Part shown: positions 1 to 64,000 of the stretch, in pieces | Numbering within the stretch: position 1 is the stretch's first letter | Layout: every line of letters begins with the position of its first letter | Source of the DNA: Alphaproteobacteria bacterium | Lineage (GTDB): Bacteria > Pseudomonadota > Alphaproteobacteria > Sphingomonadales > Kordiimonadaceae | Reading direction: 5' to 3' | DNA length: 64,000 nucleotides | NCBI GenBank assembly: GCA_006226495.1 | Contig: SBGU01000002.1 | Coordinates: 1 to 64,000 of the forward strand | The notes under the pieces: generated by a model | What the model was told of the DNA's origin: nothing | The model's input: only the letters and a program-made list of their open reading frames with translations | Databases searched by the model: none | Translations under genes and position numbers: made by a program

Positions 1-1
1 C

Positions 2-94
2 ACCCGTTTCGACAAGCTGGCGTCAAACTTCCTCGCCGCCGTCGCCCTCGCTTCCACAAGACTCTGGATCAGAAATTATGAGTCCAGAACCTAG
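2..94 (+). mobile_element. C-terminal end of an IS5-like transposase (cut by window edge)
   Basis: An open frame enters from the left edge and ends at TAG 92-94, giving about 30 residues that start RFDKLASNFLAAVALAS and end in NYESRT. The pattern R-[FY]-[DE]-K-x-A-x-NFLA-x-V-x-LAS followed by a short basic tail is what I recall from the C-termini of IS5-family DDE transposases. Only the tail is visible, so catalytic residues and family subgroup cannot be checked. The stop codon shares the tetranucleotide CTAG with the stop of the convergent yciB gene, so there is no intergenic space and no visible terminal inverted repeat. It may be an old insertion or a decayed copy. Confidence 0.5.
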
Positions 95-678
95 TCGTCG
101 CCCTTCTTTTCTTCTGGCATATATTTCATCAAGGCGGGCATCTGGACAATCAGATAGGCCATCATGGCGCCCATATAACCGAAGGTCTTGAAATTGACCC
201 AGAAATCGTCGCTTTGTGTGCGCCAGATAGCCTCGTTGACCGCCGCCATGACCAGGAGAAACAGCGCATAATTGCGGGTGAACAGGTGCCAGCCTTCATC
301 CCGCATCTCCAGCGCCATGCCCATCAGCATCTTGATATAGAGCCGGCCGGTCAGAAGCCCGAACAGGAGGATGACGGCGAACAGGCAATTGAGCACGGTC
401 AGCTTCATCTTGACGAAGGTTTCATCCTGCAGCCACAGGGTCAGGCCGCCCATGACCATGACCACAACAAAGGTGAACTTCAGGGTCGCGGCGATATGGC
501 CATTGAGGATGCGCGAGGCAATCATGGCCGCCACAGTCGCCACCATGAAAACACCGGTGGCAACGAACATGCCGCCAAATTTGAAACCGGCGAAAAACGC
601 CAGCAAGGGGCCGAAATCGATCAGCAGCCGCACCCAGGGGGCCTGCGTGCCTGCTGTTGTTGCTTTTTTGTCAGCCAT
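91..678 (-). CDS. yciB: YciB-family inner-membrane (septation protein A) protein
   Basis: Predicted 195-residue polytopic inner-membrane protein of the YciB/intracellular septation protein A family, linked to cell-envelope synthesis and division in other bacteria. The sequence has about five hydrophobic spans, the early family-like stretch LLIDFGPLLAFFAGFK, the family-like WLQDETFVKMK loop, and a charged C-terminus (EEKKGDD). The ATG at 678 gives the N-terminus MADKKATT; the longer frame to 765 would add about 29 residues that do not look like the family and would cover the leader of the divergent MFS gene. It converges on the IS5-like fragment at its 3' end, sharing CTAG. Family assignment is firm, exact role is not. 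Confidence 0.9.
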   Translation of the reverse strand: MADKKATTAGTQAPWVRLLIDFGPLLAFFAGFKFGGMFVATGVFMVATVAAMIASRILNGHIAATLKFTFVVVMVMGGLTLWLQDETFVKMKLTVLNCLFAVILLFGLLTGRLYIKMLMGMALEMRDEGWHLFTRNYALFLLVMAAVNEAIWRTQSDDFWVNFKTFGYMGAMMAYLIVQMPALMKYMPEEKKGDD

Positions 679-770
679 GGGGTCCTCGAAACCGGGTTGG
701 CCATCTGGCCACCCTCTCTGTGCTTGCCACCCGGCGATCCGCCGAGCAAAGTGGCGCACCAACAAAACGG

Positions 771-2069
771 ATGCCTTTTATGCTTCAGCTTTTCGGCGAT
801 CGCAACTTTCTCTTTTTCTGGATGGGACAGTTCATTTCCGTCGTGGGTGCGCATGTCAGCCTGATTGCGTTCCCCTGGCTGATCCTGCAAATGACCGGCA
901 GCCCGGCCATGACCGGCTTTGTTTATGCCGTGCAGGGCCTGCCGCGCGCCGTGCTGTTGCTGGCCGGTGGCGCCGTCGTTGACCGCACGAGCCCACGGGC
1001 CGTGATGCTGGTCACCAACATCCTGAGGTTTTTCCTGGTCACGGCACTTGGTTATATGGTGCTGACCAACCGCATCAACGTGCCGCTGGTGTTCGTGATG
1101 GCGCTGGCCTTTGGCCTGGTGGATGCCTTTTTCTACCCCGCCAACAATGCTGTGCTGCCGAGCCTGGTGAGCAAGGACCAGTTGCAGGCCGGCAATGCGG
1201 TTACCCAGATGACCATCTATCTGTCCGTGATCCTGGGGCCGATGCTGGCCGGGCTGGTGATCGCCGGCCAGATCACCATGGGCACCCATGACCCCGCCAC
1301 CGCCGCCAGCAGTTTCGAGCAGGACCGGATCGGTCTCGCCCGCGCCTTTTTCCTCGATGGCGGCGCGTTCCTGATCTCCTTCATCAGCCTTTTGTTCGTG
1401 CGTGCGCGCCCGCTAGAGAAGGAAGGCGACACCGAAGGCCCGTCCATGCTGCGCGAGGTCAAGGAAGCGCTGCGCTGGGTCTGGAACAATCCGTCGGTGC
1501 GGCTTGGGTTCCTGGGCATCGCGTCGCTCGAATTTTTCTATCAGGCGCCGATCTTTGTCGGCCTGCCCGCGCTTGCGAAGGCCCGATTCGATGAAGGTGC
1601 GCTGGTGTATGGCCTTGAGCTTGCGGCCTACGGCGCCGGGGCCTTCATCGGCTCAATGGCCGGCGGCGTGGTCAAGAATATCCCTGCCCGCTTCATCCTG
1701 CGCTTCATGTTCTGGATTTTTGCCTATTCGGGCGCGTCACTTGGCCTGATCGTTCTGTTTGAACCCTATCAGTGGGCCATGGCCTTTTTCTTCGTGGCGG
1801 GCCTCGGCGACAGTTTCATGTGGGTGCATTTCACCACATGGCTGCAGCGCATAACGCCCGAAAAACTGCTTGGCCGGGTGATGAGCATCTTCATGGTCAT
1901 GGCCATCGGCTTGCTTCCGATCGCCAATGCCGTTATGGGTTTGGCCTTCGAATGGAACCTGGAAGGCGCGCTTCTGATCACGTCGGCGATCATGGTGATC
2001 TGCTGTGTGGCCGCCGCCCTGCATCCGGACGCCCGGCGCGCCGTGCCGGAAGCCCCACAGGAAAGCTAG
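771..2069 (+). CDS. MFS exporter, DHA3/EntS-like family
   Basis: Major facilitator superfamily transporter of 432 residues with 12 expected membrane spans. It starts with the family-typical LFGDRNFLFFWMGQFIS. The cytoplasmic loop between spans 2 and 3 reads GGAVVDRTSPRAVML, the usual D-R-x-x-[RK] motif region. A charged central loop (RARPLEKEGDTEG) separates the two halves. This subgroup (MFS_3, including EntS and macrolide/siderophore exporters) usually exports small amphiphilic compounds by proton antiport; the substrate here cannot be told. The start is taken at ATG 771; ATG 780 is an alternative, and the frame upstream to 657 is unlikely because it overlaps yciB on the other strand. It is divergent from yciB and followed 37 bases later by the methyltransferase gene. 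Confidence 0.85.
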   Translation: MPFMLQLFGDRNFLFFWMGQFISVVGAHVSLIAFPWLILQMTGSPAMTGFVYAVQGLPRAVLLLAGGAVVDRTSPRAVMLVTNILRFFLVTALGYMVLTNRINVPLVFVMALAFGLVDAFFYPANNAVLPSLVSKDQLQAGNAVTQMTIYLSVILGPMLAGLVIAGQITMGTHDPATAASSFEQDRIGLARAFFLDGGAFLISFISLLFVRARPLEKEGDTEGPSMLREVKEALRWVWNNPSVRLGFLGIASLEFFYQAPIFVGLPALAKARFDEGALVYGLELAAYGAGAFIGSMAGGVVKNIPARFILRFMFWIFAYSGASLGLIVLFEPYQWAMAFFFVAGLGDSFMWVHFTTWLQRITPEKLLGRVMSIFMVMAIGLLPIANAVMGLAFEWNLEGALLITSAIMVICCVAAALHPDARRAVPEAPQES

Positions 2070-2106
2070 GGCACGGAAGCAGGACCAGTAGCGAGAGGAG
2101 CCAGCC

Positions 2107-2673
2107 ATGCGCGGCTATTTCGCCATCGGTATCGATGGTGTGTCGAAAACCGGCAATATCGGCAACCTGGTGCGCACGGCCCATGCGTTCGGCGCCAGTT
2201 TCGTGTTTGCCGTCCGGCCTGCGCTGGTCGCCCATTCGGGTGAACCGGTGACCAAGCCGATCACCGATACCAGCAAGACCGTGGGCCAGGTGCCTTTCTT
2301 TACCTATGCCAGCGCCGCCGACGTACCGATGCCCGAAGGCTGCCGGATGGTTGGTATCGAAATAGACGACGACGCCACCGATCTGCCGAGCTTCCGCCAC
2401 CCGATGCAGGCCATCTATGTGCTGGGCGGCGAACGCCACAGCCTGAGCGACGAAATGCGCGCGCGCTGTGACCATATGATCAAAATCCCGACAAACTTCA
2501 GCCTTAACGTTGCGACAGCCGGTGCTATAGTCCTTTATGACCGTCACCGGCTTCTGGGTGGTTATGCGCCGCGTCCGTTGATGCCGGGCCAGGAGGTCGA
2601 GGAACGCGCGGCCCATGTGCATGGCGGCCCGATCAGCCGCCTGGCGCGAAAACGCCGGAAGACAGAAGACTAG
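2107..2673 (+). CDS. TrmH/SpoU-family RNA methyltransferase
   Basis: Predicted SAM-dependent RNA ribose methyltransferase of the SPOUT class, 188 residues, close to the minimal size of the TrmH-like catalytic domain without an N-terminal substrate-binding domain. Motif 1 is visible as KTGNIGNLVRTA near residue 16, motif 2 as VLGGERHSLSD near residue 117, and motif 3 as IPTNFSLNVATAGAIVLYD near residue 140; these form the knot that binds SAM. Motif 3 has IPTNFSLN where many members have IPM-G--SLNVS, so it is a somewhat divergent member. A GAGAGG-type ribosome-binding site lies before ATG 2107. The target RNA position cannot be deduced. The basic C-terminal tail (RLARKRRKTED) fits RNA binding. 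Confidence 0.88.
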   Translation: MRGYFAIGIDGVSKTGNIGNLVRTAHAFGASFVFAVRPALVAHSGEPVTKPITDTSKTVGQVPFFTYASAADVPMPEGCRMVGIEIDDDATDLPSFRHPMQAIYVLGGERHSLSDEMRARCDHMIKIPTNFSLNVATAGAIVLYDRHRLLGGYAPRPLMPGQEVEERAAHVHGGPISRLARKRRKTED

Positions 2674-2695
2674 AGAGAAATTTGGGGACCCACGT

Positions 2696-3223
2696 ATGCA
2701 GACCAGACCAATCGCCTTCGCCCTGATCGCAGCCACCCTTGCAGGCCACAGCCTGCCGGCCGATGCCGCCGCCAAACGCGAACTTCTGGGCAGCTACCGG
2801 GATTGGGATGCCATCGTGGCAACAGACGGCAGCAAAAAGACCTGCTACATGATCTCCATGCCCAAGAAAGCGGTTGCCAGCCGCTCTGGCGCCGTGCGCG
2901 GCGAGATCTACATGACCGTCAGCCACCGGCCCGCCGTTGGCGTGGCGAACGAAGTGAATGTGATCGTTGGTTATCCGCTCAAGGACGGCAGCGTGATGAA
3001 AATCTCGGTCGATGGTCGCCGCAGCTTCGAGTTCTTCACCGAAGGCAGCGGTGCCTGGGCCTATGACCCCAAGGATGACGCCGCCGTAGTTGCGGCCATG
3101 AAAGCCGGCTCGACCCTTGTGGCACGCGGCGAAAGCCAGCGCGGCACCAGCACCACCGACACCTACAGCCTGAGCGGTTTCACCGCCGCCTATAACGCCA
3201 TCAGCAAAGCCTGCGGCAAGTAG
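2696..3223 (+). CDS. Invasion-associated locus B (IalB)-like periplasmic protein
   Basis: 175-residue exported protein with a typical signal peptide (MQTRPIAFALIAATLAG, cleavage probably after the ADA at residues 22-24). The mature part contains the IalB-family signature: YRDWDAIVATDGSKKTCYMIS near residue 34, a short internal KDGSVMKISVDG strand, and GFTAAYNAISKACGK at the end, with paired cysteines at both ends. IalB-like proteins are common in alphaproteobacteria and are named after a Bartonella invasion factor, but most are of unknown, probably envelope-related, function. ATG 2696 gives the signal peptide; the longer frame starting at 2615 overlaps the methyltransferase gene in another frame. 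It lies 22 bases after that gene and may be cotranscribed. Confidence 0.82.
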   Translation: MQTRPIAFALIAATLAGHSLPADAAAKRELLGSYRDWDAIVATDGSKKTCYMISMPKKAVASRSGAVRGEIYMTVSHRPAVGVANEVNVIVGYPLKDGSVMKISVDGRRSFEFFTEGSGAWAYDPKDDAAVVAAMKAGSTLVARGESQRGTSTTDTYSLSGFTAAYNAISKACGK

Positions 3224-3241
3224 GCTTGCAGGAAGCCCCTG

Positions 3242-4060
3242 TCAGCCGAGCGCAGCCTTGTAGCGCCGGCTGGCCCTGAGCATATGGCCGCCCTTAAGGC
3301 TTAGCAGCAGGTCGCCGCCGGCGACCGGGTCGATCTTCTGCACCATGGCACGATTGACGATATGGGACCGATGCACCCGCACCGCGGCCACACCCGCGGC
3401 CACCAGGGTCTGTTCCAAGTCGGCCAGGGTGACGCGCGCAAGGCTTTCGCCCGACAGGCAGACTATCTCGGCATAGTTGGCTGCCCCCTTGGCATAGAGA
3501 AACTCGGCCGGGTCGATCAGGATGCGCGTCGCCCCGCTCCTGAGTTCGATCTGGCCCGCGCGGACCTTTTCGGCATGGGCCGCCAAGGCGTCCTTCAAAA
3601 TACAATAGCCGCCAAACAGCAGGACAAATGTGCGCACATCCTTCCAATATTCATACGGGATGGGACCATAGCCCGCCGGGAAGAACTCGTATGTCTGGTC
3701 GAACAGGATTGGGAACATCAGTTTCCGGACCAACACCATCACCAGCACATGGCCGGCTGAAAACAGGACAGTGCCGACGATATAATGGGGCAGTCGCCGG
3801 AAGAATGTCGCCTTCTCCAGCGGCCAGTGTTCGCCGTACCAGATGATCAGGGGCAGGAAGACCATGATGCCGACAGCGCTCGACAGTTCATAAAGCACTG
3901 GTTTGCGCCAGTCGATCGACTGGCCGACATGGGCATAGTCGCTGACCATGGTGGTGGCATTGACCGCAGCAAAAACACCGGTCAGCACCAGGGTCGCCAG
4001 CACAAATGCCCGGTGGCGACGGAAATAGCCCCAATAGTGCAGCACGGGTTTGAACATCAT
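3242..4060 (-). CDS. Membrane-anchored LytTR-type transcriptional regulator
   Basis: 272-residue protein with four hydrophobic spans in roughly residues 12-150 (for example FVLATLVLTGVFAAV and HYIVGTVLFSAGHVLVMVLV) followed by a LytTR DNA-binding domain in the last 100 residues. LytTR hallmarks are ILIDPAEFLYAKGAANYAEI, the RVTLADLEQTL segment and VRVHRSHIVNRAMVQKI, ending LRASRRYKAALG. Such proteins bind direct repeats and sense something at the membrane; there is no receiver domain, so phosphorylation is not expected. The start is ATG 4060 (ATG 4057 is equivalent); the upstream frame to 4606 runs into the repeat array and the divergent gene. It is divergent from the acyltransferase gene at 4274 and the repeats at 4119-4181 are its probable operator. 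Confidence 0.88.
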   Translation of the reverse strand: MMFKPVLHYWGYFRRHRAFVLATLVLTGVFAAVNATTMVSDYAHVGQSIDWRKPVLYELSSAVGIMVFLPLIIWYGEHWPLEKATFFRRLPHYIVGTVLFSAGHVLVMVLVRKLMFPILFDQTYEFFPAGYGPIPYEYWKDVRTFVLLFGGYCILKDALAAHAEKVRAGQIELRSGATRILIDPAEFLYAKGAANYAEIVCLSGESLARVTLADLEQTLVAAGVAAVRVHRSHIVNRAMVQKIDPVAGGDLLLSLKGGHMLRASRRYKAALG

Positions 4061-4118
4061 GCACCCAGCATAAGCCAAGAGTATTCCGGCGCAAAACCCT
4101 TTGATTATGGTGCTTTTA

Positions 4119-4181
4119 CCGCTTGTCCCAATGGTGAAACCGATGGTCCCAAACGTCCCGCTTGTCCCTACCGCTTGTCCC
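4119..4181. promoter_or_regulatory. Direct-repeat array, probable LytTR operator
   Basis: Three exact copies of CCGCTTGTCCC lie at 4119-4129, 4158-4168 and 4171-4181, with two weaker copies ending in GTCCC at 4140-4150 and 4149-4159. GTCCC cores start at 4125, 4146, 4155, 4164 and 4177, so several pairs are 21-22 bases apart, the two-helical-turn spacing known for LytTR direct repeats. The array is in the divergent promoter region between the LytTR regulator and the acyltransferase gene. Binding is inferred from position and spacing. Confidence 0.6.
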
Positions 4182-4273
4182 GGCGGCCATGACACTGGCC
4201 CCCGCGCGCTAGCGGCACCCGCGACCCGATGCCACCCTCGGGCCATCAAAAAACCTATCGGGAGACCCGAGCC

Positions 4274-5458
4274 ATGACAGCCTTCACCCCTGACCGCCGC
4301 CGCTATGACCTGGACTGGCTGCGTGTTATCGCCTTCGGCCTGTTGATCCTTTATCATATCGGCATGTTTTACGTGACCTGGGACTGGCACGTGAAAAGCG
4401 CCTACACCGGCAGCTTCGCCGAACCGGCCATGATGCTTTTGAACCCCTGGCGCCTGGCGCTGTTGTTCTTCATTTCCGGTGTCGCACTTCGGTTCGCCGC
4501 CGACAAGGCGCCGGCCCTGCCGTTCGCCGGTAAACGATTCGTGCGGCTCTTCATCCCGCTCCTGTTCGGCATGCTGGTGATCGTGACCCCACAGTCCTAT
4601 TTCCAACTGCTACGCACCGGCGAAATCGAACCCGGGTACCTGGCCTTCTGGCAGACCTACCTGACGGCCCCGAAGGGCTTCAGCATCACCCTGCCGACCT
4701 GGAACCATCTCTGGTATGTGGCCTATCTTCTGGTCTACAGCCTTCTGGCCATCGCGCTGATGCCCCTGGTGCGCCGGATCGCAGCGTGGCTGGACGGTGA
4801 AGGTTTCGCCCGCATCCTTTCGGGCGGTCGTGTACTCCTGTTGCCGGCCATCCCCTTCATCATCTACCGCTTCACCCTCGAGATGCAGTATCCGGAAACC
4901 CATGCGCTGTTCGGCGACTGGGCCGCGCACGCGCGCTATGGCACCATCTTCCTGTTTGGCCTGCTGTTCGCAAAAAGTGGCGCCTTCTGGGGCGCTATCC
5001 GCGACCAGTGGCGCGCTGGCGCGCTGGCCGTGCTCATCTCCGGCATTTGCCTGAGCCCCCTGTGGGCACATTGGGACTGGGTCGAGACCCATCCGGCGCT
5101 GATGCAACTCGCCCGGGCCTGGCGCGTGCTGTATGCCTGGATGGTGATTGCAACCCTGATGGGCGCTGCCGGCCATTACCTTAACCGCCCGAGCCCCTTG
5201 CTCGCCTACCTCACCCGCGCCGTGTTCCCCTATTATATCCTGCACCAGACGCTGATCGTGGTGTTTGGCGTATGGCTGTCGGGTTATGCCCTGGGTGCTC
5301 CCCTTGAATTCATATCGCTTGTGGTGCTCACCACCCTCGGCTGCGGGCTTGGATATCATTACCTGATCCGCCCCTTCGGCCTTGTCCGCCCACTGTTCGG
5401 CGTGTTCGGCGACCACGGCCGCGCCGCCGCCCGGCAGCTACCCACGCCGGCGGAATGA
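4274..5458 (+). CDS. Acyltransferase 3 family membrane protein
   Basis: 394-residue polytopic membrane protein of the acyltransferase-3 (OafA/OpgC-like) family, which transfers acyl groups from acyl donors to envelope glycans. The N-terminus RRYDLDWLRVIAFGLLILYH contains the expected basic-aromatic start and the DWLR-x(9)-YH arrangement with the putative catalytic histidine at the end of span 1. Further family-like stretches are RLALLFFISGVALRFA and FPYYILHQTLIVVFGVW. About ten spans are present. ATG 4274 is preceded by GGAGAC; the earlier ATG 4229 lacks a good ribosome-binding site. Divergent from the LytTR regulator, which probably controls it. The acceptor glycan is unknown. Confidence 0.85.
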   Translation: MTAFTPDRRRYDLDWLRVIAFGLLILYHIGMFYVTWDWHVKSAYTGSFAEPAMMLLNPWRLALLFFISGVALRFAADKAPALPFAGKRFVRLFIPLLFGMLVIVTPQSYFQLLRTGEIEPGYLAFWQTYLTAPKGFSITLPTWNHLWYVAYLLVYSLLAIALMPLVRRIAAWLDGEGFARILSGGRVLLLPAIPFIIYRFTLEMQYPETHALFGDWAAHARYGTIFLFGLLFAKSGAFWGAIRDQWRAGALAVLISGICLSPLWAHWDWVETHPALMQLARAWRVLYAWMVIATLMGAAGHYLNRPSPLLAYLTRAVFPYYILHQTLIVVFGVWLSGYALGAPLEFISLVVLTTLGCGLGYHYLIRPFGLVRPLFGVFGDHGRAAARQLPTPAE

Positions 5459-5513
5459 GCACGGCTTTACTTTCCGCCACTTCGGGCGTATAAGCCGCGC
5501 GCAACATGAACCC

Positions 5514-5538
5514 GTATCGGGGTGGAACGCCCCGATAC
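5514..5538 (+). other. Strong hairpin in the rlmN leader
   Basis: GTATCGGGG (5514-5522) and CCCCGATAC (5530-5538) form a perfect 9-base-pair stem with a 7-base loop, 46 bases before the rlmN start codon. No U-run follows, so it is not a standard intrinsic terminator of the upstream gene. It could be an mRNA-stabilising or regulatory leader structure. Confidence 0.5.
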
Positions 5539-5584
5539 CTGAAGCGACCTGGCGAGGCGAGCCCTCAAAAGGCAGGAGTGGAAA

Positions 5585-6814
5585 ATGCAGATCACCCCGA
5601 ACGGCCATGAGCCGATTATCTCCCCGCGTCTGGACCCCGCACTGAAAGACGGCAAGCGCAATATCCTCGGTTTCGACCGGGAGGATATGAAAGCCGCGCT
5701 TCTGGAAGTCGGCGTCCCTGAAAAACAGGTGAAGATGCGCGCGAGCCAGGTTTGGCACTGGCTGTATCACCGCGGTGTCACCAGCTTTGATGCCATGACA
5801 AACGTATCCAAGGATGTGCGCGCCCTGTTGGCCGAGCATTTCCTGATCGAACGCCCGGAAGTGGTTGAAGCCCAATATTCGAACGACGGCACGCGCAAAT
5901 ACCTGATCCGCTTCGCCGACGGCAACGAGGCCGAGACGGTCTATATCCCCGAAGAAGACCGCGGCACCCTGTGCATTTCCTCGCAGGTCGGCTGTACGCT
6001 GAATTGCAAATTCTGCCACACCGGCACCATGCGGCTTGTGCGCAATCTGACCGCCGGCGAGATCGTGGCCCAGCTTATGGTCGCCCGCGACGACCTGGGC
6101 GAATGGGAAAACCCGACCGAAGGCCGGCGCGTGACCAACATCGTGATGATGGGCATGGGCGAGCCCCTCTATAACTTCGACAACGTCAAGAAGGCGCTGG
6201 AGATCGTGATGGACGAAGAAGGCATCCAGCTTTCCCGCCGCCGCATCACCCTGTCGACTTCGGGCGTGGTGCCGCACATGGAACGCTGCGGCCAGGAAAT
6301 CGGCGTCAACCTGGCGGTTTCCTTGCATGCCGTGCGCGACGATGTGCGCTCGGAAATCATGCCGATCAACAAGAAATATAACCTGGAGCAGGTGCTGACC
6401 GCCTGCGCCAATTACCCGGGCGCCCACAATGCCCGCCGCATCACCTTCGAATATACCATGCTGAAGGATGTGAACGACAGCGACGCCGACGCCAAGGAAC
6501 TGGTGCGCCTGATCCGCAAATACAAGCTGCCGGCCAAGGTGAACCTGATTCCCTTCAACCCCTGGCCCGGCACCGATTACCAGTGCAGCGACTGGGACCG
6601 TATCCAGCGTTTTTCGGACATCGTGTATGAAGGCGGCATCTCGGCCCCCGTGCGCACGCCGCGCGGCCGCGACATCATGGCCGCCTGCGGCCAGTTGAAA
6701 TCGGCGTCCGAGAAAAAGTCCCGCGCCGAACGCGACCGCGAAGCCGCCGCCGCACAAGCCGAACCCGTGCATATGGAAGCCTCCGACAGCGCGCTCGGTT
6801 GGGTAACCGGCTAG
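5585..6814 (+). CDS. rlmN: 23S rRNA (adenine-2503-C2)/tRNA methyltransferase RlmN
   Basis: Radical-SAM enzyme of 409 residues that methylates C2 of A2503 in 23S rRNA and A37 of some tRNAs. The cluster-binding motif CTLNCKFC spans residues 137-144 (C137, C141, C144) and the conserved catalytic cysteine of the MAACGQL motif is at about residue 368. Other family stretches are [39 protein letters not shown] and [13 protein letters not shown]. The start at ATG 5585 follows a GGCAGGAG ribosome-binding site. A charged extension of about 40 residues follows the core ([19 protein letters not shown]), longer than in the E. coli enzyme but common in alphaproteobacteria. Upstream leader contains the hairpin at 5514-5538. 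Confidence 0.97.
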
Positions 6815-6886
6815 ACCCCGCTACATTCGCTTGCACCACACCGGCGCCGCCGCTAGCCTGCGTTGAACTGTAACGAAGGCTATGCC

Positions 6887-7846
6887 GTGACTAGATTTTT
6901 TTTGTTCCTGATCGCTATTTCGATCACGGTATCTGGCGCCCACGCGGATGATGGCGCACGTGGCAACAACAGGTACCTGAAGGAGGGCAAGCTGGACCCC
7001 GGCTATGTTGGGCAACTGGTGGTCCTGAAAGGCAATGTTGCAGACATAAGGATCGGCCCCCGCAACTTTCCGTTCGTAAAGATGGTCCTGCCAGCGCCCG
7101 CAGTTGACGAAGTTTGGGCCCTGAACCTTGTCAATTCCCTTGATGGCCGGAACATTTTCGGCCTTGGCGACGACGTCGGCGTAATGGGTTACCTGACAGA
7201 CGAGATTGATGATGAAACCGGTTTGATCGTCGGGAACCATGTATTTGTGATGGGTATCTGCTTCTTCAATTTCAAAACAGGGCAGCAGTTATCCTTTTCA
7301 GCAGAGCAATGCGCTGCCTACCAGAATTACAATCTTTCCTTCAACGACAGCGCGTTGTCCGAACTTGAAGCGCACGCAGCAGACGGCGACCCTGAGGCGC
7401 AAAACCTTCTGGGGAATCGCTACCTTCATGGCAATGGGGTGGAAAAGGACGACCGGAAAGCCCTTGCTTTCTATCAGATGGCCGCTGGTCAGAACCTGCC
7501 GCGTGCCATTACCAACCTAGCAGCCATGTATGACACCGGTACCGGGATTGAGACTGACAAAGCCAAAGCAATCGAACTCTATCAGAAGGCAGCGTCACTT
7601 CGCGAGCCGGGTGCGATGATCAATCTGGCAATCCTGCATGTGCAGGGGGACGGTATACCGGAAGACCGCGCGAAGGCTTATATGTGGATCAGCCTTGCCA
7701 ACCACTTTGTTGCGGAAGCCAATGATGCCGGCGTTGCGCAGATCGCACAGACCCTGATCGCAAAATTTGAAGCGGAATTTTCCAGCGACCAGGTTGCGGA
7801 GGGGCGTCGCCTCGCAAAGGAGTGGGCAGAAGGACATGGCCATTAG
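6887..7846 (+). CDS. Exported Sel1-repeat protein
   Basis: 319-residue exported protein. The N-terminus VTRFFLFLIAISITVSGAHA is a signal peptide. Residues about 20-150 have no recognised domain (it contains GYVGQLVVLKGNVADIRIG). From about residue 165 there are three Sel1-like repeats, visible as GDPEAQNLLGNRYLHGNGVE, NLPRAITNLAAMYDTGTGIE and EPGAMINLAILHVQGDGIPE, which form alpha-solenoid protein-binding surfaces. The GTG at 6887 was chosen because GAAGG lies 7 bases upstream and the signal peptide begins there; a TTG 24 bases earlier is less likely. It stands alone between rlmN and argG. Function unknown; Sel1 proteins often act as adaptors in envelope signalling or secretion. Confidence 0.75.
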   Translation: MTRFFLFLIAISITVSGAHADDGARGNNRYLKEGKLDPGYVGQLVVLKGNVADIRIGPRNFPFVKMVLPAPAVDEVWALNLVNSLDGRNIFGLGDDVGVMGYLTDEIDDETGLIVGNHVFVMGICFFNFKTGQQLSFSAEQCAAYQNYNLSFNDSALSELEAHAADGDPEAQNLLGNRYLHGNGVEKDDRKALAFYQMAAGQNLPRAITNLAAMYDTGTGIETDKAKAIELYQKAASLREPGAMINLAILHVQGDGIPEDRAKAYMWISLANHFVAEANDAGVAQIAQTLIAKFEAEFSSDQVAEGRRLAKEWAEGHGH

Positions 7847-8006
7847 AGGCTGCGGCTCCGGAAGCCAGACCGTTGCTACGTCCTCGCACCAACCTTCCCA
7901 AGCTTTTCTTGCCCTTTGGTTGAAAAAATAAGACCGTCAAATCAATTGACCGGACCGGCACTTATCCTATACTCCCGCGCGGTTTATTATAAGCGGAGCT
8001 TACTGG

Positions 8007-9227
8007 ATGTCCGACTCTATCAAAAAAGTTGTGCTTGCCTATTCAGGCGGTCTCGACACCTCCATCATCCTGAAATGGCTGCAGGTCACCTATGGCTGTG
8101 AAGTGGTTACCTTCACCGCAGACCTTGGCCAGGGCGAGGAGCTTGAGCCGGCACGACGAAAAGCCGAGATGTTGGGCATCAAGGAAATCTTCATCGAAGA
8201 CCTTCGGGAAGAGTTCGTCGCTGAATATGTGTTCCCGATGTTCCGGGCCAACACGGTGTATGAGGGCCTGTACCTTCTGGGCACCTCGATCGCGCGGCCG
8301 CTGATCGCCAAGCGCCAGATCGAGATCGCCAAGGCCGTCGGCGCCGACGCGGTGTGCCACGGTGCCACCGGCAAGGGCAACGACCAAGTGCGTTTCGAAC
8401 TGGGTTATTATGCCCTGAACCCGGGCATCAAGGTGATCGCGCCCTGGCGCGAATGGGACCTGAACAGCCGGTCCGACCTGATCGAATTTGCCGAAAAGCA
8501 CCAGATTCCGGTGCCCAAGGACAAGCGCGGCGAAGCACCCTTCAGCGTGGATGCGAACCTGTTGCATACCAGTTCCGAAGGCAAGGCGCTTGAGGACCCG
8601 TGGGAAATGGCTGAAGAATATGTCTACAGCCGCACCGACAGCCCGCTGACCGCGCCGGACGAACCCGAATATATCGAGGTCGATTTCGAAAAGGGCGATG
8701 CGGTTGCCATCAATGGTGAAAGCCTGTCGCCGGCCACGCTGTTGACCAGGCTGAACGATCTGGGCAAAAAACACGGCATTGGCCGCCTTGACCTTCTCGA
8801 GAACCGTTTTGTCGGCATGAAGTCGCGCGGCATTTACGAAACACCGGGTGGCACCATCCTTCTGGCCGCCCACCGGGGTATCGAGCAGATCACGCTCGAC
8901 CGCGGTGCCGCGCACCTGAAGGACGAGATCATGCCCAAATATGCCGAGCTGATTTACAACGGTTTCTGGTTCAGCCCCGAGCGCGAGATGCTGCAGGCGC
9001 TGATTGACAAGAGCCAGGAATTTGTCGCCGGTACCGTGAAGCTGATGCTGTTCAAGGGTGGTGTGCATGTTGTTGGCCGCAAGAGCCCCAACAGCCTCTA
9101 TTCCATGGCGCACGTGACCTTCGAGAAGGACAATGTGTATGACCAGCGCGACGCCCAGGGCTTCATCAAGCTGAACGCCCTGCGCCTGCAACTGCTGTCG
9201 CGCCGCAACGCGCACGCAAAAAAATAG
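8007..9227 (+). CDS. argG: Argininosuccinate synthase
   Basis: Catalyses ATP-dependent condensation of citrulline and aspartate to argininosuccinate in arginine synthesis. The 406-residue length is standard. The ATP-pyrophosphatase P-loop [15 protein letters not shown] is near residue 12. Further typical stretches are [47 protein letters not shown] and [15 protein letters not shown]. The start at ATG 8007 has a GCGGAGC site 8 bases upstream. There is no argininosuccinate lyase next to it; it is followed 29 bases later by the AEC transporter. Confidence 0.98.
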
Positions 9228-9256
9228 GCGGCGCACAAACAATCCTGTGAGGACGT

Positions 9257-10195
9257 GTGGCTGATATCCTGACCATCATCGCCCCGGTATTCCTTCTGAT
9301 GATACTGGGGTTCGGGTTTGGCAAGACCCGCCTGTTCCCGGAAGGGGCCAGCAGCGTCCTCATAAGTTTCGTCTGGTATGTGGCCATCCCGGCCCTTCTG
9401 TTCCGCTCGCTGGCACCCCGACACCTGCCGGAGGCCGATGAACTCTTGTTCGTGGGCGGCTACTACAGCGCCATGTATTCGGTGTATGTGCTGGCATTCC
9501 TGATCGCACGTTATGCCTTTGGGCTGACGGTCGCGGAGCGCGGCATTTTTGCCCTGTCCTGCTGTTTCATCAACGGCGGTTTTGTCGGTATCCCGATCCT
9601 GCAGGGGGCGTATGGCGACGAAGGTGTGCGGCTTCTCCTGATGCTGCTCAGCTTCCATTCCCTGACTTTGCTTCCCATCACCACCATCATTGTCGAACGC
9701 GGCAAGGCGGGTGGTGGCGGCAGCAAGGGCGGCATTCTGTTGAAAACCTTCCAGAGCATCCGGCAGAACCCGATCATCATCGCACTGGTGGTCGGCCTGA
9801 CCTGGTCGGCGCTGCAGCTACCGTTCCCGCGCTGGCTGGACCGGCTGGCCGAACTGCCGGCACAGGCGGCATCGCCCGTCGGCCTGTTTGCGGCGGGCCT
9901 CGCGCTCGCGAACGTGCGTATCGCAGGTGACCTGGTGCAGGCCGGCACAGCCGTGTTCCTGAAGCTCTTGTTGATGCCGGTCGCGGTTTTTGCCATGACC
10001 CGCTTCGTGTTCGGGCTGCCCGACCTTTGGGTGGGGGCCGCGACCCTGGTGGCGGCGCTGCCGACCGGCATGATCCCCTACAGTTTCGCGACCCTGCATG
10101 GTGTCGGTGCCCGCCGCGCGGCCTCGACCATCATGATCTCGACCGGCCTGTCGGCCTTCACCATCACCACGATCCTGCTGATTACTGCACTCTGA
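9257..10195 (+). CDS. AEC-family permease (auxin efflux carrier type)
   Basis: 312-residue membrane protein with about ten spans arranged as two inverted halves, typical of the AEC/BASS fold. Recognisable segments are APVFLLMILGFGFGKTRLF at the N-terminus, CCFINGGFVGIPILQGAYG in the first half (the N/G-rich crossover region) and ALPTGMIPYSFATLHGVG in the second half. Bacterial members transport organic acids, amino acids or siderophores; the substrate is unknown. The start is GTG 9257 with GAGGA close upstream. It is probably cotranscribed with argG (29-base gap) and ends before a bidirectional terminator. Confidence 0.85.
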   Translation: MADILTIIAPVFLLMILGFGFGKTRLFPEGASSVLISFVWYVAIPALLFRSLAPRHLPEADELLFVGGYYSAMYSVYVLAFLIARYAFGLTVAERGIFALSCCFINGGFVGIPILQGAYGDEGVRLLLMLLSFHSLTLLPITTIIVERGKAGGGGSKGGILLKTFQSIRQNPIIIALVVGLTWSALQLPFPRWLDRLAELPAQAASPVGLFAAGLALANVRIAGDLVQAGTAVFLKLLLMPVAVFAMTRFVFGLPDLWVGAATLVAALPTGMIPYSFATLHGVGARRAASTIMISTGLSAFTITTILLITAL

Positions 10196-10200
10196 GACGC

Positions 10201-10231
10201 AAAAAGGGCCGCCGGTTGGGCGACCCTTTTT
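10201..10231. terminator. Bidirectional intrinsic terminator
   Basis: AAAAAGGG...CGCC pairs with GGCG...CCCTTTTT around a short GGTTG loop, with one internal mismatch. A-run and T-run flank both sides, so it can serve the AEC gene on the plus strand and the convergent peptidase gene on the minus strand. Confidence 0.85.
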
Positions 10232-10252
10232 CTGGTTGCTGCGACGGACGGC

Positions 10253-11911
10253 TTATTGGCCGGCCAGTTGCTTTTCCCGGGTTTCCTTGAATTCGGTACC
10301 GTCTTTCCAGGCCGGCCAGTCGGTGCAGTCGATCACCAGGCGGCCGGTGTTGTAGAAGAGGTTCAGGTCTTCGATCGCCCCTGTCAGCACCCAACTGTCG
10401 TTATATTCGTCCGACGGCTTGTGGTAATTGTTGGCGGTAAATTGTTCCGATAGTTTCACCACATAGTCGCGGCCGAATTCCCGGTGGTCGTAGCCGGCAT
10501 CGGTATAGAGCATCGGCACGCCCATTTTCGACAGTTCAAAATGGTCGGAGCGGTAGAAATAGCCTTTTTCCGGCTCCTGGTCGGGCACCAGCACGCGGTC
10601 CTGTTTGGCGGCGGCTTTGGTCAGATAGTCGTCCAGTTCGGAATTGCCGTAACCGACAACCGTGATGTCCTTAGTGGGGCCATAATAGTTGAGGCCGTCC
10701 ATATTGATGCCCCCCACGGTCTTGGCCAGCGGCACCAGCGGGTTGGCGGCATAGTAGGCCGAGCCCAGAAGGCCCTGTTCTTCGGCGGTAACCGCCAGGA
10801 ACAGCACGGAGCGTTTGGGCTTTTCGGCGGCACCGGCGTAGGCGCGGGCCAGCTCGATCAGGCCGGCGGTGCCGGAAGCATTATCCAGCGCGCCGTTGTA
10901 GATATTGTCGCCTTCCATGGTCGGGTCGGTGCCCAGATGGTCCCAGTGGGCCATATAGATGAAATATTCATCCGGATGTTCGCTGCCTTCGACAATACCG
11001 GCGACGTTGCGCGAATTCACATGCGCGACCGTGTTTTCGAAGCTGGTGGAAACATTCAGGCCCCCCATGGGAACGGCCTTGAAGCCCGGCGTTTTGGCCG
11101 CTTCTTCCAGGGCTGCGCGGTCAAGACCGGCGGCCTGGAAAAGCTGATCAGCGGCTTCGGTCGTGATCCAGCTTTCGAATTTGGCGAGCGAGGCACCCTT
11201 GTCGTCATGAACCATGTCGAACTGCGGGCCGGTCCAGCTTGCATCCACCGTTGCCCAGGGATAGGCGGCCGGCTTGGTGCTGTGGATCATGATGGCGCCC
11301 GCGGCTCCCTGGCGCGCGGCTTCGTCGAACTTGTAATCCCAGCGGCCATAATAGGTCATGGTATTGCCGTTGAAGAGGTTGGGGTCCTGGGTCGCATAAC
11401 CGGGATCGTTGATCAGCATGACCACGGTCTTGCCCTTGACGTCGATGCCTTCATAGTCGTTCCAGCCGCGTTCCGGCGCATTGATGCCGTAACCCACGAA
11501 CACCAGTTCACTGCTGTCGACCGAAATGGCATCGGTTTCCTGGCGCGACCAGACCACTTCGTCATTGCGGTAGGCCAGCACAAACGGCTTGGCGTCGCCA
11601 CCGCTGATGGTCAGGCCCGGCGTCCCTTTCACTTCGATGGACACGAGCGGGACCGGCTGCATGAAGCTGTCGCCGTTCGCAGGCTTCAGCCCGGCGTCCT
11701 TGAAGGCCTTGGCGACATAATTGACTGTCAGTTCCTCGCCTTCGGTGCCCGGCGCGCGGCCACCAAATTCATCCGACGCCAGGGTCTTGATGCTGGTCGC
11801 GAGCGCGGTTTCGTTCATCTGGTATGAGGTGGCGGCGCCCTGCTGCTCGGCCTTTTCGCCACAAGCGGCAAGCGCAAGGCAAAGGCCAGACGCAAGAATA
11901 AGTTTGTTCAT
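10253..11911 (-). CDS. Lipoprotein M28-family zinc metallopeptidase
   Basis: 552-residue lipoprotein with the signal MNKLILASGLCLALAAC, lipobox LAAC. A PA-type insert domain precedes or interrupts the catalytic region (around ELVFVGYGINAPERGWNDYEG). The M28 zinc site is visible as MAHWDHLG (His and Asp ligand region), NGALDNASGTAG (bridging Asp), VTAEEQGLLGS (general-base Glu and ligand Glu) and RSDHFELSKMGVPMLYTDAG (Asp/His end of the site). Members are aminopeptidases or glutamate carboxypeptidase-like enzymes; exact specificity is unknown. ATG 11911 is preceded on the minus strand by AGGGGA and gives the lipoprotein signal. It converges with the AEC gene at the shared terminator. Confidence 0.9.
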   Translation of the reverse strand: MNKLILASGLCLALAACGEKAEQQGAATSYQMNETALATSIKTLASDEFGGRAPGTEGEELTVNYVAKAFKDAGLKPANGDSFMQPVPLVSIEVKGTPGLTISGGDAKPFVLAYRNDEVVWSRQETDAISVDSSELVFVGYGINAPERGWNDYEGIDVKGKTVVMLINDPGYATQDPNLFNGNTMTYYGRWDYKFDEAARQGAAGAIMIHSTKPAAYPWATVDASWTGPQFDMVHDDKGASLAKFESWITTEAADQLFQAAGLDRAALEEAAKTPGFKAVPMGGLNVSTSFENTVAHVNSRNVAGIVEGSEHPDEYFIYMAHWDHLGTDPTMEGDNIYNGALDNASGTAGLIELARAYAGAAEKPKRSVLFLAVTAEEQGLLGSAYYAANPLVPLAKTVGGINMDGLNYYGPTKDITVVGYGNSELDDYLTKAAAKQDRVLVPDQEPEKGYFYRSDHFELSKMGVPMLYTDAGYDHREFGRDYVVKLSEQFTANNYHKPSDEYNDSWVLTGAIEDLNLFYNTGRLVIDCTDWPAWKDGTEFKETREKQLAGQ

Positions 11912-11993
11912 TGAAATTCCCCTGAGTGTTCGGGGGCAGAGTGGCGGCAATGAAGGCGGGTGTCAATGCAGCCCGCCGCACATCACAAACGCT

Positions 11994-12614
11994 TTATCCC
12001 ATAAAGGTGCGCTTGAGGCCGTCGAGCACATATTGCGCCGCCAGCGCCGCGAGAATGACCCCCAGAAGCCGGGTCAGCACCGCATTCACGGTGGGGCCCA
12101 GAAGGTCCATCAGCTTGCCGGCCGTGAAGAAGACGATGAGCGTGATCAGCATCACGATGGCCAGCGCCACCAGCACGGCAGCCTGCGCCGGGAAGTTATG
12201 CTCGTAGCTGGTCATAAGAAGCATGATGGTGGCAATGGCGCCGGGGCCGGCGAGCAGCGGCAGCGCAACCGGGAAGACCGAGATATCCTCGAAATATTCG
12301 TCCAGTTTGTCGGCGGCTTCCTGTTTGCGCTCGGTGCGTTTCTCGAACACCATTTCAAGGGCGATGATGAACAGCATCAGGCCTCCCGATACCCGGAGCG
12401 CATTCATGGAAATGCCCAGAGAGTTCAGGAAGGGTTTGCCGACAAGCGCGAAAAAAATCAGGATCAGGGTGCCGATGATGGTGCCCTTGATCGCCATCTT
12501 GCGCTGGTGGGCGACCGTAGTGCCCTGGGTCATGCCCGCAAAAACCGGTGCGATACCGATCGGATCGATAATCACAAACAGCGCAATGAAAGCCGCGATG
12601 AAAGCGTCATACAT
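11994..12614 (-). CDS. marC: MarC-family integral membrane protein
   Basis: 206-residue protein with six predicted membrane spans, the usual size of the MarC/UPF0056 family. Characteristic segments are FVIIDPIGIAPVFAGMT near residue 18, GGLMLFIIALEMVFEK near the middle and PLLAGPGAIATIMLLM. Despite its name MarC is not shown to confer multiple antibiotic resistance, and its function is open. The start ATG 12614 has a purine-rich GGGGGAC site upstream. Neighbours folD and the M28 peptidase lie in the same orientation with gaps of 41 and 82 bases, so cotranscription is possible but no functional link is evident. Confidence 0.88.
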   Translation of the reverse strand: MYDAFIAAFIALFVIIDPIGIAPVFAGMTQGTTVAHQRKMAIKGTIIGTLILIFFALVGKPFLNSLGISMNALRVSGGLMLFIIALEMVFEKRTERKQEAADKLDEYFEDISVFPVALPLLAGPGAIATIMLLMTSYEHNFPAQAAVLVALAIVMLITLIVFFTAGKLMDLLGPTVNAVLTRLLGVILAALAAQYVLDGLKRTFMG

Positions 12615-12655
12615 CGGATGTCCCCCAAATTCCCGGCCTGGTCCCCTTGGGCGCC

Positions 12656-13540
12656 CTAAAGCGCCGCAAGATCAATATTGTTCTGACGGCAGGTTGCTGT
12701 CACGGTATTTTTGAGAAGGCAGGCGATGGTCATGGGGCCAACACCTCCCGGCACCGGAGTAATCGCACCCGCACGTTCGGCGGCAGCGGCAAATTCCACA
12801 TCGCCAACAAGGCGGGTTTTGCCCTCGGCCCCCGGCACGCGGTTGATGCCGACATCGATGACTGTGGCGCCGTCCTTGATCCAGTCGCCTTTCACCATTT
12901 CCGGGCGACCCACGGCGGCAACAACGATATCGGCAGCACGCACTTCGTCCGCCAGATCGCGGGTGCGGCTGTGGGCGATGGTGACCGTGCAGTTGGCATC
13001 CAGAAGCAGTTGCGCCATCGGTTTGCCGACGATGTTCGAGCGGCCCACCACGATGGCCTTCTTGCCGCTGAGGTCACCCAGGGTATCCTGCAGCATGAGG
13101 AGACAGCCAAGCGGTGTACAGGGCACCATGCCACGGCCACCGGTGGCCAGCAGGCCAGAGTTGACCACATGGAACCCGTCGACATCCTTTTCGGGGGCGA
13201 TGGCTTCGATAACAGCGGCTTCGTTGATATGTTTGGGCAAGGGCAGTTGCACCAGAATGCCGTTCACCGCCGGATCGGCATTCAGTTCGGCCACTTTGGC
13301 CAAAAGCGTTTCTTCGCTGGTGTCCGCCGGCAGTTCAAAATGCCAGCCGTTCATGCCACATTCGGCGGTCTGTTTCACCTTGTTGCGCACATAGACCTGG
13401 CTGGCGGGGTCTTCCCCCACAATCACGACCGCAAGGCCGGGCGTGATGCCATGATTTGCCTTGAGGGTCGTAACATCGCGGGCGACAGCTTCGCGCACGG
13501 TTGCAGAAAAGGCTTTACCGTCAATGATCCGGGCAGACAT
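12656..13540 (-). CDS. folD: Methylenetetrahydrofolate dehydrogenase/cyclohydrolase
   Basis: Bifunctional folate enzyme interconverting 5,10-methylene-, 5,10-methenyl- and 10-formyl-tetrahydrofolate with NADP. The 294-residue length is normal. Family motifs are [20 protein letters not shown] (with the catalytic lysine), [34 protein letters not shown] (nucleotide binding) and [15 protein letters not shown] at the end. ATG 13540 (MSARIIDG) has GGAG nine bases upstream and is preferred to ATG 13555, whose codon overlaps that site. It sits in a minus-strand run yggT-DUF167-folD-marC. Confidence 0.97.
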
Positions 13541-13573
13541 GGGCGGGCACTCCATCGGGCTTTTTGCGGGCGA

Positions 13574-13927
13574 TCAGGGCGCTGAAAGCCCCAGGTCGGC
13601 GAGGCGGGCCAGCAGCGCGGGCATCAATTCTTCCGGCGCGCCTGCAATATGCAGTGTCTTCAGCCGGGATTGCTCCCCCGCTATAAGGCGGATGGCGGAT
13701 TTGGGCAACCGCAGTTTTTTCGACAGCAGCCCTGCAAGCGCTGCATTGGCCTTGCCCTTTTCAGGCACCGCCGTGACCGTCGCCTTGAGCCAGACCTTGC
13801 CGTCTGCATCGGCTTCCGCGCGCAAAAGGTCGTCGCGGCCGGCCTTCGGGGTCAGCCGCACACGCAGCAGCAGGCCGTCGGCCCGCGCCTCAAGGAACGC
13901 TGGCTGTTGTGTGTCAGTAATAGACAC
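13574..13927 (-). CDS. DUF167/YggU-family protein
   Basis: Small basic protein of about 117 residues of the DUF167 family. Visible features are LLRVRLTPKAGRDDLLR near the N-terminus, VWLKATVTAVPEKGKANAAL, the usual conserved core of the family, and KSAIRLIAGEQSRLKTLHI. Function is unknown; DUF167 genes often sit next to yggT, as here. The start is uncertain: GTG 13927 overlaps the yggT stop by 14 bases and gives a normal family length, while ATG 13972 would add 15 residues inside yggT. No clear ribosome-binding site distinguishes the two, and translational coupling to yggT is likely. Confidence 0.8.
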   Translation of the reverse strand: MSITDTQQPAFLEARADGLLLRVRLTPKAGRDDLLRAEADADGKVWLKATVTAVPEKGKANAALAGLLSKKLRLPKSAIRLIAGEQSRLKTLHIAGAPEELMPALLARLADLGLSAP

Positions 13928-14213
13928 CGAATATGGGCGCGATATCGGCCCGGAGCAGTACCCGGAGGGCATAGATCACGAACCAGAGAATGATGGGCGA
14001 GATATCGATGCCGCTCATGGCAGGCAGCAGCCGCCGGATCGGGCGCAAGGCCGGTTCGGTCATGGCATAGAGGAAACGGCTCAGGGACTGCACAAACGGC
14101 TGGTAGGCATTCACAATGCCAAAGCTTACGAGCCAGCTCATCACCACACTGACCAGAAGGATGATGCCATAGAAACCAAGCAGGGCATCCAGTAAGACGA
14201 AAATAGCGGTCAT
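13914..14213 (-). CDS. YggT-family membrane protein
   Basis: 99-residue membrane protein with two hydrophobic segments (IFVLLDALLGFYGIILLVSV and SPIILWFVIYALRVLLRADI). The sequence LYAMTEPALRPIRRLLP between them is the family signature. YggT proteins are widespread and of uncertain function; they have been tied to osmotic stress and to organising membrane proteins. The start at ATG 14213 is preceded by GGGATTACGG. It is the first gene of the minus-strand run and its promoter must lie in 14214-14443, which it shares with the divergent FlaEY-like gene. Confidence 0.9.
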   Translation of the reverse strand: MTAIFVLLDALLGFYGIILLVSVVMSWLVSFGIVNAYQPFVQSLSRFLYAMTEPALRPIRRLLPAMSGIDISPIILWFVIYALRVLLRADIAPIFGVYY

Positions 14214-14372
14214 GTTCCGTAATCCCTTGGGTTTTCGGGGCCGCAGGCCCGGCCTTCAGACGCGGAATTGTCACGTTCCTTGCAAGACATGTAATGACAA
14301 ACCGTCCGGAATGCAATCGGGCGGCAGCTTTTGCCTTCAATGCCGAGTCGTTTGATATGATTCGGGTTTTCG

Positions 14373-14408
14373 TTGGGGCAAAATTTGCCTATGCGGCAAT
14401 ATTTGCCG
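14373..14408 (+). promoter_or_regulatory. Sigma54-like promoter with two adjacent palindromes
   Basis: TTGGGGCAAAATTTGCC has GG at 14375-14376 and GC at 14387-14388 with exactly 10 bases between, the -24/-12 arrangement of sigma54 promoters. The predicted start of transcription is near 14400, 44 bases before the gene. The same bases form the palindrome GGCAAA-A-TTTGCC (14377-14389), and a second one, CGGCAA-TAT-TTGCCG, lies at 14394-14408 with centres 18 bases apart. The second resembles, from memory, the ftr sites bound by FlbD in Caulobacter flagellar promoters. No promoter activity can be shown from sequence alone. Confidence 0.5.
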
Positions 14409-14443
14409 ATTAGGTCGTGTGTGGAAAGCTGGTAAGATACGCC

Positions 14444-17400
14444 ATGGCGTTTTTTGGAAGCAGTGTCGGTTTTGGTGGTTTGTTCGGGTCTTCCGGGCAA
14501 AGCAGCGCGACCACGCAAATTGTCGGCATCGACTATTCGCTGATTTCCGCTTCCGTGGACGCCAAGCTGGCACAGCGCGCGCTTGCATCCTTGTCCGCAG
14601 AGGACCGCGCGGCCTTTAATTTCAAGACCAAAGACGACGGCACCATTCCGCCGTGGCAACAGACCGAAGAAACCCAGACCCTCAATGAACAGATCCGCAA
14701 GGTGCGTGAACTGACCCAGTTCATCGACCTCAGCGACAAATCGTTGAAAGCGGTTTCGAACGACCCGGACAAGCAGGCGACCTTCGCGCTCTATAAGGCG
14801 CTCAACAACCTGCGTATCCTGGCGGAATATGCGTCGCAGGACGCAACCACCACCAGTTCGCTGGCGCGACTGAACACTCAGTTCCAATCCGGCCTCAGCG
14901 AAATCCAGGATTTCCTGTCGTCGGCGTCGCTGAACAAGCTGGACCTTTTCCTGGGCGAAAAACGCTATACGGTAGACAGTGCCATCCGGACCGGCAAAAA
15001 TTCGACCGGTTTTGATGGTTCGCTGGTAACCAAAAGCCCGAGCGAGCCCCTGACCGGCCTGACCGGCACCGAAGTATTTACGGTATCAATCACCAAAAGT
15101 GGCGTGACTGACAATATCGAGATCGACCTGAGCCAGATCAGCGGTGACCTGAGCCTCAAGAATATCAAGGACTATATCAATAGCCAGATCGAGGCGCTGA
15201 CCATCACCAACGGCCAGGGTGAAGAGGTCGCGAAGCACCAGACCCGCTTTGATATCCACCGGGACGGCACAACCGGCAAATACGGATTGCAGATAGATGG
15301 CACCCTGACGGAAGAGGTAAGCTTCTCTGCAGCGGTTTCCGAGCCGACCCTTTATGTGGCCTCGTCCGTGTCCCAGCTTGACGACAGCACGGCAACCACC
15401 AGCCGCCTGACCGAGATCAACGGCCTGTCGGGCACCCTGAAGATTGACGACATCACGTCTTTTGCCGGCATCGATGTCGACGCCAGCGCAATCAAGGAAC
15501 TGGTGGACGACACCGAAGAAGACGAGCTTGATCCCAAGCTGGCCTCCATGCGCGACAAGTTCCGCGCGGATGCACTGGCTGCGGTAACCGACACCGACAC
15601 ATCGGACGATGAGGAAGAGGAAGATGTCGACGCCACGTCGCTGACCAATATCAACAGCGACTATAAGGTGAACGCCGACACGTCGGCGAGCCGCGTCGCG
15701 GTCGACAGTGAAGGCGGCATCTATGTGGTGGGCACGTCGTCCGGCAGCTTTGGTCACCAGATCAACGAAGCGTCCGGCGAGGATGTGTTCCTGACCAAGT
15801 TCGACAACGAAGGCAACGTGGTCTTTTCGCGCCTCCTGGGTGTGTCGGGCAACGCCAGCGCCTATGGCATCACCGTCGACGACGACGACAATGTGATCAT
15901 TGTCGGCCAGACCGACAGTGCCCTGTCGACCTCTGATGTCATCGACAGCAAGGATGCCTTTGTCACCAAGATCAGCAAGCGCGGCGACGAGGTCTTCCGG
16001 TACCAGTTGGACACCTATGGCGAATCCGCTGCCTATTCTGTGGCGGTCGATTCGAGCGGTGACATTTTTGTCGGCGGCTATACCAAGTCCTCGATCAGCG
16101 CGACCTCGGGCTTCTCCGGCGGGCAGGACGCCCTGATCCTGAAGCTCTCGGGCACAAATGGCAAACTCCTCGACTCGAACGTGTTCGGCACGTCGGGTAA
16201 CGACGTCATCAAGGGCATCGCCGTTGACGCCAACGACAATCTGGTCGTGGCCGCCGAACAAAGCGGCAGCGCCATCGTCTACCGGATCGACGGCAGCGAC
16301 CTGACCAACCGGACCAGCAGCGTGAACTATGGTTACCTGGGTTCGGGCGGCTCGATCCAGAACCTGACGATCGACAAAACCAACAATACCGCCTTCATCG
16401 GCGGTGTTACGACCAACACGAACCTGAACGCCAGTGGCGCCGCCACGGTGAATGAAAGCGCCAAGGGCGGCTTTGAAGGGTTCGTGAGCGGCCTCAGCCT
16501 TGACGGCACCGATAACCTGACCGCCAATTTCACCACCTACCTGTCCACAAGCGGTACCGACCGTATTGCCGACGTGGTTGTGGTGGACAATGTGGTCTAT
16601 GTGGCAGGCAGCACCGCAGGCACCCTGACGGGCGAAAAATCCCGCGGCGCGACGGACGCTTTTGTCGCGCGCCTGGACGGCGCAACCGGCGCCCTGGGCG
16701 ATGTGGAACAGTTCGGCGAAAGCCTGTCGCGGCAGACAAGCGGCGGCCTGGCCTTCACCACCAAGGGCAATTCGGTATTGTCCACCCTGGGCCTGCCGAC
16801 CGGCACGGTTGCCATTGACCAGACCCTCGATATTCAGACCCAGACATCGGCCAAGGTGGGCGACTATTTCTATTTCCAGGTCGATGGCAGCACCAAGAAA
16901 AAGATCACGCTCGAGGACGGCGACACGCTGACCGACATCGCCCGCAAGATCAAGGTTGCCGCCCTTGGCAAACTGAAGGTGGAAATCTCCTCCACCAGCG
17001 AAGGCGACAAGATCAAGATCAGCGCGCTGAACGATGGCAAGGCGGTCGACCTGATTGCCGGCAAAAACGGCGACGACCTGCTGACCCGGCTGGGCATCGA
17101 GCCCGGCAAGCTGCTGCCGCGCGATGAAGTTTATGGCATCAACGAGGAAGAGGTGGCACCCGAGGACGACCTTGGCGGCGTGTTCGGGCTCAAGCTTGGC
17201 GGCGCCCTCCATATCGGCGACAAGGCCACGGCCAAATATGTGCTCGGCCTCCTGGACGATGCGATCAGCACCGTGCAGCGCGCCTATCGTTCCCTGACCT
17301 ACAATCCGCTGGTCGAACAACTGAAGAACGGCAACAAGAACAAGGGCACAGTGTCGCCACAGCAACAAAAGCAACTGGCCAATTTCCAGACCGGCCTTGC

Positions 17401-17449
17401 ACGCCTGCAGTCCGGCGCGTCGTCCCCCACCTACAGCCTGTTCGCCTGA
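14444..17449 (+). CDS. FlaEY-like beta-propeller (SBBP) protein
   Basis: 1001-residue acidic protein starting MAFFGSSVGFGGLFGSSG, with no signal peptide. Residues about 30-170 are helical and resemble flagellar-type helices. Residues about 410-750 contain at least four SBBP beta-propeller repeats, for example SRVAVDSEGGIYVVGTS, AYGITVDDDDNVIIVGQT, AYSVAVDSSGDIFVGGYT and IKGIAVDANDNLVVAAE. Residues about 790-890 (TLTDIARKIKVAALGK, DLIAGKNGDDLLTRLGIEPG) and the C-terminal helix (AISTVQRAYRSLTYNPLVEQL) look like flagellin or hook-associated protein parts. I recall this combination from proteins called FlaEY in Caulobacter, said to regulate flagellin; that name is a memory-based guess. A run of acids (DTSDDEEEEDVD) lies near residue 395. 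The upstream sigma54-like promoter supports a flagellar role. Confidence 0.6.
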   Translation: MAFFGSSVGFGGLFGSSGQSSATTQIVGIDYSLISASVDAKLAQRALASLSAEDRAAFNFKTKDDGTIPPWQQTEETQTLNEQIRKVRELTQFIDLSDKSLKAVSNDPDKQATFALYKALNNLRILAEYASQDATTTSSLARLNTQFQSGLSEIQDFLSSASLNKLDLFLGEKRYTVDSAIRTGKNSTGFDGSLVTKSPSEPLTGLTGTEVFTVSITKSGVTDNIEIDLSQISGDLSLKNIKDYINSQIEALTITNGQGEEVAKHQTRFDIHRDGTTGKYGLQIDGTLTEEVSFSAAVSEPTLYVASSVSQLDDSTATTSRLTEINGLSGTLKIDDITSFAGIDVDASAIKELVDDTEEDELDPKLASMRDKFRADALAAVTDTDTSDDEEEEDVDATSLTNINSDYKVNADTSASRVAVDSEGGIYVVGTSSGSFGHQINEASGEDVFLTKFDNEGNVVFSRLLGVSGNASAYGITVDDDDNVIIVGQTDSALSTSDVIDSKDAFVTKISKRGDEVFRYQLDTYGESAAYSVAVDSSGDIFVGGYTKSSISATSGFSGGQDALILKLSGTNGKLLDSNVFGTSGNDVIKGIAVDANDNLVVAAEQSGSAIVYRIDGSDLTNRTSSVNYGYLGSGGSIQNLTIDKTNNTAFIGGVTTNTNLNASGAATVNESAKGGFEGFVSGLSLDGTDNLTANFTTYLSTSGTDRIADVVVVDNVVYVAGSTAGTLTGEKSRGATDAFVARLDGATGALGDVEQFGESLSRQTSGGLAFTTKGNSVLSTLGLPTGTVAIDQTLDIQTQTSAKVGDYFYFQVDGSTKKKITLEDGDTLTDIARKIKVAALGKLKVEISSTSEGDKIKISALNDGKAVDLIAGKNGDDLLTRLGIEPGKLLPRDEVYGINEEEVAPEDDLGGVFGLKLGGALHIGDKATAKYVLGLLDDAISTVQRAYRSLTYNPLVEQLKNGNKNKGTVSPQQQKQLANFQTGLARLQSGASSPTYSLFA

Positions 17450-17496
17450 TTTCTACCCAACAGCCAACCGCTTCTCGCCTGAAGCGGCGCAGAATC

Positions 17497-17525
17497 AAAA
17501 AACCCGCACCGAAAACGGTACGGGT
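17497..17525 (-). terminator. Intrinsic terminator of the minus-strand RNA
   Basis: On the minus strand ACCCGTACCG, loop TTTT, CGGTGCGGGT is followed by TTTTTT. The T-run is on the minus strand only (the plus strand continues CTTGTG), which sets the direction of the transcript. One pair in the stem is mismatched. It also lies 3' of the FlaEY-like gene, but in the wrong orientation to end it efficiently. Confidence 0.8.
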
Positions 17526-17620
17526 CTTGTGAACCTCTCGAAGGGGTAGGCGGGAACAGGTGCACGATTGGGGGTCGAGTAAATAAATTTACCCATTCCC
17601 GCACCCCTGCTCGAGAGGTG
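17497..17620 (-). ncRNA. Putative structured small RNA with own terminator
   Basis: The minus strand carries a long rod-like fold and then a classical terminator. Three consecutive arm pairs on the plus strand are 17533-17541 (ACCTCTCGA) with 17611-17619 (TCGAGAGGT), 17542-17547 (AGGGGT) with 17603-17608 (ACCCCT), and 17550-17556 (GCGGGAA) with 17596-17602 (TTCCCGC), separated only by 2-base bulges, about 22 base pairs in all. A small GTAAA/TTTAC hairpin lies inside the loop. An outer pair 17525-17530/17632-17637 may extend it. Minus-strand transcription then reaches a stem and six U residues at 17497-17525, so the RNA should be about 124 bases or up to 150. No protein frame explains the pairing. 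It does not match 6S, 4.5S, tmRNA or RNase P as I know them. Confidence 0.55.
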
Positions 17621-17630
17621 CTTGATACGT

Positions 17631-17646
17631 TACAAGAGCTGTGCCA
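17631..17646 (-). promoter_or_regulatory. Sigma54-like promoter before the small RNA (weak -12)
   Basis: On the minus strand the sequence TGGCACAGCTCTTGTA has a perfect -24 half (TGGCAC) and the correct spacing to TTGT, where TTGC would be expected. The predicted first base is near 17620, exactly at the start of the long stem of the putative RNA. The imperfect -12 keeps this tentative; an AT-rich tract further upstream (17647-17700) could instead hold a sigma70 promoter. Confidence 0.35.
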
Positions 17647-17730
17647 GTTTTTTAAAAATTCTATAAACACATATATTTCATATACTTATATAATATTGAA
17701 CCACATCGCTAGAATTTCGCCTGCAGTTTA

Positions 17731-17784
17731 GTTGCGATTTGCAACAATATATCAATGCAATTTGCAACAATAATCGCAAAATGC
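17731..17784. repeat. 13-base direct repeat and inverted TTGCGAT/ATCGCAA
   Basis: ATTTGCAACAATA occurs exactly at 17737-17749 and 17760-17772, 23 bases apart, and TTGCGAT (17732-17738) is inverted at ATCGCAA (17773-17779). The region is AT-rich and lies 78-130 bases before the FliL-like gene. It looks like an operator with two phased sites. Confidence 0.45.
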
Positions 17785-17861
17785 AAAAGCCGGTTTGTAC
17801 GCGCCATTGTTAGGCGAACATTCATCTTAAATATGCTAGTCAGCGATAAACGGAGGAACAC

Positions 17862-18260
17862 ATGCGCCACATCCTGATCATTGCTTGGCTGCTGTTTGCT
17901 GCGAGCCCTGTGTTCGCAAGCGAAGGGACGGAAGAGGCCGATGCGTCGCTGCCCCGGATCGACATGAATCCTTTCAATTTCTCGCTTCTCAACCGCGGGC
18001 GGGTCGACGGCAAGGTGACCCTGCAACTGACACTTGTTGTCAGCGACCCCAAGGACGTGGAATTTGTGCGCAGCAGACAACCGCAGATCCGGTCCGATTT
18101 CCTGACAGCCCTTACCGTACTGTCACGCCAGCGTTTCAGCGTCAACCACCCTATCGATCCGGATATCGTTTCGGCCTATCTCACCCCCTATGCTGACGCA
18201 CGGCTGGGCAGCGGCAAGGTAAAGGTCTATGTCAAGGAAGCGCTGATCAGTCGCGAATAA
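17862..18260 (+). CDS. Small exported protein, possibly FliL-like
   Basis: 132-residue protein with a cleavable signal peptide (MRHILIIAWLLFAASPVFAS). The mature part, GKVTLQLTLVVSDPKDVEFV, RQPQIRSDFLTALTVLS and AYLTPYADARLGSGKVKVYVKEALI, has the order and spacing of FliL, whose C-terminal domain has a beta strand, an R-x-x-I-x-[DN]-x-[LF]-x-x-[LF] helix and a final VK-x-[VL] strand. Classical FliL is anchored by an N-terminal membrane helix and works at the flagellar stator; here the anchor is replaced by a signal peptide. ATG 17862 has CGGAGGA upstream. The resemblance is from inspection only and the protein may be an unrelated periplasmic factor. Confidence 0.5.
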   Translation: MRHILIIAWLLFAASPVFASEGTEEADASLPRIDMNPFNFSLLNRGRVDGKVTLQLTLVVSDPKDVEFVRSRQPQIRSDFLTALTVLSRQRFSVNHPIDPDIVSAYLTPYADARLGSGKVKVYVKEALISRE

Positions 18261-18484
18261 CCGGACAGGCCCGGCAAACCACAAACCGGCGCCAGGCCCC
18301 CGGCCTGCAAAACAACGGGTAAAATCAAAGGCCTTGCCCCAAGCAAATAGCGGGTGTGGTTTATTTGATACACTTTTCAACAGTCGTAAAATTTGCTGCG
18401 CAGCATCCTTGACGACCAGCGGTTTCGGCCTAACCCTCATAGTGGGAAGGAAGATTAGCTGCTGTTAATTCCAGGGAGGGAAAC

Positions 18485-21196
18485 ATGCGCCAGCAAAACT
18501 TGTTCCGGGCAACCGCTCTTACCGCGGGCTGCCTGAGCGTTCTATTCACCGGCACCGCCTATGCCCAAGACGATGCCGATTCCAGCTTTGAAATCGAAGA
18601 AGTCGTGGTAACCGGTACTTACCTCAAAGGTAAGAACCAGTTCTCGAGCCCGTCTCCGATCGCCGTGATCGGCGCCGAAGACCTGAGCCAGATCGGTGCA
18701 AGCAATATTGCGGATCTCGTGCAGACACTGACCATCAACAATGGTGCCCAGAACAACCCGGATGCCTTCACCCAGAACGGCACCACGGGTACCTCGAACT
18801 TCAACCTGCGCGGTCTGGGCGTGTCGTCGACCCTGGTGCTGCTCAATGGCCGCCGCCAGGTTGTTGCCGCCACCACCACCAACGACGGCGTTGCATTTGT
18901 CGATACCAGCTCGCTGGTGCCGCAGATCGCCGTACAGCGCGTTGAAATCGTGAAAGACGGCGCAGCCGCCATTTACGGTACGGACGCTGTGGCCGGGGTG
19001 GTGAACTTCATCACCGACGACAGCTTCGAAGGCGTCCAGCTTTCGGGCAAGTGGCAGGGCCTGACCGACCAGGGCAGCCAGCGCGACCTGCTGGCAGAAG
19101 GCAAGGTCGGCTGGGGCAATGATACAACCCATGTCATGGCAGCTTTCAGCTATTATGACCGCACGCCGCTGACCACCGCGGAACGCCGCCTCAGCCAGTC
19201 CGCTGACGACACCTCGGCACTTGGCAACCCGGGTTCCTATTATCTGCCGGCACTCAATGATTTCCTTGCCAGCATCAATGTCGGCGCAGCACCGCTGATT
19301 GACCCGACAGGCTGTGAGGAACATGGTGGCATTCGCAACGGGGCACTTGTCCTGGCACCGGGTCACGAACTCGGCACCTGTGGCTTCGACTTCGGTGACT
19401 ATTATAACCTGGTGCCGGACGAAGAGCGCTTCCAGGGCTACATGACCATCAAACACGACCTGGGTGACGGCCATACCCTGCGGCTTGAAGGTGGCTATGC
19501 CGCCAACACCGCCATCCGGAACAACTCGCCGACCTTCCCCTACCTGCAACTGGGCAAGGCCATCGTACCGGCATACCATCCGGAATTTCCGTTCCTGACG
19601 TCGCCTTTCTTCGACCCGACCCGTCCTTACGCCATTCTGCTTGGCCGTGCGATCGGTAACGGCGGCGAAGCGGCCCAGAACAAGTTCCTGTCGAAAACCT
19701 ACCGCTTCAACGCCGAATTGACCGGCCCGCTGGGCGGCGACTGGACCTATGACGTCGGCTTCACCATGGCTGGCAACAGCTATGACATCTTCACGCCCGA
19801 CGTTGTGACCGGCCGCTTCCAGCAAGCCCTGTTCGGGTTCGGCGGTCGCGACTGTGACCGTGCTGCCGGTGTACCGGGGGCAAACGGCTGCGAATTCTTC
19901 AATCCGTTCGCAACCTCCTTCACCACAGCGCCGAACAGCCAGTCCGTGCTGGATTATGTGATCGGTCGCCAGGAAATCCGTGGCACGTCCAAGACCCAGG
20001 TCTTTGACGCAGTTGCCTCGGGCACCATCGGCGCGACCGGAGCCGGCGATATCGGCCTTGCCATCGGCATGCAGATCCGCGGCGAGGAATGGGACCGCGA
20101 CTATGACGACTGCTCGAACCGCGACTGTTTCGCCTTCATCATCGGTAACGGTGACTTCGGCGCGGACCGCACGGCCAAGGCTGTCTTCCTCGAGACCCTG
20201 ATCCCGGTCACCAGCCAGTTGGACCTGTCGCTGGCGGTACGCCACGAAAGCTATGGCGGTTCGATCGGCAGCACCACCGATCCGAAAGTGTCGGTGCTGT
20301 ATCGCCCGATGGACAACCTGTCGCTGCGGGGCAGCTACTCCACCAGCTTCCGGGCCCCGAGCGTCTATCAGATGGCCGGTTCCGGCACCAGCCTGAACCA
20401 GGTTGTTGACCCGCTGGGCGGCACCGCCTTTGCGGCCGTTCGCAGCCTGACCCCGTCGGATGGCGAGCGCGACCTGAAACCGGAACAGGGCAAGGCCCTC
20501 AATATCGGTTTCACCTGGCAGCCGGTCGATGATCTTGATCTCAGCATCGACTACTGGAACTACAAGTTCAGCGATGTGATCATCCTTGAAAACTATCAGG
20601 CTGTGGTAAATGCCAACCCGACCGACCAGAATCGCGTTATCCGCGCGTTTGGCGATACGGGCAGCATCCTGATGGTCCTGGTGGACTATGTGAATGCCTC
20701 GAGCGTGAAAACGGATGGTGTCGACATCTCGGCCAAGTACCGCATGGACTTCGCCGGCGGCACCCTGATGCCGTTTGCCGAACTGACCTATGTCAGCAAC
20801 TATGACCTCGAAGATCCGCAGGCCGGGTCGGTTGAGGGTGCCGGCAACCGCAACTTCACCAACTTCGGCAGCCCGACGCCGAAATATCGTGGCAACGTTG
20901 GTGCCGCATGGACCAACGACACCCATGATATCCGCTTCTATGTCCGCCACATCAGCGGCCTGGACGACGACCAGCATCCTGGCAGCAAGATCGACAGCAT
21001 GACCACGGTCGACGCCCAATATTCGCTGAACCTGGGTGGCCTGATGGACGGCATGGATGGCACCAGCCTGCAGCTTGGTGTGATCAACGCCTTCGACAAG
21101 GCACCGCCGTATGTTGCGACGAACGGTGGTTTTGAATCGAAGACCCACGATCCGCGTGGCCGCAGTGTTTATGTGAAAGTGACCACCACTTTCTAA
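18485..21196 (+). CDS. TonB-dependent outer-membrane receptor
   Basis: 903-residue receptor with a signal peptide ending in TAYAQ, an N-terminal TonB-box-like stretch IEEVVVTGTYLKG near residue 40, a plug domain (GASNIADLVQTL; FNLRGLGVSSTLVLLNGRR; VEIVKDGAAAIYGTDAVAGVVNF) and a barrel ending in the aromatic KVTTTF. The plug form with NGRR and KDGAAAIYGTDA is typical of sphingomonad/caulobacterial receptors for peptides, sugars or other complex nutrients rather than classical siderophore receptors. ATG 18485 follows AGGGAGGG. It is monocistronic: 224 bases of leader before it and a strong terminator after it. The substrate is unknown. Confidence 0.95.
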   Translation: MRQQNLFRATALTAGCLSVLFTGTAYAQDDADSSFEIEEVVVTGTYLKGKNQFSSPSPIAVIGAEDLSQIGASNIADLVQTLTINNGAQNNPDAFTQNGTTGTSNFNLRGLGVSSTLVLLNGRRQVVAATTTNDGVAFVDTSSLVPQIAVQRVEIVKDGAAAIYGTDAVAGVVNFITDDSFEGVQLSGKWQGLTDQGSQRDLLAEGKVGWGNDTTHVMAAFSYYDRTPLTTAERRLSQSADDTSALGNPGSYYLPALNDFLASINVGAAPLIDPTGCEEHGGIRNGALVLAPGHELGTCGFDFGDYYNLVPDEERFQGYMTIKHDLGDGHTLRLEGGYAANTAIRNNSPTFPYLQLGKAIVPAYHPEFPFLTSPFFDPTRPYAILLGRAIGNGGEAAQNKFLSKTYRFNAELTGPLGGDWTYDVGFTMAGNSYDIFTPDVVTGRFQQALFGFGGRDCDRAAGVPGANGCEFFNPFATSFTTAPNSQSVLDYVIGRQEIRGTSKTQVFDAVASGTIGATGAGDIGLAIGMQIRGEEWDRDYDDCSNRDCFAFIIGNGDFGADRTAKAVFLETLIPVTSQLDLSLAVRHESYGGSIGSTTDPKVSVLYRPMDNLSLRGSYSTSFRAPSVYQMAGSGTSLNQVVDPLGGTAFAAVRSLTPSDGERDLKPEQGKALNIGFTWQPVDDLDLSIDYWNYKFSDVIILENYQAVVNANPTDQNRVIRAFGDTGSILMVLVDYVNASSVKTDGVDISAKYRMDFAGGTLMPFAELTYVSNYDLEDPQAGSVEGAGNRNFTNFGSPTPKYRGNVGAAWTNDTHDIRFYVRHISGLDDDQHPGSKIDSMTTVDAQYSLNLGGLMDGMDGTSLQLGVINAFDKAPPYVATNGGFESKTHDPRGRSVYVKVTTTF

Positions 21197-21222
21197 GCCA
21201 CGGCAGAAAAAGACAATCGGAC

Positions 21223-21257
21223 GGGGCGGCAACAGGATTGCCGCCCCTTTCTTTTTT
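21223..21257 (+). terminator. Intrinsic terminator after the first receptor gene
   Basis: Perfect 10-base-pair stem GGGGCGGCAA/TTGCCGCCCC with loop CAGGA, then TTTCTTTTTT. Confidence 0.92.
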
Positions 21258-21864
21258 GCGCCCATGCCGGCGAGTGACGACTCCGGTTTTATATCCGACC
21301 CCGCACCGACGCGACCGCGACGCGGACAGGATTTGATCCCCCAGCCGCACTTCCGGACCACCATGCGCACGCCAAACCCGACCAAACGGTCAAGCCGGTC
21401 AAAAAAAATTTCTGTGCCCGCAAACCCGCTGATTTCTGGGCTTTTGCATCATGCTCGGTATCTGACGTTACGGAATACTGGCTTGCGGCCAACACAGCCG
21501 GCGCCCGTTTCCCCACAGGCTGTTGTTAGCGTGTAACAGTTGGGCGCCAAATCGGGAAAACCATACCGCGTCCCGCTTGACGTTTACGGAAAGAGACAGG
21601 CAGTATTTGGTTAAATCGCGGTAAGGTTATTGCCAACCGAACGTGATTTTTGGGAGCAAGTGAGGGAATGTGCGGCTTCGCCGGATGGCGTAGGTCAACG
21701 AGTTGCCATGAACCGGCATGCCGTGCCAGACACTTGATCACTGTTTCAGTCAGACGCCCGGACACGCCGTCATGCCGGGCCTGTAGGTTTCCACCATTGT
21801 CGTGCATTGCCGCACGCCGCCAGGAAACCGCAGGCATTGGAGCGCGCCCGGTCAAGGGAACACT
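21258..21864. other. Non-coding leader region between the two receptor genes
   Basis: About 610 bases without a convincing gene. The open frames here have no protein-like composition. A possible promoter begins with TTGACG at 21578. A GC-rich stem GCCCGG/CCGGGC lies near 21753-21776, and the last bases contain two candidate ribosome-binding sites (AGGGA at 21855, GGGAAGGA at 21867). A long untranslated leader for the second receptor is likely. Confidence 0.4.
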
Positions 21865-21879
21865 ATGGGAAGGACTATC

Positions 21880-24435
21880 ATGCTTAAGAACGGTCAACAG
21901 GCGTGGCGCAACCGCCTGATGCTGGGTGCCGCGCTTGGTGCAACCATTGTCGGTATCGGCGCATCGGCGTCCGCACAGGACAATACGGACAACCAGTCGA
22001 ACTTCGGCCTCGAAGAAATCGTCGTCACCGCACAGAAACGCGAAGCAACCTTGCTGTCGACCCCGGTTGCCGTGTCGGCCCTGTCGGGCGACAGCGTCGA
22101 GATGGCGCAGATCCGCGACGTCAACGCGATGCAAACCCTGATCCCGAGCCTGGCCATCACCCAGCGCGCCTCGGCATCCAACACCTCTTTCTCGATCCGC
22201 GGTATCGGTTCGTCCACCTTCAACTTCGGTATCGAACCGGCCGTTGGCGTGTTTGTGGACGGTGTTTACCGTGCCCGCAACGGTGCCACCGTGAACGACT
22301 TCCTGGGCATCGAGCGCATTGAAGTACTGCGGGGCCCGCAATCGACCCTGTTCGGCAAGAACACCTCTGCCGGTGTGATCAATATCATCACCAAGGAACC
22401 CACATACGAAACCTCGGTCGAGGGTGAGTTCACCTATGGCAACTATGACGCCACAGTCGTCAAGGGCGCCGTGAACCTGCCGGCCATCGAAGACAAGCTG
22501 GCTTTCCGCCTGGACGCCAACCTGAACAAGCGCGACGGCCTGATGGAAAACTCGGACGGTCGCACCTTCAACGAACGCAACCGGTATGGCCTGCGCGGCC
22601 AGATGCTGTTCGAACCGACCGAAAGCACCAAGTTCCGCGTGGTCGCCGACTATAACAACCTGGATGAAGAATGCTGTGCCGCACCCTTCTTCCTGCTGAC
22701 CCCGACCACCGAACTGATCCTCGGCGTGCTGGGCTCCGAACAGCAGCCGGCAGATCCCTTCTCGCGCCAGACCTACATCGACGGCGCCGTGGAAGCCGAC
22801 CTGGAAGCCTGGGGCATTTCCGGCCAGATGGACATGGACTTCGAGGGCTTCACCCTGACCTCGATCACAGCCTACCGCAAATATACCGAGGTTCAGAATA
22901 TCGACGCCGACTTCTCGGACCTGCAGCTCAACAAGGAACGCCGGACCGACCAGGGCTATAATACCTTCACCCAGGAACTGCGCCTGACCTCGAACGGCAG
23001 TGGCCCGCTCGAGTGGATGGTTGGTGCCTATTATTATAACCAGGACCTCTATACCGACCTGGTGACCGTTCAGGGCCCGCTCCTGCGTCCGTTCGCGGAC
23101 CTTCTGACCGAAGGGTCGATTGCCATGCTTGAAGGTGCGCTTGGCGTGCCGAGCGGCACCTTCCTCGCGGACGGTTCCGGCCAGCAGCGCGGCTATTTCA
23201 ACCAGGACAACGAATCCGTATCGGCCTTCGCCCAGGTTGACTGGCACATGACCGACCGGCTGACCCTGACCGCCGGCCTTCGTTATACCCATGACAAGAA
23301 GGGGATGGTTTCGGACATCCAGATCGACGATCCGTTTGCCGCCCTCAATATGATCGACCTGTGGGCGCCGTTGTTCGCCGGCCAGGTTGCCCAGTCGCTG
23401 ACCGCACAGGGTTATCCGCCGCAGGTTGTTCAGGCGCTGGCGGCTCAGGCCTATGCCAATGCCGACGCGGTGAAAACCGTTTCGTCGGGCGGTGCCCAGA
23501 CCGATCCGCTGGTGCCGACCTACAACCCGCTTCTGGGCCTGACCGCGCTGCAGTTCTTCCCGCCTTCGGATAACGTGAACGACAGCTTCTCGGACAATGA
23601 ACTGTCGGGCAACCTGATCCTGAACTACGAGATGAGCGACAATGTGACCTTCTATGCGAGCTACAGCCGCGGCTTCAAGGCCGGTGGTTATGCGCTCGAC
23701 AGTGCGGCCACCCGCGTTGGCGACTTCCTGTTCGACAAGGAAGTGACCACGTCCTACGAAGTGGGCATGAAGGCACGCCTGCTTGACCGCCGGATGAGCC
23801 TGGACTTTGCACTGTTTGATCAGGACATCAAGGGCTTCCAGGAAAACATCTTCACCGGTTCGTCCTTCGTGCCCGGTAACGTAGATGCGGCGGTACAGGG
23901 CCTTGAGTTCGACGGCAAGTTCCAGGTAACGCCTGGCCTGTTGCTGACCGGTGGTTTCACCTGGCTGTGGCAGGCTGAATACCGCAACTTCGAAAACGGT
24001 CCGTGCCCGTCCTACAACACCGACGGCTGTACCTTCATCACCACCGATGAAGGCGTGGTTCGCCCGGTTCAGGACCTGTCCGGCACTCGTCTGTCGGAAG
24101 TTCCGAAACTGACAGGTAACTTCACCGCCACCTATTCGGCGCCGATCAACGACACCCTGGAATATTTCGTCCGTGGCGAACTGTTCTACAAAGGCTCCCA
24201 GCGCCTGTCGGTTTCGATTGACGAACGCCAGCTTCAGGACGCCTATGCCCTCGTGGGTGCCAGCATCGGCATCGGCGAGATCGAAGGCGCGTGGCAGTTG
24301 CAACTGTGGGCGCGCAACCTGCTGGACGAGGAATATGTGCTCGACACCTTCGATTCGACCATTCCTGGCGGCAGCCTGAACGCCTATCTGGGCGACCCGC
24401 GTACCTATGGCCTGACCCTGCGGGTCAAGTTCTAG
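21880..24435 (+). CDS. TonB-dependent outer-membrane receptor
   Basis: 851-residue receptor. After an extended signal peptide (LGAALGATIVGIGASASAQ) comes the TonB box LEEIVVTAQKREATLLSTP, then a plug with AMQTLIPSLAITQRASASNT, SIRGIGSSTFNFGIEPAVG, VFVDGVYRARNGATVNDF and IEVLRGPQSTLFGKNTSAG, and a barrel ending LTLRVKF. The plug type (EEIVVTAQKR...VAVSALSG) is that of the large alphaproteobacterial family that includes receptors for sterols, terpenes and other hydrophobic compounds; substrate not determinable. The start is ATG 21880 (GGAAGGA 6 bases upstream), with ATG 21865 (AGGGA upstream) as an equally plausible alternative adding five residues. Followed by a strong terminator. Confidence 0.95.
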   Translation: MLKNGQQAWRNRLMLGAALGATIVGIGASASAQDNTDNQSNFGLEEIVVTAQKREATLLSTPVAVSALSGDSVEMAQIRDVNAMQTLIPSLAITQRASASNTSFSIRGIGSSTFNFGIEPAVGVFVDGVYRARNGATVNDFLGIERIEVLRGPQSTLFGKNTSAGVINIITKEPTYETSVEGEFTYGNYDATVVKGAVNLPAIEDKLAFRLDANLNKRDGLMENSDGRTFNERNRYGLRGQMLFEPTESTKFRVVADYNNLDEECCAAPFFLLTPTTELILGVLGSEQQPADPFSRQTYIDGAVEADLEAWGISGQMDMDFEGFTLTSITAYRKYTEVQNIDADFSDLQLNKERRTDQGYNTFTQELRLTSNGSGPLEWMVGAYYYNQDLYTDLVTVQGPLLRPFADLLTEGSIAMLEGALGVPSGTFLADGSGQQRGYFNQDNESVSAFAQVDWHMTDRLTLTAGLRYTHDKKGMVSDIQIDDPFAALNMIDLWAPLFAGQVAQSLTAQGYPPQVVQALAAQAYANADAVKTVSSGGAQTDPLVPTYNPLLGLTALQFFPPSDNVNDSFSDNELSGNLILNYEMSDNVTFYASYSRGFKAGGYALDSAATRVGDFLFDKEVTTSYEVGMKARLLDRRMSLDFALFDQDIKGFQENIFTGSSFVPGNVDAAVQGLEFDGKFQVTPGLLLTGGFTWLWQAEYRNFENGPCPSYNTDGCTFITTDEGVVRPVQDLSGTRLSEVPKLTGNFTATYSAPINDTLEYFVRGELFYKGSQRLSVSIDERQLQDAYALVGASIGIGEIEGAWQLQLWARNLLDEEYVLDTFDSTIPGGSLNAYLGDPRTYGLTLRVKF

Positions 24436-24460
24436 GACCGGCAACCTCAAAAATGCTGGG

Positions 24461-24487
24461 AAAGGGCGGCTTGGCCGCCCTTTTTCT
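24461..24487 (+). terminator. Intrinsic terminator after the second receptor gene
   Basis: AAAGGGCGGC, loop TTG, GCCGCCCTTT, followed by further T residues and CTTT. Confidence 0.9.
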
Positions 24488-24551
24488 TTGGCGATTATAT
24501 ACTTGACAAAGCACAGCCCAATTCCCACCTAAGGGATAAGGAGTTACAGCC

Positions 24552-25475
24552 ATGTGCGATATAACCAACCCGATTTTTACCGATCCCGACAAAGCCCGCG
24601 AACACTTGGAAAGCATTCGTTGGCCGGACGGGGCTTATTGCCCTCACTGTGGATCGACCGAAGCTCGGAAGCTGGTCGGCAAATCGCACCGCAAGGGCTT
24701 GTATCAATGCAATGCCTGCCGTCAGCAGTTTTCCGTAACGGTTGGCACTGTGTTCGAGCGCTCCAAGGTCGCCCTGAATAAGTGGCTTCTGGCTGTTCAC
24801 CTCATGGCCGCCTCCAAGAAGGGCATGAGCGCGCACCAGCTTCACCGTATGCTTGGCGTGACCTACAAGACCGCATGGTTTATGGCGCACCGCATCCGCG
24901 AAGCCATGACCGAAGGCATGTTCACGCCCATGGGCGGCAACGGCAAGGTTGTCGAAGTGGACGAAACCTTTATCGGCCATGACAAGACCAAGAAGCCCAA
25001 GGGCGTCAAGAAGGGCCGTGGCTATCAGCACAAGTACAAGGTCCTGACGCTGGTGGAGCGCGGCGGCAAGGCTCGCTCGTTCCATGTCGACGAAGTGAAC
25101 GCCAAAACCATTGTGCCAATCCTGCGCCAAGAAATCGAACGCCAGACCCATATCATGACCGACGAAGCCGGCCAGTACAAACATCTGCGCGGTGACTTCG
25201 GCAACCATGACTTTGTCCGCCATGGGCAAGGTGAATACGGGCGCGGCATCATCCACACCAACACCATCGAAGGCTTCTTTTCGATCTTCAAACGCGGCAT
25301 GAAAGGCGTCTACCAGCATTGCGCCAAGCATCACCTGCACCGCTATCTGGCCGAATTCGACTTCCGTTACAACGCTCGCACCGTCTCCGATGTAGAGCGC
25401 CGCGACGATGCCCTGCGCGCCATTGAAGGCAAGCGCCTCACCTATCGGCGGATTAACGAAGCCGCTTACGCCTAA
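24552..25475 (+). mobile_element. IS1595-family transposase
   Basis: 307-residue transposase. The N-terminal zinc ribbon has CPHC near residue 30 and CNAC near residue 55. The ISXO2-like catalytic core shows VEVDETFIG (first Asp, near residue 137), IMTDEAGQYKHL (second Asp, near residue 198) and HTNTIEGFFSIFKRGMKGVY (the N-x-x-E of the DDNE-type site, near residue 240). The frame is intact and the reading length is normal, so it may be active. ATG 24552 follows ATAAGGAG, and TTGACA at 24503 could be its -35 box. I could not find matching terminal inverted repeats or target duplications on either side; the following AT-richer segment with unknown genes could be passenger DNA. Confidence 0.9.
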
Positions 25476-25588
25476 GCAGCTTGCGAGCCAGCTTATGCGT
25501 GCTGCCAAGGCACGCCGAAAGCGAAAATGACTCGACTCCAGATTTAAAAGGATAGACCATTTTCCTCCAATTCTAGGGGAGGATATGA

Positions 25589-25933
25589 ATGGCGGACTCT
25601 TTACTTATCGGACGCTCCGTTGCTTTCGTTGATATCTCAAACTTGAGACGGGTTGTTGATGAAAACGAAAGCTACATGGCCGGAGACGTTATGTTCAGGC
25701 TTAAATCCTTAGCTGACAGCACCTTGGGAGGGCCAGTAGCAACCCTGTCGTTTAGCGTACCGCTCGAACCGGATATGACACTGCAAGACGCCGAGAAGCT
25801 ATTTCTAGCGCATTCACGCGATTTTCTAGAAGTTTTATGCGGGCCAACAACTGATCAACTTCATGGAATTTATCTTCGAACCTTGAAGGAAAATCCGCTG
25901 ATGATTGAACTTGGCCCCGTTGATGCATCCTAG
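25589..25933 (+). CDS. Hypothetical protein in the IS1595-linked patch
   Basis: 114-residue acidic soluble protein (MADSLLIGRSVAFVDISNLRR at the start, ending LMIELGPVDAS). No signal peptide, membrane span or known motif is visible. ATG 25589 is preceded by AGGGGAGG, which itself forms the 3' arm of a small hairpin with TCCTCC (25562-25567), so translation could be controlled by occlusion of that site. Codon use is more AT-rich than in the flanking core genes. It lies 113 bases after the transposase gene. I do not recognise the family. Confidence 0.6.
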   Translation: MADSLLIGRSVAFVDISNLRRVVDENESYMAGDVMFRLKSLADSTLGGPVATLSFSVPLEPDMTLQDAEKLFLAHSRDFLEVLCGPTTDQLHGIYLRTLKENPLMIELGPVDAS

Positions 25934-26061
25934 CCTCTCGCCTTCTTTGTCGTATCTTTCTTTGCTGGTTCCGGTTTTCCAGAAGGCTCGTGCGGCTTCG
26001 GCGGCGTTTCCAGCATCCGCCTAAGGATTTCGTCTCGCTTTTTGTCGTCAGGGTCAGTCAT
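25930..26061 (-). CDS. Small lysine/proline-rich conserved-type protein
   Basis: 43-residue protein with two parts: a short helix MTDPDDKKRDEILRRMLETP and a basic, Pro/Lys-rich tail PPKPHEPSGKPEPAKKD followed by TTKKARG. I recall similar small proteins with LKRML-[KN]-TPPKPH from many alphaproteobacteria, without known function. Its ATG (26061-26059) overlaps the ATG of the divergent gene at 26060 within the same CATG, and its stop overlaps the stop region of the gene ending at 25933. The longer frame to 26331 lies antisense to the 26060 gene and is not protein-like. No clear ribosome-binding site is seen. Confidence 0.5.
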   Translation of the reverse strand: MTDPDDKKRDEILRRMLETPPKPHEPSGKPEPAKKDTTKKARG

Positions 26062-26683
26062 GCCAAATCCACTTAATAGAGTATCCCCGAACGCAGGTGT
26101 GATCCTGGGCAACATTCCCGATGATACTATCGCCGCCAGACCACAATTAGCCTTGAAGGCCCTACAAGTAATCTCATCATGGTCACATGCCGACAAGTTT
26201 ATGCTTGATCTGTATGTTACCATGCTTGGGGGCTGCAACGAAACCGCAACGATCGCATATCTTTCCCTAGAATCGCGCGCCGCAAAAATCACCATGATCA
26301 ATGCCGTCGCCAAACATGTTCTAGACGACAAGCATATCAGATTGCTTAATGCTATTCACAAGTCAGCAAAGTCTGCCGCAGGTACCAGAGACAGGATTGC
26401 CCACTGGCTATGGGGGTATTCTCCACAATTACCTGACGCCATTTTGCTCATGGACCCAAGGCACGCAGTTCTTTTAGATTCCGGCCAAAGCGATGTAATT
26501 GACAGACTTTCAAAGGTCTGCATTGTCTACAGAGGGCAAGACTTTACAAAGGCCATACAGGATAACCATGAGCTTTGCGGGCATATTAGGCGCCTTAGAC
26601 TTATTCTGAGACAAGACCCAAGGAATGCAAACGAAGAACTATATCGCGAGCTATGTCTGAGGCTTCATATTGAAGACACTTAG
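26060..26683 (+). CDS. Hypothetical protein, divergent from the small gene
   Basis: 207-residue soluble, mostly helical protein. It begins MPNPLNRVSPNAGVILG and has an amphipathic region ALKALQVISSWSHADKFML, RIAHWLWGYSPQLPDAILL, and a basic helical end HIRRLRLILRQDPRNANEE. No catalytic motif, signal peptide or membrane span is seen. AT-rich codon use suggests transfer. ATG 26060 overlaps head-to-head with the small minus-strand gene at 26061, so the two 5' ends share a CATG and their transcripts must overlap. I do not recognise the family; a role in defence or regulation cannot be supported from sequence. Confidence 0.6.
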   Translation: MPNPLNRVSPNAGVILGNIPDDTIAARPQLALKALQVISSWSHADKFMLDLYVTMLGGCNETATIAYLSLESRAAKITMINAVAKHVLDDKHIRLLNAIHKSAKSAAGTRDRIAHWLWGYSPQLPDAILLMDPRHAVLLDSGQSDVIDRLSKVCIVYRGQDFTKAIQDNHELCGHIRRLRLILRQDPRNANEELYRELCLRLHIEDT

Positions 26684-26783
26684 CGGTGTCGTCAGGGCGA
26701 TAATACTCGAACCTTTCCACTAGAAGCTGCTCAATTTCAGCCTCAGCCTTCTTTCGATTAGTCTGAGCTTCATCAAGCGGCAT
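26601..26783 (-). CDS. Possible small hypothetical protein
   Basis: 60-residue frame MPLDEAQTNRKKAEAEIEQL ... LVERFEYYRPDDTAK ... IARDIVLRLHSLGLVSE. Composition is protein-like and amphipathic, and the frame remains open upstream as far as about 26854 without a better start codon (upstream residues also look protein-like: AIIYLRKHGLE), which suggests a truncated or frameshifted gene. It overlaps the 3' end of the 26060 gene by 83 bases on the opposite strand. No ribosome-binding site is evident. Confidence 0.3.
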   Translation of the reverse strand: MPLDEAQTNRKKAEAEIEQLLVERFEYYRPDDTAKCLQYEASDIARDIVLRLHSLGLVSE

Positions 26784-26846
26784 TTCGAGTCCATGCTTTC
26801 TTAGGTATATAATCGCCTTTTCTTTGCCCCCGCACCCGACTTCACT

Positions 26847-26864
26847 GTTACATATTTATGACAT
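26847..26864 (-). promoter_or_regulatory. Pho-box-like site upstream of pit
   Basis: On the minus strand ATGTCAT-AAAT-ATGTAAC matches the two 7-base PhoB repeats (consensus CTGTCAT, then CTGTCAC) with the 4-base AT-rich spacer at 6/7 and 5/7 positions. A CTGTTAT at 26866 on the plus strand is a possible further half-site. The site is 65 bases before the phosphate transporter gene. PhoB control is inference; in some alphaproteobacteria pit is repressed by PhoB. Confidence 0.5.
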
Positions 26865-26928
26865 TCTGTTATAAGGCCGGGCACTATGCTACCGCCTTCC
26901 GGGGCAACAGACAGGGGAAGGGTTACCC

Positions 26929-28383
26929 ATGCAGGAACATAAGGTCGATGTGGACCTGAAGAAGCTTCAGGGCTTCCAGGCCGGTGTCGCCAAGCAGAAC
27001 AAGACCATGACCAACCTGGGCGTTGCCCTGGTGTTCCTGGTTCTGGTGCTTTTGTATGCGTCATTTGCACAAGGCCACGGACATCTGGGCGTGTTCGTGA
27101 TCTCCGCCGCCGTTATCGGTGCCTATATGGCCATGAATATCGGCGCCAACGATGTCGCCAACAATATCGGCCCGGCCGTCGGCTCGCGCGCCATGACCAT
27201 GGTGGGCGCGCTTGTGGTGGCCGCCGTCTTCGAAGCCGCCGGTGCCCTGATCGCGGGCGGCGATGTGGTTTCCACGATCCAGAAGGGTATTATCGACCCA
27301 AAGGGCATTGAAGACCAGATGGTGTTCATCTGGGCCATGATGTCGGCGCTCCTGGCGGCCGCCCTGTGGCTCAACCTCGCCACCTGGTTCGGCGCACCCG
27401 TATCCACCACCCATTCCATCGTCGGGGGTGTCGTGGGCGCCGGCATCGCGGCTGCGGGTGCTGCCAGCGTCGACTGGGCCAAGATGGGCGCCATTGTCGC
27501 CAGTTGGGTGATTTCCCCGGCGCTGGGCGGCCTTATTGCCGCCGGTTTCCTGCTTTTCATCAAGAAGATGATCCTGTTCAAGGACGACAAGCTGGCCGCC
27601 TCGCGCACCTGGGTGCCGGTGCTGGTTGCCATCATGGCCGGCACGTTTGCCATGTATCTGGTCATGAAGGGCTTCAAGCATATCTGGAAGGCCGACACCG
27701 CCATGATCTGGCTGATCGGCGTCGGGTCCGGCGTTGCCACCTGGGTCATCACCAAACCGCTGGTCGCCCGTGCGTCCATCGGCATGGAAAACCGCCGCAA
27801 GTCGGTGGCGACCCTGTTCACCATGCCACTGATCTGCTCGGCGGCGCTGTTGTCGTTCGCACACGGTGCCAATGACGTGGCCAACGCTGTCGGCCCGCTG
27901 GCCGCCATCGTGACCGCCGCCACCAGTACGGTCGCTGGCGCAAGCAAGATCGCGCTGCCCTTCTGGGTCATGGTTATCGGCGCGCTGGGTATCTCGATCG
28001 GCCTGATGCTGTTCGGCCCGAAGCTGATCCGCACGGTTGGCGAAAAGATCACCAAACTGAACCAGATGCGCGCCTTCTGTGTGGCGCTGTCAGCGGCTAT
28101 CACCGTGATTGCCGCAAGCTGGCTTGGCCTGCCTGTATCGTCGACCCACATCGCGGTCGGCGGCGTGTTCGGCGTCGGTTTCCTGCGGGAATATCTGAAC
28201 AACCGGGGCAAGTCGTCACACAAGAAGATCCCGGCATCCGAGATCAAGACCCGCGAACGCCGCCGTCTGGTGCGCCGCCGCGAGCTGATGACCATTGCCG
28301 CGGCCTGGATCATCACGGTGCCGGTGTCGGCGCTTTTGTCCGCGGCCCTTTATCTGGCGCTTTACCATTCCTTCGAAGGCTGA
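26929..28383 (+). CDS. pit: PiT-family inorganic phosphate transporter
   Basis: 484-residue low-affinity phosphate permease with about 12 spans. The duplicated PiT signature is visible as MNIGANDVANNIGPAVGSRAMT near residue 66 and AHGANDVANAVGPLAAIV near residue 310. A second repeat pair is APVSTTHSIVGGVVGAG and LPVSSTHIAVGGVFGVG. Basic loops such as ETRERRRLVRRRE-like KTRERRRLVRRRE lie near the C-terminus. ATG 26929 is preceded by GGGGAAGGG. It is monocistronic, with the Pho-box-like site upstream and a strong terminator downstream. No pap/OrfA regulator gene accompanies it. Confidence 0.95.
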   Translation: MQEHKVDVDLKKLQGFQAGVAKQNKTMTNLGVALVFLVLVLLYASFAQGHGHLGVFVISAAVIGAYMAMNIGANDVANNIGPAVGSRAMTMVGALVVAAVFEAAGALIAGGDVVSTIQKGIIDPKGIEDQMVFIWAMMSALLAAALWLNLATWFGAPVSTTHSIVGGVVGAGIAAAGAASVDWAKMGAIVASWVISPALGGLIAAGFLLFIKKMILFKDDKLAASRTWVPVLVAIMAGTFAMYLVMKGFKHIWKADTAMIWLIGVGSGVATWVITKPLVARASIGMENRRKSVATLFTMPLICSAALLSFAHGANDVANAVGPLAAIVTAATSTVAGASKIALPFWVMVIGALGISIGLMLFGPKLIRTVGEKITKLNQMRAFCVALSAAITVIAASWLGLPVSSTHIAVGGVFGVGFLREYLNNRGKSSHKKIPASEIKTRERRRLVRRRELMTIAAAWIITVPVSALLSAALYLALYHSFEG

Positions 28384-28404
28384 AGCCGGACACCACGGAT
28401 ACAG

Positions 28405-28437
28405 AAAGGGCGGCCCCGGGTGGGGTCGCCCTTTTCT
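28405..28437. terminator. Intrinsic terminator between pit and the Bcr/CflA gene
   Basis: AAAGGGCGgCCCC pairs with GGGGtCGCCCTTT around GGGT, followed by TCTTTT. A-rich upstream arm makes it usable in both directions, between convergent genes. Confidence 0.88.
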
Positions 28438-28458
28438 TTTGTCCGGATGCCTGCGCTC

Positions 28459-29646
28459 TCAGGCTTCTTTCACGGTCCGTATCTGGCGGTAGGACAGGAT
28501 GAAACTCATGATGCCGCAGCCCCCCATGATCAGCATCAGCGGCATGGGCGACGTGGCATGGACGATCCCGACAAGCCCCGACGACAGAAACGCGACCGAA
28601 AATTGCATCGAGCCCGCCAGCGCCGATGCCGACCCTGCCCGCGCGCCTTCTTCCGCAAGGGCACCTGCCATGCTGTTGGGCATCACCATGCCCAGGGATG
28701 CCACATAGCTGAAGAACAGCAGCACCACGCCCACAAGGCCGACCCCGGCAAGACCGGCCCCCACCAGCCCGATACCGGCCAGCAGGATGATGCTGAAGGC
28801 CACCTGCAGGATGCGGTTGAAGGCATAATGTTTCAACAGGTACCGGTTCAACTGGCTGAGCCCGATAAGACCAAAGGCATTGGCACCAAAAAACAGGCCG
28901 AACTGTTCCTCTGGGATACCGAAATACTGGATCAGCACGAAGGGCGAGCCGGTGATATAGGCAAACATGCCGGCCTGGGCAAAACCACCCGCCAGCGCAT
29001 AATTGCGGAAGGCGCTGTTCGAAAAAATGTCCCTGTATGTGTGCAGGGCGCGGCTCAGCCGCACATGGCGGTTCGGCGCCTGGGTTTCAGGCAGCAACAG
29101 GGATACGGCGGTCAGCGACAGGAGACAGGCAGCGCCCACGGCCAGGAAAATCGCCTGCCAGCCGAAAAACTTGCTGACAAACCCGCCGATCACCGGTGCC
29201 AGGATCGGCGCCACGCCCATGACCAGCATCAGGAGCGAAAAGAAACGCGCGGCTTCATGATGGTCGAACATGTCGCGCACCATGGCCCGCGCGATCACCA
29301 TACCGGCACAGATGCCCAGCGCCTGCAGGAAACGGATGCCGATCAGGAAGCCGACATCGGGCACCAGGGTACACAGGACCGATGCCGTGCCCGCGATCGC
29401 AAGGCCCGACACCAGCGGCAGCTTGCGGCCGAACCGGTCCGCCAGCGGACCAAAAAACAGTTGGCCGATGGCAAGGCCGATGAAAAAGAAGGTCAGCGAC
29501 AGTTCGACATGGGAAATGTCGGTACCGAACGTGTCGGCGATCGCCGGGAAGGCCGGCAGATACATGTCGACCGCAAGCGGTGTCAGCGCCGTGACACTGC
29601 CAAGGGTCAGCACAATCCTGAGGGTCTGGTTCTTGTGGGGAAGCAT
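28459..29646 (-). CDS. Bcr/CflA-type multidrug MFS exporter
   Basis: 395-residue drug:proton antiporter of the DHA1/Bcr family with 12 spans. The N-terminus has the family element LTPLAVDMYLPAFPAIADTF, then GQLFFGPLADRFGRKLPL, the canonical motif A loop between spans 2 and 3, and RFLQALGICAGMVIARAMVRD, the antiporter motif C region. Substrates may include bicyclomycin, chloramphenicol or others; not determinable. The start is ATG 29646. It is convergent with pit at the shared terminator and lies 87 bases downstream of the esterase gene in the same direction. Confidence 0.92.
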   Translation of the reverse strand: MLPHKNQTLRIVLTLGSVTALTPLAVDMYLPAFPAIADTFGTDISHVELSLTFFFIGLAIGQLFFGPLADRFGRKLPLVSGLAIAGTASVLCTLVPDVGFLIGIRFLQALGICAGMVIARAMVRDMFDHHEAARFFSLLMLVMGVAPILAPVIGGFVSKFFGWQAIFLAVGAACLLSLTAVSLLLPETQAPNRHVRLSRALHTYRDIFSNSAFRNYALAGGFAQAGMFAYITGSPFVLIQYFGIPEEQFGLFFGANAFGLIGLSQLNRYLLKHYAFNRILQVAFSIILLAGIGLVGAGLAGVGLVGVVLLFFSYVASLGMVMPNSMAGALAEEGARAGSASALAGSMQFSVAFLSSGLVGIVHATSPMPLMLIMGGCGIMSFILSYRQIRTVKEA

Positions 29647-29733
29647 GGGATATCCGGACCGGGTTGGGGGTTCTTTTGGGGTACTTCTGGGATTCTTGCC
29701 GGCTTAACACGCCCCGGATGCCCCCTCAAGCGG

Positions 29734-30498
29734 TCAATCGGCTTCGCCGGTCCTGAAGAAGGTCAACAGCACGTCGTCGATAAGCGGTTTCCAGTTGGCC
29801 CATTCATGGCCGAACGGCACCTCGATATAAGTGAGCGGATAGCCCTTTTTCCTGAGTTCCCGCATGAAACGCCGGCCGGCAGTGGTATTGTCCTTTTTGG
29901 TGCCGACACTCATGAAAATACGGATCGGCTGCACCGGGTTCTGGTGGTAAAGCCCGGTCAGGATCTTCACATGCTGGTCATTCGCCGGCGACTGCATGGC
30001 GATATTGCCAAAGACATCGGGCAACAGCAGGCCAAAACAGCCGGCATTCAGGGCGCCGAACGACAGGCCCATGATCGCCCGGTCCCCAGGCGCCGGTTTT
30101 GTGGCAAAGGCCGCCTCGACCGCCGGCACCAGTTCAGCGCCGAAAAAGCGGGCATAGTCCTGGTTGCACATGAACTGCTGGTTGCGCCGGTTTTCCTTCA
30201 GGTCATCCGGGTTGCGGGCATCGACGAACACCGCCATCACGGGTTCGATGGCGCCACTGGCGATCTGTTCATCCAGGATGGCCACCATGCCGCCGTCGCC
30301 CAGATACCAGTGGCCGTCGGTCACATAAAGGGTGCGCAGAGTTGTTGCATCTGCAACAGTTTCGGGGCGGTAGACACGGTATTGCAGCGCATACCCGAGC
30401 ACTTGGCTGTCGATACGAATATTGTCGCTGAGGGTGCCGCCCGCCTGCGCGGCGGGCGCCATCATGATGAATGCCAACAGAACCAGAAGTTTTTTCAT
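29734..30498 (-). CDS. Exported alpha/beta-hydrolase esterase
   Basis: 254-residue protein with a signal peptide (MKKLLVLLAFIMMAPAAQAG) and an esterase-D/enterochelin-esterase-like alpha/beta-hydrolase fold. The nucleophile elbow is IMGLSFGALNA (Ser near residue 143), the acid is expected after SVGTKKDNTTAG, and the catalytic His is in VPFGHEWANWKPLIDD. Family members hydrolyse esters of siderophores, S-formylglutathione or peptides; periplasmic location is predicted here. ATG 30498 has GGAGAGG upstream. It is 32 bases from the polA stop on the same strand, but no functional link is apparent. Confidence 0.82.
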   Translation of the reverse strand: MKKLLVLLAFIMMAPAAQAGGTLSDNIRIDSQVLGYALQYRVYRPETVADATTLRTLYVTDGHWYLGDGGMVAILDEQIASGAIEPVMAVFVDARNPDDLKENRRNQQFMCNQDYARFFGAELVPAVEAAFATKPAPGDRAIMGLSFGALNAGCFGLLLPDVFGNIAMQSPANDQHVKILTGLYHQNPVQPIRIFMSVGTKKDNTTAGRRFMRELRKKGYPLTYIEVPFGHEWANWKPLIDDVLLTFFRTGEAD

Positions 30499-30530
30499 AA
30501 ACGGACCTCTCCGTCCTTATGACACGCGCC

Positions 30531-33308
30531 CTAGTGGGCTTCCTCCCAGTTTTTGCCGGTGCCACAATCAACAACCAGCGGCACGCTGAGTTCAATGGCC
30601 GGCGCACAGGCGTTTTCCATGGTGTCGCGAATGATCGGCACGGCTTTCTCGACCAGGGCCTCCGGGGCCTCGAACACCAGTTCGTCATGCACCTGCAGAA
30701 GCATGCGCACATCCGTGAGGCCAGCGTCCGCAAGCGCAGCGGGCATGCGGATCATGGCGCGGCGGATGATGTCCGCCGCCGTGCCCTGAATGGGCGCGTT
30801 GATGGCCGCGCGTTCGCCGAAGCCGCGTTTCATGGGGTTCTTGTCCCGAAGCGCCGCGATATGGCACTTGCGGCCAAACAAGGTCGAGACATAACCCTTG
30901 TCCTTGGCGCCTTCGACCGTGCTGGTCATATACTGGCGGATGCCGGGGAAGCGGGTGAAATAGGCGTCGATATAGCCCTGCGCGTCACCACGGCTGATGC
31001 CCAACTGGCGCGCGAGGCCAAAGGCCGATATGCCATAGATGATGCCGAAGTTGATGGCCTTGGCCTGCCGGCGCACCATCGGGTCCATGCCTTCGATGGG
31101 CACACCGAACACTTCGGACGCGGTCATGGCATGAATGTCGGTGCCGCTTGCAAACGCGTCCTTCAGGGCATCAATACCGGCGATATGGGCCAGGATACGC
31201 AGCTCGATCTGGCTATAGTCGGCGGCGATCAGCAGGTTGCCGGGTTCGGCCACGAACGCCTTCCTGATCTTGCGGCCTTCTTCGGTGCGGATCGGGATAT
31301 TCTGCAGGTTGGGGTCGTTCGACGACAGGCGCCCGGTGGTGGTGGACGCCAGGTGGAAACTGGTATGCACCCGGCCCGTGCGGTCGTTCACCTGGGCCTG
31401 CAGCGCATCGGTGTAGGTGCTTTTGAGCTTGGAAAACTGGCGGAACTGCAGCACCTTGGCCGGCAGTTCCAGCCCCTGGTTTGCAAGGCCCTCGAGCACG
31501 TCGGCATCCGTGGTCCAGGCGCCGGTCTTGGAGGATTTTTTGCCGCCCTTCAGGCCCATGTCCTCGAACAGGATTTCACCAAGCTGCTTAGGCGACGCCA
31601 CATTGAAGGGCCGGCCGGCCAGGGTCTGGATTTCTTCATCCAGCGCCTTGATGCCGGTGGCAAAATCGTTCGAAAGCTGGCGAAGCTGGTCGACATCCAC
31701 CTTGATGCCCGCGCGTTCCATGGCCGACAGGACCGGCACCAGCGGGCGTTCAAGCGTTTCATAAACGGTGCTGACATGTTCGGCCGCCAGCCGCGGCTTC
31801 AGGAGGCGGTACAGGCGGCCGGTGATATCGGCATCCTCGGCCGCATAGTCGGTGGCCTTGTCGAGCGGCACCTGGTCGAAGGTCAACTGGTTCTTGCCTG
31901 TGCCGGCCACTTCCTTGAACGGGATCGGCGCGATATCAAGATGCAGGCCCGAAAGTTCGTCCATGCCGTGGCCATGCAGGCCGGCATCCAGCGCATAGGA
32001 CATCAGCATCGTATCGTCGATGGGGCCGAGGCTGATGCCCTCGCGCGCCAGGATCGACATGTCATATTTGAGGTTCTGGCCGATTTTCAGGACCGACGGG
32101 TCCTCAAGCATCGGCTTCATGAGCGCGATAACCTCGGCCTTGTCCAGTTGCTCGGGCTTTTCAGCCAGAAGGTCGCCGCCCATGGCGCCGTGGCCGACCG
32201 GGATATAACAGGCCTTGCCGGGTTCGATGGACAGGGAGATGCCGACAAGGTCGGCTTTCGAGGTATTCAGCCCCGTGGTTTCGGTGTCGACCGTCACCTG
32301 CCCCGCCGCCTGTGCGTCCGCGATCCAGGCCTTCAGCCGGTCCAGTGTGGTCACACATTCATACTCGGTCTTCTCGACCGTCACGGCTTCGGATACCGGG
32401 TCGACGGGCGTGCTGCCGGCGCCATAATGGTGGCTGACCTTCACCTTCAGGGACCGGAACTGCTGCGCGTCCAGGAATGCCTGCAACGGTTCGGGTTCCG
32501 GGTCGCGCACCGTAAGCGCGTCCAGCCCCACATCGACCGGCGCATCTTTCGCCAGCGACACCAACTGGCGGCTGATACGCGCCATCTCGGCATTGTCGAT
32601 CAGGCTTTCGCGGCGTTTGGGCTGCTTGATCTCGCCCGCGCGGGCCAGAAGCGTGTCCAGGTCGCCATATTCGTTGATCAGTTGCGCTGCGGTCTTGATG
32701 CCGATACCGGGCACGCCGGGCACGTTGTCGACACTGTCACCCGCCAGCGACTGTACATCGACCACCCTGTCGGGTGTCACGCCAAATTTGTCGAGCACAC
32801 CCTGGTAGCCAAGCCGCACACCTTTCATGGTGTCAAACAGTTCGACATGGTCGTCGACCAGTTGCATCAGGTCCTTGTCGGAACTGACGATGGTAACCTT
32901 CCAGCCCTTGTCCCGCGCCTGTTTGGTATAGGTGGCGATCAGGTCGTCGGCTTCATAACCTTCCATTTCGATGGCCGGCACACCAAAGGCCACGGCGGCA
33001 TCGCGGATCAGGCTGAACTGGGGCACCAGGTCTTCGGGTGCCGGCGGGCGGTGCGCCTTGTAGTCGGCATAGATATCGTTGCGGAAATTCTTGCGCGCGG
33101 CATCGAAGATCACGGCCAGGTGGGTCGGGCGTTCGGTGTCGCCCAGGTCCTGCAACAGCTTGAACAGCATGTTGGAAAACCCGTAAACGGCATTCACCGG
33201 CGTGCCGTCGGCGCGGGTCATGGGCGGCAGCGCATGATAGGCCCGGAAAATATACCCGGACCCGTCCACAAGATAGAGATGTTTCTGGTTGCCAGCCGGC
33301 TCGGACAT
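30531..33308 (-). CDS. polA: DNA polymerase I
   Basis: 925-residue DNA polymerase I that fills gaps and removes RNA primers. Domains in order: 5'-3' exonuclease (residues about 1-290, YIFRAYHALPPM, SSDKDLMQLV, GDSVDNVPGVPGIG), 3'-5' exonuclease (about 320-510; the catalytic D-x-E is intact in VDTETTGLNTS, so proofreading is expected), and family A polymerase (about 520-925; SQIELRILAHIAG, RRQAKAINFGIIYG, and LLQVHDELVFE). The start ATG 33308 is preceded by AGGGGGA. Length and order are normal. It lies downstream of the zinc-finger gene by 71 bases in the same direction. Confidence 0.98.
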   Translation of the reverse strand: MSEPAGNQKHLYLVDGSGYIFRAYHALPPMTRADGTPVNAVYGFSNMLFKLLQDLGDTERPTHLAVIFDAARKNFRNDIYADYKAHRPPAPEDLVPQFSLIRDAAVAFGVPAIEMEGYEADDLIATYTKQARDKGWKVTIVSSDKDLMQLVDDHVELFDTMKGVRLGYQGVLDKFGVTPDRVVDVQSLAGDSVDNVPGVPGIGIKTAAQLINEYGDLDTLLARAGEIKQPKRRESLIDNAEMARISRQLVSLAKDAPVDVGLDALTVRDPEPEPLQAFLDAQQFRSLKVKVSHHYGAGSTPVDPVSEAVTVEKTEYECVTTLDRLKAWIADAQAAGQVTVDTETTGLNTSKADLVGISLSIEPGKACYIPVGHGAMGGDLLAEKPEQLDKAEVIALMKPMLEDPSVLKIGQNLKYDMSILAREGISLGPIDDTMLMSYALDAGLHGHGMDELSGLHLDIAPIPFKEVAGTGKNQLTFDQVPLDKATDYAAEDADITGRLYRLLKPRLAAEHVSTVYETLERPLVPVLSAMERAGIKVDVDQLRQLSNDFATGIKALDEEIQTLAGRPFNVASPKQLGEILFEDMGLKGGKKSSKTGAWTTDADVLEGLANQGLELPAKVLQFRQFSKLKSTYTDALQAQVNDRTGRVHTSFHLASTTTGRLSSNDPNLQNIPIRTEEGRKIRKAFVAEPGNLLIAADYSQIELRILAHIAGIDALKDAFASGTDIHAMTASEVFGVPIEGMDPMVRRQAKAINFGIIYGISAFGLARQLGISRGDAQGYIDAYFTRFPGIRQYMTSTVEGAKDKGYVSTLFGRKCHIAALRDKNPMKRGFGERAAINAPIQGTAADIIRRAMIRMPAALADAGLTDVRMLLQVHDELVFEAPEALVEKAVPIIRDTMENACAPAIELSVPLVVDCGTGKNWEEAH

Positions 33309-33379
33309 GGGAATCCCCCTGTTTCGCCCGCGTCAGGCGGACCTGTTGCCTGCCGGTGCGGGGACCGGCAGGGGCAATA

Positions 33380-33565
33380 TTACTTGCTGTCCTTGTCGGA
33401 CGGGCCGCCTTGCAAAATGTAAAGGCGGTCACAATATGGACATTCGACCTTGCCTTCTTCATCCATGGTCAGGAATACGCGCGGGTGGCCGAGCGGGCCT
33501 TCATCCCCGTCACAGGAAACTTTACGCGTGGCGACAATTTTGATTTCTGGTGCGTCTACGGACAT
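33380..33565 (-). CDS. Small CHCC-type zinc-finger protein
   Basis: 61-residue protein of the zinc-finger CHCC family related to the mitochondrial complex I subunit NDUFS6. The metal ligands are the Cys of KVSCDGDEGPLGHPRVFL, its His, and the pair in VECPYCDRLYIL. In alphaproteobacteria these proteins are small and of uncertain role, possibly iron-sulphur or complex I related. The frame is short but composition and motif are clear. It is upstream of polA in the same direction. Confidence 0.85.
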   Translation of the reverse strand: MSVDAPEIKIVATRKVSCDGDEGPLGHPRVFLTMDEEGKVECPYCDRLYILQGGPSDKDSK

Positions 33566-33699
33566 GGCACTAATCTCTGATACTGTTGGGATTGAGTTCT
33601 ATATAACGAAGCCATCCCGAACCGACAAGCGGCGCGGCACACCGGGCGCAAGCTTGCTGACAATTTCCTGAAGTAGCGACATCCCGAAAGGACGAGCGA

Positions 33700-34656
33700 G
33701 TGAGCGACAATGCAATTGAAATCAAGGGCCTGAAGAAAGTCTACAAGGGCCGTGGCGGCGCGCCGGACAAGCTTGCGCTCAAGGGCATTGACCTGAATAT
33801 CCCTCGGGGTTCCATGTTCGGCCTTCTGGGCCCGAACGGCGCGGGCAAATCCACCACCATCAACATCCTTGCGGGCCTTGTGAACAAGACCGAGGGCAGC
33901 GCCAATATCTGGGGTTTCGATATCGACGAAAACCCGCGGAACGCGCGCGCCAACATCGGCATTGTGCCGCAGGAATTGATGTTCGACGCTTTCTTCACCC
34001 CGCGCGAAATGCTGGAGGTGCAGGCCGGCATGTATGGTGTGCCGAAAGAAGAGCGCCGCACCGAAGAACTTCTGAAGGCCGTGCATTTGCTGCCGCAGGC
34101 CGATGCCTATTCGCGCACCCTGTCGGGCGGCATGAAACGGCGCCTCTTGGTCGCCAAGGCCATGGTGCACAACCCGCCGATCCTGGTGCTGGACGAACCG
34201 ACCGCCGGCGTGGATATCGAGCTTCGCCAGCAACTGTGGAACTATGTGCGCGAACTGCATGCGCGCGGCACCACCATTGTCCTGACCACCCATTATCTCG
34301 AGGAAGCTGAAGAACTGTGCGATACCATCGCCATCATCAACCATGGTGAACTGGTAGCGTGCGAACCCACCAAACAGCTTCTGAAGCGCGTGGACGAAAA
34401 ACAGGTGGTGATCGAACTGGGTGAAAGCCTGAGCGCCATCCCCGACAGCCTGAGCGCCTTCAACAGCCAGCTCTTGGACCAGAACCGCATTGCGGTTAAG
34501 ATCAGCCAGGCAACGGCAAACGTGGGCCAGGTGCTGGTTGCGGTGCAGGAAGCGGGCCTTAGTGTGCGCGATATCTCGACCCGGGAAACCGACCTCGAGG
34601 ATATTTTCCTGCAACTGACCAGCAGCAAGGCGAACAAGGGATCTGAAGCAGCATGA
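33700..34656 (+). CDS. ABC transporter ATP-binding protein
   Basis: 318-residue ABC ATPase of the DRA/gliding-type family. Walker A is [10 protein letters not shown] near residue 44, the Q-loop is [14 protein letters not shown], the signature is [17 protein letters not shown], Walker B is [11 protein letters not shown], and the switch His is in [11 protein letters not shown]. The C-terminal 80 residues form the usual accessory region. The start is GTG 33700 with AAAGGACGAG upstream. No permease gene is adjacent, so the partner is unknown. Its stop overlaps the nadB start as ATGA, implying translational coupling with nadB, which is an unusual partner. Confidence 0.92.
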
Positions 34657-36281
34657 GGCGCACATATGACGTCGTCATCGTCGGCACCGGTGCGGCGGGC
34701 CTGACCGCAGCCCTGAAGCTCGCGCCCCATATGCGCGTGGCGGTGCTGTCGAAGGGTGAAATGGCCGCGGGCTCGACCCGCTGGGCCCAGGGCGGCATTG
34801 CCGCCGTCCTGGAAGCCACCGATTCGATCCAGTCGCATATCGACGATACCCTGATTGCCGGTGCCGGCCTCTGCAGCGAAAAAGCCGTGCGCTATGTGGT
34901 GGAACGCGGCCGCGAAGCCATCGAGAAGCTGATCAATTTTGGTGTCGAATTCGACAAGGCCAACACCCACCATGAAGACGGTTACGATTACCACCTGACC
35001 CGCGAGGGCGGCCACAGCCACCGGCGCATCATCCATGCCGCCGACGCCACCGGCCAGGCCGTGCAGAAAACCCTGAACGAGCGGGTGAAGGAAGAACCGA
35101 ACATCGATGTCTATGAAAACCACATGGCCATCGACATCATCACCAACCGGCACCTGAAGACCAAGGCCGCCTATACCGACCAGGCGCACGGCGTTTATGT
35201 GCTGAACCGGGAAAAAGGCCGGGTCGAGACCTTCTCGGCGCGGGCGACCATCCTGGCCACGGGGGGTGCCAGCCGGGTCTATCTCTATAGCTCGAATCCC
35301 GATGCCTCAACGGGCGACGGCATCGCCATGGCCTGGCGCGCCGGCTGCCGGGTTACGAACATGGAGTTCAACCAGTTCCACCCGACCTGCCTTTATCACC
35401 CCGACGCCAAGACCTTCCTGATCACGGAAGCCATGCGCGGCGAGGGGGCTGTGCTCAGGGGCAAGGATGGCCGGCGCTTCATGCTGGACTATGACGAGCG
35501 CGCCGAACTGGCACCGCGCGACATTGTCGCCCGCGCGATCGACAGCGAAATGAAACGCACCGGCCAGGACTGTGTGTGGCTTGATATCACCCACAAGGAT
35601 GCCGACTTTGTCATCTCGCATTTCCCGACCATTTACCGCCACTGTCTGGGGCTTGGCATCGACATCACCAAAGACCTGATCCCGGTGGTGCCGGCCGCGC
35701 ACTATACCTGCGGCGGGGTGCATGTGGACTTTTCGGCCCGCACGGGCGTGGACCGGCTGTATGCCGTGGGCGAATGTTCGCACACTGGCCTGCACGGCGC
35801 CAACCGCATGGCATCGAACAGCTTGCTCGAATGCCTGGTCACCGGCACGGCGGCCGCCGACGATATCCTAGAGCGCATGGACGAGATGCTGCCCGCCGCC
35901 AGTGCGCGCGACTGGGACGAAAGCCAGGTCACCGATTCGGACGAGGAAGTGGTGGTGAGCCACAACTGGAAAGAACTCCGCCGGTTCATGTGGGACTATG
36001 TCGGCATCGTGCGCACGGACAAGCGGCTCGCGCGCGCCAAACGCCGGATCGACCTGTTGCAGACCGAAATCCACGAATATTACGGCAACTTCCGGGTCAC
36101 CGCCGACCTCTTGGAACTTCGGAACCTCGTGACCGTGGCCGACCTGATCGTGCGCTCGGCCCAGATGCGCAAGGAATCGCGCGGGCTGCATTATACCGCC
36201 GACTATCCGGAAACCGCGGATGTGGCGCGCGACACGACCCTTATCCCGTTTGGCCTGGCGGTATCCGACCGCGTGGCCTGA
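34653..36281 (+). CDS. nadB: L-aspartate oxidase
   Basis: FAD-dependent oxidation of L-aspartate to iminoaspartate, first step of de novo NAD synthesis. 542 residues, normal length. The FAD-binding N-terminus is [15 protein letters not shown], followed by [59 protein letters not shown] and [20 protein letters not shown], all typical of the aspartate oxidase/fumarate reductase flavoprotein family. The C-terminal helical domain is present. ATG 34653 overlaps the ABC ATPase stop by 4 bases. nadA and nadC are not in the window. A terminator follows at 36304. Confidence 0.97.
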
Positions 36282-36303
36282 ACGCGCGGCCAATCCAGAA
36301 AAG

Positions 36304-36340
36304 AAAAGGCCGCCCCGATCGCGTCGGGACGGCCTTTTTT
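36304..36340. terminator. Bidirectional intrinsic terminator after nadB
   Basis: AAAAGGCCGCCCCGA pairs with TCGGGACGGCCTTTT (one mismatch) around GATCGCG-type loop bases, with T-run to 36340. It separates nadB from the convergent TonB-domain gene. Confidence 0.88.
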
Positions 36341-36357
36341 AACTCAGGCGCGGTGGC

Positions 36358-36723
36358 TTAGCGCAGCGACCACTGCAGCGGCAGCACCAGCGACATTTCC
36401 GGCGTACCGGCCGGCAGGGCCGGGAGCGGGTTCAGGCGCTCGACCAGCTTGGGGATTTCGGCGTCCAGCACGTCCTGGCCGGTGGCCTGAACGATTTCGT
36501 GGCTGGTGATGGTGCCGTCAGCAGCAACAACCAGGCGAATCTGGGCCTTGCCCTCGATTTCGCGAACCTGGGCTGCGCGGGGGTATTTCTGTTTCTTCGC
36601 AACTTCCTTCACGACGGAGGCGGTCCAGTTCTGGAGCGCGGCATCAGCGGCGTGAGCAACAGGAGCGGCCATCGCGATCAGGGCAGCGACGGTCAGGGAC
36701 TTGAAGAGGGGAGCGAGGGTCAT
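36358..36723 (-). CDS. Small exported TonB C-terminal-domain protein (copy 1)
   Basis: 121-residue protein with a signal peptide (LTVAALIAMAAPVAHAAD) followed directly by a TonB-like C-terminal domain. Visible features are KKQKYPRAAQVREIEGKAQ with the YPRAA element, IRLVVAADGTITSHEIV, and the last strand MSLVLPLQWSLR. It lacks the N-terminal membrane anchor and proline-rich spacer of a true TonB energiser, so it should be periplasmic. The start is ATG 36723; the longer frame to 36756 would put extra polar residues before the signal peptide. It is a close paralogue of the gene at 36966-37334. Function unknown; it may compete with or assist TonB at outer-membrane receptors. Confidence 0.8.
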   Translation of the reverse strand: MTLAPLFKSLTVAALIAMAAPVAHAADAALQNWTASVVKEVAKKQKYPRAAQVREIEGKAQIRLVVAADGTITSHEIVQATGQDVLDAEIPKLVERLNPLPALPAGTPEMSLVLPLQWSLR

Positions 36724-36890
36724 TCTGATTCCATCCGGGTTAGATATTGCACTCATCTGCGCGCATCCTATATATCGGCGGCCCTTAACAAATCATTACC
36801 GAAAACGGGGTTTGAAAAATATTTTAAGTCATTAAAATTGTTTATATTTTTCGGATGACCCTTGCCCTTTGCAATCCGGCCCGGCAAGAA

Positions 36891-36920
36891 AAAATGGCCA
36901 CCCGGAAGGGCAGCCATTTT
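36891..36920 (-). terminator. Intrinsic terminator of the second TonB-domain gene
   Basis: On the minus strand AAAATGGCTGCCC, loop TTCC, GGGTGGCCATTTT is followed by more T residues. It lies between the two paralogues, so each is probably transcribed separately. Confidence 0.8.
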
Positions 36921-36965
36921 CCACTCAAAACGAATGATTTGGGTACTCGGAACAGAAACTCTCTA

Positions 36966-37334
36966 TCAGCGCAGGGCCCAGGTCAGCGGCAGAACCAGCG
37001 ACATTTCCGGCGTGCCTTCCGGCAGGGCGGGCAGCGGGTTCAGGCGTTCGACCAGTTTCGGGATCTCACGGTCCAGGACGCTCTCGCCGGTTTCTTCGAG
37101 AACCTCATGGGCCGTGATCGTACCGTCGGCTGCGATCACCAGGCGCACCTTGGCGGTGCCTTCAATTTCACGCGCGAGGGCCGCACGGGGATATTTCTGG
37201 TTTTTGGCGACCGACTTCATCACTTCGTGTTTCCAGTCGTCCATTGCGTCGGCGGAGGCCGGGGTCGCAAGGGCACCGAAGGCAAAAGTGGCGGCGATAA
37301 CGGCGGCCATCAGGGTGTTAAAATTCTTCAACAT
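36966..37334 (-). CDS. Small exported TonB C-terminal-domain protein (copy 2)
   Basis: 122-residue paralogue of the gene at 36358, with signal peptide MLKNFNTLMAAVIAATFAFG ending ATPASA and a TonB-like domain: KNQKYPRAALAREIEGTAK, VRLVIAADGTITAHEVLEE, and REIPKLVERLNPLPALPEG. The stretch IPKLVERLNPLPALP is identical in both copies except for the surrounding residues, indicating recent duplication or strong constraint. It has no cytoplasmic-membrane helix after signal cleavage. ATG 37334 or ATG 37343 can be the start. It is separated from copy 1 by 242 bases and a terminator. Confidence 0.8.
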   Translation of the reverse strand: MLKNFNTLMAAVIAATFAFGALATPASADAMDDWKHEVMKSVAKNQKYPRAALAREIEGTAKVRLVIAADGTITAHEVLEETGESVLDREIPKLVERLNPLPALPEGTPEMSLVLPLTWALR

Positions 37335-37343
37335 GATATCCAT

Positions 37344-37676
37344 CCAATTCTTGAATCTGCCAATTCCCGGAGGCGCCTAATGCCGCTTGAAAAACTCGAA
37401 ACCAGCACCGGGTGTTTCCTGATTTTTATAGGTTTCCTGCCGTTAATCCGAGGTAATCAATTAGATAAAATTTTAACCGTTCAGCGCAAAATCTCTACAA
37501 TGCCTTGAAAATATTGATAAAATTTCCTGACCGAAAGATTGCATTTCAGGTACGGCAGGGCTGCTGCCCTATAAACATGGCTTACGAATCGCAAAAAACG
37601 CGGGAATCGGGCGGCTATTGGGCTTGCATCGGGCTCTGCCCGCGTGTAGTGTCCGGCACGATTTTGTTGCAGGCAT
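37344..37676. other. Intergenic region before tRNA-Arg
   Basis: About 330 bases with no gene. The first half is AT-rich and probably holds the minus-strand promoter of the TonB-domain gene. A weak tRNA promoter (TTGCAT then TAGTGT, 17 bases apart) may lie near 37624-37652. Nothing else is visible. Confidence 0.4.
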
Positions 37677-37753
<77 letters not shown>

Positions 37754-38015
37754 TTTTTCCTTTGAAACAATATTATAGGAATGACACCAGCGGGTGAAAG
37801 CCGTGCTGTGCCTGTCGTCATCGTGTGTCCCGGGCTTTCGGTGCAGGACCGGGTACGCCGGCCGGCAGGCCGCCCGGTCGGGCCGGTGCCACGATGCTGC
37901 ATCTCCCCGCCGCACAGGCAGGAGGCATACCAGGGCACCAGCCTGAAACCGGATCACCGGTTGCGGGACATTCAATATCCTTGGTTGTCGGCGCGTGGTC
38001 GGTGTTGGCTTCCGC
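37754..38015. other. Non-coding spacer between tRNA-Arg and the symporter gene
   Basis: About 260 bases with no convincing gene; open frames are short and non-protein-like. A T-rich stretch after the tRNA may end its transcript. No attachment-site repeat of the tRNA 3' end was found nearby. Confidence 0.4.
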
Positions 38016-39374
38016 CTATTGGGTGTTACGACCTTCCAGAATTTCGCGGTCTTTCTCGTGCGCCTCTCTGGTGAGCGGGTAGTGCCGGCAAAGCAGGATG
38101 CAGATGGTGAAAATCAGCACGGGCACCAGGGTAAAGACCATAACAAGACCGGTGACATGGTCCGGGTTGCCGGGAGCTTCCGGGTCAAACCCGATCAAGG
38201 CAAGAAGGGCAAAACTGATGCCGACGGCCGTTGCCTGTCCGATCTTGTAGGACGTGTTCATGAAGGCAAAATAGAAGCCTGCATTGTTCTTGCCGGAGCG
38301 TACTTCTTCCCGGTCAACCTGATCGGCCATCATGGACCTGAGAAGAGCCTGAGGGGCGCCAAAACTGATCCCGAGCAGGGCAACCATTGCCACAAACATC
38401 ATCGTGTTCCCATACATCAGAACCGGGATGAGAATGAGGTTGCAGATCAGCGAATAGACGCAGGCAATCTGCAGGGACGTGGCCTTTTCCAGGCGCTTGC
38501 TGAACCATAACCAGATGGGAATACCAACAATCGAGGCGATGAAAAAGACGAGAAGCACGGTGCTGGCGCCGCTTTCAAAGCCGGCGACACCCCTGGCAAC
38601 AAACAGGAAGGTCGCCGAGGTGACCCCGACGCCAATGCCTGTTGTGATTTCGATAAAGAGAATCCGCCACAGGGTTCTGTTGTTGAGGCTGTCAAATACA
38701 TCCTTGAGGCTTTTTGGCCGGACATCCTTGACGTGGGGCGGCGACTTGTCAGAAACCAGCGAGAAGGCGATGACGATGCTGATAGGCAGGGCAAGGATAA
38801 GGAACCAGCCCATAATGGCCACTTCGGTATATTCATCGACATCAATCCAGAAACCGGCGAGAGCCGGCAATGTCAGGACAAAGATTGTACCGGCCGCATT
38901 GACGATTTCACGTGTACCGAAAAGCCGGGACCGCTCGTCATAACCCTGCGCGAGGTCGGCGCCCCATGCCTGGTGTGCGGTCTGGAGGAAGGTCCAGCCG
39001 GTATATAACAGCAGAAGCTGGAACAGCAGGACAGGGCCGCTTGCAGGACTTCCCCTGTCCGGCATGAACAGGAAAAGTGCGGTCAGGCACAACAGGGGAA
39101 TGCTCACGACGATCCAGGTCTTGCGCCTGCCCCGGCGCCACTGGAACCGGTCCACCAGAATGCCGACAATCGGGTCGGAAATAACATCCCATATCCGGGC
39201 GATCATGAAGATCAGCCCCACGGTCGCGAGGCCAAGGCCTCCATGCCCGGCGTACAAGGGGGGCAGGAAGGTTGATACCGGCATGCCAACCGCGACAATG
39301 GGAAATGTAATGCCACAATAGGCAAACATCTGGTAATTGGGAATGCGTGCACCGGGTATTCTGCCATGTGTCAT
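38016..39374 (-). CDS. GPH-family cation symporter (MFS)
   Basis: 452-residue transporter of the glycoside-pentoside-hexuronide:cation symporter family with 12 spans. The N-terminal segment GLIFMIARIWDVISDPIVG and the following VDRFQWRRGRRKTWIV are the family signatures; D-x-x-x-D-P in span 2 region (WDVISDP) is the usual cation-binding element. GPH members carry sugars, glucuronides and, in soil bacteria, other organic acids. It is the last gene of the minus-strand run starting at 43667, 49 bases after the ligase gene, suggesting it imports the cluster's substrate or an intermediate. Confidence 0.88.
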   Translation of the reverse strand: MTHGRIPGARIPNYQMFAYCGITFPIVAVGMPVSTFLPPLYAGHGGLGLATVGLIFMIARIWDVISDPIVGILVDRFQWRRGRRKTWIVVSIPLLCLTALFLFMPDRGSPASGPVLLFQLLLLYTGWTFLQTAHQAWGADLAQGYDERSRLFGTREIVNAAGTIFVLTLPALAGFWIDVDEYTEVAIMGWFLILALPISIVIAFSLVSDKSPPHVKDVRPKSLKDVFDSLNNRTLWRILFIEITTGIGVGVTSATFLFVARGVAGFESGASTVLLVFFIASIVGIPIWLWFSKRLEKATSLQIACVYSLICNLILIPVLMYGNTMMFVAMVALLGISFGAPQALLRSMMADQVDREEVRSGKNNAGFYFAFMNTSYKIGQATAVGISFALLALIGFDPEAPGNPDHVTGLVMVFTLVPVLIFTICILLCRHYPLTREAHEKDREILEGRNTQ

Positions 39375-39423
39375 CGGCTGACCTCGCTACTGTTTTTTAT
39401 GTATGTGAATGAAATGTCGCCGG

Positions 39424-41082
39424 TCATCCGAGGATTTCCCTCTTCAGGTCGGCGCGGGACAGTTTGCCAATTTTTGTCTTTGGGAGACTTGTCCGGATTT
39501 CAATCGCCTTTGGCACTTCGATCTTGCTGATCCTGTTTTTCAGGTGCGCAAACAGTTCGGCAGTGCCGGTATCGGACGCGCCATTCTTGAGCACAACAAA
39601 GGCCTTCGGGCTTTCGCCCCGATAGTCGTCAGGCAATCCGATCACCAGGGTCTCTTCAACAGCGGGATGCTCATAGAGCGCGTCTTCTATGACCCGGGGA
39701 TAGACATTGTAGCCACCACACAGGATGACATCCTTGATCCGGTCGACGAGGAACAGATACCCATCCTCATCCAGATAGCCGACATCACCGGTCCGCAGGG
39801 CGCCGTCGATAAATGTTTGCCCGCTTTCTTCCGGCCGGTTCCAGTATCCCTTCATAACCTGCGGGCCGCGCACGCAGACCTCGCCTGTCTGGCCGATGCC
39901 AAGAACGTTGGCGGGGTCTTCAAGGCTGCGAACCTCGATAATCGTATCAGGGTAGGCCAGTCCTGCGCTGCCGTCCTTGCCGGAGCCATCGGCAGGATTG
40001 CAGGTGATGGTCGGGGACGCCTCGGACAAACCATAGCCTTCAACAAGCCGGCAGCGGGCCCGTTTTTCGAACGCTGTGCGGACAGGTTCCGGAAGGGGCG
40101 CACCACCGGAAACACAAAGCTCCAGGTCCCGGAAGTCCGGAAAAACATCTTCCGACAAGCTGTTCAGGGACTGGAACAGGGTTGGAACACCGAACAACCG
40201 TGTCGGACGGGTCCTGTTGACGGCCTTGACGAATTGTTTCTGCTCGTATCTGGGCAGCAGGACCATCAGGGATGCCATCATCAGGGACGTATTCAGAACG
40301 GTGGTCAGCGCAAAGACATGGAAGAGCGGCAAGACACCCATGACCCGATCGCATTTTCCCGGGTCTGCCAGCGAAACGACGGCGGTCTGGAAGCTGTTGG
40401 ATACGAGATTGCCGTGTGTCAGAACCGCAGCTTTCGGCAGGCCGGTTGTGCCGCCGGTATACTGGAATACCGCCGGATCGTCGCGGTGGATCGGCGGTGT
40501 CGGTGCTTCACCAGCCGTGGCCAGCAATCTTCCAAAGGACATCCATGAAGCGCCCCCCGGTATTGCGGCCTGATCCTTTTTACGGAACAGGCGGTATGCC
40601 AGCGACAGAAGCAGCGGCATGGCCTGGGCCATCGGGCATACGATGACGGTGTCGAGCGCGCCGCCCTCCACCATTGCAGCAACATTTTCCATGACAGCCG
40701 GCATGTCGGCTACAGCAAGGATGCGGGCCCCTGAGTCTGCAATCAGCTTTTCCAGTTCGTAGCGGCTGTAAAGCGGGTTCAGATTGACCACGACAGCACC
40801 CAGTTTAAGGGTGGCCAGATACAGGATCACATAATAAGGCGTATTGGGAAGACACAGGCCCACCCGGTCGCCAGCATGCACGCCGGCCTTCCGCAGGCCT
40901 GCGGCAGCTTTACGGACACTCTTGTCAAGCTGCCGGTAGCTCCAGCGTCGACCGAAGAAATCTACGCCGTCCCGGTCTGGATGCCGGGCTACTGTTTCGT
41001 CCCACATGACCGGAATGGTATAATGGTCGGCCTGGACCTTTTGGGCTGTGTCATTAAGCCAGGCAGTACGGCGACCGATCAT
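39424..41082 (-). CDS. AMP-dependent acyl-CoA ligase
   Basis: 552-residue ligase that activates a carboxylic acid with ATP and CoA. The phosphate-binding motif YTGGTTGLPKAAVLTHGN is near residue 208, the linker motif VEGYGLSEASPTITCNP near residue 340, RTGDVGYLDEDGYLFLVDRIKD (hinge region) near 430 and the final catalytic lysine in SLPKTKIGKLSRADL. It resembles long-chain fatty acid CoA ligases (FadD type). Gaps are 49 bases to the symporter gene and 56 to the aldolase gene, so it is in the same operon. The substrate chain is unknown. ATG 41082 gives the expected N-terminus. Confidence 0.92.
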   Translation of the reverse strand: MIGRRTAWLNDTAQKVQADHYTIPVMWDETVARHPDRDGVDFFGRRWSYRQLDKSVRKAAAGLRKAGVHAGDRVGLCLPNTPYYVILYLATLKLGAVVVNLNPLYSRYELEKLIADSGARILAVADMPAVMENVAAMVEGGALDTVIVCPMAQAMPLLLSLAYRLFRKKDQAAIPGGASWMSFGRLLATAGEAPTPPIHRDDPAVFQYTGGTTGLPKAAVLTHGNLVSNSFQTAVVSLADPGKCDRVMGVLPLFHVFALTTVLNTSLMMASLMVLLPRYEQKQFVKAVNRTRPTRLFGVPTLFQSLNSLSEDVFPDFRDLELCVSGGAPLPEPVRTAFEKRARCRLVEGYGLSEASPTITCNPADGSGKDGSAGLAYPDTIIEVRSLEDPANVLGIGQTGEVCVRGPQVMKGYWNRPEESGQTFIDGALRTGDVGYLDEDGYLFLVDRIKDVILCGGYNVYPRVIEDALYEHPAVEETLVIGLPDDYRGESPKAFVVLKNGASDTGTAELFAHLKNRISKIEVPKAIEIRTSLPKTKIGKLSRADLKREILG

Positions 41083-41138
41083 TGCACGGTTCCAGACTCA
41101 GGGACGATACAGGGACATATTTCCGGAAGATGGGTCAA

Positions 41139-41897
41139 TCAAACAGCGTATCCCGGGTTTTCGCGGTTCAGCCGGCGCAGAAGTGCCGGCCAGACCAGCA
41201 GATTGGCACCGGCTTCCATATTTCCTGCCTGTTTCCGGACAACCTCCTGAACCTCGGCTGCGGGCGTGATCAGGGTATCCGATGCCTGGGCAGCAATCTG
41301 GATCGAGCAGGCGCGCTCCAGAAAATACATGTGCAGGAAGGCCGCCGCGACGGTGGAACCGACAGCCAGCGTGCCGTGGTTGCTCAGAATCATCAGATTG
41401 TTGCTGCCAAGGTCAGCGACCAGTCGCGGTCGTTCGTCATGGTTCAGGGCAACCCCTTCATAGGCATGGTATGAAAGCTGGCCATTCAGCAACATGGCAG
41501 TCTGGTTGATCGGTATCAGGCCGTCTTTCTGGCAGGAAACCGCCACACCATCGACGGTGTGGAGATGCATGACGCAGCCTGCGTCCGCGCGGGCGTCATG
41601 GACGGCGGAGTGGATGGTAAAGCCAGCCGGGTTCACCAGCGCGTCGATCTCGCCGATCTTTTGTCCGTCCAGGCCAACTTTGACGAGGGAAGACGCCGTT
41701 ATCTCTTCGAACAACATACCGTAGGGGTTGATCAGAAAATGATGGTCTGGCCCGGGCAGGCGTGCAGAAATATGGGTGAAGACCAGATCGTCCCAGCCAA
41801 ACAGGGCAACCAGTCTGTAGGCGGCGGCCAGGTCACAGCGGATTTTCCATTCTGCTTCGGAAAAGGGTTCGCGCGAAGCATCGCTCTGTTCGGTCAT
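41139..41897 (-). CDS. Class II aldolase/adducin-family protein
   Basis: 252-residue protein of the class II aldolase/adducin fold, zinc-dependent. The metal ligands His of VMHLHTVDGVAVSC, His of LSNHGTLAVGSTV and flanking residues are present; GWDDLVFTHISARLPGPDHHFLINP is the conserved N-terminal part. Members include L-fuculose-phosphate aldolases and decarboxylases, and also non-sugar enzymes. ATG 41897 is chosen with GGAG 6 bases upstream; ATG 41903 is alternative, and the longer frame to 41981 overlaps the DUF4387 gene. Its position between AtuA/DUF4387 and the CoA ligase suggests a C-C bond-forming or -breaking step of the pathway. Confidence 0.85.
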   Translation of the reverse strand: MTEQSDASREPFSEAEWKIRCDLAAAYRLVALFGWDDLVFTHISARLPGPDHHFLINPYGMLFEEITASSLVKVGLDGQKIGEIDALVNPAGFTIHSAVHDARADAGCVMHLHTVDGVAVSCQKDGLIPINQTAMLLNGQLSYHAYEGVALNHDERPRLVADLGSNNLMILSNHGTLAVGSTVAAAFLHMYFLERACSIQIAAQASDTLITPAAEVQEVVRKQAGNMEAGANLLVWPALLRRLNRENPGYAV

Positions 41898-41949
41898 CGT
41901 CATCTCCGCAGATAAGGATTGGCGCGCATGCGTTGACGCAAGTGCCTTG

Positions 41950-42258
41950 CTAGTCGAGTTCAATATCCAGAAGACGGGCATATTGCTGCCCGGAATGCAT
42001 GTCCCGCTCGATCATGCCACCCTGCGGTGTTGCGCGCGGGTAGGAAATCTTGACCAGATTGAACTCGGGCATGGGGATACGTTTCACAAAATCGGCATTC
42101 GTCCCGTAAACCCGTGCAAATGTTTCGGCGCTCAGGGCCGGGCAATCGTGATAGCGCGTGTAGCTGTCTTCATCCTTGAACCAGATATCCATGGTGACCC
42201 AGAAGGGGCCGGCCTGTTTTGTGCGGATGTGTCTGGTTGCGTCGCTCAGTCGGGTCAC
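41950..42258 (-). CDS. DUF4387 (AtuA-like ferredoxin-fold) protein
   Basis: 102-residue protein typical of DUF4387, which is nearly always encoded next to an AtuA/DUF1446 protein, as here (26-base gap). Visible family features are SDATRHIRTKQAGPFWVTMDI near the N-terminus, ALSAETFARVYG and VKISYPRATPQGG near the C-terminus. It probably forms a complex with AtuA, but no activity is established to my knowledge. The start is GTG 42258 with AAGGA 7 bases upstream; TTG 42264 is an alternative. Confidence 0.82.
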   Translation of the reverse strand: MTRLSDATRHIRTKQAGPFWVTMDIWFKDEDSYTRYHDCPALSAETFARVYGTNADFVKRIPMPEFNLVKISYPRATPQGGMIERDMHSGQQYARLLDIELD

Positions 42259-42284
42259 TGCCAATTCCTTTCCTGTCGGAGCCT

Positions 42285-43667
42285 TCAGGCGTTGATCCAG
42301 TTGAACCGCACCAACTGAAGCGGGTCATCAAGGGCAACAACATGGTTCAGCTTGAATTCAAATACCTGTCCACGCGGCACGTCCGCGGGCGAGAAGGCAA
42401 AGCCGTAGCTGGGCAGTTCCTTGTCCATGACAGCGGGATAATGGAAGAAGTACGGGTTGCAGGTATGGGCAATCGCGTTTGCCAGGTCCTGGGTGCGCGC
42501 AGTCGCCACGAACAATACGCCCAGTTCTCGGGGGGCAGGCGTGCCTTCGGGAACCGGGCCGCCGTCTACGGCGTTCCAGCCATACATCCTGAGGGAAATA
42601 TGAAAGTGGTCATGCTCCTCTTCGGGCAGCCCGTGTTTGGCGCGGGTATAAAGGGCATCCAGAAACCGGTCATGGAAGCCGCCGACATCCTGCAACACGT
42701 CAGGGTCCTGGATACCGACCAGCATGATTGTCTGGTACAGACCGCCGCCGGCGCCTTCCAGTTTCATCGTATATTGGCCCGGCTTCCACACCGCCCCGGC
42801 AACCTTGACGGCCCTGTTGTCGTCGAGCTGGTCATAGGTCGCATCCGTGGCGTCCAGTTGCCCGCCCGGTTCGGTCAGCAGGTAGGGATTGGTGTTTTCA
42901 TACAGCATGTGCGCCGAAACACTATAGGGCGAACAGCGGTTGTTAGCGGACAGCGGCTCGACTTCAAAACCGTCCTGGCCGACCGTCAGCAGGACGCCTG
43001 ACCCCAGTGTCGGATTTTCCGAACATTGTACGCCGCATTCGCCAATTTTGCCGGCATGCCAGGATGCACCCCAGCCGGCACCCTTCCAGATCGGGAAACT
43101 GGCAAGGACCGCCGGGTCGGTTGACCGGCCACCGATAATGACATCAGCGCCTTCATCCAAAGCCTTCAGATAGGGCTCGACCCCCATCAATGCGACAATA
43201 TGGTCGCATTCGTCGATTGTCTTGTCTTCAAGCGGGCCCAGCGGCGGCAAAGGGGTGACCTGGCCGGCCCTATTCAGTTGTTTCAATTGGGCGCCGTCGA
43301 TCTCGCTGTACAGAAGGGCAATTTTCGGGGAGAGCCCGAGTTCCGCATTGATTTCCAGCAGGATATCCCGTGTCCAGTTGACATTCAGGTCGCCGCCCGC
43401 CTGGCCGGACGTGCCAATGATGACCGGAATACCTGATTTGGCGTGCGCTTTCATCAATATGGTCAGGTCGCGCTTCACGGCGCCGCGGCTGTTTTTCGAT
43501 TTCCCCTGAGCCAGATATGCAGCGCCGCTGTCGGTCGATCCGGCATCCGTGGCGATTGCCTGCGCGCCTTTCCGCAGGCCATATTCTATCTCTTCTTCCC
43601 GAACCCCGGCGCCAAGCGAGCCACAAGGGACAATGATCGTTACAGATTCAGATCGGTTTGCTGTCAT
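42285..43667 (-). CDS. AtuA-family (DUF1446) protein
   Basis: 460-residue protein of the acyclic terpene utilisation AtuA/DUF1446 family. Family stretches are GSLGAGVREEEIEYGLRKGA near residue 18, ATDAGSTDSGAAYL, IPVIIGTSGQAGGD, VEPYLKALDEGADVIIGGR-like GADVIIGGRSTDPAV, and LTEPGGQLDATDATYDQLDD. In Pseudomonas it belongs to the citronellol/geraniol cluster, yet its reaction is not known. With DUF4387 it forms a conserved pair. This pair, and not the terpene-specific carboxylase genes, occurs here, so terpene use is not implied. It is the first gene of the run 43667-38016. Confidence 0.9.
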   Translation of the reverse strand: MTANRSESVTIIVPCGSLGAGVREEEIEYGLRKGAQAIATDAGSTDSGAAYLAQGKSKNSRGAVKRDLTILMKAHAKSGIPVIIGTSGQAGGDLNVNWTRDILLEINAELGLSPKIALLYSEIDGAQLKQLNRAGQVTPLPPLGPLEDKTIDECDHIVALMGVEPYLKALDEGADVIIGGRSTDPAVLASFPIWKGAGWGASWHAGKIGECGVQCSENPTLGSGVLLTVGQDGFEVEPLSANNRCSPYSVSAHMLYENTNPYLLTEPGGQLDATDATYDQLDDNRAVKVAGAVWKPGQYTMKLEGAGGGLYQTIMLVGIQDPDVLQDVGGFHDRFLDALYTRAKHGLPEEEHDHFHISLRMYGWNAVDGGPVPEGTPAPRELGVLFVATARTQDLANAIAHTCNPYFFHYPAVMDKELPSYGFAFSPADVPRGQVFEFKLNHVVALDDPLQLVRFNWINA

Positions 43668-43968
43668 TGGTATCGCGGGTCCCGTTGTTATCTAAGACGC
43701 AGCCCTGCAGGCAGAACTGGATTGCTTCCCCTGCGCCAGACCGTGAAGTTCCGTTGGCGATCAGGGCAACTGCCGGATTTGCCGCCAGGCTGGCGGAAAA
43801 CAGGCTCTTTGCAGCCGATTTAAGGGAGTGCGACATTGCCTGTCAAAGTATGAAACTATAGCGAAAATGTATGAGCGCGATTTGTGGTTTGCATCCCACC
43901 CGCCCAGGCTGGATTCTTGCTGCACAGGGCGAAAGGGACGCCCGGAATCTGGCAATGCTCACCACAGC
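43668..43968. other. Intergenic region upstream of the AtuA operon
   Basis: 301 bases between the AtuA start and the LysR stop, on the minus strand. A 62-codon frame at 43648-43836 has no family features and overlaps the AtuA start. The AtuA operon promoter is expected here; no match to the CGCAT/ATGCG operator found elsewhere in the island was seen. Confidence 0.4.
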
Positions 43969-44892
43969 CTAGCCTGCGGCATTCGTGGCTCTCTGATATT
44001 TGAGCAATTTTTGCCAGAAGGCCTCCGCTGCGGGCGACTGGCTTAAAGCCCGGCGCCAGAGACAAATTTCAATAACGATATCCTGGTCCGGCGAACCGGC
44101 GCGCATCAGGGCGCCGGATTCGATGTCTTCCTCAACCAGGCTGAGCGCCGTCCAGGCGACACCACGGCCCTCCCTGGCCATCGCGGCGAGCACGCTGGCA
44201 AGGTGAGATGAAAATACCGGCTTGCTGTCCGGCTGGTATCCGGATGCGGCCCAGGCTGCAGACAATATGCGCCCCATGCCGGACTCTGCAGAAAAAGACA
44301 ATTGCGGTGCCTTTTTCAGATCCTTTCCGTCAGCCAGTTTGGGGGAAACAACGGGCAACAGGACGTCTTCACCCAGTTTGATGGACCGGAATCCCTTGTC
44401 AAAACGGGTCAGGGCCGATTCATGGTGATGGCATAGCAGAAATTGCGCCCGGCCTTCGATCATGAGCTTTTCGCAGGCCATCATATGGTCGGCGGTTAGC
44501 TCGATCGTCGCATTTGTTGGCTCGTTTTTTTCCAGTTTACGCAGCCAGTTGGGGAAAAAGGTCAAGGAAAGTGCGTGGGTCGATGCAAAGCGCAGGGTTT
44601 CAGAGGATACCTTGGCGATGGACCGCGCTTCGTCACGTCCGATCTTGAGGTGCCGGACCGTCTGTTCGGCAACAGTGCGGAAACTTTCCCCTGAGGGCGT
44701 CAGCCGCATGGTATGGGTGCTGCGATCAATAAGTTTGACGCCGACCCAGTCTTCCAGGGCCTGAATGCGCCGGCTGAAGCTGGGCTGGGTGATGGCGCGT
44801 TTTTCGGCCGCACGCGCGAAGCCGCCTTCCTCGACAAGAGCGAGCAGATCTTCAAGCCAGCCTATATTCACGTCGGTACCTTCATCAAACAT
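43969..44892 (-). CDS. LysR-family transcriptional regulator
   Basis: 307-residue regulator. The N-terminal winged helix-turn-helix is in WLEDLLALVEEGGFARAAEK and RAITQPSFSRRIQALEDWVG (residues about 11-60), and the C-terminal part is the periplasmic-binding-like effector domain. It is in the middle of the catabolic island, between the AtuA operon and the hydrolase/LeuCD genes, all on the minus strand, so it is the likely local regulator. The ATG at 44892 is used; a GTG 21 bases further in is an alternative start. Its effector is probably the pathway substrate or an intermediate. Confidence 0.9.
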   Translation of the reverse strand: MFDEGTDVNIGWLEDLLALVEEGGFARAAEKRAITQPSFSRRIQALEDWVGVKLIDRSTHTMRLTPSGESFRTVAEQTVRHLKIGRDEARSIAKVSSETLRFASTHALSLTFFPNWLRKLEKNEPTNATIELTADHMMACEKLMIEGRAQFLLCHHHESALTRFDKGFRSIKLGEDVLLPVVSPKLADGKDLKKAPQLSFSAESGMGRILSAAWAASGYQPDSKPVFSSHLASVLAAMAREGRGVAWTALSLVEEDIESGALMRAGSPDQDIVIEICLWRRALSQSPAAEAFWQKLLKYQRATNAAG

Positions 44893-45001
44893 TCAGACAG
44901 TTCGCAAGAGCTGCCCCCCCCACTGCCGATGGAGAATTACATCTTTGACAAATCATGTCATTGCGAAAGATCAGGATGCGCCGGCATCCATCCCGGAAGG
45001 C

Positions 45002-45943
45002 CTAATCTTTCGGGTGAAACGCGGCGCGCAGCCTGCCTGCCTCATATGCCAGCAGTGATCTGACAAACGGTGCAACCTCATTGTACCGCACAATACCGTG
45101 AATAACCTTGGGAATGACCAGCAGCGAAGTCCTTACGCCGGCGGCTTCCAGGCGTTTTTCCAGGGCGATATTCTCGTCCAGCAACGGGTCCAGCTCGCCA
45201 ATGATCAGCCGGCAGGCAGGAAGGCCCGTAAAGTCTTTGGTGAAGGGTTCTGCGCGCCAATCCGGCTGTTGTCCCGCCAGATAGGATTGCCAGTATTGGG
45301 CCATCGATTCGGCGGATAATCCATGGCCGGCAACGCCGCTCAATCTTTGCCATGAATCTGACGAGATATCGGTGGAATAAACCCCATAGAAAAGCAGGAG
45401 ATATTCGAGCGCCGATATGTTTGCGTCGCGCATCGCCAGGGCGCAGCCGAAGGCCAGGTTTGCGCCAGCCGAATCTCCGCCCAGGGCAAAGCGCCGGAAC
45501 GTGCAGTCACCGACGGTTCCGCTGGCGATCACCGCCCCGACGATGGATCGGACCTCTTCAAAAGCAACGGGGAACACATATTCCGGCGCAAGTGCATAAT
45601 CGATTGAAAGGATGGCAAAACCGCTTTGCCGGCAAAGCTGGCGAAGGGGTGCATCCCAGCCCGCAAGGGTGCCATGACGGAAACCGCCGCCATGACAATA
45701 AAAGAGCAGGCAGGATGCCAGTTGGTCGTCCGGCAGGTACAATTTGCAATCAACGCTGCGACCATTGACCTCAAACTTGAAAACGGGTTCGCTTTTAAGG
45801 GGTTGGCTGCCCTTCGATGTCAGTATGCGGACCTGCTCCAGAAAATCGCGGACCTCATGCACATCCCCGCTTTTGGGCGGGGTCAGGCCAGCCTTTTTAA
45901 GCAGCGCCATAACTGCATGAATATCTTGATGGATAGGGTCCAT
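45002..45943 (-). CDS. HSL-type alpha/beta hydrolase
   Basis: 313-residue cytoplasmic esterase of the hormone-sensitive-lipase family. The oxyanion-hole motif YCHGGGFRHGT is near residue 85, the nucleophile elbow is LGGDSAGANLA (Ser near residue 155), the acid is in GELDPLLDE and the His in VIHGIVRY. There is no signal peptide. It lies between LysR and the hydroxyacid dehydrogenase gene (191 bases from the latter) and would hydrolyse an ester or lactone intermediate inside the cell. Confidence 0.9.
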   Translation of the reverse strand: MDPIHQDIHAVMALLKKAGLTPPKSGDVHEVRDFLEQVRILTSKGSQPLKSEPVFKFEVNGRSVDCKLYLPDDQLASCLLFYCHGGGFRHGTLAGWDAPLRQLCRQSGFAILSIDYALAPEYVFPVAFEEVRSIVGAVIASGTVGDCTFRRFALGGDSAGANLAFGCALAMRDANISALEYLLLFYGVYSTDISSDSWQRLSGVAGHGLSAESMAQYWQSYLAGQQPDWRAEPFTKDFTGLPACRLIIGELDPLLDENIALEKRLEAAGVRTSLLVIPKVIHGIVRYNEVAPFVRSLLAYEAGRLRAAFHPKD

Positions 45944-46134
45944 TCGTTTGTCTTTGTCCTTTTCGCCGCAGGCTCGGGGGATATGCTGAAAAGGGGCCGG
46001 CCGTCACGCCGGGCTTCTGCAGGTTGCCGGAAACCGGAAGGGCTGTGTTGACGACAGCCAGCGGACGCGGGTCCCCAAAGGGGGCCGGCCACGTTCCCGG
46101 CCGATGAGGCGCCTGATTTTTTTGTAGCGCATCC

Positions 46135-47145
46135 CTATTGTCCGCGACCGTCGACGACAATGCAGGCAGCCGGGGGGCTTTCACCGTCGGCAACGGCGAC
46201 CACACATTGCGCGGCAATCATATTTGTCCTGTTCAGGCCTTCAAGGGTGGACGCCCCGGCGTGCGGGGCTGCCAGAACCTCATCTCGTGCAATCAGTTCT
46301 TTCGTGACCGGGAGCATGTCCGGGTTGCTTTCACTTTCAAAGACGTCCAGCCCGGCACCCATGATTGTACATTCTTTCAGCGCAGCAAGCAGGGCCCGGT
46401 CATCCACCAGTCCGCCGCGCGCCGTGTTGATGAGAATTGCTGTTTCTTTCATCTTTCCGAGAGCCGCTGCATCTACAATGTGCCGGGTCTCCGGGGTCAG
46501 CGGCGCATGCAGGGACAGATAGTCCGATTGCTGCAGCAATGTTTCGAAGTCGCATGGTTCAAGGCCAAATTCCCGGATATCGGCATCGGATAGCCGCGGG
46601 GTACAGACCAGAATGCGCGCATCAAAACCTTGCAGGCGCTTGGCCAGGCTGCGACCGATGCGCCCGAAGCCGAAAATGCCGACGGTTTTTTCGCAAAGGT
46701 CATGGCCGACCAGAATTTTCCAGTTGCCATTGATCATGGCATTCTGGGCTTCACGGAACCGCCGCCCAAGGGAGATCATCATCCCGATCACCTGGTCGGC
46801 AACGGTTGCATCGTTGCCGCCGGCGGCGATGGTCACAACCTTTCCCAGATCACGGGCAGCCTTCACATCAACCTTTTCATAACCAACACCGCGCCTTGAA
46901 ATGATGGCCAGGTCGGGAACGCAGGACAGCACTTCCCTGGTGATATTGGCGTGGCCGACGATCCAGCCGCCGGCACCGGCCAGCAAATGTTGAATATCCT
47001 GTGCTGTCAACTGACCTTCGGACTTGTTGTCAGGCAGGTCAGGCATGTCCACCTGAAACCCGTTGCTCTCAAGATACTCGATGGAACCCTGGTCAAAGAA
47101 CTTCTGGGTTACCACCACTTTCCGGGGGATGTTTGTCATACTCAT
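46135..47145 (-). CDS. D-2-hydroxyacid dehydrogenase
   Basis: 336-residue NAD-dependent oxidoreductase related to phosphoglycerate dehydrogenase. The nucleotide-binding fold is VGIFGFGRIGRSLAKRLQG near residue 150, the substrate-binding loops are ISRRGVGYEKVDV and HAPLTPETRHIVD, and the catalytic Arg/Glu/His are in INTARGGLVDDRALL, AGLDVFESE and APHAGASTLEG. It would interconvert a 2-hydroxy and a 2-oxo acid. Its ATG (47145) abuts the leuD-like stop (47146), so the two are translationally adjacent. Substrate presumably a product of the LeuCD-like hydro-lyase. Confidence 0.92.
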   Translation of the reverse strand: MSMTNIPRKVVVTQKFFDQGSIEYLESNGFQVDMPDLPDNKSEGQLTAQDIQHLLAGAGGWIVGHANITREVLSCVPDLAIISRRGVGYEKVDVKAARDLGKVVTIAAGGNDATVADQVIGMMISLGRRFREAQNAMINGNWKILVGHDLCEKTVGIFGFGRIGRSLAKRLQGFDARILVCTPRLSDADIREFGLEPCDFETLLQQSDYLSLHAPLTPETRHIVDAAALGKMKETAILINTARGGLVDDRALLAALKECTIMGAGLDVFESESNPDMLPVTKELIARDEVLAAPHAGASTLEGLNRTNMIAAQCVVAVADGESPPAACIVVDGRGQ

Positions 47146-47763
47146 TTACCTTTCAGACCAAGCAAGCCAGGGCCGCTCTTCCAGATACCGCGCCTGGAAC
47201 GCTTCAATGTCTCTGCGCATCTCCAGCGTGGCGCCGATCGCATCCAGGCCGCTGAGCAGCATTTGCCGCCGCCTCTCGGGGATGTCAAAGTCGAAACTGA
47301 AATCCGGTGCCGTAATTACCCGGGCCAGCAGATCGATGGTAACAGGTTTGCCTTTCCGGGCCGTCTCGACAAGCGCTGCAGTCTTGTCCGCAGGCAAGGT
47401 AATCGCCAGCAAGCCGTTTTTTGCGCAGTTATCGTAGAAGATTCCGGCAAAGGATGGGGCGATGATTGCACTGATGCCGATCTGGCGCAGGCCCCAGACC
47501 GCATGCTCCCGGCTGGACCCGCACCCGAAATTGGCGCCGGTTACCAGAAATTCCGCCTTGTTCCACGGCGCCTTGTTGAGGACAAAGCCGGGGCGCGGGC
47601 TGCCGTCGGCGTCAAAGCGGAAATCGTGGAACACCCCTTTTTTCAGCCCGCTTCTGTCGATCCCTTTCAGGAAGGTTTTGGGCATGATCACATCGGTATC
47701 GATATTTGCCGAAGGCAGCGCAGCAATGATGCCGGATTTCCTGATAAACGGCTCAATATGCAC
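47146..47763 (-). CDS. leuD: LeuD-type isopropylmalate/homologue dehydratase small subunit
   Basis: 205-residue small subunit of the aconitase-superfamily 3-isopropylmalate dehydratase. The swivel-domain signature FGCGSSREHAVWGL is near residue 75; PSANIDTDVIMPKTFLKG near residue 17 fits LeuD. The start is GTG 47763 (VHIEPFIRKSG) with GGAG 7 bases before; GTG 47790 is less likely. It overlaps the LeuC-like stop by 11 bases. Genes for LeuA or LeuB are absent, and the neighbours are catabolic, so this pair may dehydrate or isomerise another hydroxy-di- or tricarboxylate (for example a methyl- or alkyl-malate) and not serve leucine synthesis. Confidence 0.88.
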   Translation of the reverse strand: MHIEPFIRKSGIIAALPSANIDTDVIMPKTFLKGIDRSGLKKGVFHDFRFDADGSPRPGFVLNKAPWNKAEFLVTGANFGCGSSREHAVWGLRQIGISAIIAPSFAGIFYDNCAKNGLLAITLPADKTAALVETARKGKPVTIDLLARVITAPDFSFDFDIPERRRQMLLSGLDAIGATLEMRRDIEAFQARYLEERPWLAWSER

Positions 47764-49180
47764 TGCCTGGCTCCATGTCCCTGATATCACAGATATGGCC
47801 GCACACGGCAGCCGCCGCCACCATGGCAGGGCTCATCAGATGTGTCCTGCTGTTAAACCCCTGCCGGCCCTCGAAATTCCGGTTGGTGCTGGATGCACAG
47901 CGTTCGCCTGCAGGGACGATATCGTCGTTCATCGCCAGGCACATGGAACAACCTGATTGTCGCCATTCGAACCCGGCATCCATGAAGATGCGGGCGATCC
48001 CCTCGGCTTCGGCCTGGCGGCTGACCTCGCTGGAGCCGGGCACGACAATCGCGCGGACACCGTCAGCGACCTTCCGGCCCTTCAAAACAGACGATGCAGA
48101 GCGCAGGTCTTCCAGTCGTGCATTGGTGCAGGACCCGATAAAGGCCCAGTCGATCCTGATGCTGGTCATGTGCATGCCGGGCCGAAGCCCCATATAGGCC
48201 AGCGCCCGTTCCGCATGATTGCGTTCCTCGGCGCCCTGAAAGCTGTCCAGTGCGGGAATGGCCTGGGTGACAGGTATGGCCTGGTCCGGACTTGTGCCCC
48301 ATGTGACCATCGGCTCAATGTCGGCGGCATCAATTTCGACGGTTTTGTCAAAGGGGGCACCCGGATCGCTGGAAAGGGTCTGCCAGTTGCTGACCGCAGT
48401 ATCCCAGAGGGAGCCCGACGGCGACCGGGGCAACGCTGAAAGATATTCAAAAGTCCTGTCGTCCGGCGCAACAATGGCGCCACGGGCACCACATTCCACC
48501 GCCATGTTGCAGATGGTCATGCGGCCTTCCATCGACAGTTGGCGGATGGTCGACCCTGCAAATTCAATGGCAAAGCCCGTCGCGCCATCCGCACCAATTC
48601 GGCGGATGACCGCCATAATGATATCCTTCGCGGTGTTGCCAACCGACAATGGACCATTGACTGTAATCAGCATGGTCCTGAGCCTGGTGTAGGCCAGCGT
48701 TTGGGTGGCGAGATAATGCTCGATGTCCGAGGTGCCAATTCCAAAACCCAAAGAACCAAAAGCACCATAGGTCGTTGTATGGCTGTCGCCGGCGGCAAAA
48801 ACCATACCGGGCAGCACGAGGCCGAGTTCGGTCATGACAACATGTTCAATGCCCTGGTTCGGATGCAACAGGTCAAACAGCTCGATGTCGAAATCCCGGC
48901 AGTTCTCCCCGAAATAGGAAATTTGCCGATCCCTGTTTTCCAGGGATTGAGCCTTTCTGATTGCAGGCCGGGTAGAGTTCACATGGTCCACGACCCCGAG
49001 GGCAGCTTGCGGGCGGAAGACCTTTCTGCCTGCTTCGCGCAAGCCGGAAAAGGCCTGCGGACTTGTGTATTCGTTCAGAACAGTCCGATCAATATATAGG
49101 AGGACTTCATTGCCTGCTTCATCCAGTTTGCGGACGGTATGGCTATCGACCAGTTTGTCATACAGGGTTCTTTGAATCAT
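47753..49180 (-). CDS. leuC: LeuC-type isopropylmalate/homologue dehydratase large subunit
   Basis: 475-residue large subunit of the iron-sulphur hydro-lyase family. The three cluster ligands are visible in AFIGSCTNARLED and SGCSMCLAMNDD, and the catalytic region includes VFAAGDSHTTTYGAFGSLGFG. ATG 49180 (MIQRTLYDKLVDSHTV) starts at the family-typical position; the frame upstream to 49342 overlaps the divergent promoter and thioesterase gene. Normal length for LeuC. As argued for the small subunit, the genetic context is catabolic. A shared operator repeat lies at 49257-49272, 77 bases before the start. Confidence 0.92.
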   Translation of the reverse strand: MIQRTLYDKLVDSHTVRKLDEAGNEVLLYIDRTVLNEYTSPQAFSGLREAGRKVFRPQAALGVVDHVNSTRPAIRKAQSLENRDRQISYFGENCRDFDIELFDLLHPNQGIEHVVMTELGLVLPGMVFAAGDSHTTTYGAFGSLGFGIGTSDIEHYLATQTLAYTRLRTMLITVNGPLSVGNTAKDIIMAVIRRIGADGATGFAIEFAGSTIRQLSMEGRMTICNMAVECGARGAIVAPDDRTFEYLSALPRSPSGSLWDTAVSNWQTLSSDPGAPFDKTVEIDAADIEPMVTWGTSPDQAIPVTQAIPALDSFQGAEERNHAERALAYMGLRPGMHMTSIRIDWAFIGSCTNARLEDLRSASSVLKGRKVADGVRAIVVPGSSEVSRQAEAEGIARIFMDAGFEWRQSGCSMCLAMNDDIVPAGERCASSTNRNFEGRQGFNSRTHLMSPAMVAAAAVCGHICDIRDMEPGSAY

Positions 49181-49256
49181 ATATCTGAAATCTGTCGCCA
49201 GTCTTGATGATTGGCGCACCCTAGCAAAGCTGTGGCTGAATTGGTCTTGCGAATAT

Positions 49257-49272
49257 CGCATGAAACCATGCG
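49257..49272. promoter_or_regulatory. Inverted repeat CGCATGAAACCATGCG, candidate operator copy 1
   Basis: CGCAT/ATGCG with a 6-base spacer GAAACC. The same arms and GAAA core recur at 51175-51190 (spacer GAAATG) in another divergent promoter of the island. It sits between the LeuC-like gene and the thioesterase gene. Confidence 0.6.
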
Positions 49273-49275
49273 CTG

Positions 49276-49800
49276 ATGTGCCGGAGTATTGTTGGTATAA
49301 AGCCGTGCGTACAAATATTTGCGCTTTGCCTGTGCACGACACTGAACAGCACCCTGGAAAGCCGGGAACAACCTGAATTGAAGCGTTTCAGCATAAAAGT
49401 GGCGCCGGTAGCCCACGATATCGATCACAATGGCCACGTGAACAATTCTGTATACCTGCGGTGGGTTCAGGAGGTCGTGATCGCGCACTGGACCAATGTT
49501 GCCTCCAGCGTGCTTCTTTCCAGAATTAACTGGATCGCGCTCAAGCATGAAATTGAATACAAGAAAGAAGCTTTCTTTGGTGAGCAGTTGGAGATCGCCA
49601 CCTGCATCACGTACCTGAAGGGCTACAAGGCCGTCTATGAGACCGCCGTCCGTCGGGGGGAATGCCTGCTGGCATCGGCCAAAAGCGTTTGGGCAGCGCT
49701 GGACACACAAACAGGTAAAATCACCAGACTGTCGAAAAAGGAAATCGAGGAACTCTTTCCCGAACAATCTGGCGAAAAGGCGCCCCCATCCGTCATCTAG
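49276..49800 (+). CDS. Hotdog-fold acyl-CoA thioesterase
   Basis: Protein of the 4HBT/FatA-like thioesterase family, 174 residues from ATG 49276. The core starts at LKRFSIKVAPVAHDIDHNGH and continues VNNSVYLRWVQEVVIAHW, the D-x-N-G-H-V-N-N-x-x-Y family motif. Residues 1-34 are not family-like, and the operator at 49257-49272 lies just before ATG 49276, so a TTG at 49378 (about 34 residues later) may be the true start. No signal peptide. It would release CoA from an acyl intermediate or from excess acyl-CoA. Divergent from leuC, convergent with the lipase-like gene (50-base gap). Confidence 0.85.
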   Translation: MCRSIVGIKPCVQIFALCLCTTLNSTLESREQPELKRFSIKVAPVAHDIDHNGHVNNSVYLRWVQEVVIAHWTNVASSVLLSRINWIALKHEIEYKKEAFFGEQLEIATCITYLKGYKAVYETAVRRGECLLASAKSVWAALDTQTGKITRLSKKEIEELFPEQSGEKAPPSVI

Positions 49801-49849
49801 CCTGCCTGGTCCGGAGGGTGATATGCGCCCGAAGGCGCATATCATTTGC

Positions 49850-51094
49850 CTATTCCGCGATAGCGTCTGATGGCGGTCTCGAGATTTCGCCGCAATTGCC
49901 GCTGGCAGGTTGCCCGGCAAGTCGCGCACGGGCGAAGGACAGGGAATCCTCAAAGGCACCATGCATGGTCTCGTCATGATCCTGCCCGGCATATTCGGAC
50001 CAGGTGACGGTGTTCCCGGCGGTGCAAAGCGCTGCCGCAATTGCATATTGGCGCAGCGGCGCGACAGTGTCGTCAGCCAGGCCTGTTGCAATGAAAAACG
50101 GGATGTCCGTCTTTACCATCGGCATGTCGGTCACGGGAATGCGCATGGCCGTCAGTTCCTCCAGCGAGACTGACAATATCTCGGACAGGTCCCGGATTTT
50201 CAGCTTGTGCGCCAGTTTTCCAAGGTCGGAGGTGCAGCCTTTTCGGGCTGTGTCCAGCAGTTGCAAGCCCTTGTCATTGAGCAGATTTTCAATTGCCGGG
50301 GCTTCCGGGCGCAAGCCGGTCGAGGCAAAGCTCAGGAACATGTTTGCCGAATTGCGAACCGGCAAGGAAACGGGCCCTTCCGGGAAGGTGCTGTTGGGTG
50401 CCGTTGCCACAATCCCGAGAACGTCCACATCCGGCGCGTATGAGGCGGCGATAATGGCCGCGCCGAGTGCGGCACCGCCGCCTTGCGATTGCCCCGCGAT
50501 GACGACCTGGCTGGAAATCAGGCCGGGCCGGGCTGTCCGGGCCGCCCGGATCGAGTCCAGAATGGAGCGGCCCTCGACCTGCCACTCAAGGTAGGGATGA
50601 ACCCCCGGGCCGCCAAGGCCTTGGTAATCTGTGGCGACAACCGCAAAACCAGCTTCAAGCCATTTCGTCAGATAGGTTGCGTCGCGGTCCTTGTGGCCTG
50701 TCCATGACGGGGCACAAACGTCCGCAATACCAACCGTGCCATGTGCCCATGCCAGCAAGGGCCAGCCCCCTGCCGGAGCGTCGCCTTCAGGCAAATACAG
50801 TATGCCGCTCACGGGCACCTGACCGGACTTCCAGTGATAGTCCTCTGATGTATAGAGAATACGTACTGCTTCGCCGGTCGCGCCAGTCCGGGGCGCCTCG
50901 GCCATCGGCTCCTCGCGGAGCAAGATCCCTGATTTTGCAGGAACCTCGGCGTGCCATTCATAAAAGGGCGAAAGTGTCATGTCGCCAGCTTGCGGCCCGG
51001 TCGGCAGTTTGCCCGCCGTCTCAGGGGGGCTGCATCCTGCAAGTCCGGCAGCCAGAATGCCCCATGCGACAACAGTCTTGATACTTTGTGCCAA
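49850..51094 (-). CDS. Secretory-lipase-type lipoprotein (alpha/beta hydrolase)
   Basis: 414-residue lipoprotein with a lipobox LAGC at the end of a short signal (AQSIKTVVAWGILAAGLAGC). It belongs to the LIP/secretory lipase group: WAHGTVGIADVCAPSW is the oxyanion-hole region, VIAGQSQGGGAALG the nucleophile elbow (Ser near residue 213), FIATGLADDTVAP the acid and GQDHDETMH the His. TTG 51094 is preferred because GGGAG lies 6 bases upstream and the signal then has normal length; ATG 51127 is the alternative. It is divergent from the TonB-dependent receptor and would act at the outer face of the inner or outer membrane on an ester substrate. Confidence 0.82.
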   Translation of the reverse strand: MAQSIKTVVAWGILAAGLAGCSPPETAGKLPTGPQAGDMTLSPFYEWHAEVPAKSGILLREEPMAEAPRTGATGEAVRILYTSEDYHWKSGQVPVSGILYLPEGDAPAGGWPLLAWAHGTVGIADVCAPSWTGHKDRDATYLTKWLEAGFAVVATDYQGLGGPGVHPYLEWQVEGRSILDSIRAARTARPGLISSQVVIAGQSQGGGAALGAAIIAASYAPDVDVLGIVATAPNSTFPEGPVSLPVRNSANMFLSFASTGLRPEAPAIENLLNDKGLQLLDTARKGCTSDLGKLAHKLKIRDLSEILSVSLEELTAMRIPVTDMPMVKTDIPFFIATGLADDTVAPLRQYAIAAALCTAGNTVTWSEYAGQDHDETMHGAFEDSLSFARARLAGQPASGNCGEISRPPSDAIAE

Positions 51095-51462
51095 CCGCAC
51101 CTCCCATGTAACGAAGTGTCCATTCATGTAATGGGAAAGTGGTGGATTCAGGCCGGCGTGACAATAATTTCGGTCGCATGAAATGATGCGAAAATAGAAT
51201 GGCTCCCGACACTCGGTGCATTTCGTGCGAGGCCCACGGGTTCTTCCGGACAACGGGTTGTCAAGTCAGACCGCCCGTACCAGGGCATTACATTTTATGC
51301 ATAAATTGATTTGGTTTTTGATTTTGACACCCCCCGACCCTTCTGACTTAGTCGTAGGCATGTTGGAGCCTTGGTTCGCCTGTGTTCTGACGCAACGGGA
51401 TGGGAAAATCTTGTGTCGATAGCTTGGGGAAGTTGTCGGCACCAAGGGGAGGAAATCAAATC
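51095..51462. promoter_or_regulatory. Divergent promoter region of the lipase-like and receptor genes
   Basis: About 368 bases without a gene. It holds the inverted repeat TCGCAT-GAAATG-ATGCGA at 51174-51191, shared with the leuC/thioesterase region, and a perfect 12-base palindrome TTTATGCATAAA at 51294-51305. An AAGGGGAGGA ribosome-binding site before ATG 51463 belongs to the receptor. The rest shows nothing clear. Confidence 0.55.
51174..51191. promoter_or_regulatory. Inverted repeat TCGCATGAAATGATGCGA, candidate operator copy 2
   Basis: Six-base arms TCGCAT/ATGCGA with spacer GAAATG. It shares CGCATGAAA and ATGCG with the site at 49257-49272. It is 80 bases before the lipase-like start and 272 bases before the receptor start. 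Confidence 0.6.
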
Positions 51463-53655
51463 ATGACAACCAGATTCCATCGAGGAATTTCAGTTACAGC
51501 AATGGCGATCGCAATGGCGGCGCAGCCCGTATGGGCACAGGCTGATGCAGACAATGCCGGCGACGACAAGGTTGATTTCAGGCTGGAAGAGATCATTGTG
51601 AGCGCCCAGCGGCGCTCGGAAAGCCTGCAAGATGTGCCGGTGACCGTTACGGCGTTTGGCGCAACGGAAATCGAGCAGGCAAAGATTCAACAAATCGACG
51701 ATATCGTCACGCGGACGCCTGGCCTCAGCTTCGACGCCTTCCCGTCGTCACAGGCCAGATTGTATATTCGGGGCATCGGTTCATCCGACCGGGGCGCCGC
51801 GGGCGACCCCAGTGCTGCTGTATTTCTGGATGATATTTATCTGGGTCGTCCTGCCGCGATCGCATTCGATGCCTTTGATGTTGAACGCATTGAGGTCATG
51901 AAAGGCCCTCAGGGTACCTTGTATGGCCGCAACGTCGTCGGTGGGGCGATCAATGTCATTACCAAAAAGCCGGACCTGGACGAAGCCAGCGGCGCGCTGA
52001 GCGCAACGGTCGGCAACTACAACCGGCTTGATGGCGCCGGATATGCAAACATCCCGCTTTCAGAAGGCAAAAGTGCTCTCCGGATCAGCGGCTCATACCG
52101 GTCCCATGGCGGCTATGTAGAAAACCTGTACCTGGATCAAGACGTTGAGGACCAGGACACGCTCAGCGGTCGCTTGCAGTTTTTCGCCATGCCATCGGAA
52201 GCCCTGAGTTTCCTGCTGACAGTTGATGCGACCCGGGACAGGGCGCTGGCACCGGCAAACCATGTGCTGGAACTTGATACGTCCAATCCCTTGTCCAATT
52301 TCTACAGCCAGAATTTTGATCCCGACGTAACCTACGGCTCGGACCCGGGTTACCAGAACCGCGATACCTATGGAATTCGTGCTGAAATTTCCAATGATTT
52401 CAGCTTTGGCACGCTGTCCTTCCTTGGCTCCTATCGCGACCTTGACTACAGCTTCCGCTATGATTTTGACGGCGGCAACCCGGACCCGGACTCTCCCGGC
52501 TTTAACGCCGTTGCCGTCAGCGGGGGCAATGACGAAAAAGCCAAAATGTCCAGCCAGGAAGTCCGCCTGTCGGCCCTGCCGGAGAGCAAGGTTTCCTGGG
52601 TTGTCGGCCTGTATCATTACGCGCATGACGTGGACAGGTCGGATATCCTTGAACTGGATTCATTCCTGATTGCTCCCATTCCCCTCACGGAGAAATTCGT
52701 CGCAGATGCGTCGCTCGACAGTTATGCGGCTTTCGGCGATGCAACGGTCCCTGTCGGTGAAAGATGGAGTGTTTTTGCCGGGCTGCGATACTCGCGGGAC
52801 AAGAAGACGCAACGCGCCTACAACACAGACAGCATGGCCCCTCTGCGTGCAGATGAATTCTATGATGTGACGGCAGAGAAAAGCTTCGACGACTGGACCT
52901 ACCGCATGGGTGTGGAATTCGAGGCGACGCCTGATCACATGTTCTATGCGTCCATTTCACGCGGCTACAAGAGCGGCGGCTTCAACGACACGGCGTCCAA
53001 TGCCGTTGGTGCAGCGACACCGTTTGAGGCGGAAACGGCTGTGCAGTATGAAATTGGCCAGAAAAGCACCTTTCTGGATGGCTCCTTAATCTGGAACAAT
53101 ACGCTGTATTATATGGACTATTCCAATCTGCAGACCGGGCAGACCGTTGACGGAAAAAGCATTACCAGCAACGCCGGCAAGGCCCACATCAAGGGCTTCG
53201 AGACGCAACTGACAGCCAATGTGTCTGAGGGGCTGTATCTGTCCTTTGCCTATGCCTATACAGACGCGATCTTCGACGAATTCGTTGAAAATGAAGTCGA
53301 CTATTCCGGCAATCGTATTTCCCGTTCGCCGAAACACAAGCTGACGGTTTCACCCTCTTACACAACGAATCTTCCCGGTCTTGGTGCAGATCTGACGTTT
53401 GCGGTGGACTACAGGTACGCCAGCAAGATCTTTGACGACAACAGCAACCTGCCGCCGGAATTCCGGGACCCGACCCATTTTGTGGATGCACGCATCATTC
53501 TTGATGGTTTCAGCAACGGCATGTCCCTGTCGATCTGGGGCAAGAACCTGACCGATGAACGCACAAGGACTTTCCAGGGTGGTTTCCTCGGCGCGAATTT
53601 TGGCGCATTCAGCCCGCCCATGACGTTCGGCGCAACGCTCGGCCTGAAGTTCTAG
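51463..53655 (+). CDS. TonB-dependent outer-membrane receptor of the catabolic island
   Basis: 730-residue receptor with signal peptide ending QPVWAQ, a TonB-box-like stretch LEEIIVSAQRRSESLQDVP, a plug (IDDIVTRTPGLSFDAFPSS; LYIRGIGSSDRGAAGDPS; VERIEVMKGPQGTLYGRN) and a barrel ending TLGLKF. Smaller than the two receptors at 18.5 and 21.9 kb. ATG 51463 follows AAGGGGAGGA. Its operator-containing promoter is shared with the lipase-like gene, and the MBL hydrolase gene follows after a terminator-like hairpin. It probably imports the substrate of the island across the outer membrane; substrate unknown. Confidence 0.95.
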   Translation: MTTRFHRGISVTAMAIAMAAQPVWAQADADNAGDDKVDFRLEEIIVSAQRRSESLQDVPVTVTAFGATEIEQAKIQQIDDIVTRTPGLSFDAFPSSQARLYIRGIGSSDRGAAGDPSAAVFLDDIYLGRPAAIAFDAFDVERIEVMKGPQGTLYGRNVVGGAINVITKKPDLDEASGALSATVGNYNRLDGAGYANIPLSEGKSALRISGSYRSHGGYVENLYLDQDVEDQDTLSGRLQFFAMPSEALSFLLTVDATRDRALAPANHVLELDTSNPLSNFYSQNFDPDVTYGSDPGYQNRDTYGIRAEISNDFSFGTLSFLGSYRDLDYSFRYDFDGGNPDPDSPGFNAVAVSGGNDEKAKMSSQEVRLSALPESKVSWVVGLYHYAHDVDRSDILELDSFLIAPIPLTEKFVADASLDSYAAFGDATVPVGERWSVFAGLRYSRDKKTQRAYNTDSMAPLRADEFYDVTAEKSFDDWTYRMGVEFEATPDHMFYASISRGYKSGGFNDTASNAVGAATPFEAETAVQYEIGQKSTFLDGSLIWNNTLYYMDYSNLQTGQTVDGKSITSNAGKAHIKGFETQLTANVSEGLYLSFAYAYTDAIFDEFVENEVDYSGNRISRSPKHKLTVSPSYTTNLPGLGADLTFAVDYRYASKIFDDNSNLPPEFRDPTHFVDARIILDGFSNGMSLSIWGKNLTDERTRTFQGGFLGANFGAFSPPMTFGATLGLKF

Positions 53656-53664
53656 GGAAAAAAT

Positions 53665-53695
53665 TGGGACGCCCTGATAGGTCAGGGCGTCCCAT
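53665..53695 (+). terminator. Stem-loop after the receptor gene
   Basis: Perfect 13-base-pair stem TGGGACGCCCTGA/TCAGGGCGTCCCA with loop TAGG, followed by only TTTG. It may attenuate transcription and not fully stop it, since the MBL gene lies 95 bases downstream. A second hairpin GGCCGGC/GCCGGCC (53709-53726) precedes that gene. Confidence 0.7.
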
Positions 53696-53750
53696 TTGCA
53701 TATAGTCAGGCCGGCTTTCGCCGGCCAAATTTCAGCGATAGGACACCCCG

Positions 53751-55001
53751 ATGCGAAAATATCTGGCACTGATGGCGCTGGCTACCTGCCTTGTTTATCC
53801 AGGCACAATCCCGGGAAGCGGCAAAGCATTCGCGACCGGCTTTGCCAAGGGTGATGAAACAGCAAAGCAGCCATTCCGGGGACCCCTTGCACCAGACCTT
53901 CCGCTTGCCGGGGGCTATGATGGCGCGGCGAAGGCGCTGGCCCAGGTTGATGACAATCCGATCATCGCCTGGGAATATCGTATCTGGTGCGAAACCGGAT
54001 ACCGTTCCCCCGAAGACGCCGGGACCGGGCAGAAAGTCGATGACGCAGCAGATCTGCGGCGCGACTATATGTCCCCGAAGGGTTTTTTCCACAGCGAAAC
54101 GGCAAACAGATTGATGCCTGAGGATGGTGTTCCATTTCTGGAGAACGCCTGGTATTTCGGCGCCGACGGCCTTGGCGTTGTTGTGGTCAGGCGCCCGGAA
54201 GGGTTGCTGATCTTTGACACCATGGGCAACCGCGATCATTTCAAACTGGTGCTGTCACAGATGAAGGCGGCGGGTCTTGACCCGAAAGATACCCGCTATG
54301 TCTTTATCGGACATTTTCATCAGGACCATACCGGTGGTGTCAATCTGATCCGGGAAATTGCGCCGGATGTAAAGGTCGTGATCGGAGCGCCGGATGCCGC
54401 GATTATCGGCGAAGCGCGAGACGCATTACGCGCCGGCAAGATGCCTGAAGCCACCCTTCCCCTGAAGGCAGTGCCCTTCTATCGGAAGAAAGCCAAAACG
54501 CCCGAGGAATCGGTCAGGTTGCAGGAACAGCGCCTGGCAACCATTCCCCGGAGATTCGATATTCTCGTGGAACCGGATGCCGGTGTGAAGACCGGCATGC
54601 AGGTCATTGATGTGAGCCCTGCGACCCAGGTATATGCCATTCTCGCCCCGGGGCATACGCCGGGCCAAACCTGGTTCATTGTGCCGGTGGAACATCGCGG
54701 CGAAACACGTCAATTGCTGGTACAGAGCGGCAACGACATGCCTGACGAGGCAAAACAATATGCCAATTCTACCAGCTTTGTTCGTGCTGTTGCGGGACAG
54801 GTCGGCGCGGACACCATTATCAACACCCATGGGTATCAAGGGGCGATGTATTACCATTTGCGCCAGTTGAAAGCTGATCCAGGTGGCCCGAACCCCTTCG
54901 CAATGGGCCCGGACGGGATTGACCGTTTCCTTGGCATATTCGCAGAATGCCAGCGTGCCACCTACAACCGGCTGAAAGACGGAACCTGGCAGGCCTTCTA
55001 G
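53751..55001 (+). CDS. Exported metallo-beta-lactamase-fold hydrolase
   Basis: 416-residue exported protein with an N-terminal signal peptide. The metal site HFHQDHTGGVN is near residue 185, GLLIFDTMG before it is the usual MBL strand, and the further ligand regions are APGHTPGQTWF and NTHGYQGAMYYH. It resembles class B3-type beta-lactamases in motif but is longer and may be a lactonase, sulphatase or esterase. There is no adjacent beta-lactam gene. It is downstream of the TonB receptor of the catabolic island, in the same direction, so an extracytoplasmic hydrolysis step of the substrate is the likely role. Confidence 0.85.
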   Translation: MRKYLALMALATCLVYPGTIPGSGKAFATGFAKGDETAKQPFRGPLAPDLPLAGGYDGAAKALAQVDDNPIIAWEYRIWCETGYRSPEDAGTGQKVDDAADLRRDYMSPKGFFHSETANRLMPEDGVPFLENAWYFGADGLGVVVVRRPEGLLIFDTMGNRDHFKLVLSQMKAAGLDPKDTRYVFIGHFHQDHTGGVNLIREIAPDVKVVIGAPDAAIIGEARDALRAGKMPEATLPLKAVPFYRKKAKTPEESVRLQEQRLATIPRRFDILVEPDAGVKTGMQVIDVSPATQVYAILAPGHTPGQTWFIVPVEHRGETRQLLVQSGNDMPDEAKQYANSTSFVRAVAGQVGADTIINTHGYQGAMYYHLRQLKADPGGPNPFAMGPDGIDRFLGIFAECQRATYNRLKDGTWQAF

Positions 55002-55174
55002 GCAGCACATTCAATGGCGCACCCTGGACTTGCCGTTGAAAATCTCGCCTTCGGGGCGGCTGCCGATTTCATGGGCCCCACCGGCTGCATTGAAGGCCTT
55101 TCGGGGAGATCTGAACGGCCCAACGGACGATAACGCCCGGCAGGGCGCCGCTTTTGCGATTGCGTGCCCGCCGG

Positions 55175-56224
55175 TCAGGCTGCGTGGTCACCCGAGTTGA
55201 TGGGGCAGGAAACGATGCGTTCCTTATAGTCCGCCCATGAAGCATGGGTGAGCTTTTCGCGGTAGGGGATGCGGTCTTCGGGCACCAGGGTCCAGGCGAT
55301 GCCACCACACTTGCGCGCGGGGAACAATAGTTCGCCCAAGCGGGCCTCAAGCGGTCGGTGGTCGCCGAATTCATCAAAAAAGTCCCAGGCCACCAGGTCA
55401 CCCTGGCGCAGGCTGCGGCTGGCGTCCGACGGACCTGCCTGATCCTCGATGAAATCGGCCAACCCGTCCAGCTCGGCCTGCTCCGCGAACAGGCAGACAC
55501 AACTGTTGCCGTCTGCATCCTTCAGGAGATACCCGCCCGAGCGGCTGTGGTAATAATATTCGGCGAACGGAAATTCGGCATAAACCTCCGTCATCAGGGA
55601 GGCGAGCTGGTCACGCGCCGGGCCACTGTCTTCGGCCGCCCGCAGCGCACTGCGGAAGGGCGCCAGTTTTTCGGCCAGATATTCATGGTGCAGTTCCTCG
55701 ATCATGCCCTTGAGCTTCTGGAGCGCGAGCGGGTCCTTTTTCGAGATGAACCGGTCCATGACACCCGTATTGAAAGCTTCGATCGTGGCGCCTGCGTCAT
55801 CCATCTGCCCGGTCAGCAGGATGGTCTTGATGCCCGTGCCCTTGAGCGCGCGGCAGAAATCGAGCCCGCGCATGCCCGGCATCACCTCATCGACCACAGC
55901 GACGGAAACAATCTTGTAGCGCCCGCCCTTGACCGCAAAATCATGGATTCGGGAAGACTTCAGCAATACAAACCGGTCGCCGCTTTCGGCCTCGCGGCCT
56001 TCGGCAGGATAACCATGTTCGGAAAACAGGTTGAAGGCATCGGCGGCAAGTTTCTGGGAGGCGCGCACATAGGAAAGCGCGCCGTCGACCGAGGAATAAC
56101 CAAGCACGGCATGATGGCGGCCAAGCACGCTTCTGAGCGACCAGAGAAAATCCTCATCATCATCCAGAAGCAGGGTGCTGCAGGGATGATAGAACGGAAA
56201 CTCGGGATGGAACGGATTAGTCAC
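55175..56224 (-). CDS. Response regulator with unknown output domain (LqsR-like layout)
   Basis: 349-residue protein with an N-terminal receiver domain and a C-terminal half I do not recognise. The acid pocket is LLLDDDEDFLW (residues 18-28), the phospho-acceptor is D112 in VAVVDEVMPGMRGLDFC, the Thr/Ser is in ILLTGQMDDAG and the Lys in RFISKKDP. About 60 extra residues lie between the acid pocket and D112, so the acceptor is far from the usual residue 54. I recall the Legionella regulator LqsR with its acceptor at residue 108 and no DNA-binding output domain. The C-terminal half (YAEFPFAEYYYHSRSGGYLL, WDFFDEFGDHRPLEARLGE) has no DNA-binding motif. Start GTG 56224 has GGAGG upstream. Confidence 0.8.
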   Translation of the reverse strand: MTNPFHPEFPFYHPCSTLLLDDDEDFLWSLRSVLGRHHAVLGYSSVDGALSYVRASQKLAADAFNLFSEHGYPAEGREAESGDRFVLLKSSRIHDFAVKGGRYKIVSVAVVDEVMPGMRGLDFCRALKGTGIKTILLTGQMDDAGATIEAFNTGVMDRFISKKDPLALQKLKGMIEELHHEYLAEKLAPFRSALRAAEDSGPARDQLASLMTEVYAEFPFAEYYYHSRSGGYLLKDADGNSCVCLFAEQAELDGLADFIEDQAGPSDASRSLRQGDLVAWDFFDEFGDHRPLEARLGELLFPARKCGGIAWTLVPEDRIPYREKLTHASWADYKERIVSCPINSGDHAA

Positions 56225-56412
56225 GCGATCGCCCTCCGGAACTGGCAAGCCCTGTCCATGGCATGCGACTGTCGACAATACCCCTCTTGGTCACTATTGA
56301 TTCTTCCTAAAATTGCAGTCAAAGATTTGCGGTTGTCGCCGCTTTTGTAAAGTGGAAATCTTGCCATCCGCATTACTTTAGCATAGTGCGACCTGTAACT
56401 GGGAGGAATCAG

Positions 56413-57099
56413 ATGGCCGAGCATGCCGAAAACCAGGATCGCCTGCAGGCGCTGATGGCACGGCGCCAGGCGGCAGCCCTGCTTCATGACATCAATTCCC
56501 CCCTCCTGACAATCCGTACCTTGTCGCAACTGTTGCTGGAAGACGAGAAAAGCAACCGGACCGAGGTTGCCACCCGGATCGAGGCCCAGGTGGACCGGAT
56601 CGGGCGGCTTCTGGACGCCTATTGGCAGATGCTGGACCATACCATCCCCGCAAGCACGGACCCGGCAACCGGAATTCCGCAGACCACAGGCTCCACAGGC
56701 ATGGCCACCGGACCACTTGAAATCCTGCTTGTTGAGGATGACGACATCCACCAGGAGGTCGGCCGCCGGCTTCTGGCACAGATGGGCCACCATGTCACCC
56801 TGTGCGAAAGCGGCGCGGACGCCCTCAGGCTATGCAAAAGCCGGCACTTCGATATCGTCTTTGTCGACCAGCATGGGCCAAACATGCTTGGGACCGAATT
56901 TGCCCGCGCCCAGCGTGCTGCCGCTCACGCAGCCGGCCGCCCTCGCCTTGTCGGCATGTCCTGCGATCCCCGCACCGACGAAATGCGCAGCGAATGCCTG
57001 CTGAACGGCATGCAAGATTATCTGGAAAAACCGCTGACCCGCGACAAGCTGGCCACGATACTGGACAGCCTGTTCAACCAGCGCCCACACGCGGGATAG
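56413..57099 (+). CDS. Phospho-histidine helix fused to a receiver domain
   Basis: 228-residue cytoplasmic protein. Residues 10-75 form a dimerisation/His-phosphotransfer-like helix with AALLHDINSPLLTIRTL (His25, H-box like). Residues 101-225 are a receiver domain: LLVEDDDIHQEVG (acid pocket 108-110), FDIVFVDQHGPNML (phospho-acceptor D152), LVGMSCDP and DYLEKPLTRDK (Lys206). There is no ATPase domain between or after them, so it cannot be a kinase and is probably a phosphorelay or acceptor protein. ATG 56413 has GGGAGGA upstream. It is divergent from the response-regulator gene and overlaps the kinase gene tail-to-tail by 26 bases. Confidence 0.8.
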   Translation: MAEHAENQDRLQALMARRQAAALLHDINSPLLTIRTLSQLLLEDEKSNRTEVATRIEAQVDRIGRLLDAYWQMLDHTIPASTDPATGIPQTTGSTGMATGPLEILLVEDDDIHQEVGRRLLAQMGHHVTLCESGADALRLCKSRHFDIVFVDQHGPNMLGTEFARAQRAAAHAAGRPRLVGMSCDPRTDEMRSECLLNGMQDYLEKPLTRDKLATILDSLFNQRPHAG

Positions 57100-59146
57100 A
57101 CCCCGTCGCCCGCTGCGCCGATGCCCCTTCAACCGGTAGGGACAGGGTGAATTCTGTCCCGGTACCAAGCTCGCTTGAAACCACGACCGTACCGGCATGG
57201 GTTTCGGTGATGCGGCGGATGACCCCAAGCCCGAGCCCGGTGCCGTTTTCCGCACGGCGGGTTGTCTCCGGCGCCTGCCACAGGGTGGCGATCCGTTCCT
57301 TGGCAATGCCGCAGCCATTGTCCTGCACACAGCACCCGATGCGCCGGGACGCAGCGTCATACCAGGTCCAGATGCGCACCATATGGTCGTCCTTGTCCTG
57401 CGCCGAGAAGGCATTGGACAAAAGATTGGAAATCAGGATCTCCAGCTCTTCCTCATAACCGACAAGCGGTGGCAACGGGTCGAGCGACATGGATACGGTA
57501 CCGGCCTTGGTCGGGAAACTGCCAACCACCCGTTCGATGACCGTGTTCAGGTTCACCGGGCCCTTGCGCTTGTGGTGGTTGCCTTTCAGCATGCCGGTCA
57601 TGGTGGCGACCAGCGCATGGCCCTTGCGGACCTGTTCAAGGATACGGGCCTGCCGTTCCTCGGCCGAAAAGGCATCGCCCGCCAGCAACAAAGCCTCGAT
57701 ATTCGAAAATGGCGTCTTGACGTCATGGTTATATTCATTGAGCCGCGACACGACGGACAGGGTCTTTTCAGCTTCGTCCAGGCTGGTTTCGAGTTTCAGG
57801 AGCGCAATCAGGGTCTCGAGCACGGGCCCGACTTCCGACCCGAACCAGTTCAGAAGGCGCACATCGTCGTAACTGAACTGTTCCTGCTTGCCGGGTGCAC
57901 CCAGAAGCACAAAACCCACCGTTTCCTGCCCGATACGGATCGGCACGACGGCGCTGGCACCCAGACGCTCCAGGTCTTCACGAAGCGCGGGGGCGGCGTC
58001 ATCGTAAAATTGCGTCTCGGCGATATCGTTTGGTCGACGGCTGAAGATCGAGCCTTCAAGGGCCGATACAGGCGCCTGCGGCCCGATGGCCGCAGTGCCG
58101 GCCGCCGGATCGAACGCGCGGCAGGGGCCACCGGTCGGGCCACCTGTGAAGCGGGAGTTCAGGTGAATACTGTAGCCCCTGACGCCAACAAGCCGCCTGA
58201 ACACCTCGTCACACAGCTTGCCAAAGGCGTCGACCGAAGAACAGTTTTTAAGCGCGGTCAGGACCCACGACCTGGCAAAATCGAAATTATAATGCCGGCC
58301 AAGCTGATATTTGTTCCGGAGTTCGGCCAGGAAGCGTGTGAAGCGCGGGTAGATTTCCAGAATACCCAGGAGAATCACCACCTGGATCACCATATTTTCG
58401 GGCTGGTTGGGGCTCAGGCGTTCGTTGGCCTCGCCGACCAGGAAAAAGACCGACAGGAGCCCGGTTGCCGCCGCAAGCTTCAGGAGGCCGTTGTCGAACA
58501 CGCTGCGGATGCTGGAAAGCCGGTGCCGCGCGGTCGCATAGGCAAAACAGGACAGCACAGCAAGGTTGCCTGCGGTGCCTGCAATCAGCTTCGAGAACTC
58601 GAAGCTCAATACACCCAGAAGGGTGCCTACACCCACACCAACCGTGATCCAGCGCAAGCGCTGCTTTTCGGCGAACACCGCCCGCCGGTAGGCTTTTATG
58701 CCCAGGGCGACAGAGGCAACGCCGGCAAAGACAAAATTCCAGCGGTGAATACTGGTCACCAGGTCCGGGATCGGCGAATAGCGCGTTTCCGTAGGGGTGA
58801 GGTCGGTCGGCAGGGCAAAGACATTCACCACGGAAATGGCAATGCCGACAGCAAAGGGCAAGGCCATCAGCGCAATGATGCCGCCTGTCAGCCGTGTCCG
58901 CGTGGTCAGGACCATGAAACACAGGAGGAGCGGGGCAATCATGAACATGCCGGGCCGTGTGATCTGGAAGAGCGGCGTCAGAAGGTCCAGATCCTTGACG
59001 TATGTCAGGAAAAACAGCTCAAGCGACCAGACACCGCCGGAAACCGCCAACAGCGAAAAGGCAACAGCGGCACGACTGCGGCTTTTGGCCAGCACGAGCC
59101 CTGCCACAAAAAAGTCGATTAGCGCTGTCAGAAAATAGGCAAGCAC
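57074..59146 (-). CDS. Multi-span GAF histidine kinase
   Basis: 690-residue sensor kinase. The N-terminal 270 residues have about seven to eight membrane spans (for example ALIDFFVAGLVLA, MFMIAPLLLCFMV and NLAVLSCFAYATARHRLSSI), the layout of 7TM histidine-kinase sensor domains. A GAF-like domain covers about 290-450. The H-box is RLNEYNHDVKTPFSNIEAL with His474, and the ATPase has N578 in LLSNAF, DNGCGIA (609-615) and GTGLGLG (635-641). The H-box differs from the usual S-H-E-[LI]-R-[ST]-P-L, with N-H-D-V-K-T-P-F. Start GTG 59146 with AGGA upstream. It lies 137 bases downstream of the acyltransferase gene, same direction. Confidence 0.88.
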   Translation of the reverse strand: MLAYFLTALIDFFVAGLVLAKSRSRAAVAFSLLAVSGGVWSLELFFLTYVKDLDLLTPLFQITRPGMFMIAPLLLCFMVLTTRTRLTGGIIALMALPFAVGIAISVVNVFALPTDLTPTETRYSPIPDLVTSIHRWNFVFAGVASVALGIKAYRRAVFAEKQRLRWITVGVGVGTLLGVLSFEFSKLIAGTAGNLAVLSCFAYATARHRLSSIRSVFDNGLLKLAAATGLLSVFFLVGEANERLSPNQPENMVIQVVILLGILEIYPRFTRFLAELRNKYQLGRHYNFDFARSWVLTALKNCSSVDAFGKLCDEVFRRLVGVRGYSIHLNSRFTGGPTGGPCRAFDPAAGTAAIGPQAPVSALEGSIFSRRPNDIAETQFYDDAAPALREDLERLGASAVVPIRIGQETVGFVLLGAPGKQEQFSYDDVRLLNWFGSEVGPVLETLIALLKLETSLDEAEKTLSVVSRLNEYNHDVKTPFSNIEALLLAGDAFSAEERQARILEQVRKGHALVATMTGMLKGNHHKRKGPVNLNTVIERVVGSFPTKAGTVSMSLDPLPPLVGYEEELEILISNLLSNAFSAQDKDDHMVRIWTWYDAASRRIGCCVQDNGCGIAKERIATLWQAPETTRRAENGTGLGLGVIRRITETHAGTVVVSSELGTGTEFTLSLPVEGASAQRATGSIPRVGAG

Positions 59147-59283
59147 GGGGGCATCCTGAACACATCAATGGCCTCAGCTTCTGTCATACCATGATTGGGG
59201 CCGCCGTACACCCGAAAAGAGATAAATGACAATGGAAGGATGTATTATCCTTCCATTGTTGAAAGTTTTACGCGCATTGCCGC

Positions 59284-59880
59284 CTAAAGGTTGAGGCCAA
59301 ATCTCGCAAAGGTATTGGACAGCGCGGCATCGGCCAGCGCCGCTTTCCTGAGCGACATGATCGGGCAGGCGAGAAGCTGGATCTGGAAATTCAGCGTGCG
59401 CGCCTGCCGCACCTCGGACACCGGTTCAAAATGCATGGTGCGGTAGAAACGCGCGTGTTCCGGCCGGGTTTCGGTCAGGATATAGTCGGCACCCACTTCC
59501 TTGGCCATGTCGAAAATATGGCCAAAGAGCTTGAGTTTCAATCGGTTCTGCCGGTTCTGGAAACTCGGATGCACGACAAATTTGCTGGATTCGACCAGGA
59601 CTTCACCACAGTCGGAATAGCGCTCGACCACGTCGCCGAATACTTCCATGGACGGAATGGGCAGCTCCGGCTGCTCGGGATCATAGACCGAGGCGCGGAT
59701 GGAACCTGCCGGCACACCCTCAACATATTCGATGAAGGACTGGCAATTCTCGGCCCGGTCGTACCCATCCATGAACATGCGCTGATGGTTCGGCCGGATC
59801 GAGTCGTTGCCCAGGTATGCGGTGTAGCGCAACTCATAGATGTCCCGGGTGGCGGCGGTTTGATGTTGGCTTGTAAACAT
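59284..59880 (-). CDS. FeeM/LuxI-like N-acyl amino acid synthase
   Basis: 198-residue GNAT-type acyltransferase. The N-terminal DIYELRYTAYLGNDSIRPN, the middle EVLVESSKFVVHPSFQN and ADYILTETRPEHARFYRTMHFEP are the features of the FeeM/LuxI-related N-acyl amino acid synthases (the T-x-x-P-x-H-x-x-F-Y motif near residue 145). Such enzymes use acyl-ACP to acylate amino acids such as tyrosine or make homoserine-lactone type signals. The related PEP-CTERM/exosortase-associated acyltransferases are an alternative, but no exosortase is in the window. ATG 59880 has GGGAG 6 bases upstream. It lies upstream of the kinase gene in the same direction. Product and substrate unknown. Confidence 0.82.
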   Translation of the reverse strand: MFTSQHQTAATRDIYELRYTAYLGNDSIRPNHQRMFMDGYDRAENCQSFIEYVEGVPAGSIRASVYDPEQPELPIPSMEVFGDVVERYSDCGEVLVESSKFVVHPSFQNRQNRLKLKLFGHIFDMAKEVGADYILTETRPEHARFYRTMHFEPVSEVRQARTLNFQIQLLACPIMSLRKAALADAALSNTFARFGLNL

Positions 59881-60207
59881 TGGTGTCTCCCGTTTTGCGA
59901 TTGGTTGTGGAATTACGGGCTTTTTGCCCGCCCACAGTGTAAGCCGCCGGGAGACTGGCGTTTACCTGGAATACACTTATAGAGCGCGCCACCGGCGCTT
60001 CATGACCATTTTTGAGCGTATTTTCGCGCTTGCCAGTGTCATATGGGCATGCGCGCGCTGCTAACCCAACGGAATCAGGGGGCTATCGCCAGCAAAAAGG
60101 CAAAGGTGTCCCCGTCCTGGCGCGAGACTCGGCCCGGTGGAACATTTTCAACTTCTGAAATTCAGGGAGTCTGCCGGACGAACGGTGTCGCCCGGCCTCA
60201 CCGTGAC
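59881..60207. other. Intergenic region upstream of the synthase gene
   Basis: About 327 bases without a gene. It should contain the minus-strand promoter of the FeeM-like gene. A hairpin CGGGC/GCCCG with a 5-base loop lies at 59916-59930 in the 5' leader. Nothing resembling an operator or lux-box was recognised. Confidence 0.4.
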
Positions 60208-61527
60208 CTAGAGGCTCAGGCCCGCGCCCAACGATTGCATAAGGTCTATAAAGACCGGAAAGCTGGTCTGGATCGGGCTGGCGTCGTCAATCACGACCGG
60301 CGTCGCGGCCATCTGGCCCAGGACCGAAAAACTCATGGCGATACGGTGGTCAAGATGGGTCTCGACCATGCCGCCGCCGGGCACCTTGCCACCACAGCCT
60401 TCGATCACCAGCCCGTCCTCCAGCTCTTCAAGCTTGATGCCATTGGCCCTGAGGCCCGCAGCCATAACGGCCAGGCGATCCGATTCCTTGACCCGCAGTT
60501 CCTCGAGCCCCGTGAAACGGCTGGTGCCTCTGGCCACCGCCGCGGCACAGAACAGAACCGGAAATTCGTCGATCATGGTCGACGGGTCGACCGGCAGGTG
60601 ATCGACACCCTTCAGTGCCGCCGCACGCACCCGCAGGTCGCCAACCGGCTCGCCACCCAGAAGGCGTTCGTTCAGCACTGTAATATCCGCACCCATGGCC
60701 TTGAGCGCCGCCACGATACCCGTCCGCAAGGGATTGAGCCCGACATTCTCTATAAGGACATCGGACCCAGGCACAATGGACGCTGCCACCAAGAGGAATG
60801 CTGCGGAGGAAATATCGCCCGGCACTTCAAGCCGGATCGGGTTCAGTTCAGGCTGGCCCACCAGACTGACGACCCGGTGGCCGTCCTCCTCGGTTACGCT
60901 GATATCGGCGCCCATGGCGCTCAGCATGCGTTCGGTATGATCGCGGGTCGCGACCTTTTCCCGCACCCGGGTGATGCCTGGCGTATTGAGGCCCGCCAGG
61001 ATGACGGCCGACTTGACCTGCGCGCTGGCCATCGGAGTCGTACAATCGATCGGCAGCGGGTTGTCGGTGCCCTTCATGGTGAGCGGCAGGAACTTGTCCT
61101 CGCGCGCGCTGAATTCCGCGCCAACAGATGCCAGCGGCACGGTAACGCGCCCCATGGGCCGGCCCCGCAGGCTGGCGTCCCCGGTCATGGTCACCCGGAT
61201 GGGGTGGCTGGCGATAAGCCCCATGATCAGGCGTGTCGACGTGCCGGAGTTGCCCATGTCGATAATGTCGTCCGGCTCCATCAGCCCGCCGACCCCGACA
61301 CCCTGCACTTTCCAGTGACCCGGTGCGACGCGCTCGACCCGCGCGCCCATGGCCCGCATGGCGGCCGCCGTGGCCAGAACATCTTCGCCTTCCAGGAGCC
61401 CGGTAATCTCGCTTTCGCCCACGGCAAGGCCCGACAGCATCAGGGACCGGTGGGAGATGGATTTGTCACCAGGCACACGAACGGTGCCCTTCAATTCGGT
61501 GTTGGGCTGGGAAATGAGGCTCGGCAC
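60208..61527 (-). CDS. aroA: 3-phosphoshikimate 1-carboxyvinyltransferase (EPSP synthase)
   Basis: Shikimate-pathway enzyme joining phosphoenolpyruvate to shikimate 3-phosphate. 439 residues, normal length. Conserved parts are RVPGDKSISHRSLMLSGLAV near the N-terminus, MGNSGTSTRLIMGLI (phosphate-binding loop), LRVKESDRLAVMAAGLR and LDHRIAMSFSVLG near the C-terminus. It is a class II-type EPSP synthase by general appearance. It is divergent from the FYDLN gene at 61649. cmk and rpsA, which often follow aroA in alphaproteobacteria, are not present on the expected side. Confidence 0.97.
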   Translation of the reverse strand: MPSLISQPNTELKGTVRVPGDKSISHRSLMLSGLAVGESEITGLLEGEDVLATAAAMRAMGARVERVAPGHWKVQGVGVGGLMEPDDIIDMGNSGTSTRLIMGLIASHPIRVTMTGDASLRGRPMGRVTVPLASVGAEFSAREDKFLPLTMKGTDNPLPIDCTTPMASAQVKSAVILAGLNTPGITRVREKVATRDHTERMLSAMGADISVTEEDGHRVVSLVGQPELNPIRLEVPGDISSAAFLLVAASIVPGSDVLIENVGLNPLRTGIVAALKAMGADITVLNERLLGGEPVGDLRVRAAALKGVDHLPVDPSTMIDEFPVLFCAAAVARGTSRFTGLEELRVKESDRLAVMAAGLRANGIKLEELEDGLVIEGCGGKVPGGGMVETHLDHRIAMSFSVLGQMAATPVVIDDASPIQTSFPVFIDLMQSLGAGLSL

Positions 61528-61648
61528 GGGAAAGTTTCCATATTAAGAGAGTGAATCAATCAACAAAGCTTTGACAGGCGCGATTGATCATGGCAAGGGA
61601 TGCGCCGAATTCTTTGCTCGATAGCGCGGCAAATGCAAGGAGATAGAC

Positions 61649-61981
61649 GTGGCTAAACCCGAATGGGGCACCAAGCGCACCTGCCCGAAATGCGGCACGC
61701 GCTTTTACGACCTGCAAAAAGACGACCCGGTAACCTGCATCGATTGCGGGAACAACTGGAATCCGGAACCGATCCTGAAGGCCAAACAGCCGGTCATGGT
61801 TGAAGAGACCAAGGTTGCCAAGCCGAAGGTCGAGGCTGAAGAAGGCGACGACCTGAACGACGACGACGATCTCGAAATCGATGACGACGACGATATGCTC
61901 GGTGATGTCAGCCTCGACGACGATGACGACGACGAAGTCTCGGGCATGGTCGACACCAGCCTGTCGGACGACGAAAACTAA
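61649..61981 (+). CDS. TIGR02300 (FYDLN) zinc-ribbon protein
   Basis: 110-residue acidic protein. A zinc ribbon is formed by RTCPKCGTRFYDLQKD and VTCIDCGNNWNPEP (two CxxC pairs), and the rest is a highly acidic tail (for example LEIDDDDDMLGDVS and SLDDDDDDEVSG). The family occurs almost only in alphaproteobacteria, where it is found near aroA and has no known function. The start is GTG 61649 with AAGGAG 5 bases upstream. It is divergent from aroA, followed by tRNA-Ala. Confidence 0.93.
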   Translation: MAKPEWGTKRTCPKCGTRFYDLQKDDPVTCIDCGNNWNPEPILKAKQPVMVEETKVAKPKVEAEEGDDLNDDDDLEIDDDDDMLGDVSLDDDDDDEVSGMVDTSLSDDEN

Positions 61982-62114
61982 GGTTTTCCAAGCGGTTGGG
62001 TGCCCAGGCATCCACCGTAACAAATAGTCAAAATTTTCTCTTGCGCGGACCTTGGTGTCTTACTATAGTCCGCGCCGTTCGATGGGGTGAAACCTGACGG
62101 ACAACCCGGTTTCC

Positions 62115-62190
<76 letters not shown>

Positions 62191-62194
62191 TCTT

Positions 62195-62220
62195 AAAACC
62201 CGCCCTAAAGGCGGGTTTTT
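62195..62220 (+). terminator. Intrinsic terminator after tRNA-Ala
   Basis: AAAACCCGCC, loop CTAAA, GGCGGGTTTT followed by T. Confidence 0.9.
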
Positions 62221-62444
62221 CGCTTTCTGGGGTCTGTCAGAGCCCCAGACCCCGGCGCCGGCGGCGAATCACCCGGCTACGGCACTGGTCCTGACCTGGC
62301 CGTGTCTGCCTCGGTTGGCGGCGTATGATCCTGCCGGCGCATCATCGCACAGTGCCAGACCCGCATTGATTTCCAAATTTGGATTATTGCAGTATCGTGC
62401 TGCACCATAAGGATGATTTGTCCCGCTGGAAGGCTCCCGACCTG

Positions 62445-64000
62445 ATGCCAAACGCGAACCATGACCGCACGTCCGCAACCGCCGGCGCAGCCATGCCTGC
62501 CGATGAAGTCCCCGCTGACGGGACCGGGGGCCAACAGGAGACGACAGCGCAGGTGGCATCCCGGCATTTGGCCCTCGGCGAGCTGAACACGGCGCTTTGG
62601 CTATGCGAGGCGGCGTGCCGCACGACACCCGCTGCCGCGATCCTGACGACAAAGGCTGCCGTCCTCAGGGCCCTGCACCGGGATGTGGACGCGGCATCTG
62701 CGCTGGACCAGGCCCGGACACTTGCGCCAAACGACGTGGGCCTGCGAATTTTGCGGGCACACCTGGCCGCCACCCTGGGTGAGCATGCGACCGCAGAGGC
62801 CCTGCTGGCGACGAACCTGGCCACCAACCCCACGCACCCGGCAACGATTCTTGCCCGCATCGAAACTGCGTTCGATAGCCACATGCCCGCGACACAGCGC
62901 CAGCAACTGGTTGACGAATCGTACCGGCTGTTCGAAACAGCGCTTCTGGATGGCACAGCCAAAGCCGAAGATATCCGGCAGGCCATGGGCGACCTTGCGT
63001 TCCGTACACGGCAATGGCGGCAGGCGCTTGGGCACTGGTCTGCCATCGGGCTGGACGACGACACGGTCAACCGCAGGAGCCTGCAGCGCGCCCAGTGCCA
63101 TCTGTTCCTGATTGATGATGTGTCGGCCAGGCGCTGTCTGGAAGCCTTTCTGGCCAAGAACCCGACCTCGGTATCCGCGATCAACCTGATGGCCGAGCTC
63201 GAGCTGTCGCTCGGTCACTGGGCCAGGTCGCTGGCACTGAGGGAACACCTGTTTACAATGAATGGCCTGCACCGCGTGCCGATCGGTGTCCGGCTGGCGC
63301 AGGATTATCTGTTGCGCGACGACCGGGCCCGCGCCGAAGCCCTCCAGGCGGAATGTGAGCAACTGGCGGGCGAGCGGCTCGAAATCTCCTATGCCCGCCT
63401 GCTGATGATGCAGGACCGGGCCGCGGACGCCTGGGACTATGTGTCGCCCTGGCGCGACTGCGTGGAACAGTCCCCCCTTGTCGCCCGCCTGTTTCAGGGC
63501 CTGGGCCTGAGTCTCGGGCTTGCAAGGAAGAAGTGGCAATCGGCGAGATTTGCGGACGATACACCGGGCAATACCCCATCCGGCATAAAAACGCCGGACG
63601 AAGTGCGCGCCATTTTTTCCGCCCAGCCGATTACTGCCGGCGACGCGATAAGCGTGCGTGCCAACCTGCGCTTCGCATGGCAGGTGCGGCAGCCAGACGC
63701 CATGCCCTATGACGACTGGCTGGAAACTACATTGCAAACGGCCGCGGCCGTCTGCCTTCTGGTGCCGGAACCAAAGGTCAGTGCACGGGATATTGCCCAA
63801 CTGACGGTATCCTCGGACTTCGATATTCTCCGGCCCTTCATGGACAGGGATGAGCCGGTCCTGTTTGCCTGCAGCCATCAGGGACCCTTTTTGCAGCATG
63901 TACTTGCGCTCTTTTTCCCCAGGCTTCGCTTCATAACCACCAACAAGACCTTCGACGACAGCGGCAACCCGGACAGCCGCAACCTGTCCCTGCAGGGCGA
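62445..64000 (+). CDS. TPR-like protein, C-terminus cut by window edge
   Basis: An uninterrupted frame of at least 518 codons runs from ATG 62445 past the window end. The first 300 residues are alpha-helical with TPR-like repeats (HLALGELNTALWLCEAACRT, ALDQARTLAPNDVGLRILRA and ALLATNLATNPTHPATILAR). From about residue 455 the sequence changes to VLFACSHQGPFLQHVLALFFP, which has the S/G-H-x-G-x-x-x-x look of lysophospholipid (LpxL/HtrB-type) acyltransferases; that part is incomplete, so the assignment is weak. GGAAGG lies 11 bases upstream of ATG 62445; in-frame TTG 62418 (after AAGGA) or GTG 62397 could also start it. No signal peptide. It is alone after tRNA-Ala. Confidence 0.65.
   Translation, partial: MPNANHDRTSATAGAAMPADEVPADGTGGQQETTAQVASRHLALGELNTALWLCEAACRTTPAAAILTTKAAVLRALHRDVDAASALDQARTLAPNDVGLRILRAHLAATLGEHATAEALLATNLATNPTHPATILARIETAFDSHMPATQRQQLVDESYRLFETALLDGTAKAEDIRQAMGDLAFRTRQWRQALGHWSAIGLDDDTVNRRSLQRAQCHLFLIDDVSARRCLEAFLAKNPTSVSAINLMAELELSLGHWARSLALREHLFTMNGLHRVPIGVRLAQDYLLRDDRARAEALQAECEQLAGERLEISYARLLMMQDRAADAWDYVSPWRDCVEQSPLVARLFQGLGLSLGLARKKWQSARFADDTPGNTPSGIKTPDEVRAIFSAQPITAGDAISVRANLRFAWQVRQPDAMPYDDWLETTLQTAAAVCLLVPEPKVSARDIAQLTVSSDFDILRPFMDRDEPVLFACSHQGPFLQHVLALFFPRLRFITTNKTFDDSGNPDSRNLSLQG

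Follow-up and report, generated by a model that had tools for sequence, protein, structure and literature searches.

Long-chain N-acyl amino acids are produced by environmental-DNA clones which carry relatives of the synthase FeeM, and the kinase PrsK of XrtA/PEP-CTERM systems has a multi-span N-terminus in combination with a GAF and kinase layout. Response regulators of the LqsR family are known from the LqsA-LqsS-LqsR system of Legionella (PMC3376566 and PMC5289986) and from Ralstonia where, according to PMC10653808, the LqsR-family regulator PhcX has moved away from LqsA-LqsS and is located beside the Phc locus. In this work we describe a locus of some marine Kordiimonas bacteria in which a FeeM-type synthase and a kinase are encoded together with an LqsR-family regulator, and which probably represents a hybrid quorum-sensing system with a new synthase-receptor pair driving an old LqsR output. 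In the literature covered by our search (preprints and most subscription journals lay outside it), no description of a FeeM-type N-acyl amino acid synthase with a receptor kinase, with LqsR or with a GGDEF protein was found. Among the matches listed for LqsA, LqsR and autoinducer synthases none named Kordiimonas, and the search for Kordiimonas quorum sensing yielded no description of this system.

Organization of the Locus

The window, i.e., the whole stretch of DNA that was analysed, comprises 64,000 nt and corresponds to positions 1-64000 of contig C40 of a 4.32 Mb draft genome (G000) of a Kordiimonas species. The following features were assigned:

59284..59880, minus strand: FeeM-type N-acyltransferase (198 aa; PF21926), proposed signal synthase
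57074..59146, minus strand: 7TM-GAF sensor histidine kinase (690 aa; HATPase_c, GAF, weak HisKA_7TM), proposed receptor of the FeeM product
56413..57099, plus strand: HisKA-receiver protein without ATPase domain (228 aa; HisKA and Response_reg), proposed phosphorelay intermediate (or phosphatase)
56225..56412, no strand: divergent intergenic region between the LqsR and HisKA-receiver genes (188 bases, from the coordinates)
55175..56224, minus strand: LqsR-family response regulator (349 aa; 6sy9 match), proposed output

The gene order in the window is aroA (-), FeeM (-), kinase (-), HisKA-receiver (+), LqsR (-) and a gene encoding a metallo-beta-lactamase-fold protein (+). The kinase and HisKA-receiver genes are convergent with an overlap of 26 bases, and the LqsR and HisKA-receiver genes diverge from the 188-base region, which likely contains the promoters of both; by eye, a ribosome-binding-like sequence lies directly 5' of the GTG at 56224 (LqsR) and of the ATG at 56413 (HisKA-receiver). 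A preliminary description of this DNA had placed the four signalling genes at these positions within 4.7 kb and without an unrelated intervening gene, which was confirmed. The four-gene set is not a chance grouping, because the Kordiimonadales MAG NORP107 (G001) has a cassette of the same order and orientation. The metallo-beta-lactamase-fold gene (53751-55001) is convergent with LqsR and scored 64.8 bits with a subclass B3 model (cut-off 240); it had no match in those relatives' loci which were examined for it.

The Encoded Proteins

The acyltransferase is of the FeeM type, with 110.1 bits for PF21926 (cut-off 27). Its AlphaFold model (pLDDT 88) found FeeM itself as top PDB fold match (2g0b, E 3.8e-11, TM 0.70), followed by acyl-homoserine-lactone synthases, and the residues R18, D41, R62 and E97 are invariant across six family homologues. 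A single-sequence search against the PDB recovered no FeeM chain, and the Pfam autoinducer-synthase (LuxI) family was not among the matches of the protein down to E 0.1. Judging from the family, the product is most likely an N-acyl amino acid, formed from a fatty-acyl group and an amino compound.

The kinase has a HATPase_c domain (70.1 bits), a GAF_3 match slightly below its cut-off of 27 (26.6 bits) and a HisKA_7TM match which is also below cut-off (20.5 bits). Simple hydropathy gave about seven hydrophobic stretches in residues 1-270. The H-box reads NHDVKTP with H474, which is invariant in the homologues. Similarity to LqsS queries was confined to the ATPase/HisKA part, and thus no LqsS-type kinase is found beside the regulator.

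For the HisKA-receiver protein the Pfam search, in which the longer frame 56386-57099 was used, gave HisKA (33.2 bits) and Response_reg (58.6 bits) and no ATPase domain, so that the protein is unable to charge itself. H25, D109, D110, D152, S183 and K206 are invariant in five homologues. A putative relay from the kinase via D152 and H25 to D112 of LqsR fits these data, and a role as phosphatase would fit them too. Comparison of the H-boxes by eye did not discriminate between LqsS and the kinase as the closer relative of this HisKA domain. Pfam and hydropathy thus confirm what the preliminary description had read from this region, namely a FeeM-like synthase, a GAF kinase with about seven spans and a His-helix/receiver protein lacking the ATPase.

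The fourth protein is an LqsR-family regulator. With the longer frame extending to 56278, Pfam gave Response_reg at 27.5 bits, under the cut-off of 30.2, and no output domain. A phmmer search against the PDB found Legionella LqsR (6sy9) with E 1.5e-24 over residues 11-278, the next match having 0.0025; a profile of six regulator sequences reached E 2.3e-43 over residues 11-283. The last 70 C-terminal residues lie beyond the 6sy9 match. 6sy9 also ranked first in a Foldseek search (E 2.8e-17), ahead of the GGDEF response regulator 3bre and PleD on ranks 2 and 5 with an rmsd of 13-16. The model itself has low confidence (mean pLDDT 65, pTM 0.47), and superposition of the whole chain is poor (TM 0.37); the fold result therefore leans on the receiver and on local similarity. 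D21, D22, E24, D112, T138 and K162 are invariant across six homologues. Together with H474 of the kinase and the six conserved residues of the HisKA-receiver protein, every position required for phosphotransfer is invariant. In the alignment with the deposited 6sy9 chain, D112 corresponds to D128, while the acceptor of LqsR is D108 according to PMC3376566; the shift of 20 residues presumably reflects a tag. The acceptor D112 and the lack of a recognisable output domain, both noted in the preliminary description, are hence borne out, as is its statement that the LqsR acceptor lies near residue 108, and the structural comparison with LqsR which it had proposed gave LqsR as best match by sequence and by fold.

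Distribution and Conservation of the Cassette

FeeM was detected in five of 29 Kordiimonadaceae genomes with six copies in total, all of which are directly followed by the kinase gene. Among 59 genomes LqsR was present in seven, the match in G036 being weak and partial; within the family it was present in six of the 29. All five FeeM genomes possess LqsR, and 23 of the 29 family genomes have neither; the chance of all five FeeM genomes falling within the six LqsR genomes is 5e-5 if independence is assumed, the genomes being related. The HisKA-receiver gene occurs in four of the 29 genomes and adjoins the kinase gene in each. NORP107 carries the full FeeM-kinase-HisKA-receiver-LqsR cassette, and in K. 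marina (G011), whose assembly is broken by a repeat, HisKA-receiver and LqsR are located next to FeeM-kinase copies.

Other relatives show a looser arrangement. In K. gwangyangensis (G010), G020 and G027, LqsR has an LqsA-type synthase and a kinase of the LqsS type as neighbours, as in the standard locus; the LqsA proteins scored 451.5 (G027), 452.3 (G020) and, slightly under the cut-off of 428 for alpha-hydroxyketone autoinducer synthases, 424.1 bits (G010). In G010 and G020 the FeeM-kinase pair and LqsR are on separate contigs and LqsR keeps its own LqsA-LqsS; in addition, G020 has no HisKA-receiver gene. Both observations count against a hybrid system, as does a locus of the N-rich MAG NORP254 (L027, 4645-6577), in which HisKA-receiver and an LqsR gene interrupted by Ns are retained beside aroA and in which no FeeM or kinase match was found. 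The co-conservation of the four genes, for which the preliminary description had asked, thus holds for NORP107 and K. marina and dissolves into a looser module in G010 and G020.

An LqsA orthologue was not found in the genome of the window, where the search gave two matches of 27-30% identity, the better one being a serine palmitoyltransferase, and the cassette contains no LqsA-type alpha-hydroxyketone synthase. At a threshold of 1e-40, 36 of 40 genomes matched LqsA, nearly all with 27-32% identity, and orthologues (60-84%) were confined to G010 and G020; this set of 40 did not include G027, in which LqsA was identified from the locus. The synthase, recognised as FeeM by PF21926, is of a type unlike LqsA, as had been supposed.

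At 1e-15, LqsR was found in 11 of 385 genomes of the class. An LqsS-type kinase was encoded within about 1.5 kb in seven of the 16 loci outside the own genome, and a FeeM match within that distance in none. A separate contig scan gave at least ten LqsR loci; it missed Legionella LqsR itself and is hence non-exhaustive. Phylogenetic analysis of 19 LqsR proteins grouped the three FeeM-linked representatives (those of the window and two relatives) in one clade (SH-aLRT 99; bootstrap 82, i.e., below 95), and the LqsA-linked Kordiimonadaceae fall outside it. This topology suggests a single move of LqsR out of the Lqs locus.

Beyond the family, the FeeM profile at 1e-8 matched three of 385 genomes of the class and 23 of 398 genomes of a phylum sample (own genome counted in both). 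In none of the 22 non-own loci of the phylum sample was the 7TM-GAF kinase or LqsR found within about 1.5 kb, and 19 encode a membrane GGDEF-EAL-type protein within that distance, so that the pairing of FeeM with a signalling protein is recurrent; these 19 loci are non-independent, as only three of five families contribute to them. Pfam found GGDEF and EAL in all eight neighbours tested and in two longer loci. The neighbours, from other Alphaproteobacteria, are membrane PAS-GGDEF-EAL proteins (e.g., L053 8244-11167 and L054 4650-6980; further L055-L074). A PEMT/ICMT-like methyltransferase gene lies between FeeM and the GGDEF-EAL gene in two loci. The FeeM/GGDEF-EAL loci as a whole could possibly form a circuit from an acyl-amino acid (methyl ester) to c-di-GMP.

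Co-divergence of Synthase and Sensor

For six FeeM-kinase pairs, which are related sequences, the matrices of pairwise identity were compared. The FeeM matrix correlated with that of the 7TM part of the kinase (first 280 residues) with r 0.78, a value reached by two of 720 permutations, whereas r was 0.02 for the kinase core (residues 456-592; 354 of 720 permutations). Leaving out one pair at a time gave r 0.51-0.92 for the 7TM part (one to four of 120 permutations) and -0.06 to 0.16 for the core (50-70 of 120); the lowest 7TM value, 0.51, was obtained upon removal of K. gwangyangensis. The nearest neighbour by FeeM is also the nearest by sensor for five of the six pairs. The exception is the window, whose FeeM is closest to that of K. 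gwangyangensis and whose sensor is closest to that of NORP107, which counts against the hybrid system.

The two K. marina kinases A and B share 31.7% identity in the 7TM part, 93.8% in residues 391-455 and 92.0% in residues 456-592, and the corresponding FeeM proteins 45.3%; at E 1e-3 the copies had no nucleotide match beyond the kinase core. One contig of K. marina (C18, locus L010) starts inside a kinase gene and continues with the genes for HisKA-receiver and LqsR, and two more contigs carry FeeM-kinase genes (L034 on C5, L035 on C21). All these ends have the same exact 72 bases within the kinase core, a shared stretch at which the tandem copies collapse the assembly. The simplest arrangement would be aroA, FeeM-A, kinase-A, FeeM-B, kinase-B, HisKA-receiver and LqsR, in which the FeeM-kinase unit would be present at least twice. 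A putative signal-receptor pair which diverges in specificity would be expected to leave such a pattern of homogenised cores with divergent sensors and synthases, although the pattern does not prove binding. That tandem copies with swapped sensor halves give rise to new signal specificities feeding one conserved output is an idea we hold tentatively, with somewhat more doubt than belief. On L010 (2537-6366), 3' of the K. marina LqsR gene, lie genes for a small membrane protein and for what by eye resembles a MacA-MacB-type exporter, which are not conserved in the window; the putative exporter could possibly serve signal export.

Alternative Explanations

FeeM and the kinase might also form a self-contained signal-receptor pair with another response regulator as real output, LqsR being a mere neighbour in three genomes. 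The pairs without a linked LqsR in G010 and G020 and the separable cassette parts in NORP254 speak for such an arrangement; we nevertheless regard it as unlikely, since FeeM and LqsR are jointly present or jointly missing in all but one of the family genomes and the FeeM-linked LqsRs still retain all receiver residues without LqsA-LqsS partners. Less probable again is that the FeeM product acts as surfactant, membrane lipid or antagonist and that the kinase monitors this product or the membrane in order to control synthesis instead of counting cells. The long-chain products of the environmental-DNA clones agree with this explanation, which would likewise involve a ligand-receptor pair, but the synthase-sensor co-divergence, the homogenised kinase core and the tandem pairs would rather be expected for specific signals.

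The preliminary description had offered an exosortase/PEP-CTERM-associated acyltransferase with a PrsK-like kinase as its alternative. The kinase core indeed scored 83.6 bits with the PrsK model (TIGR02916) and the genome has one exosortase. The PrsK cut-off of 300, however, was reached by no kinase in eight genomes, and the model also matched 11 of 14 control genomes, so that the score reflects generic kinase similarity. TIGR03694 is absent from the genome, the partner of the kinase is LqsR and not a PrsR-type regulator, and the sole PF09721 match (G000:C36:78326-79075, L016) is located on another contig in a polysaccharide-type locus; the genes flanking the cassette are aroA and the metallo-beta-lactamase-fold gene, and no exosortase was found next to it. 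An exosortase/PrsK identity was rejected on the absence of TIGR03694, the PrsK score and the location of the exosortase, and its probability is marginal.

Proposed Mechanism and Comparison with Known Systems

In the hybrid system favoured here, the FeeM-type enzyme would link an amino compound with a fatty-acyl group, and the kinase, whose gene follows immediately, would sense the resulting product with its seven-span part. The phosphoryl flux would reach LqsR, probably through the HisKA-receiver protein, in the order kinase His, receiver Asp, HisKA His and LqsR D112, and LqsR itself may derive from an ancestral LqsA-LqsS-LqsR locus by a single capture. Of the three outcomes which the preliminary description had named as refuting its interpretation (no co-conservation, an adjacent exosortase locus, no structural match to LqsR), none was observed, and its interpretation is supported to that extent. 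If the hybrid system is real, an LqsR output can be connected to another signal chemistry, and the locus would join Ralstonia PhcX as the second such case, the synthase class being different; the FeeM-type N-acyl amino acid synthases would gain a candidate receptor, and the K. marina paralogues would represent a natural sensor-swap experiment.

The window enzyme shares Pfam family and fold with the FeeM synthase 2g0b; the two have 15% identity over the fold alignment, and the window enzyme is paired with a histidine kinase. PrsK and its acyltransferase from XrtA/PEP-CTERM systems resemble the window in the multi-span/GAF/kinase layout and the GNAT acyltransferase, but the window proteins remain below both curated models and the contig has no exosortase. 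In the Phc system of Ralstonia, an LqsR-family regulator is likewise detached from LqsA-LqsS and lies beside another quorum-sensing locus. The partner synthase there is the methyltransferase PhcB, whereas the window, from Alphaproteobacteria, has a FeeM-type synthase with its own kinase, and the FeeM-LqsR linkage is apparently independent of the PhcX event. Like the window, the Lqs system encodes a synthase, a multi-span kinase and an LqsR-family regulator together, and in both the acceptor is unusually late (D108 in Legionella LqsR, D112 here). The Lqs synthase is the PLP-dependent LqsA and its kinase LqsS has about 415 aa, whereas the window combines a FeeM/GNAT-type synthase with a 7TM-GAF kinase of 690 aa and possesses the HisKA-receiver protein in addition.
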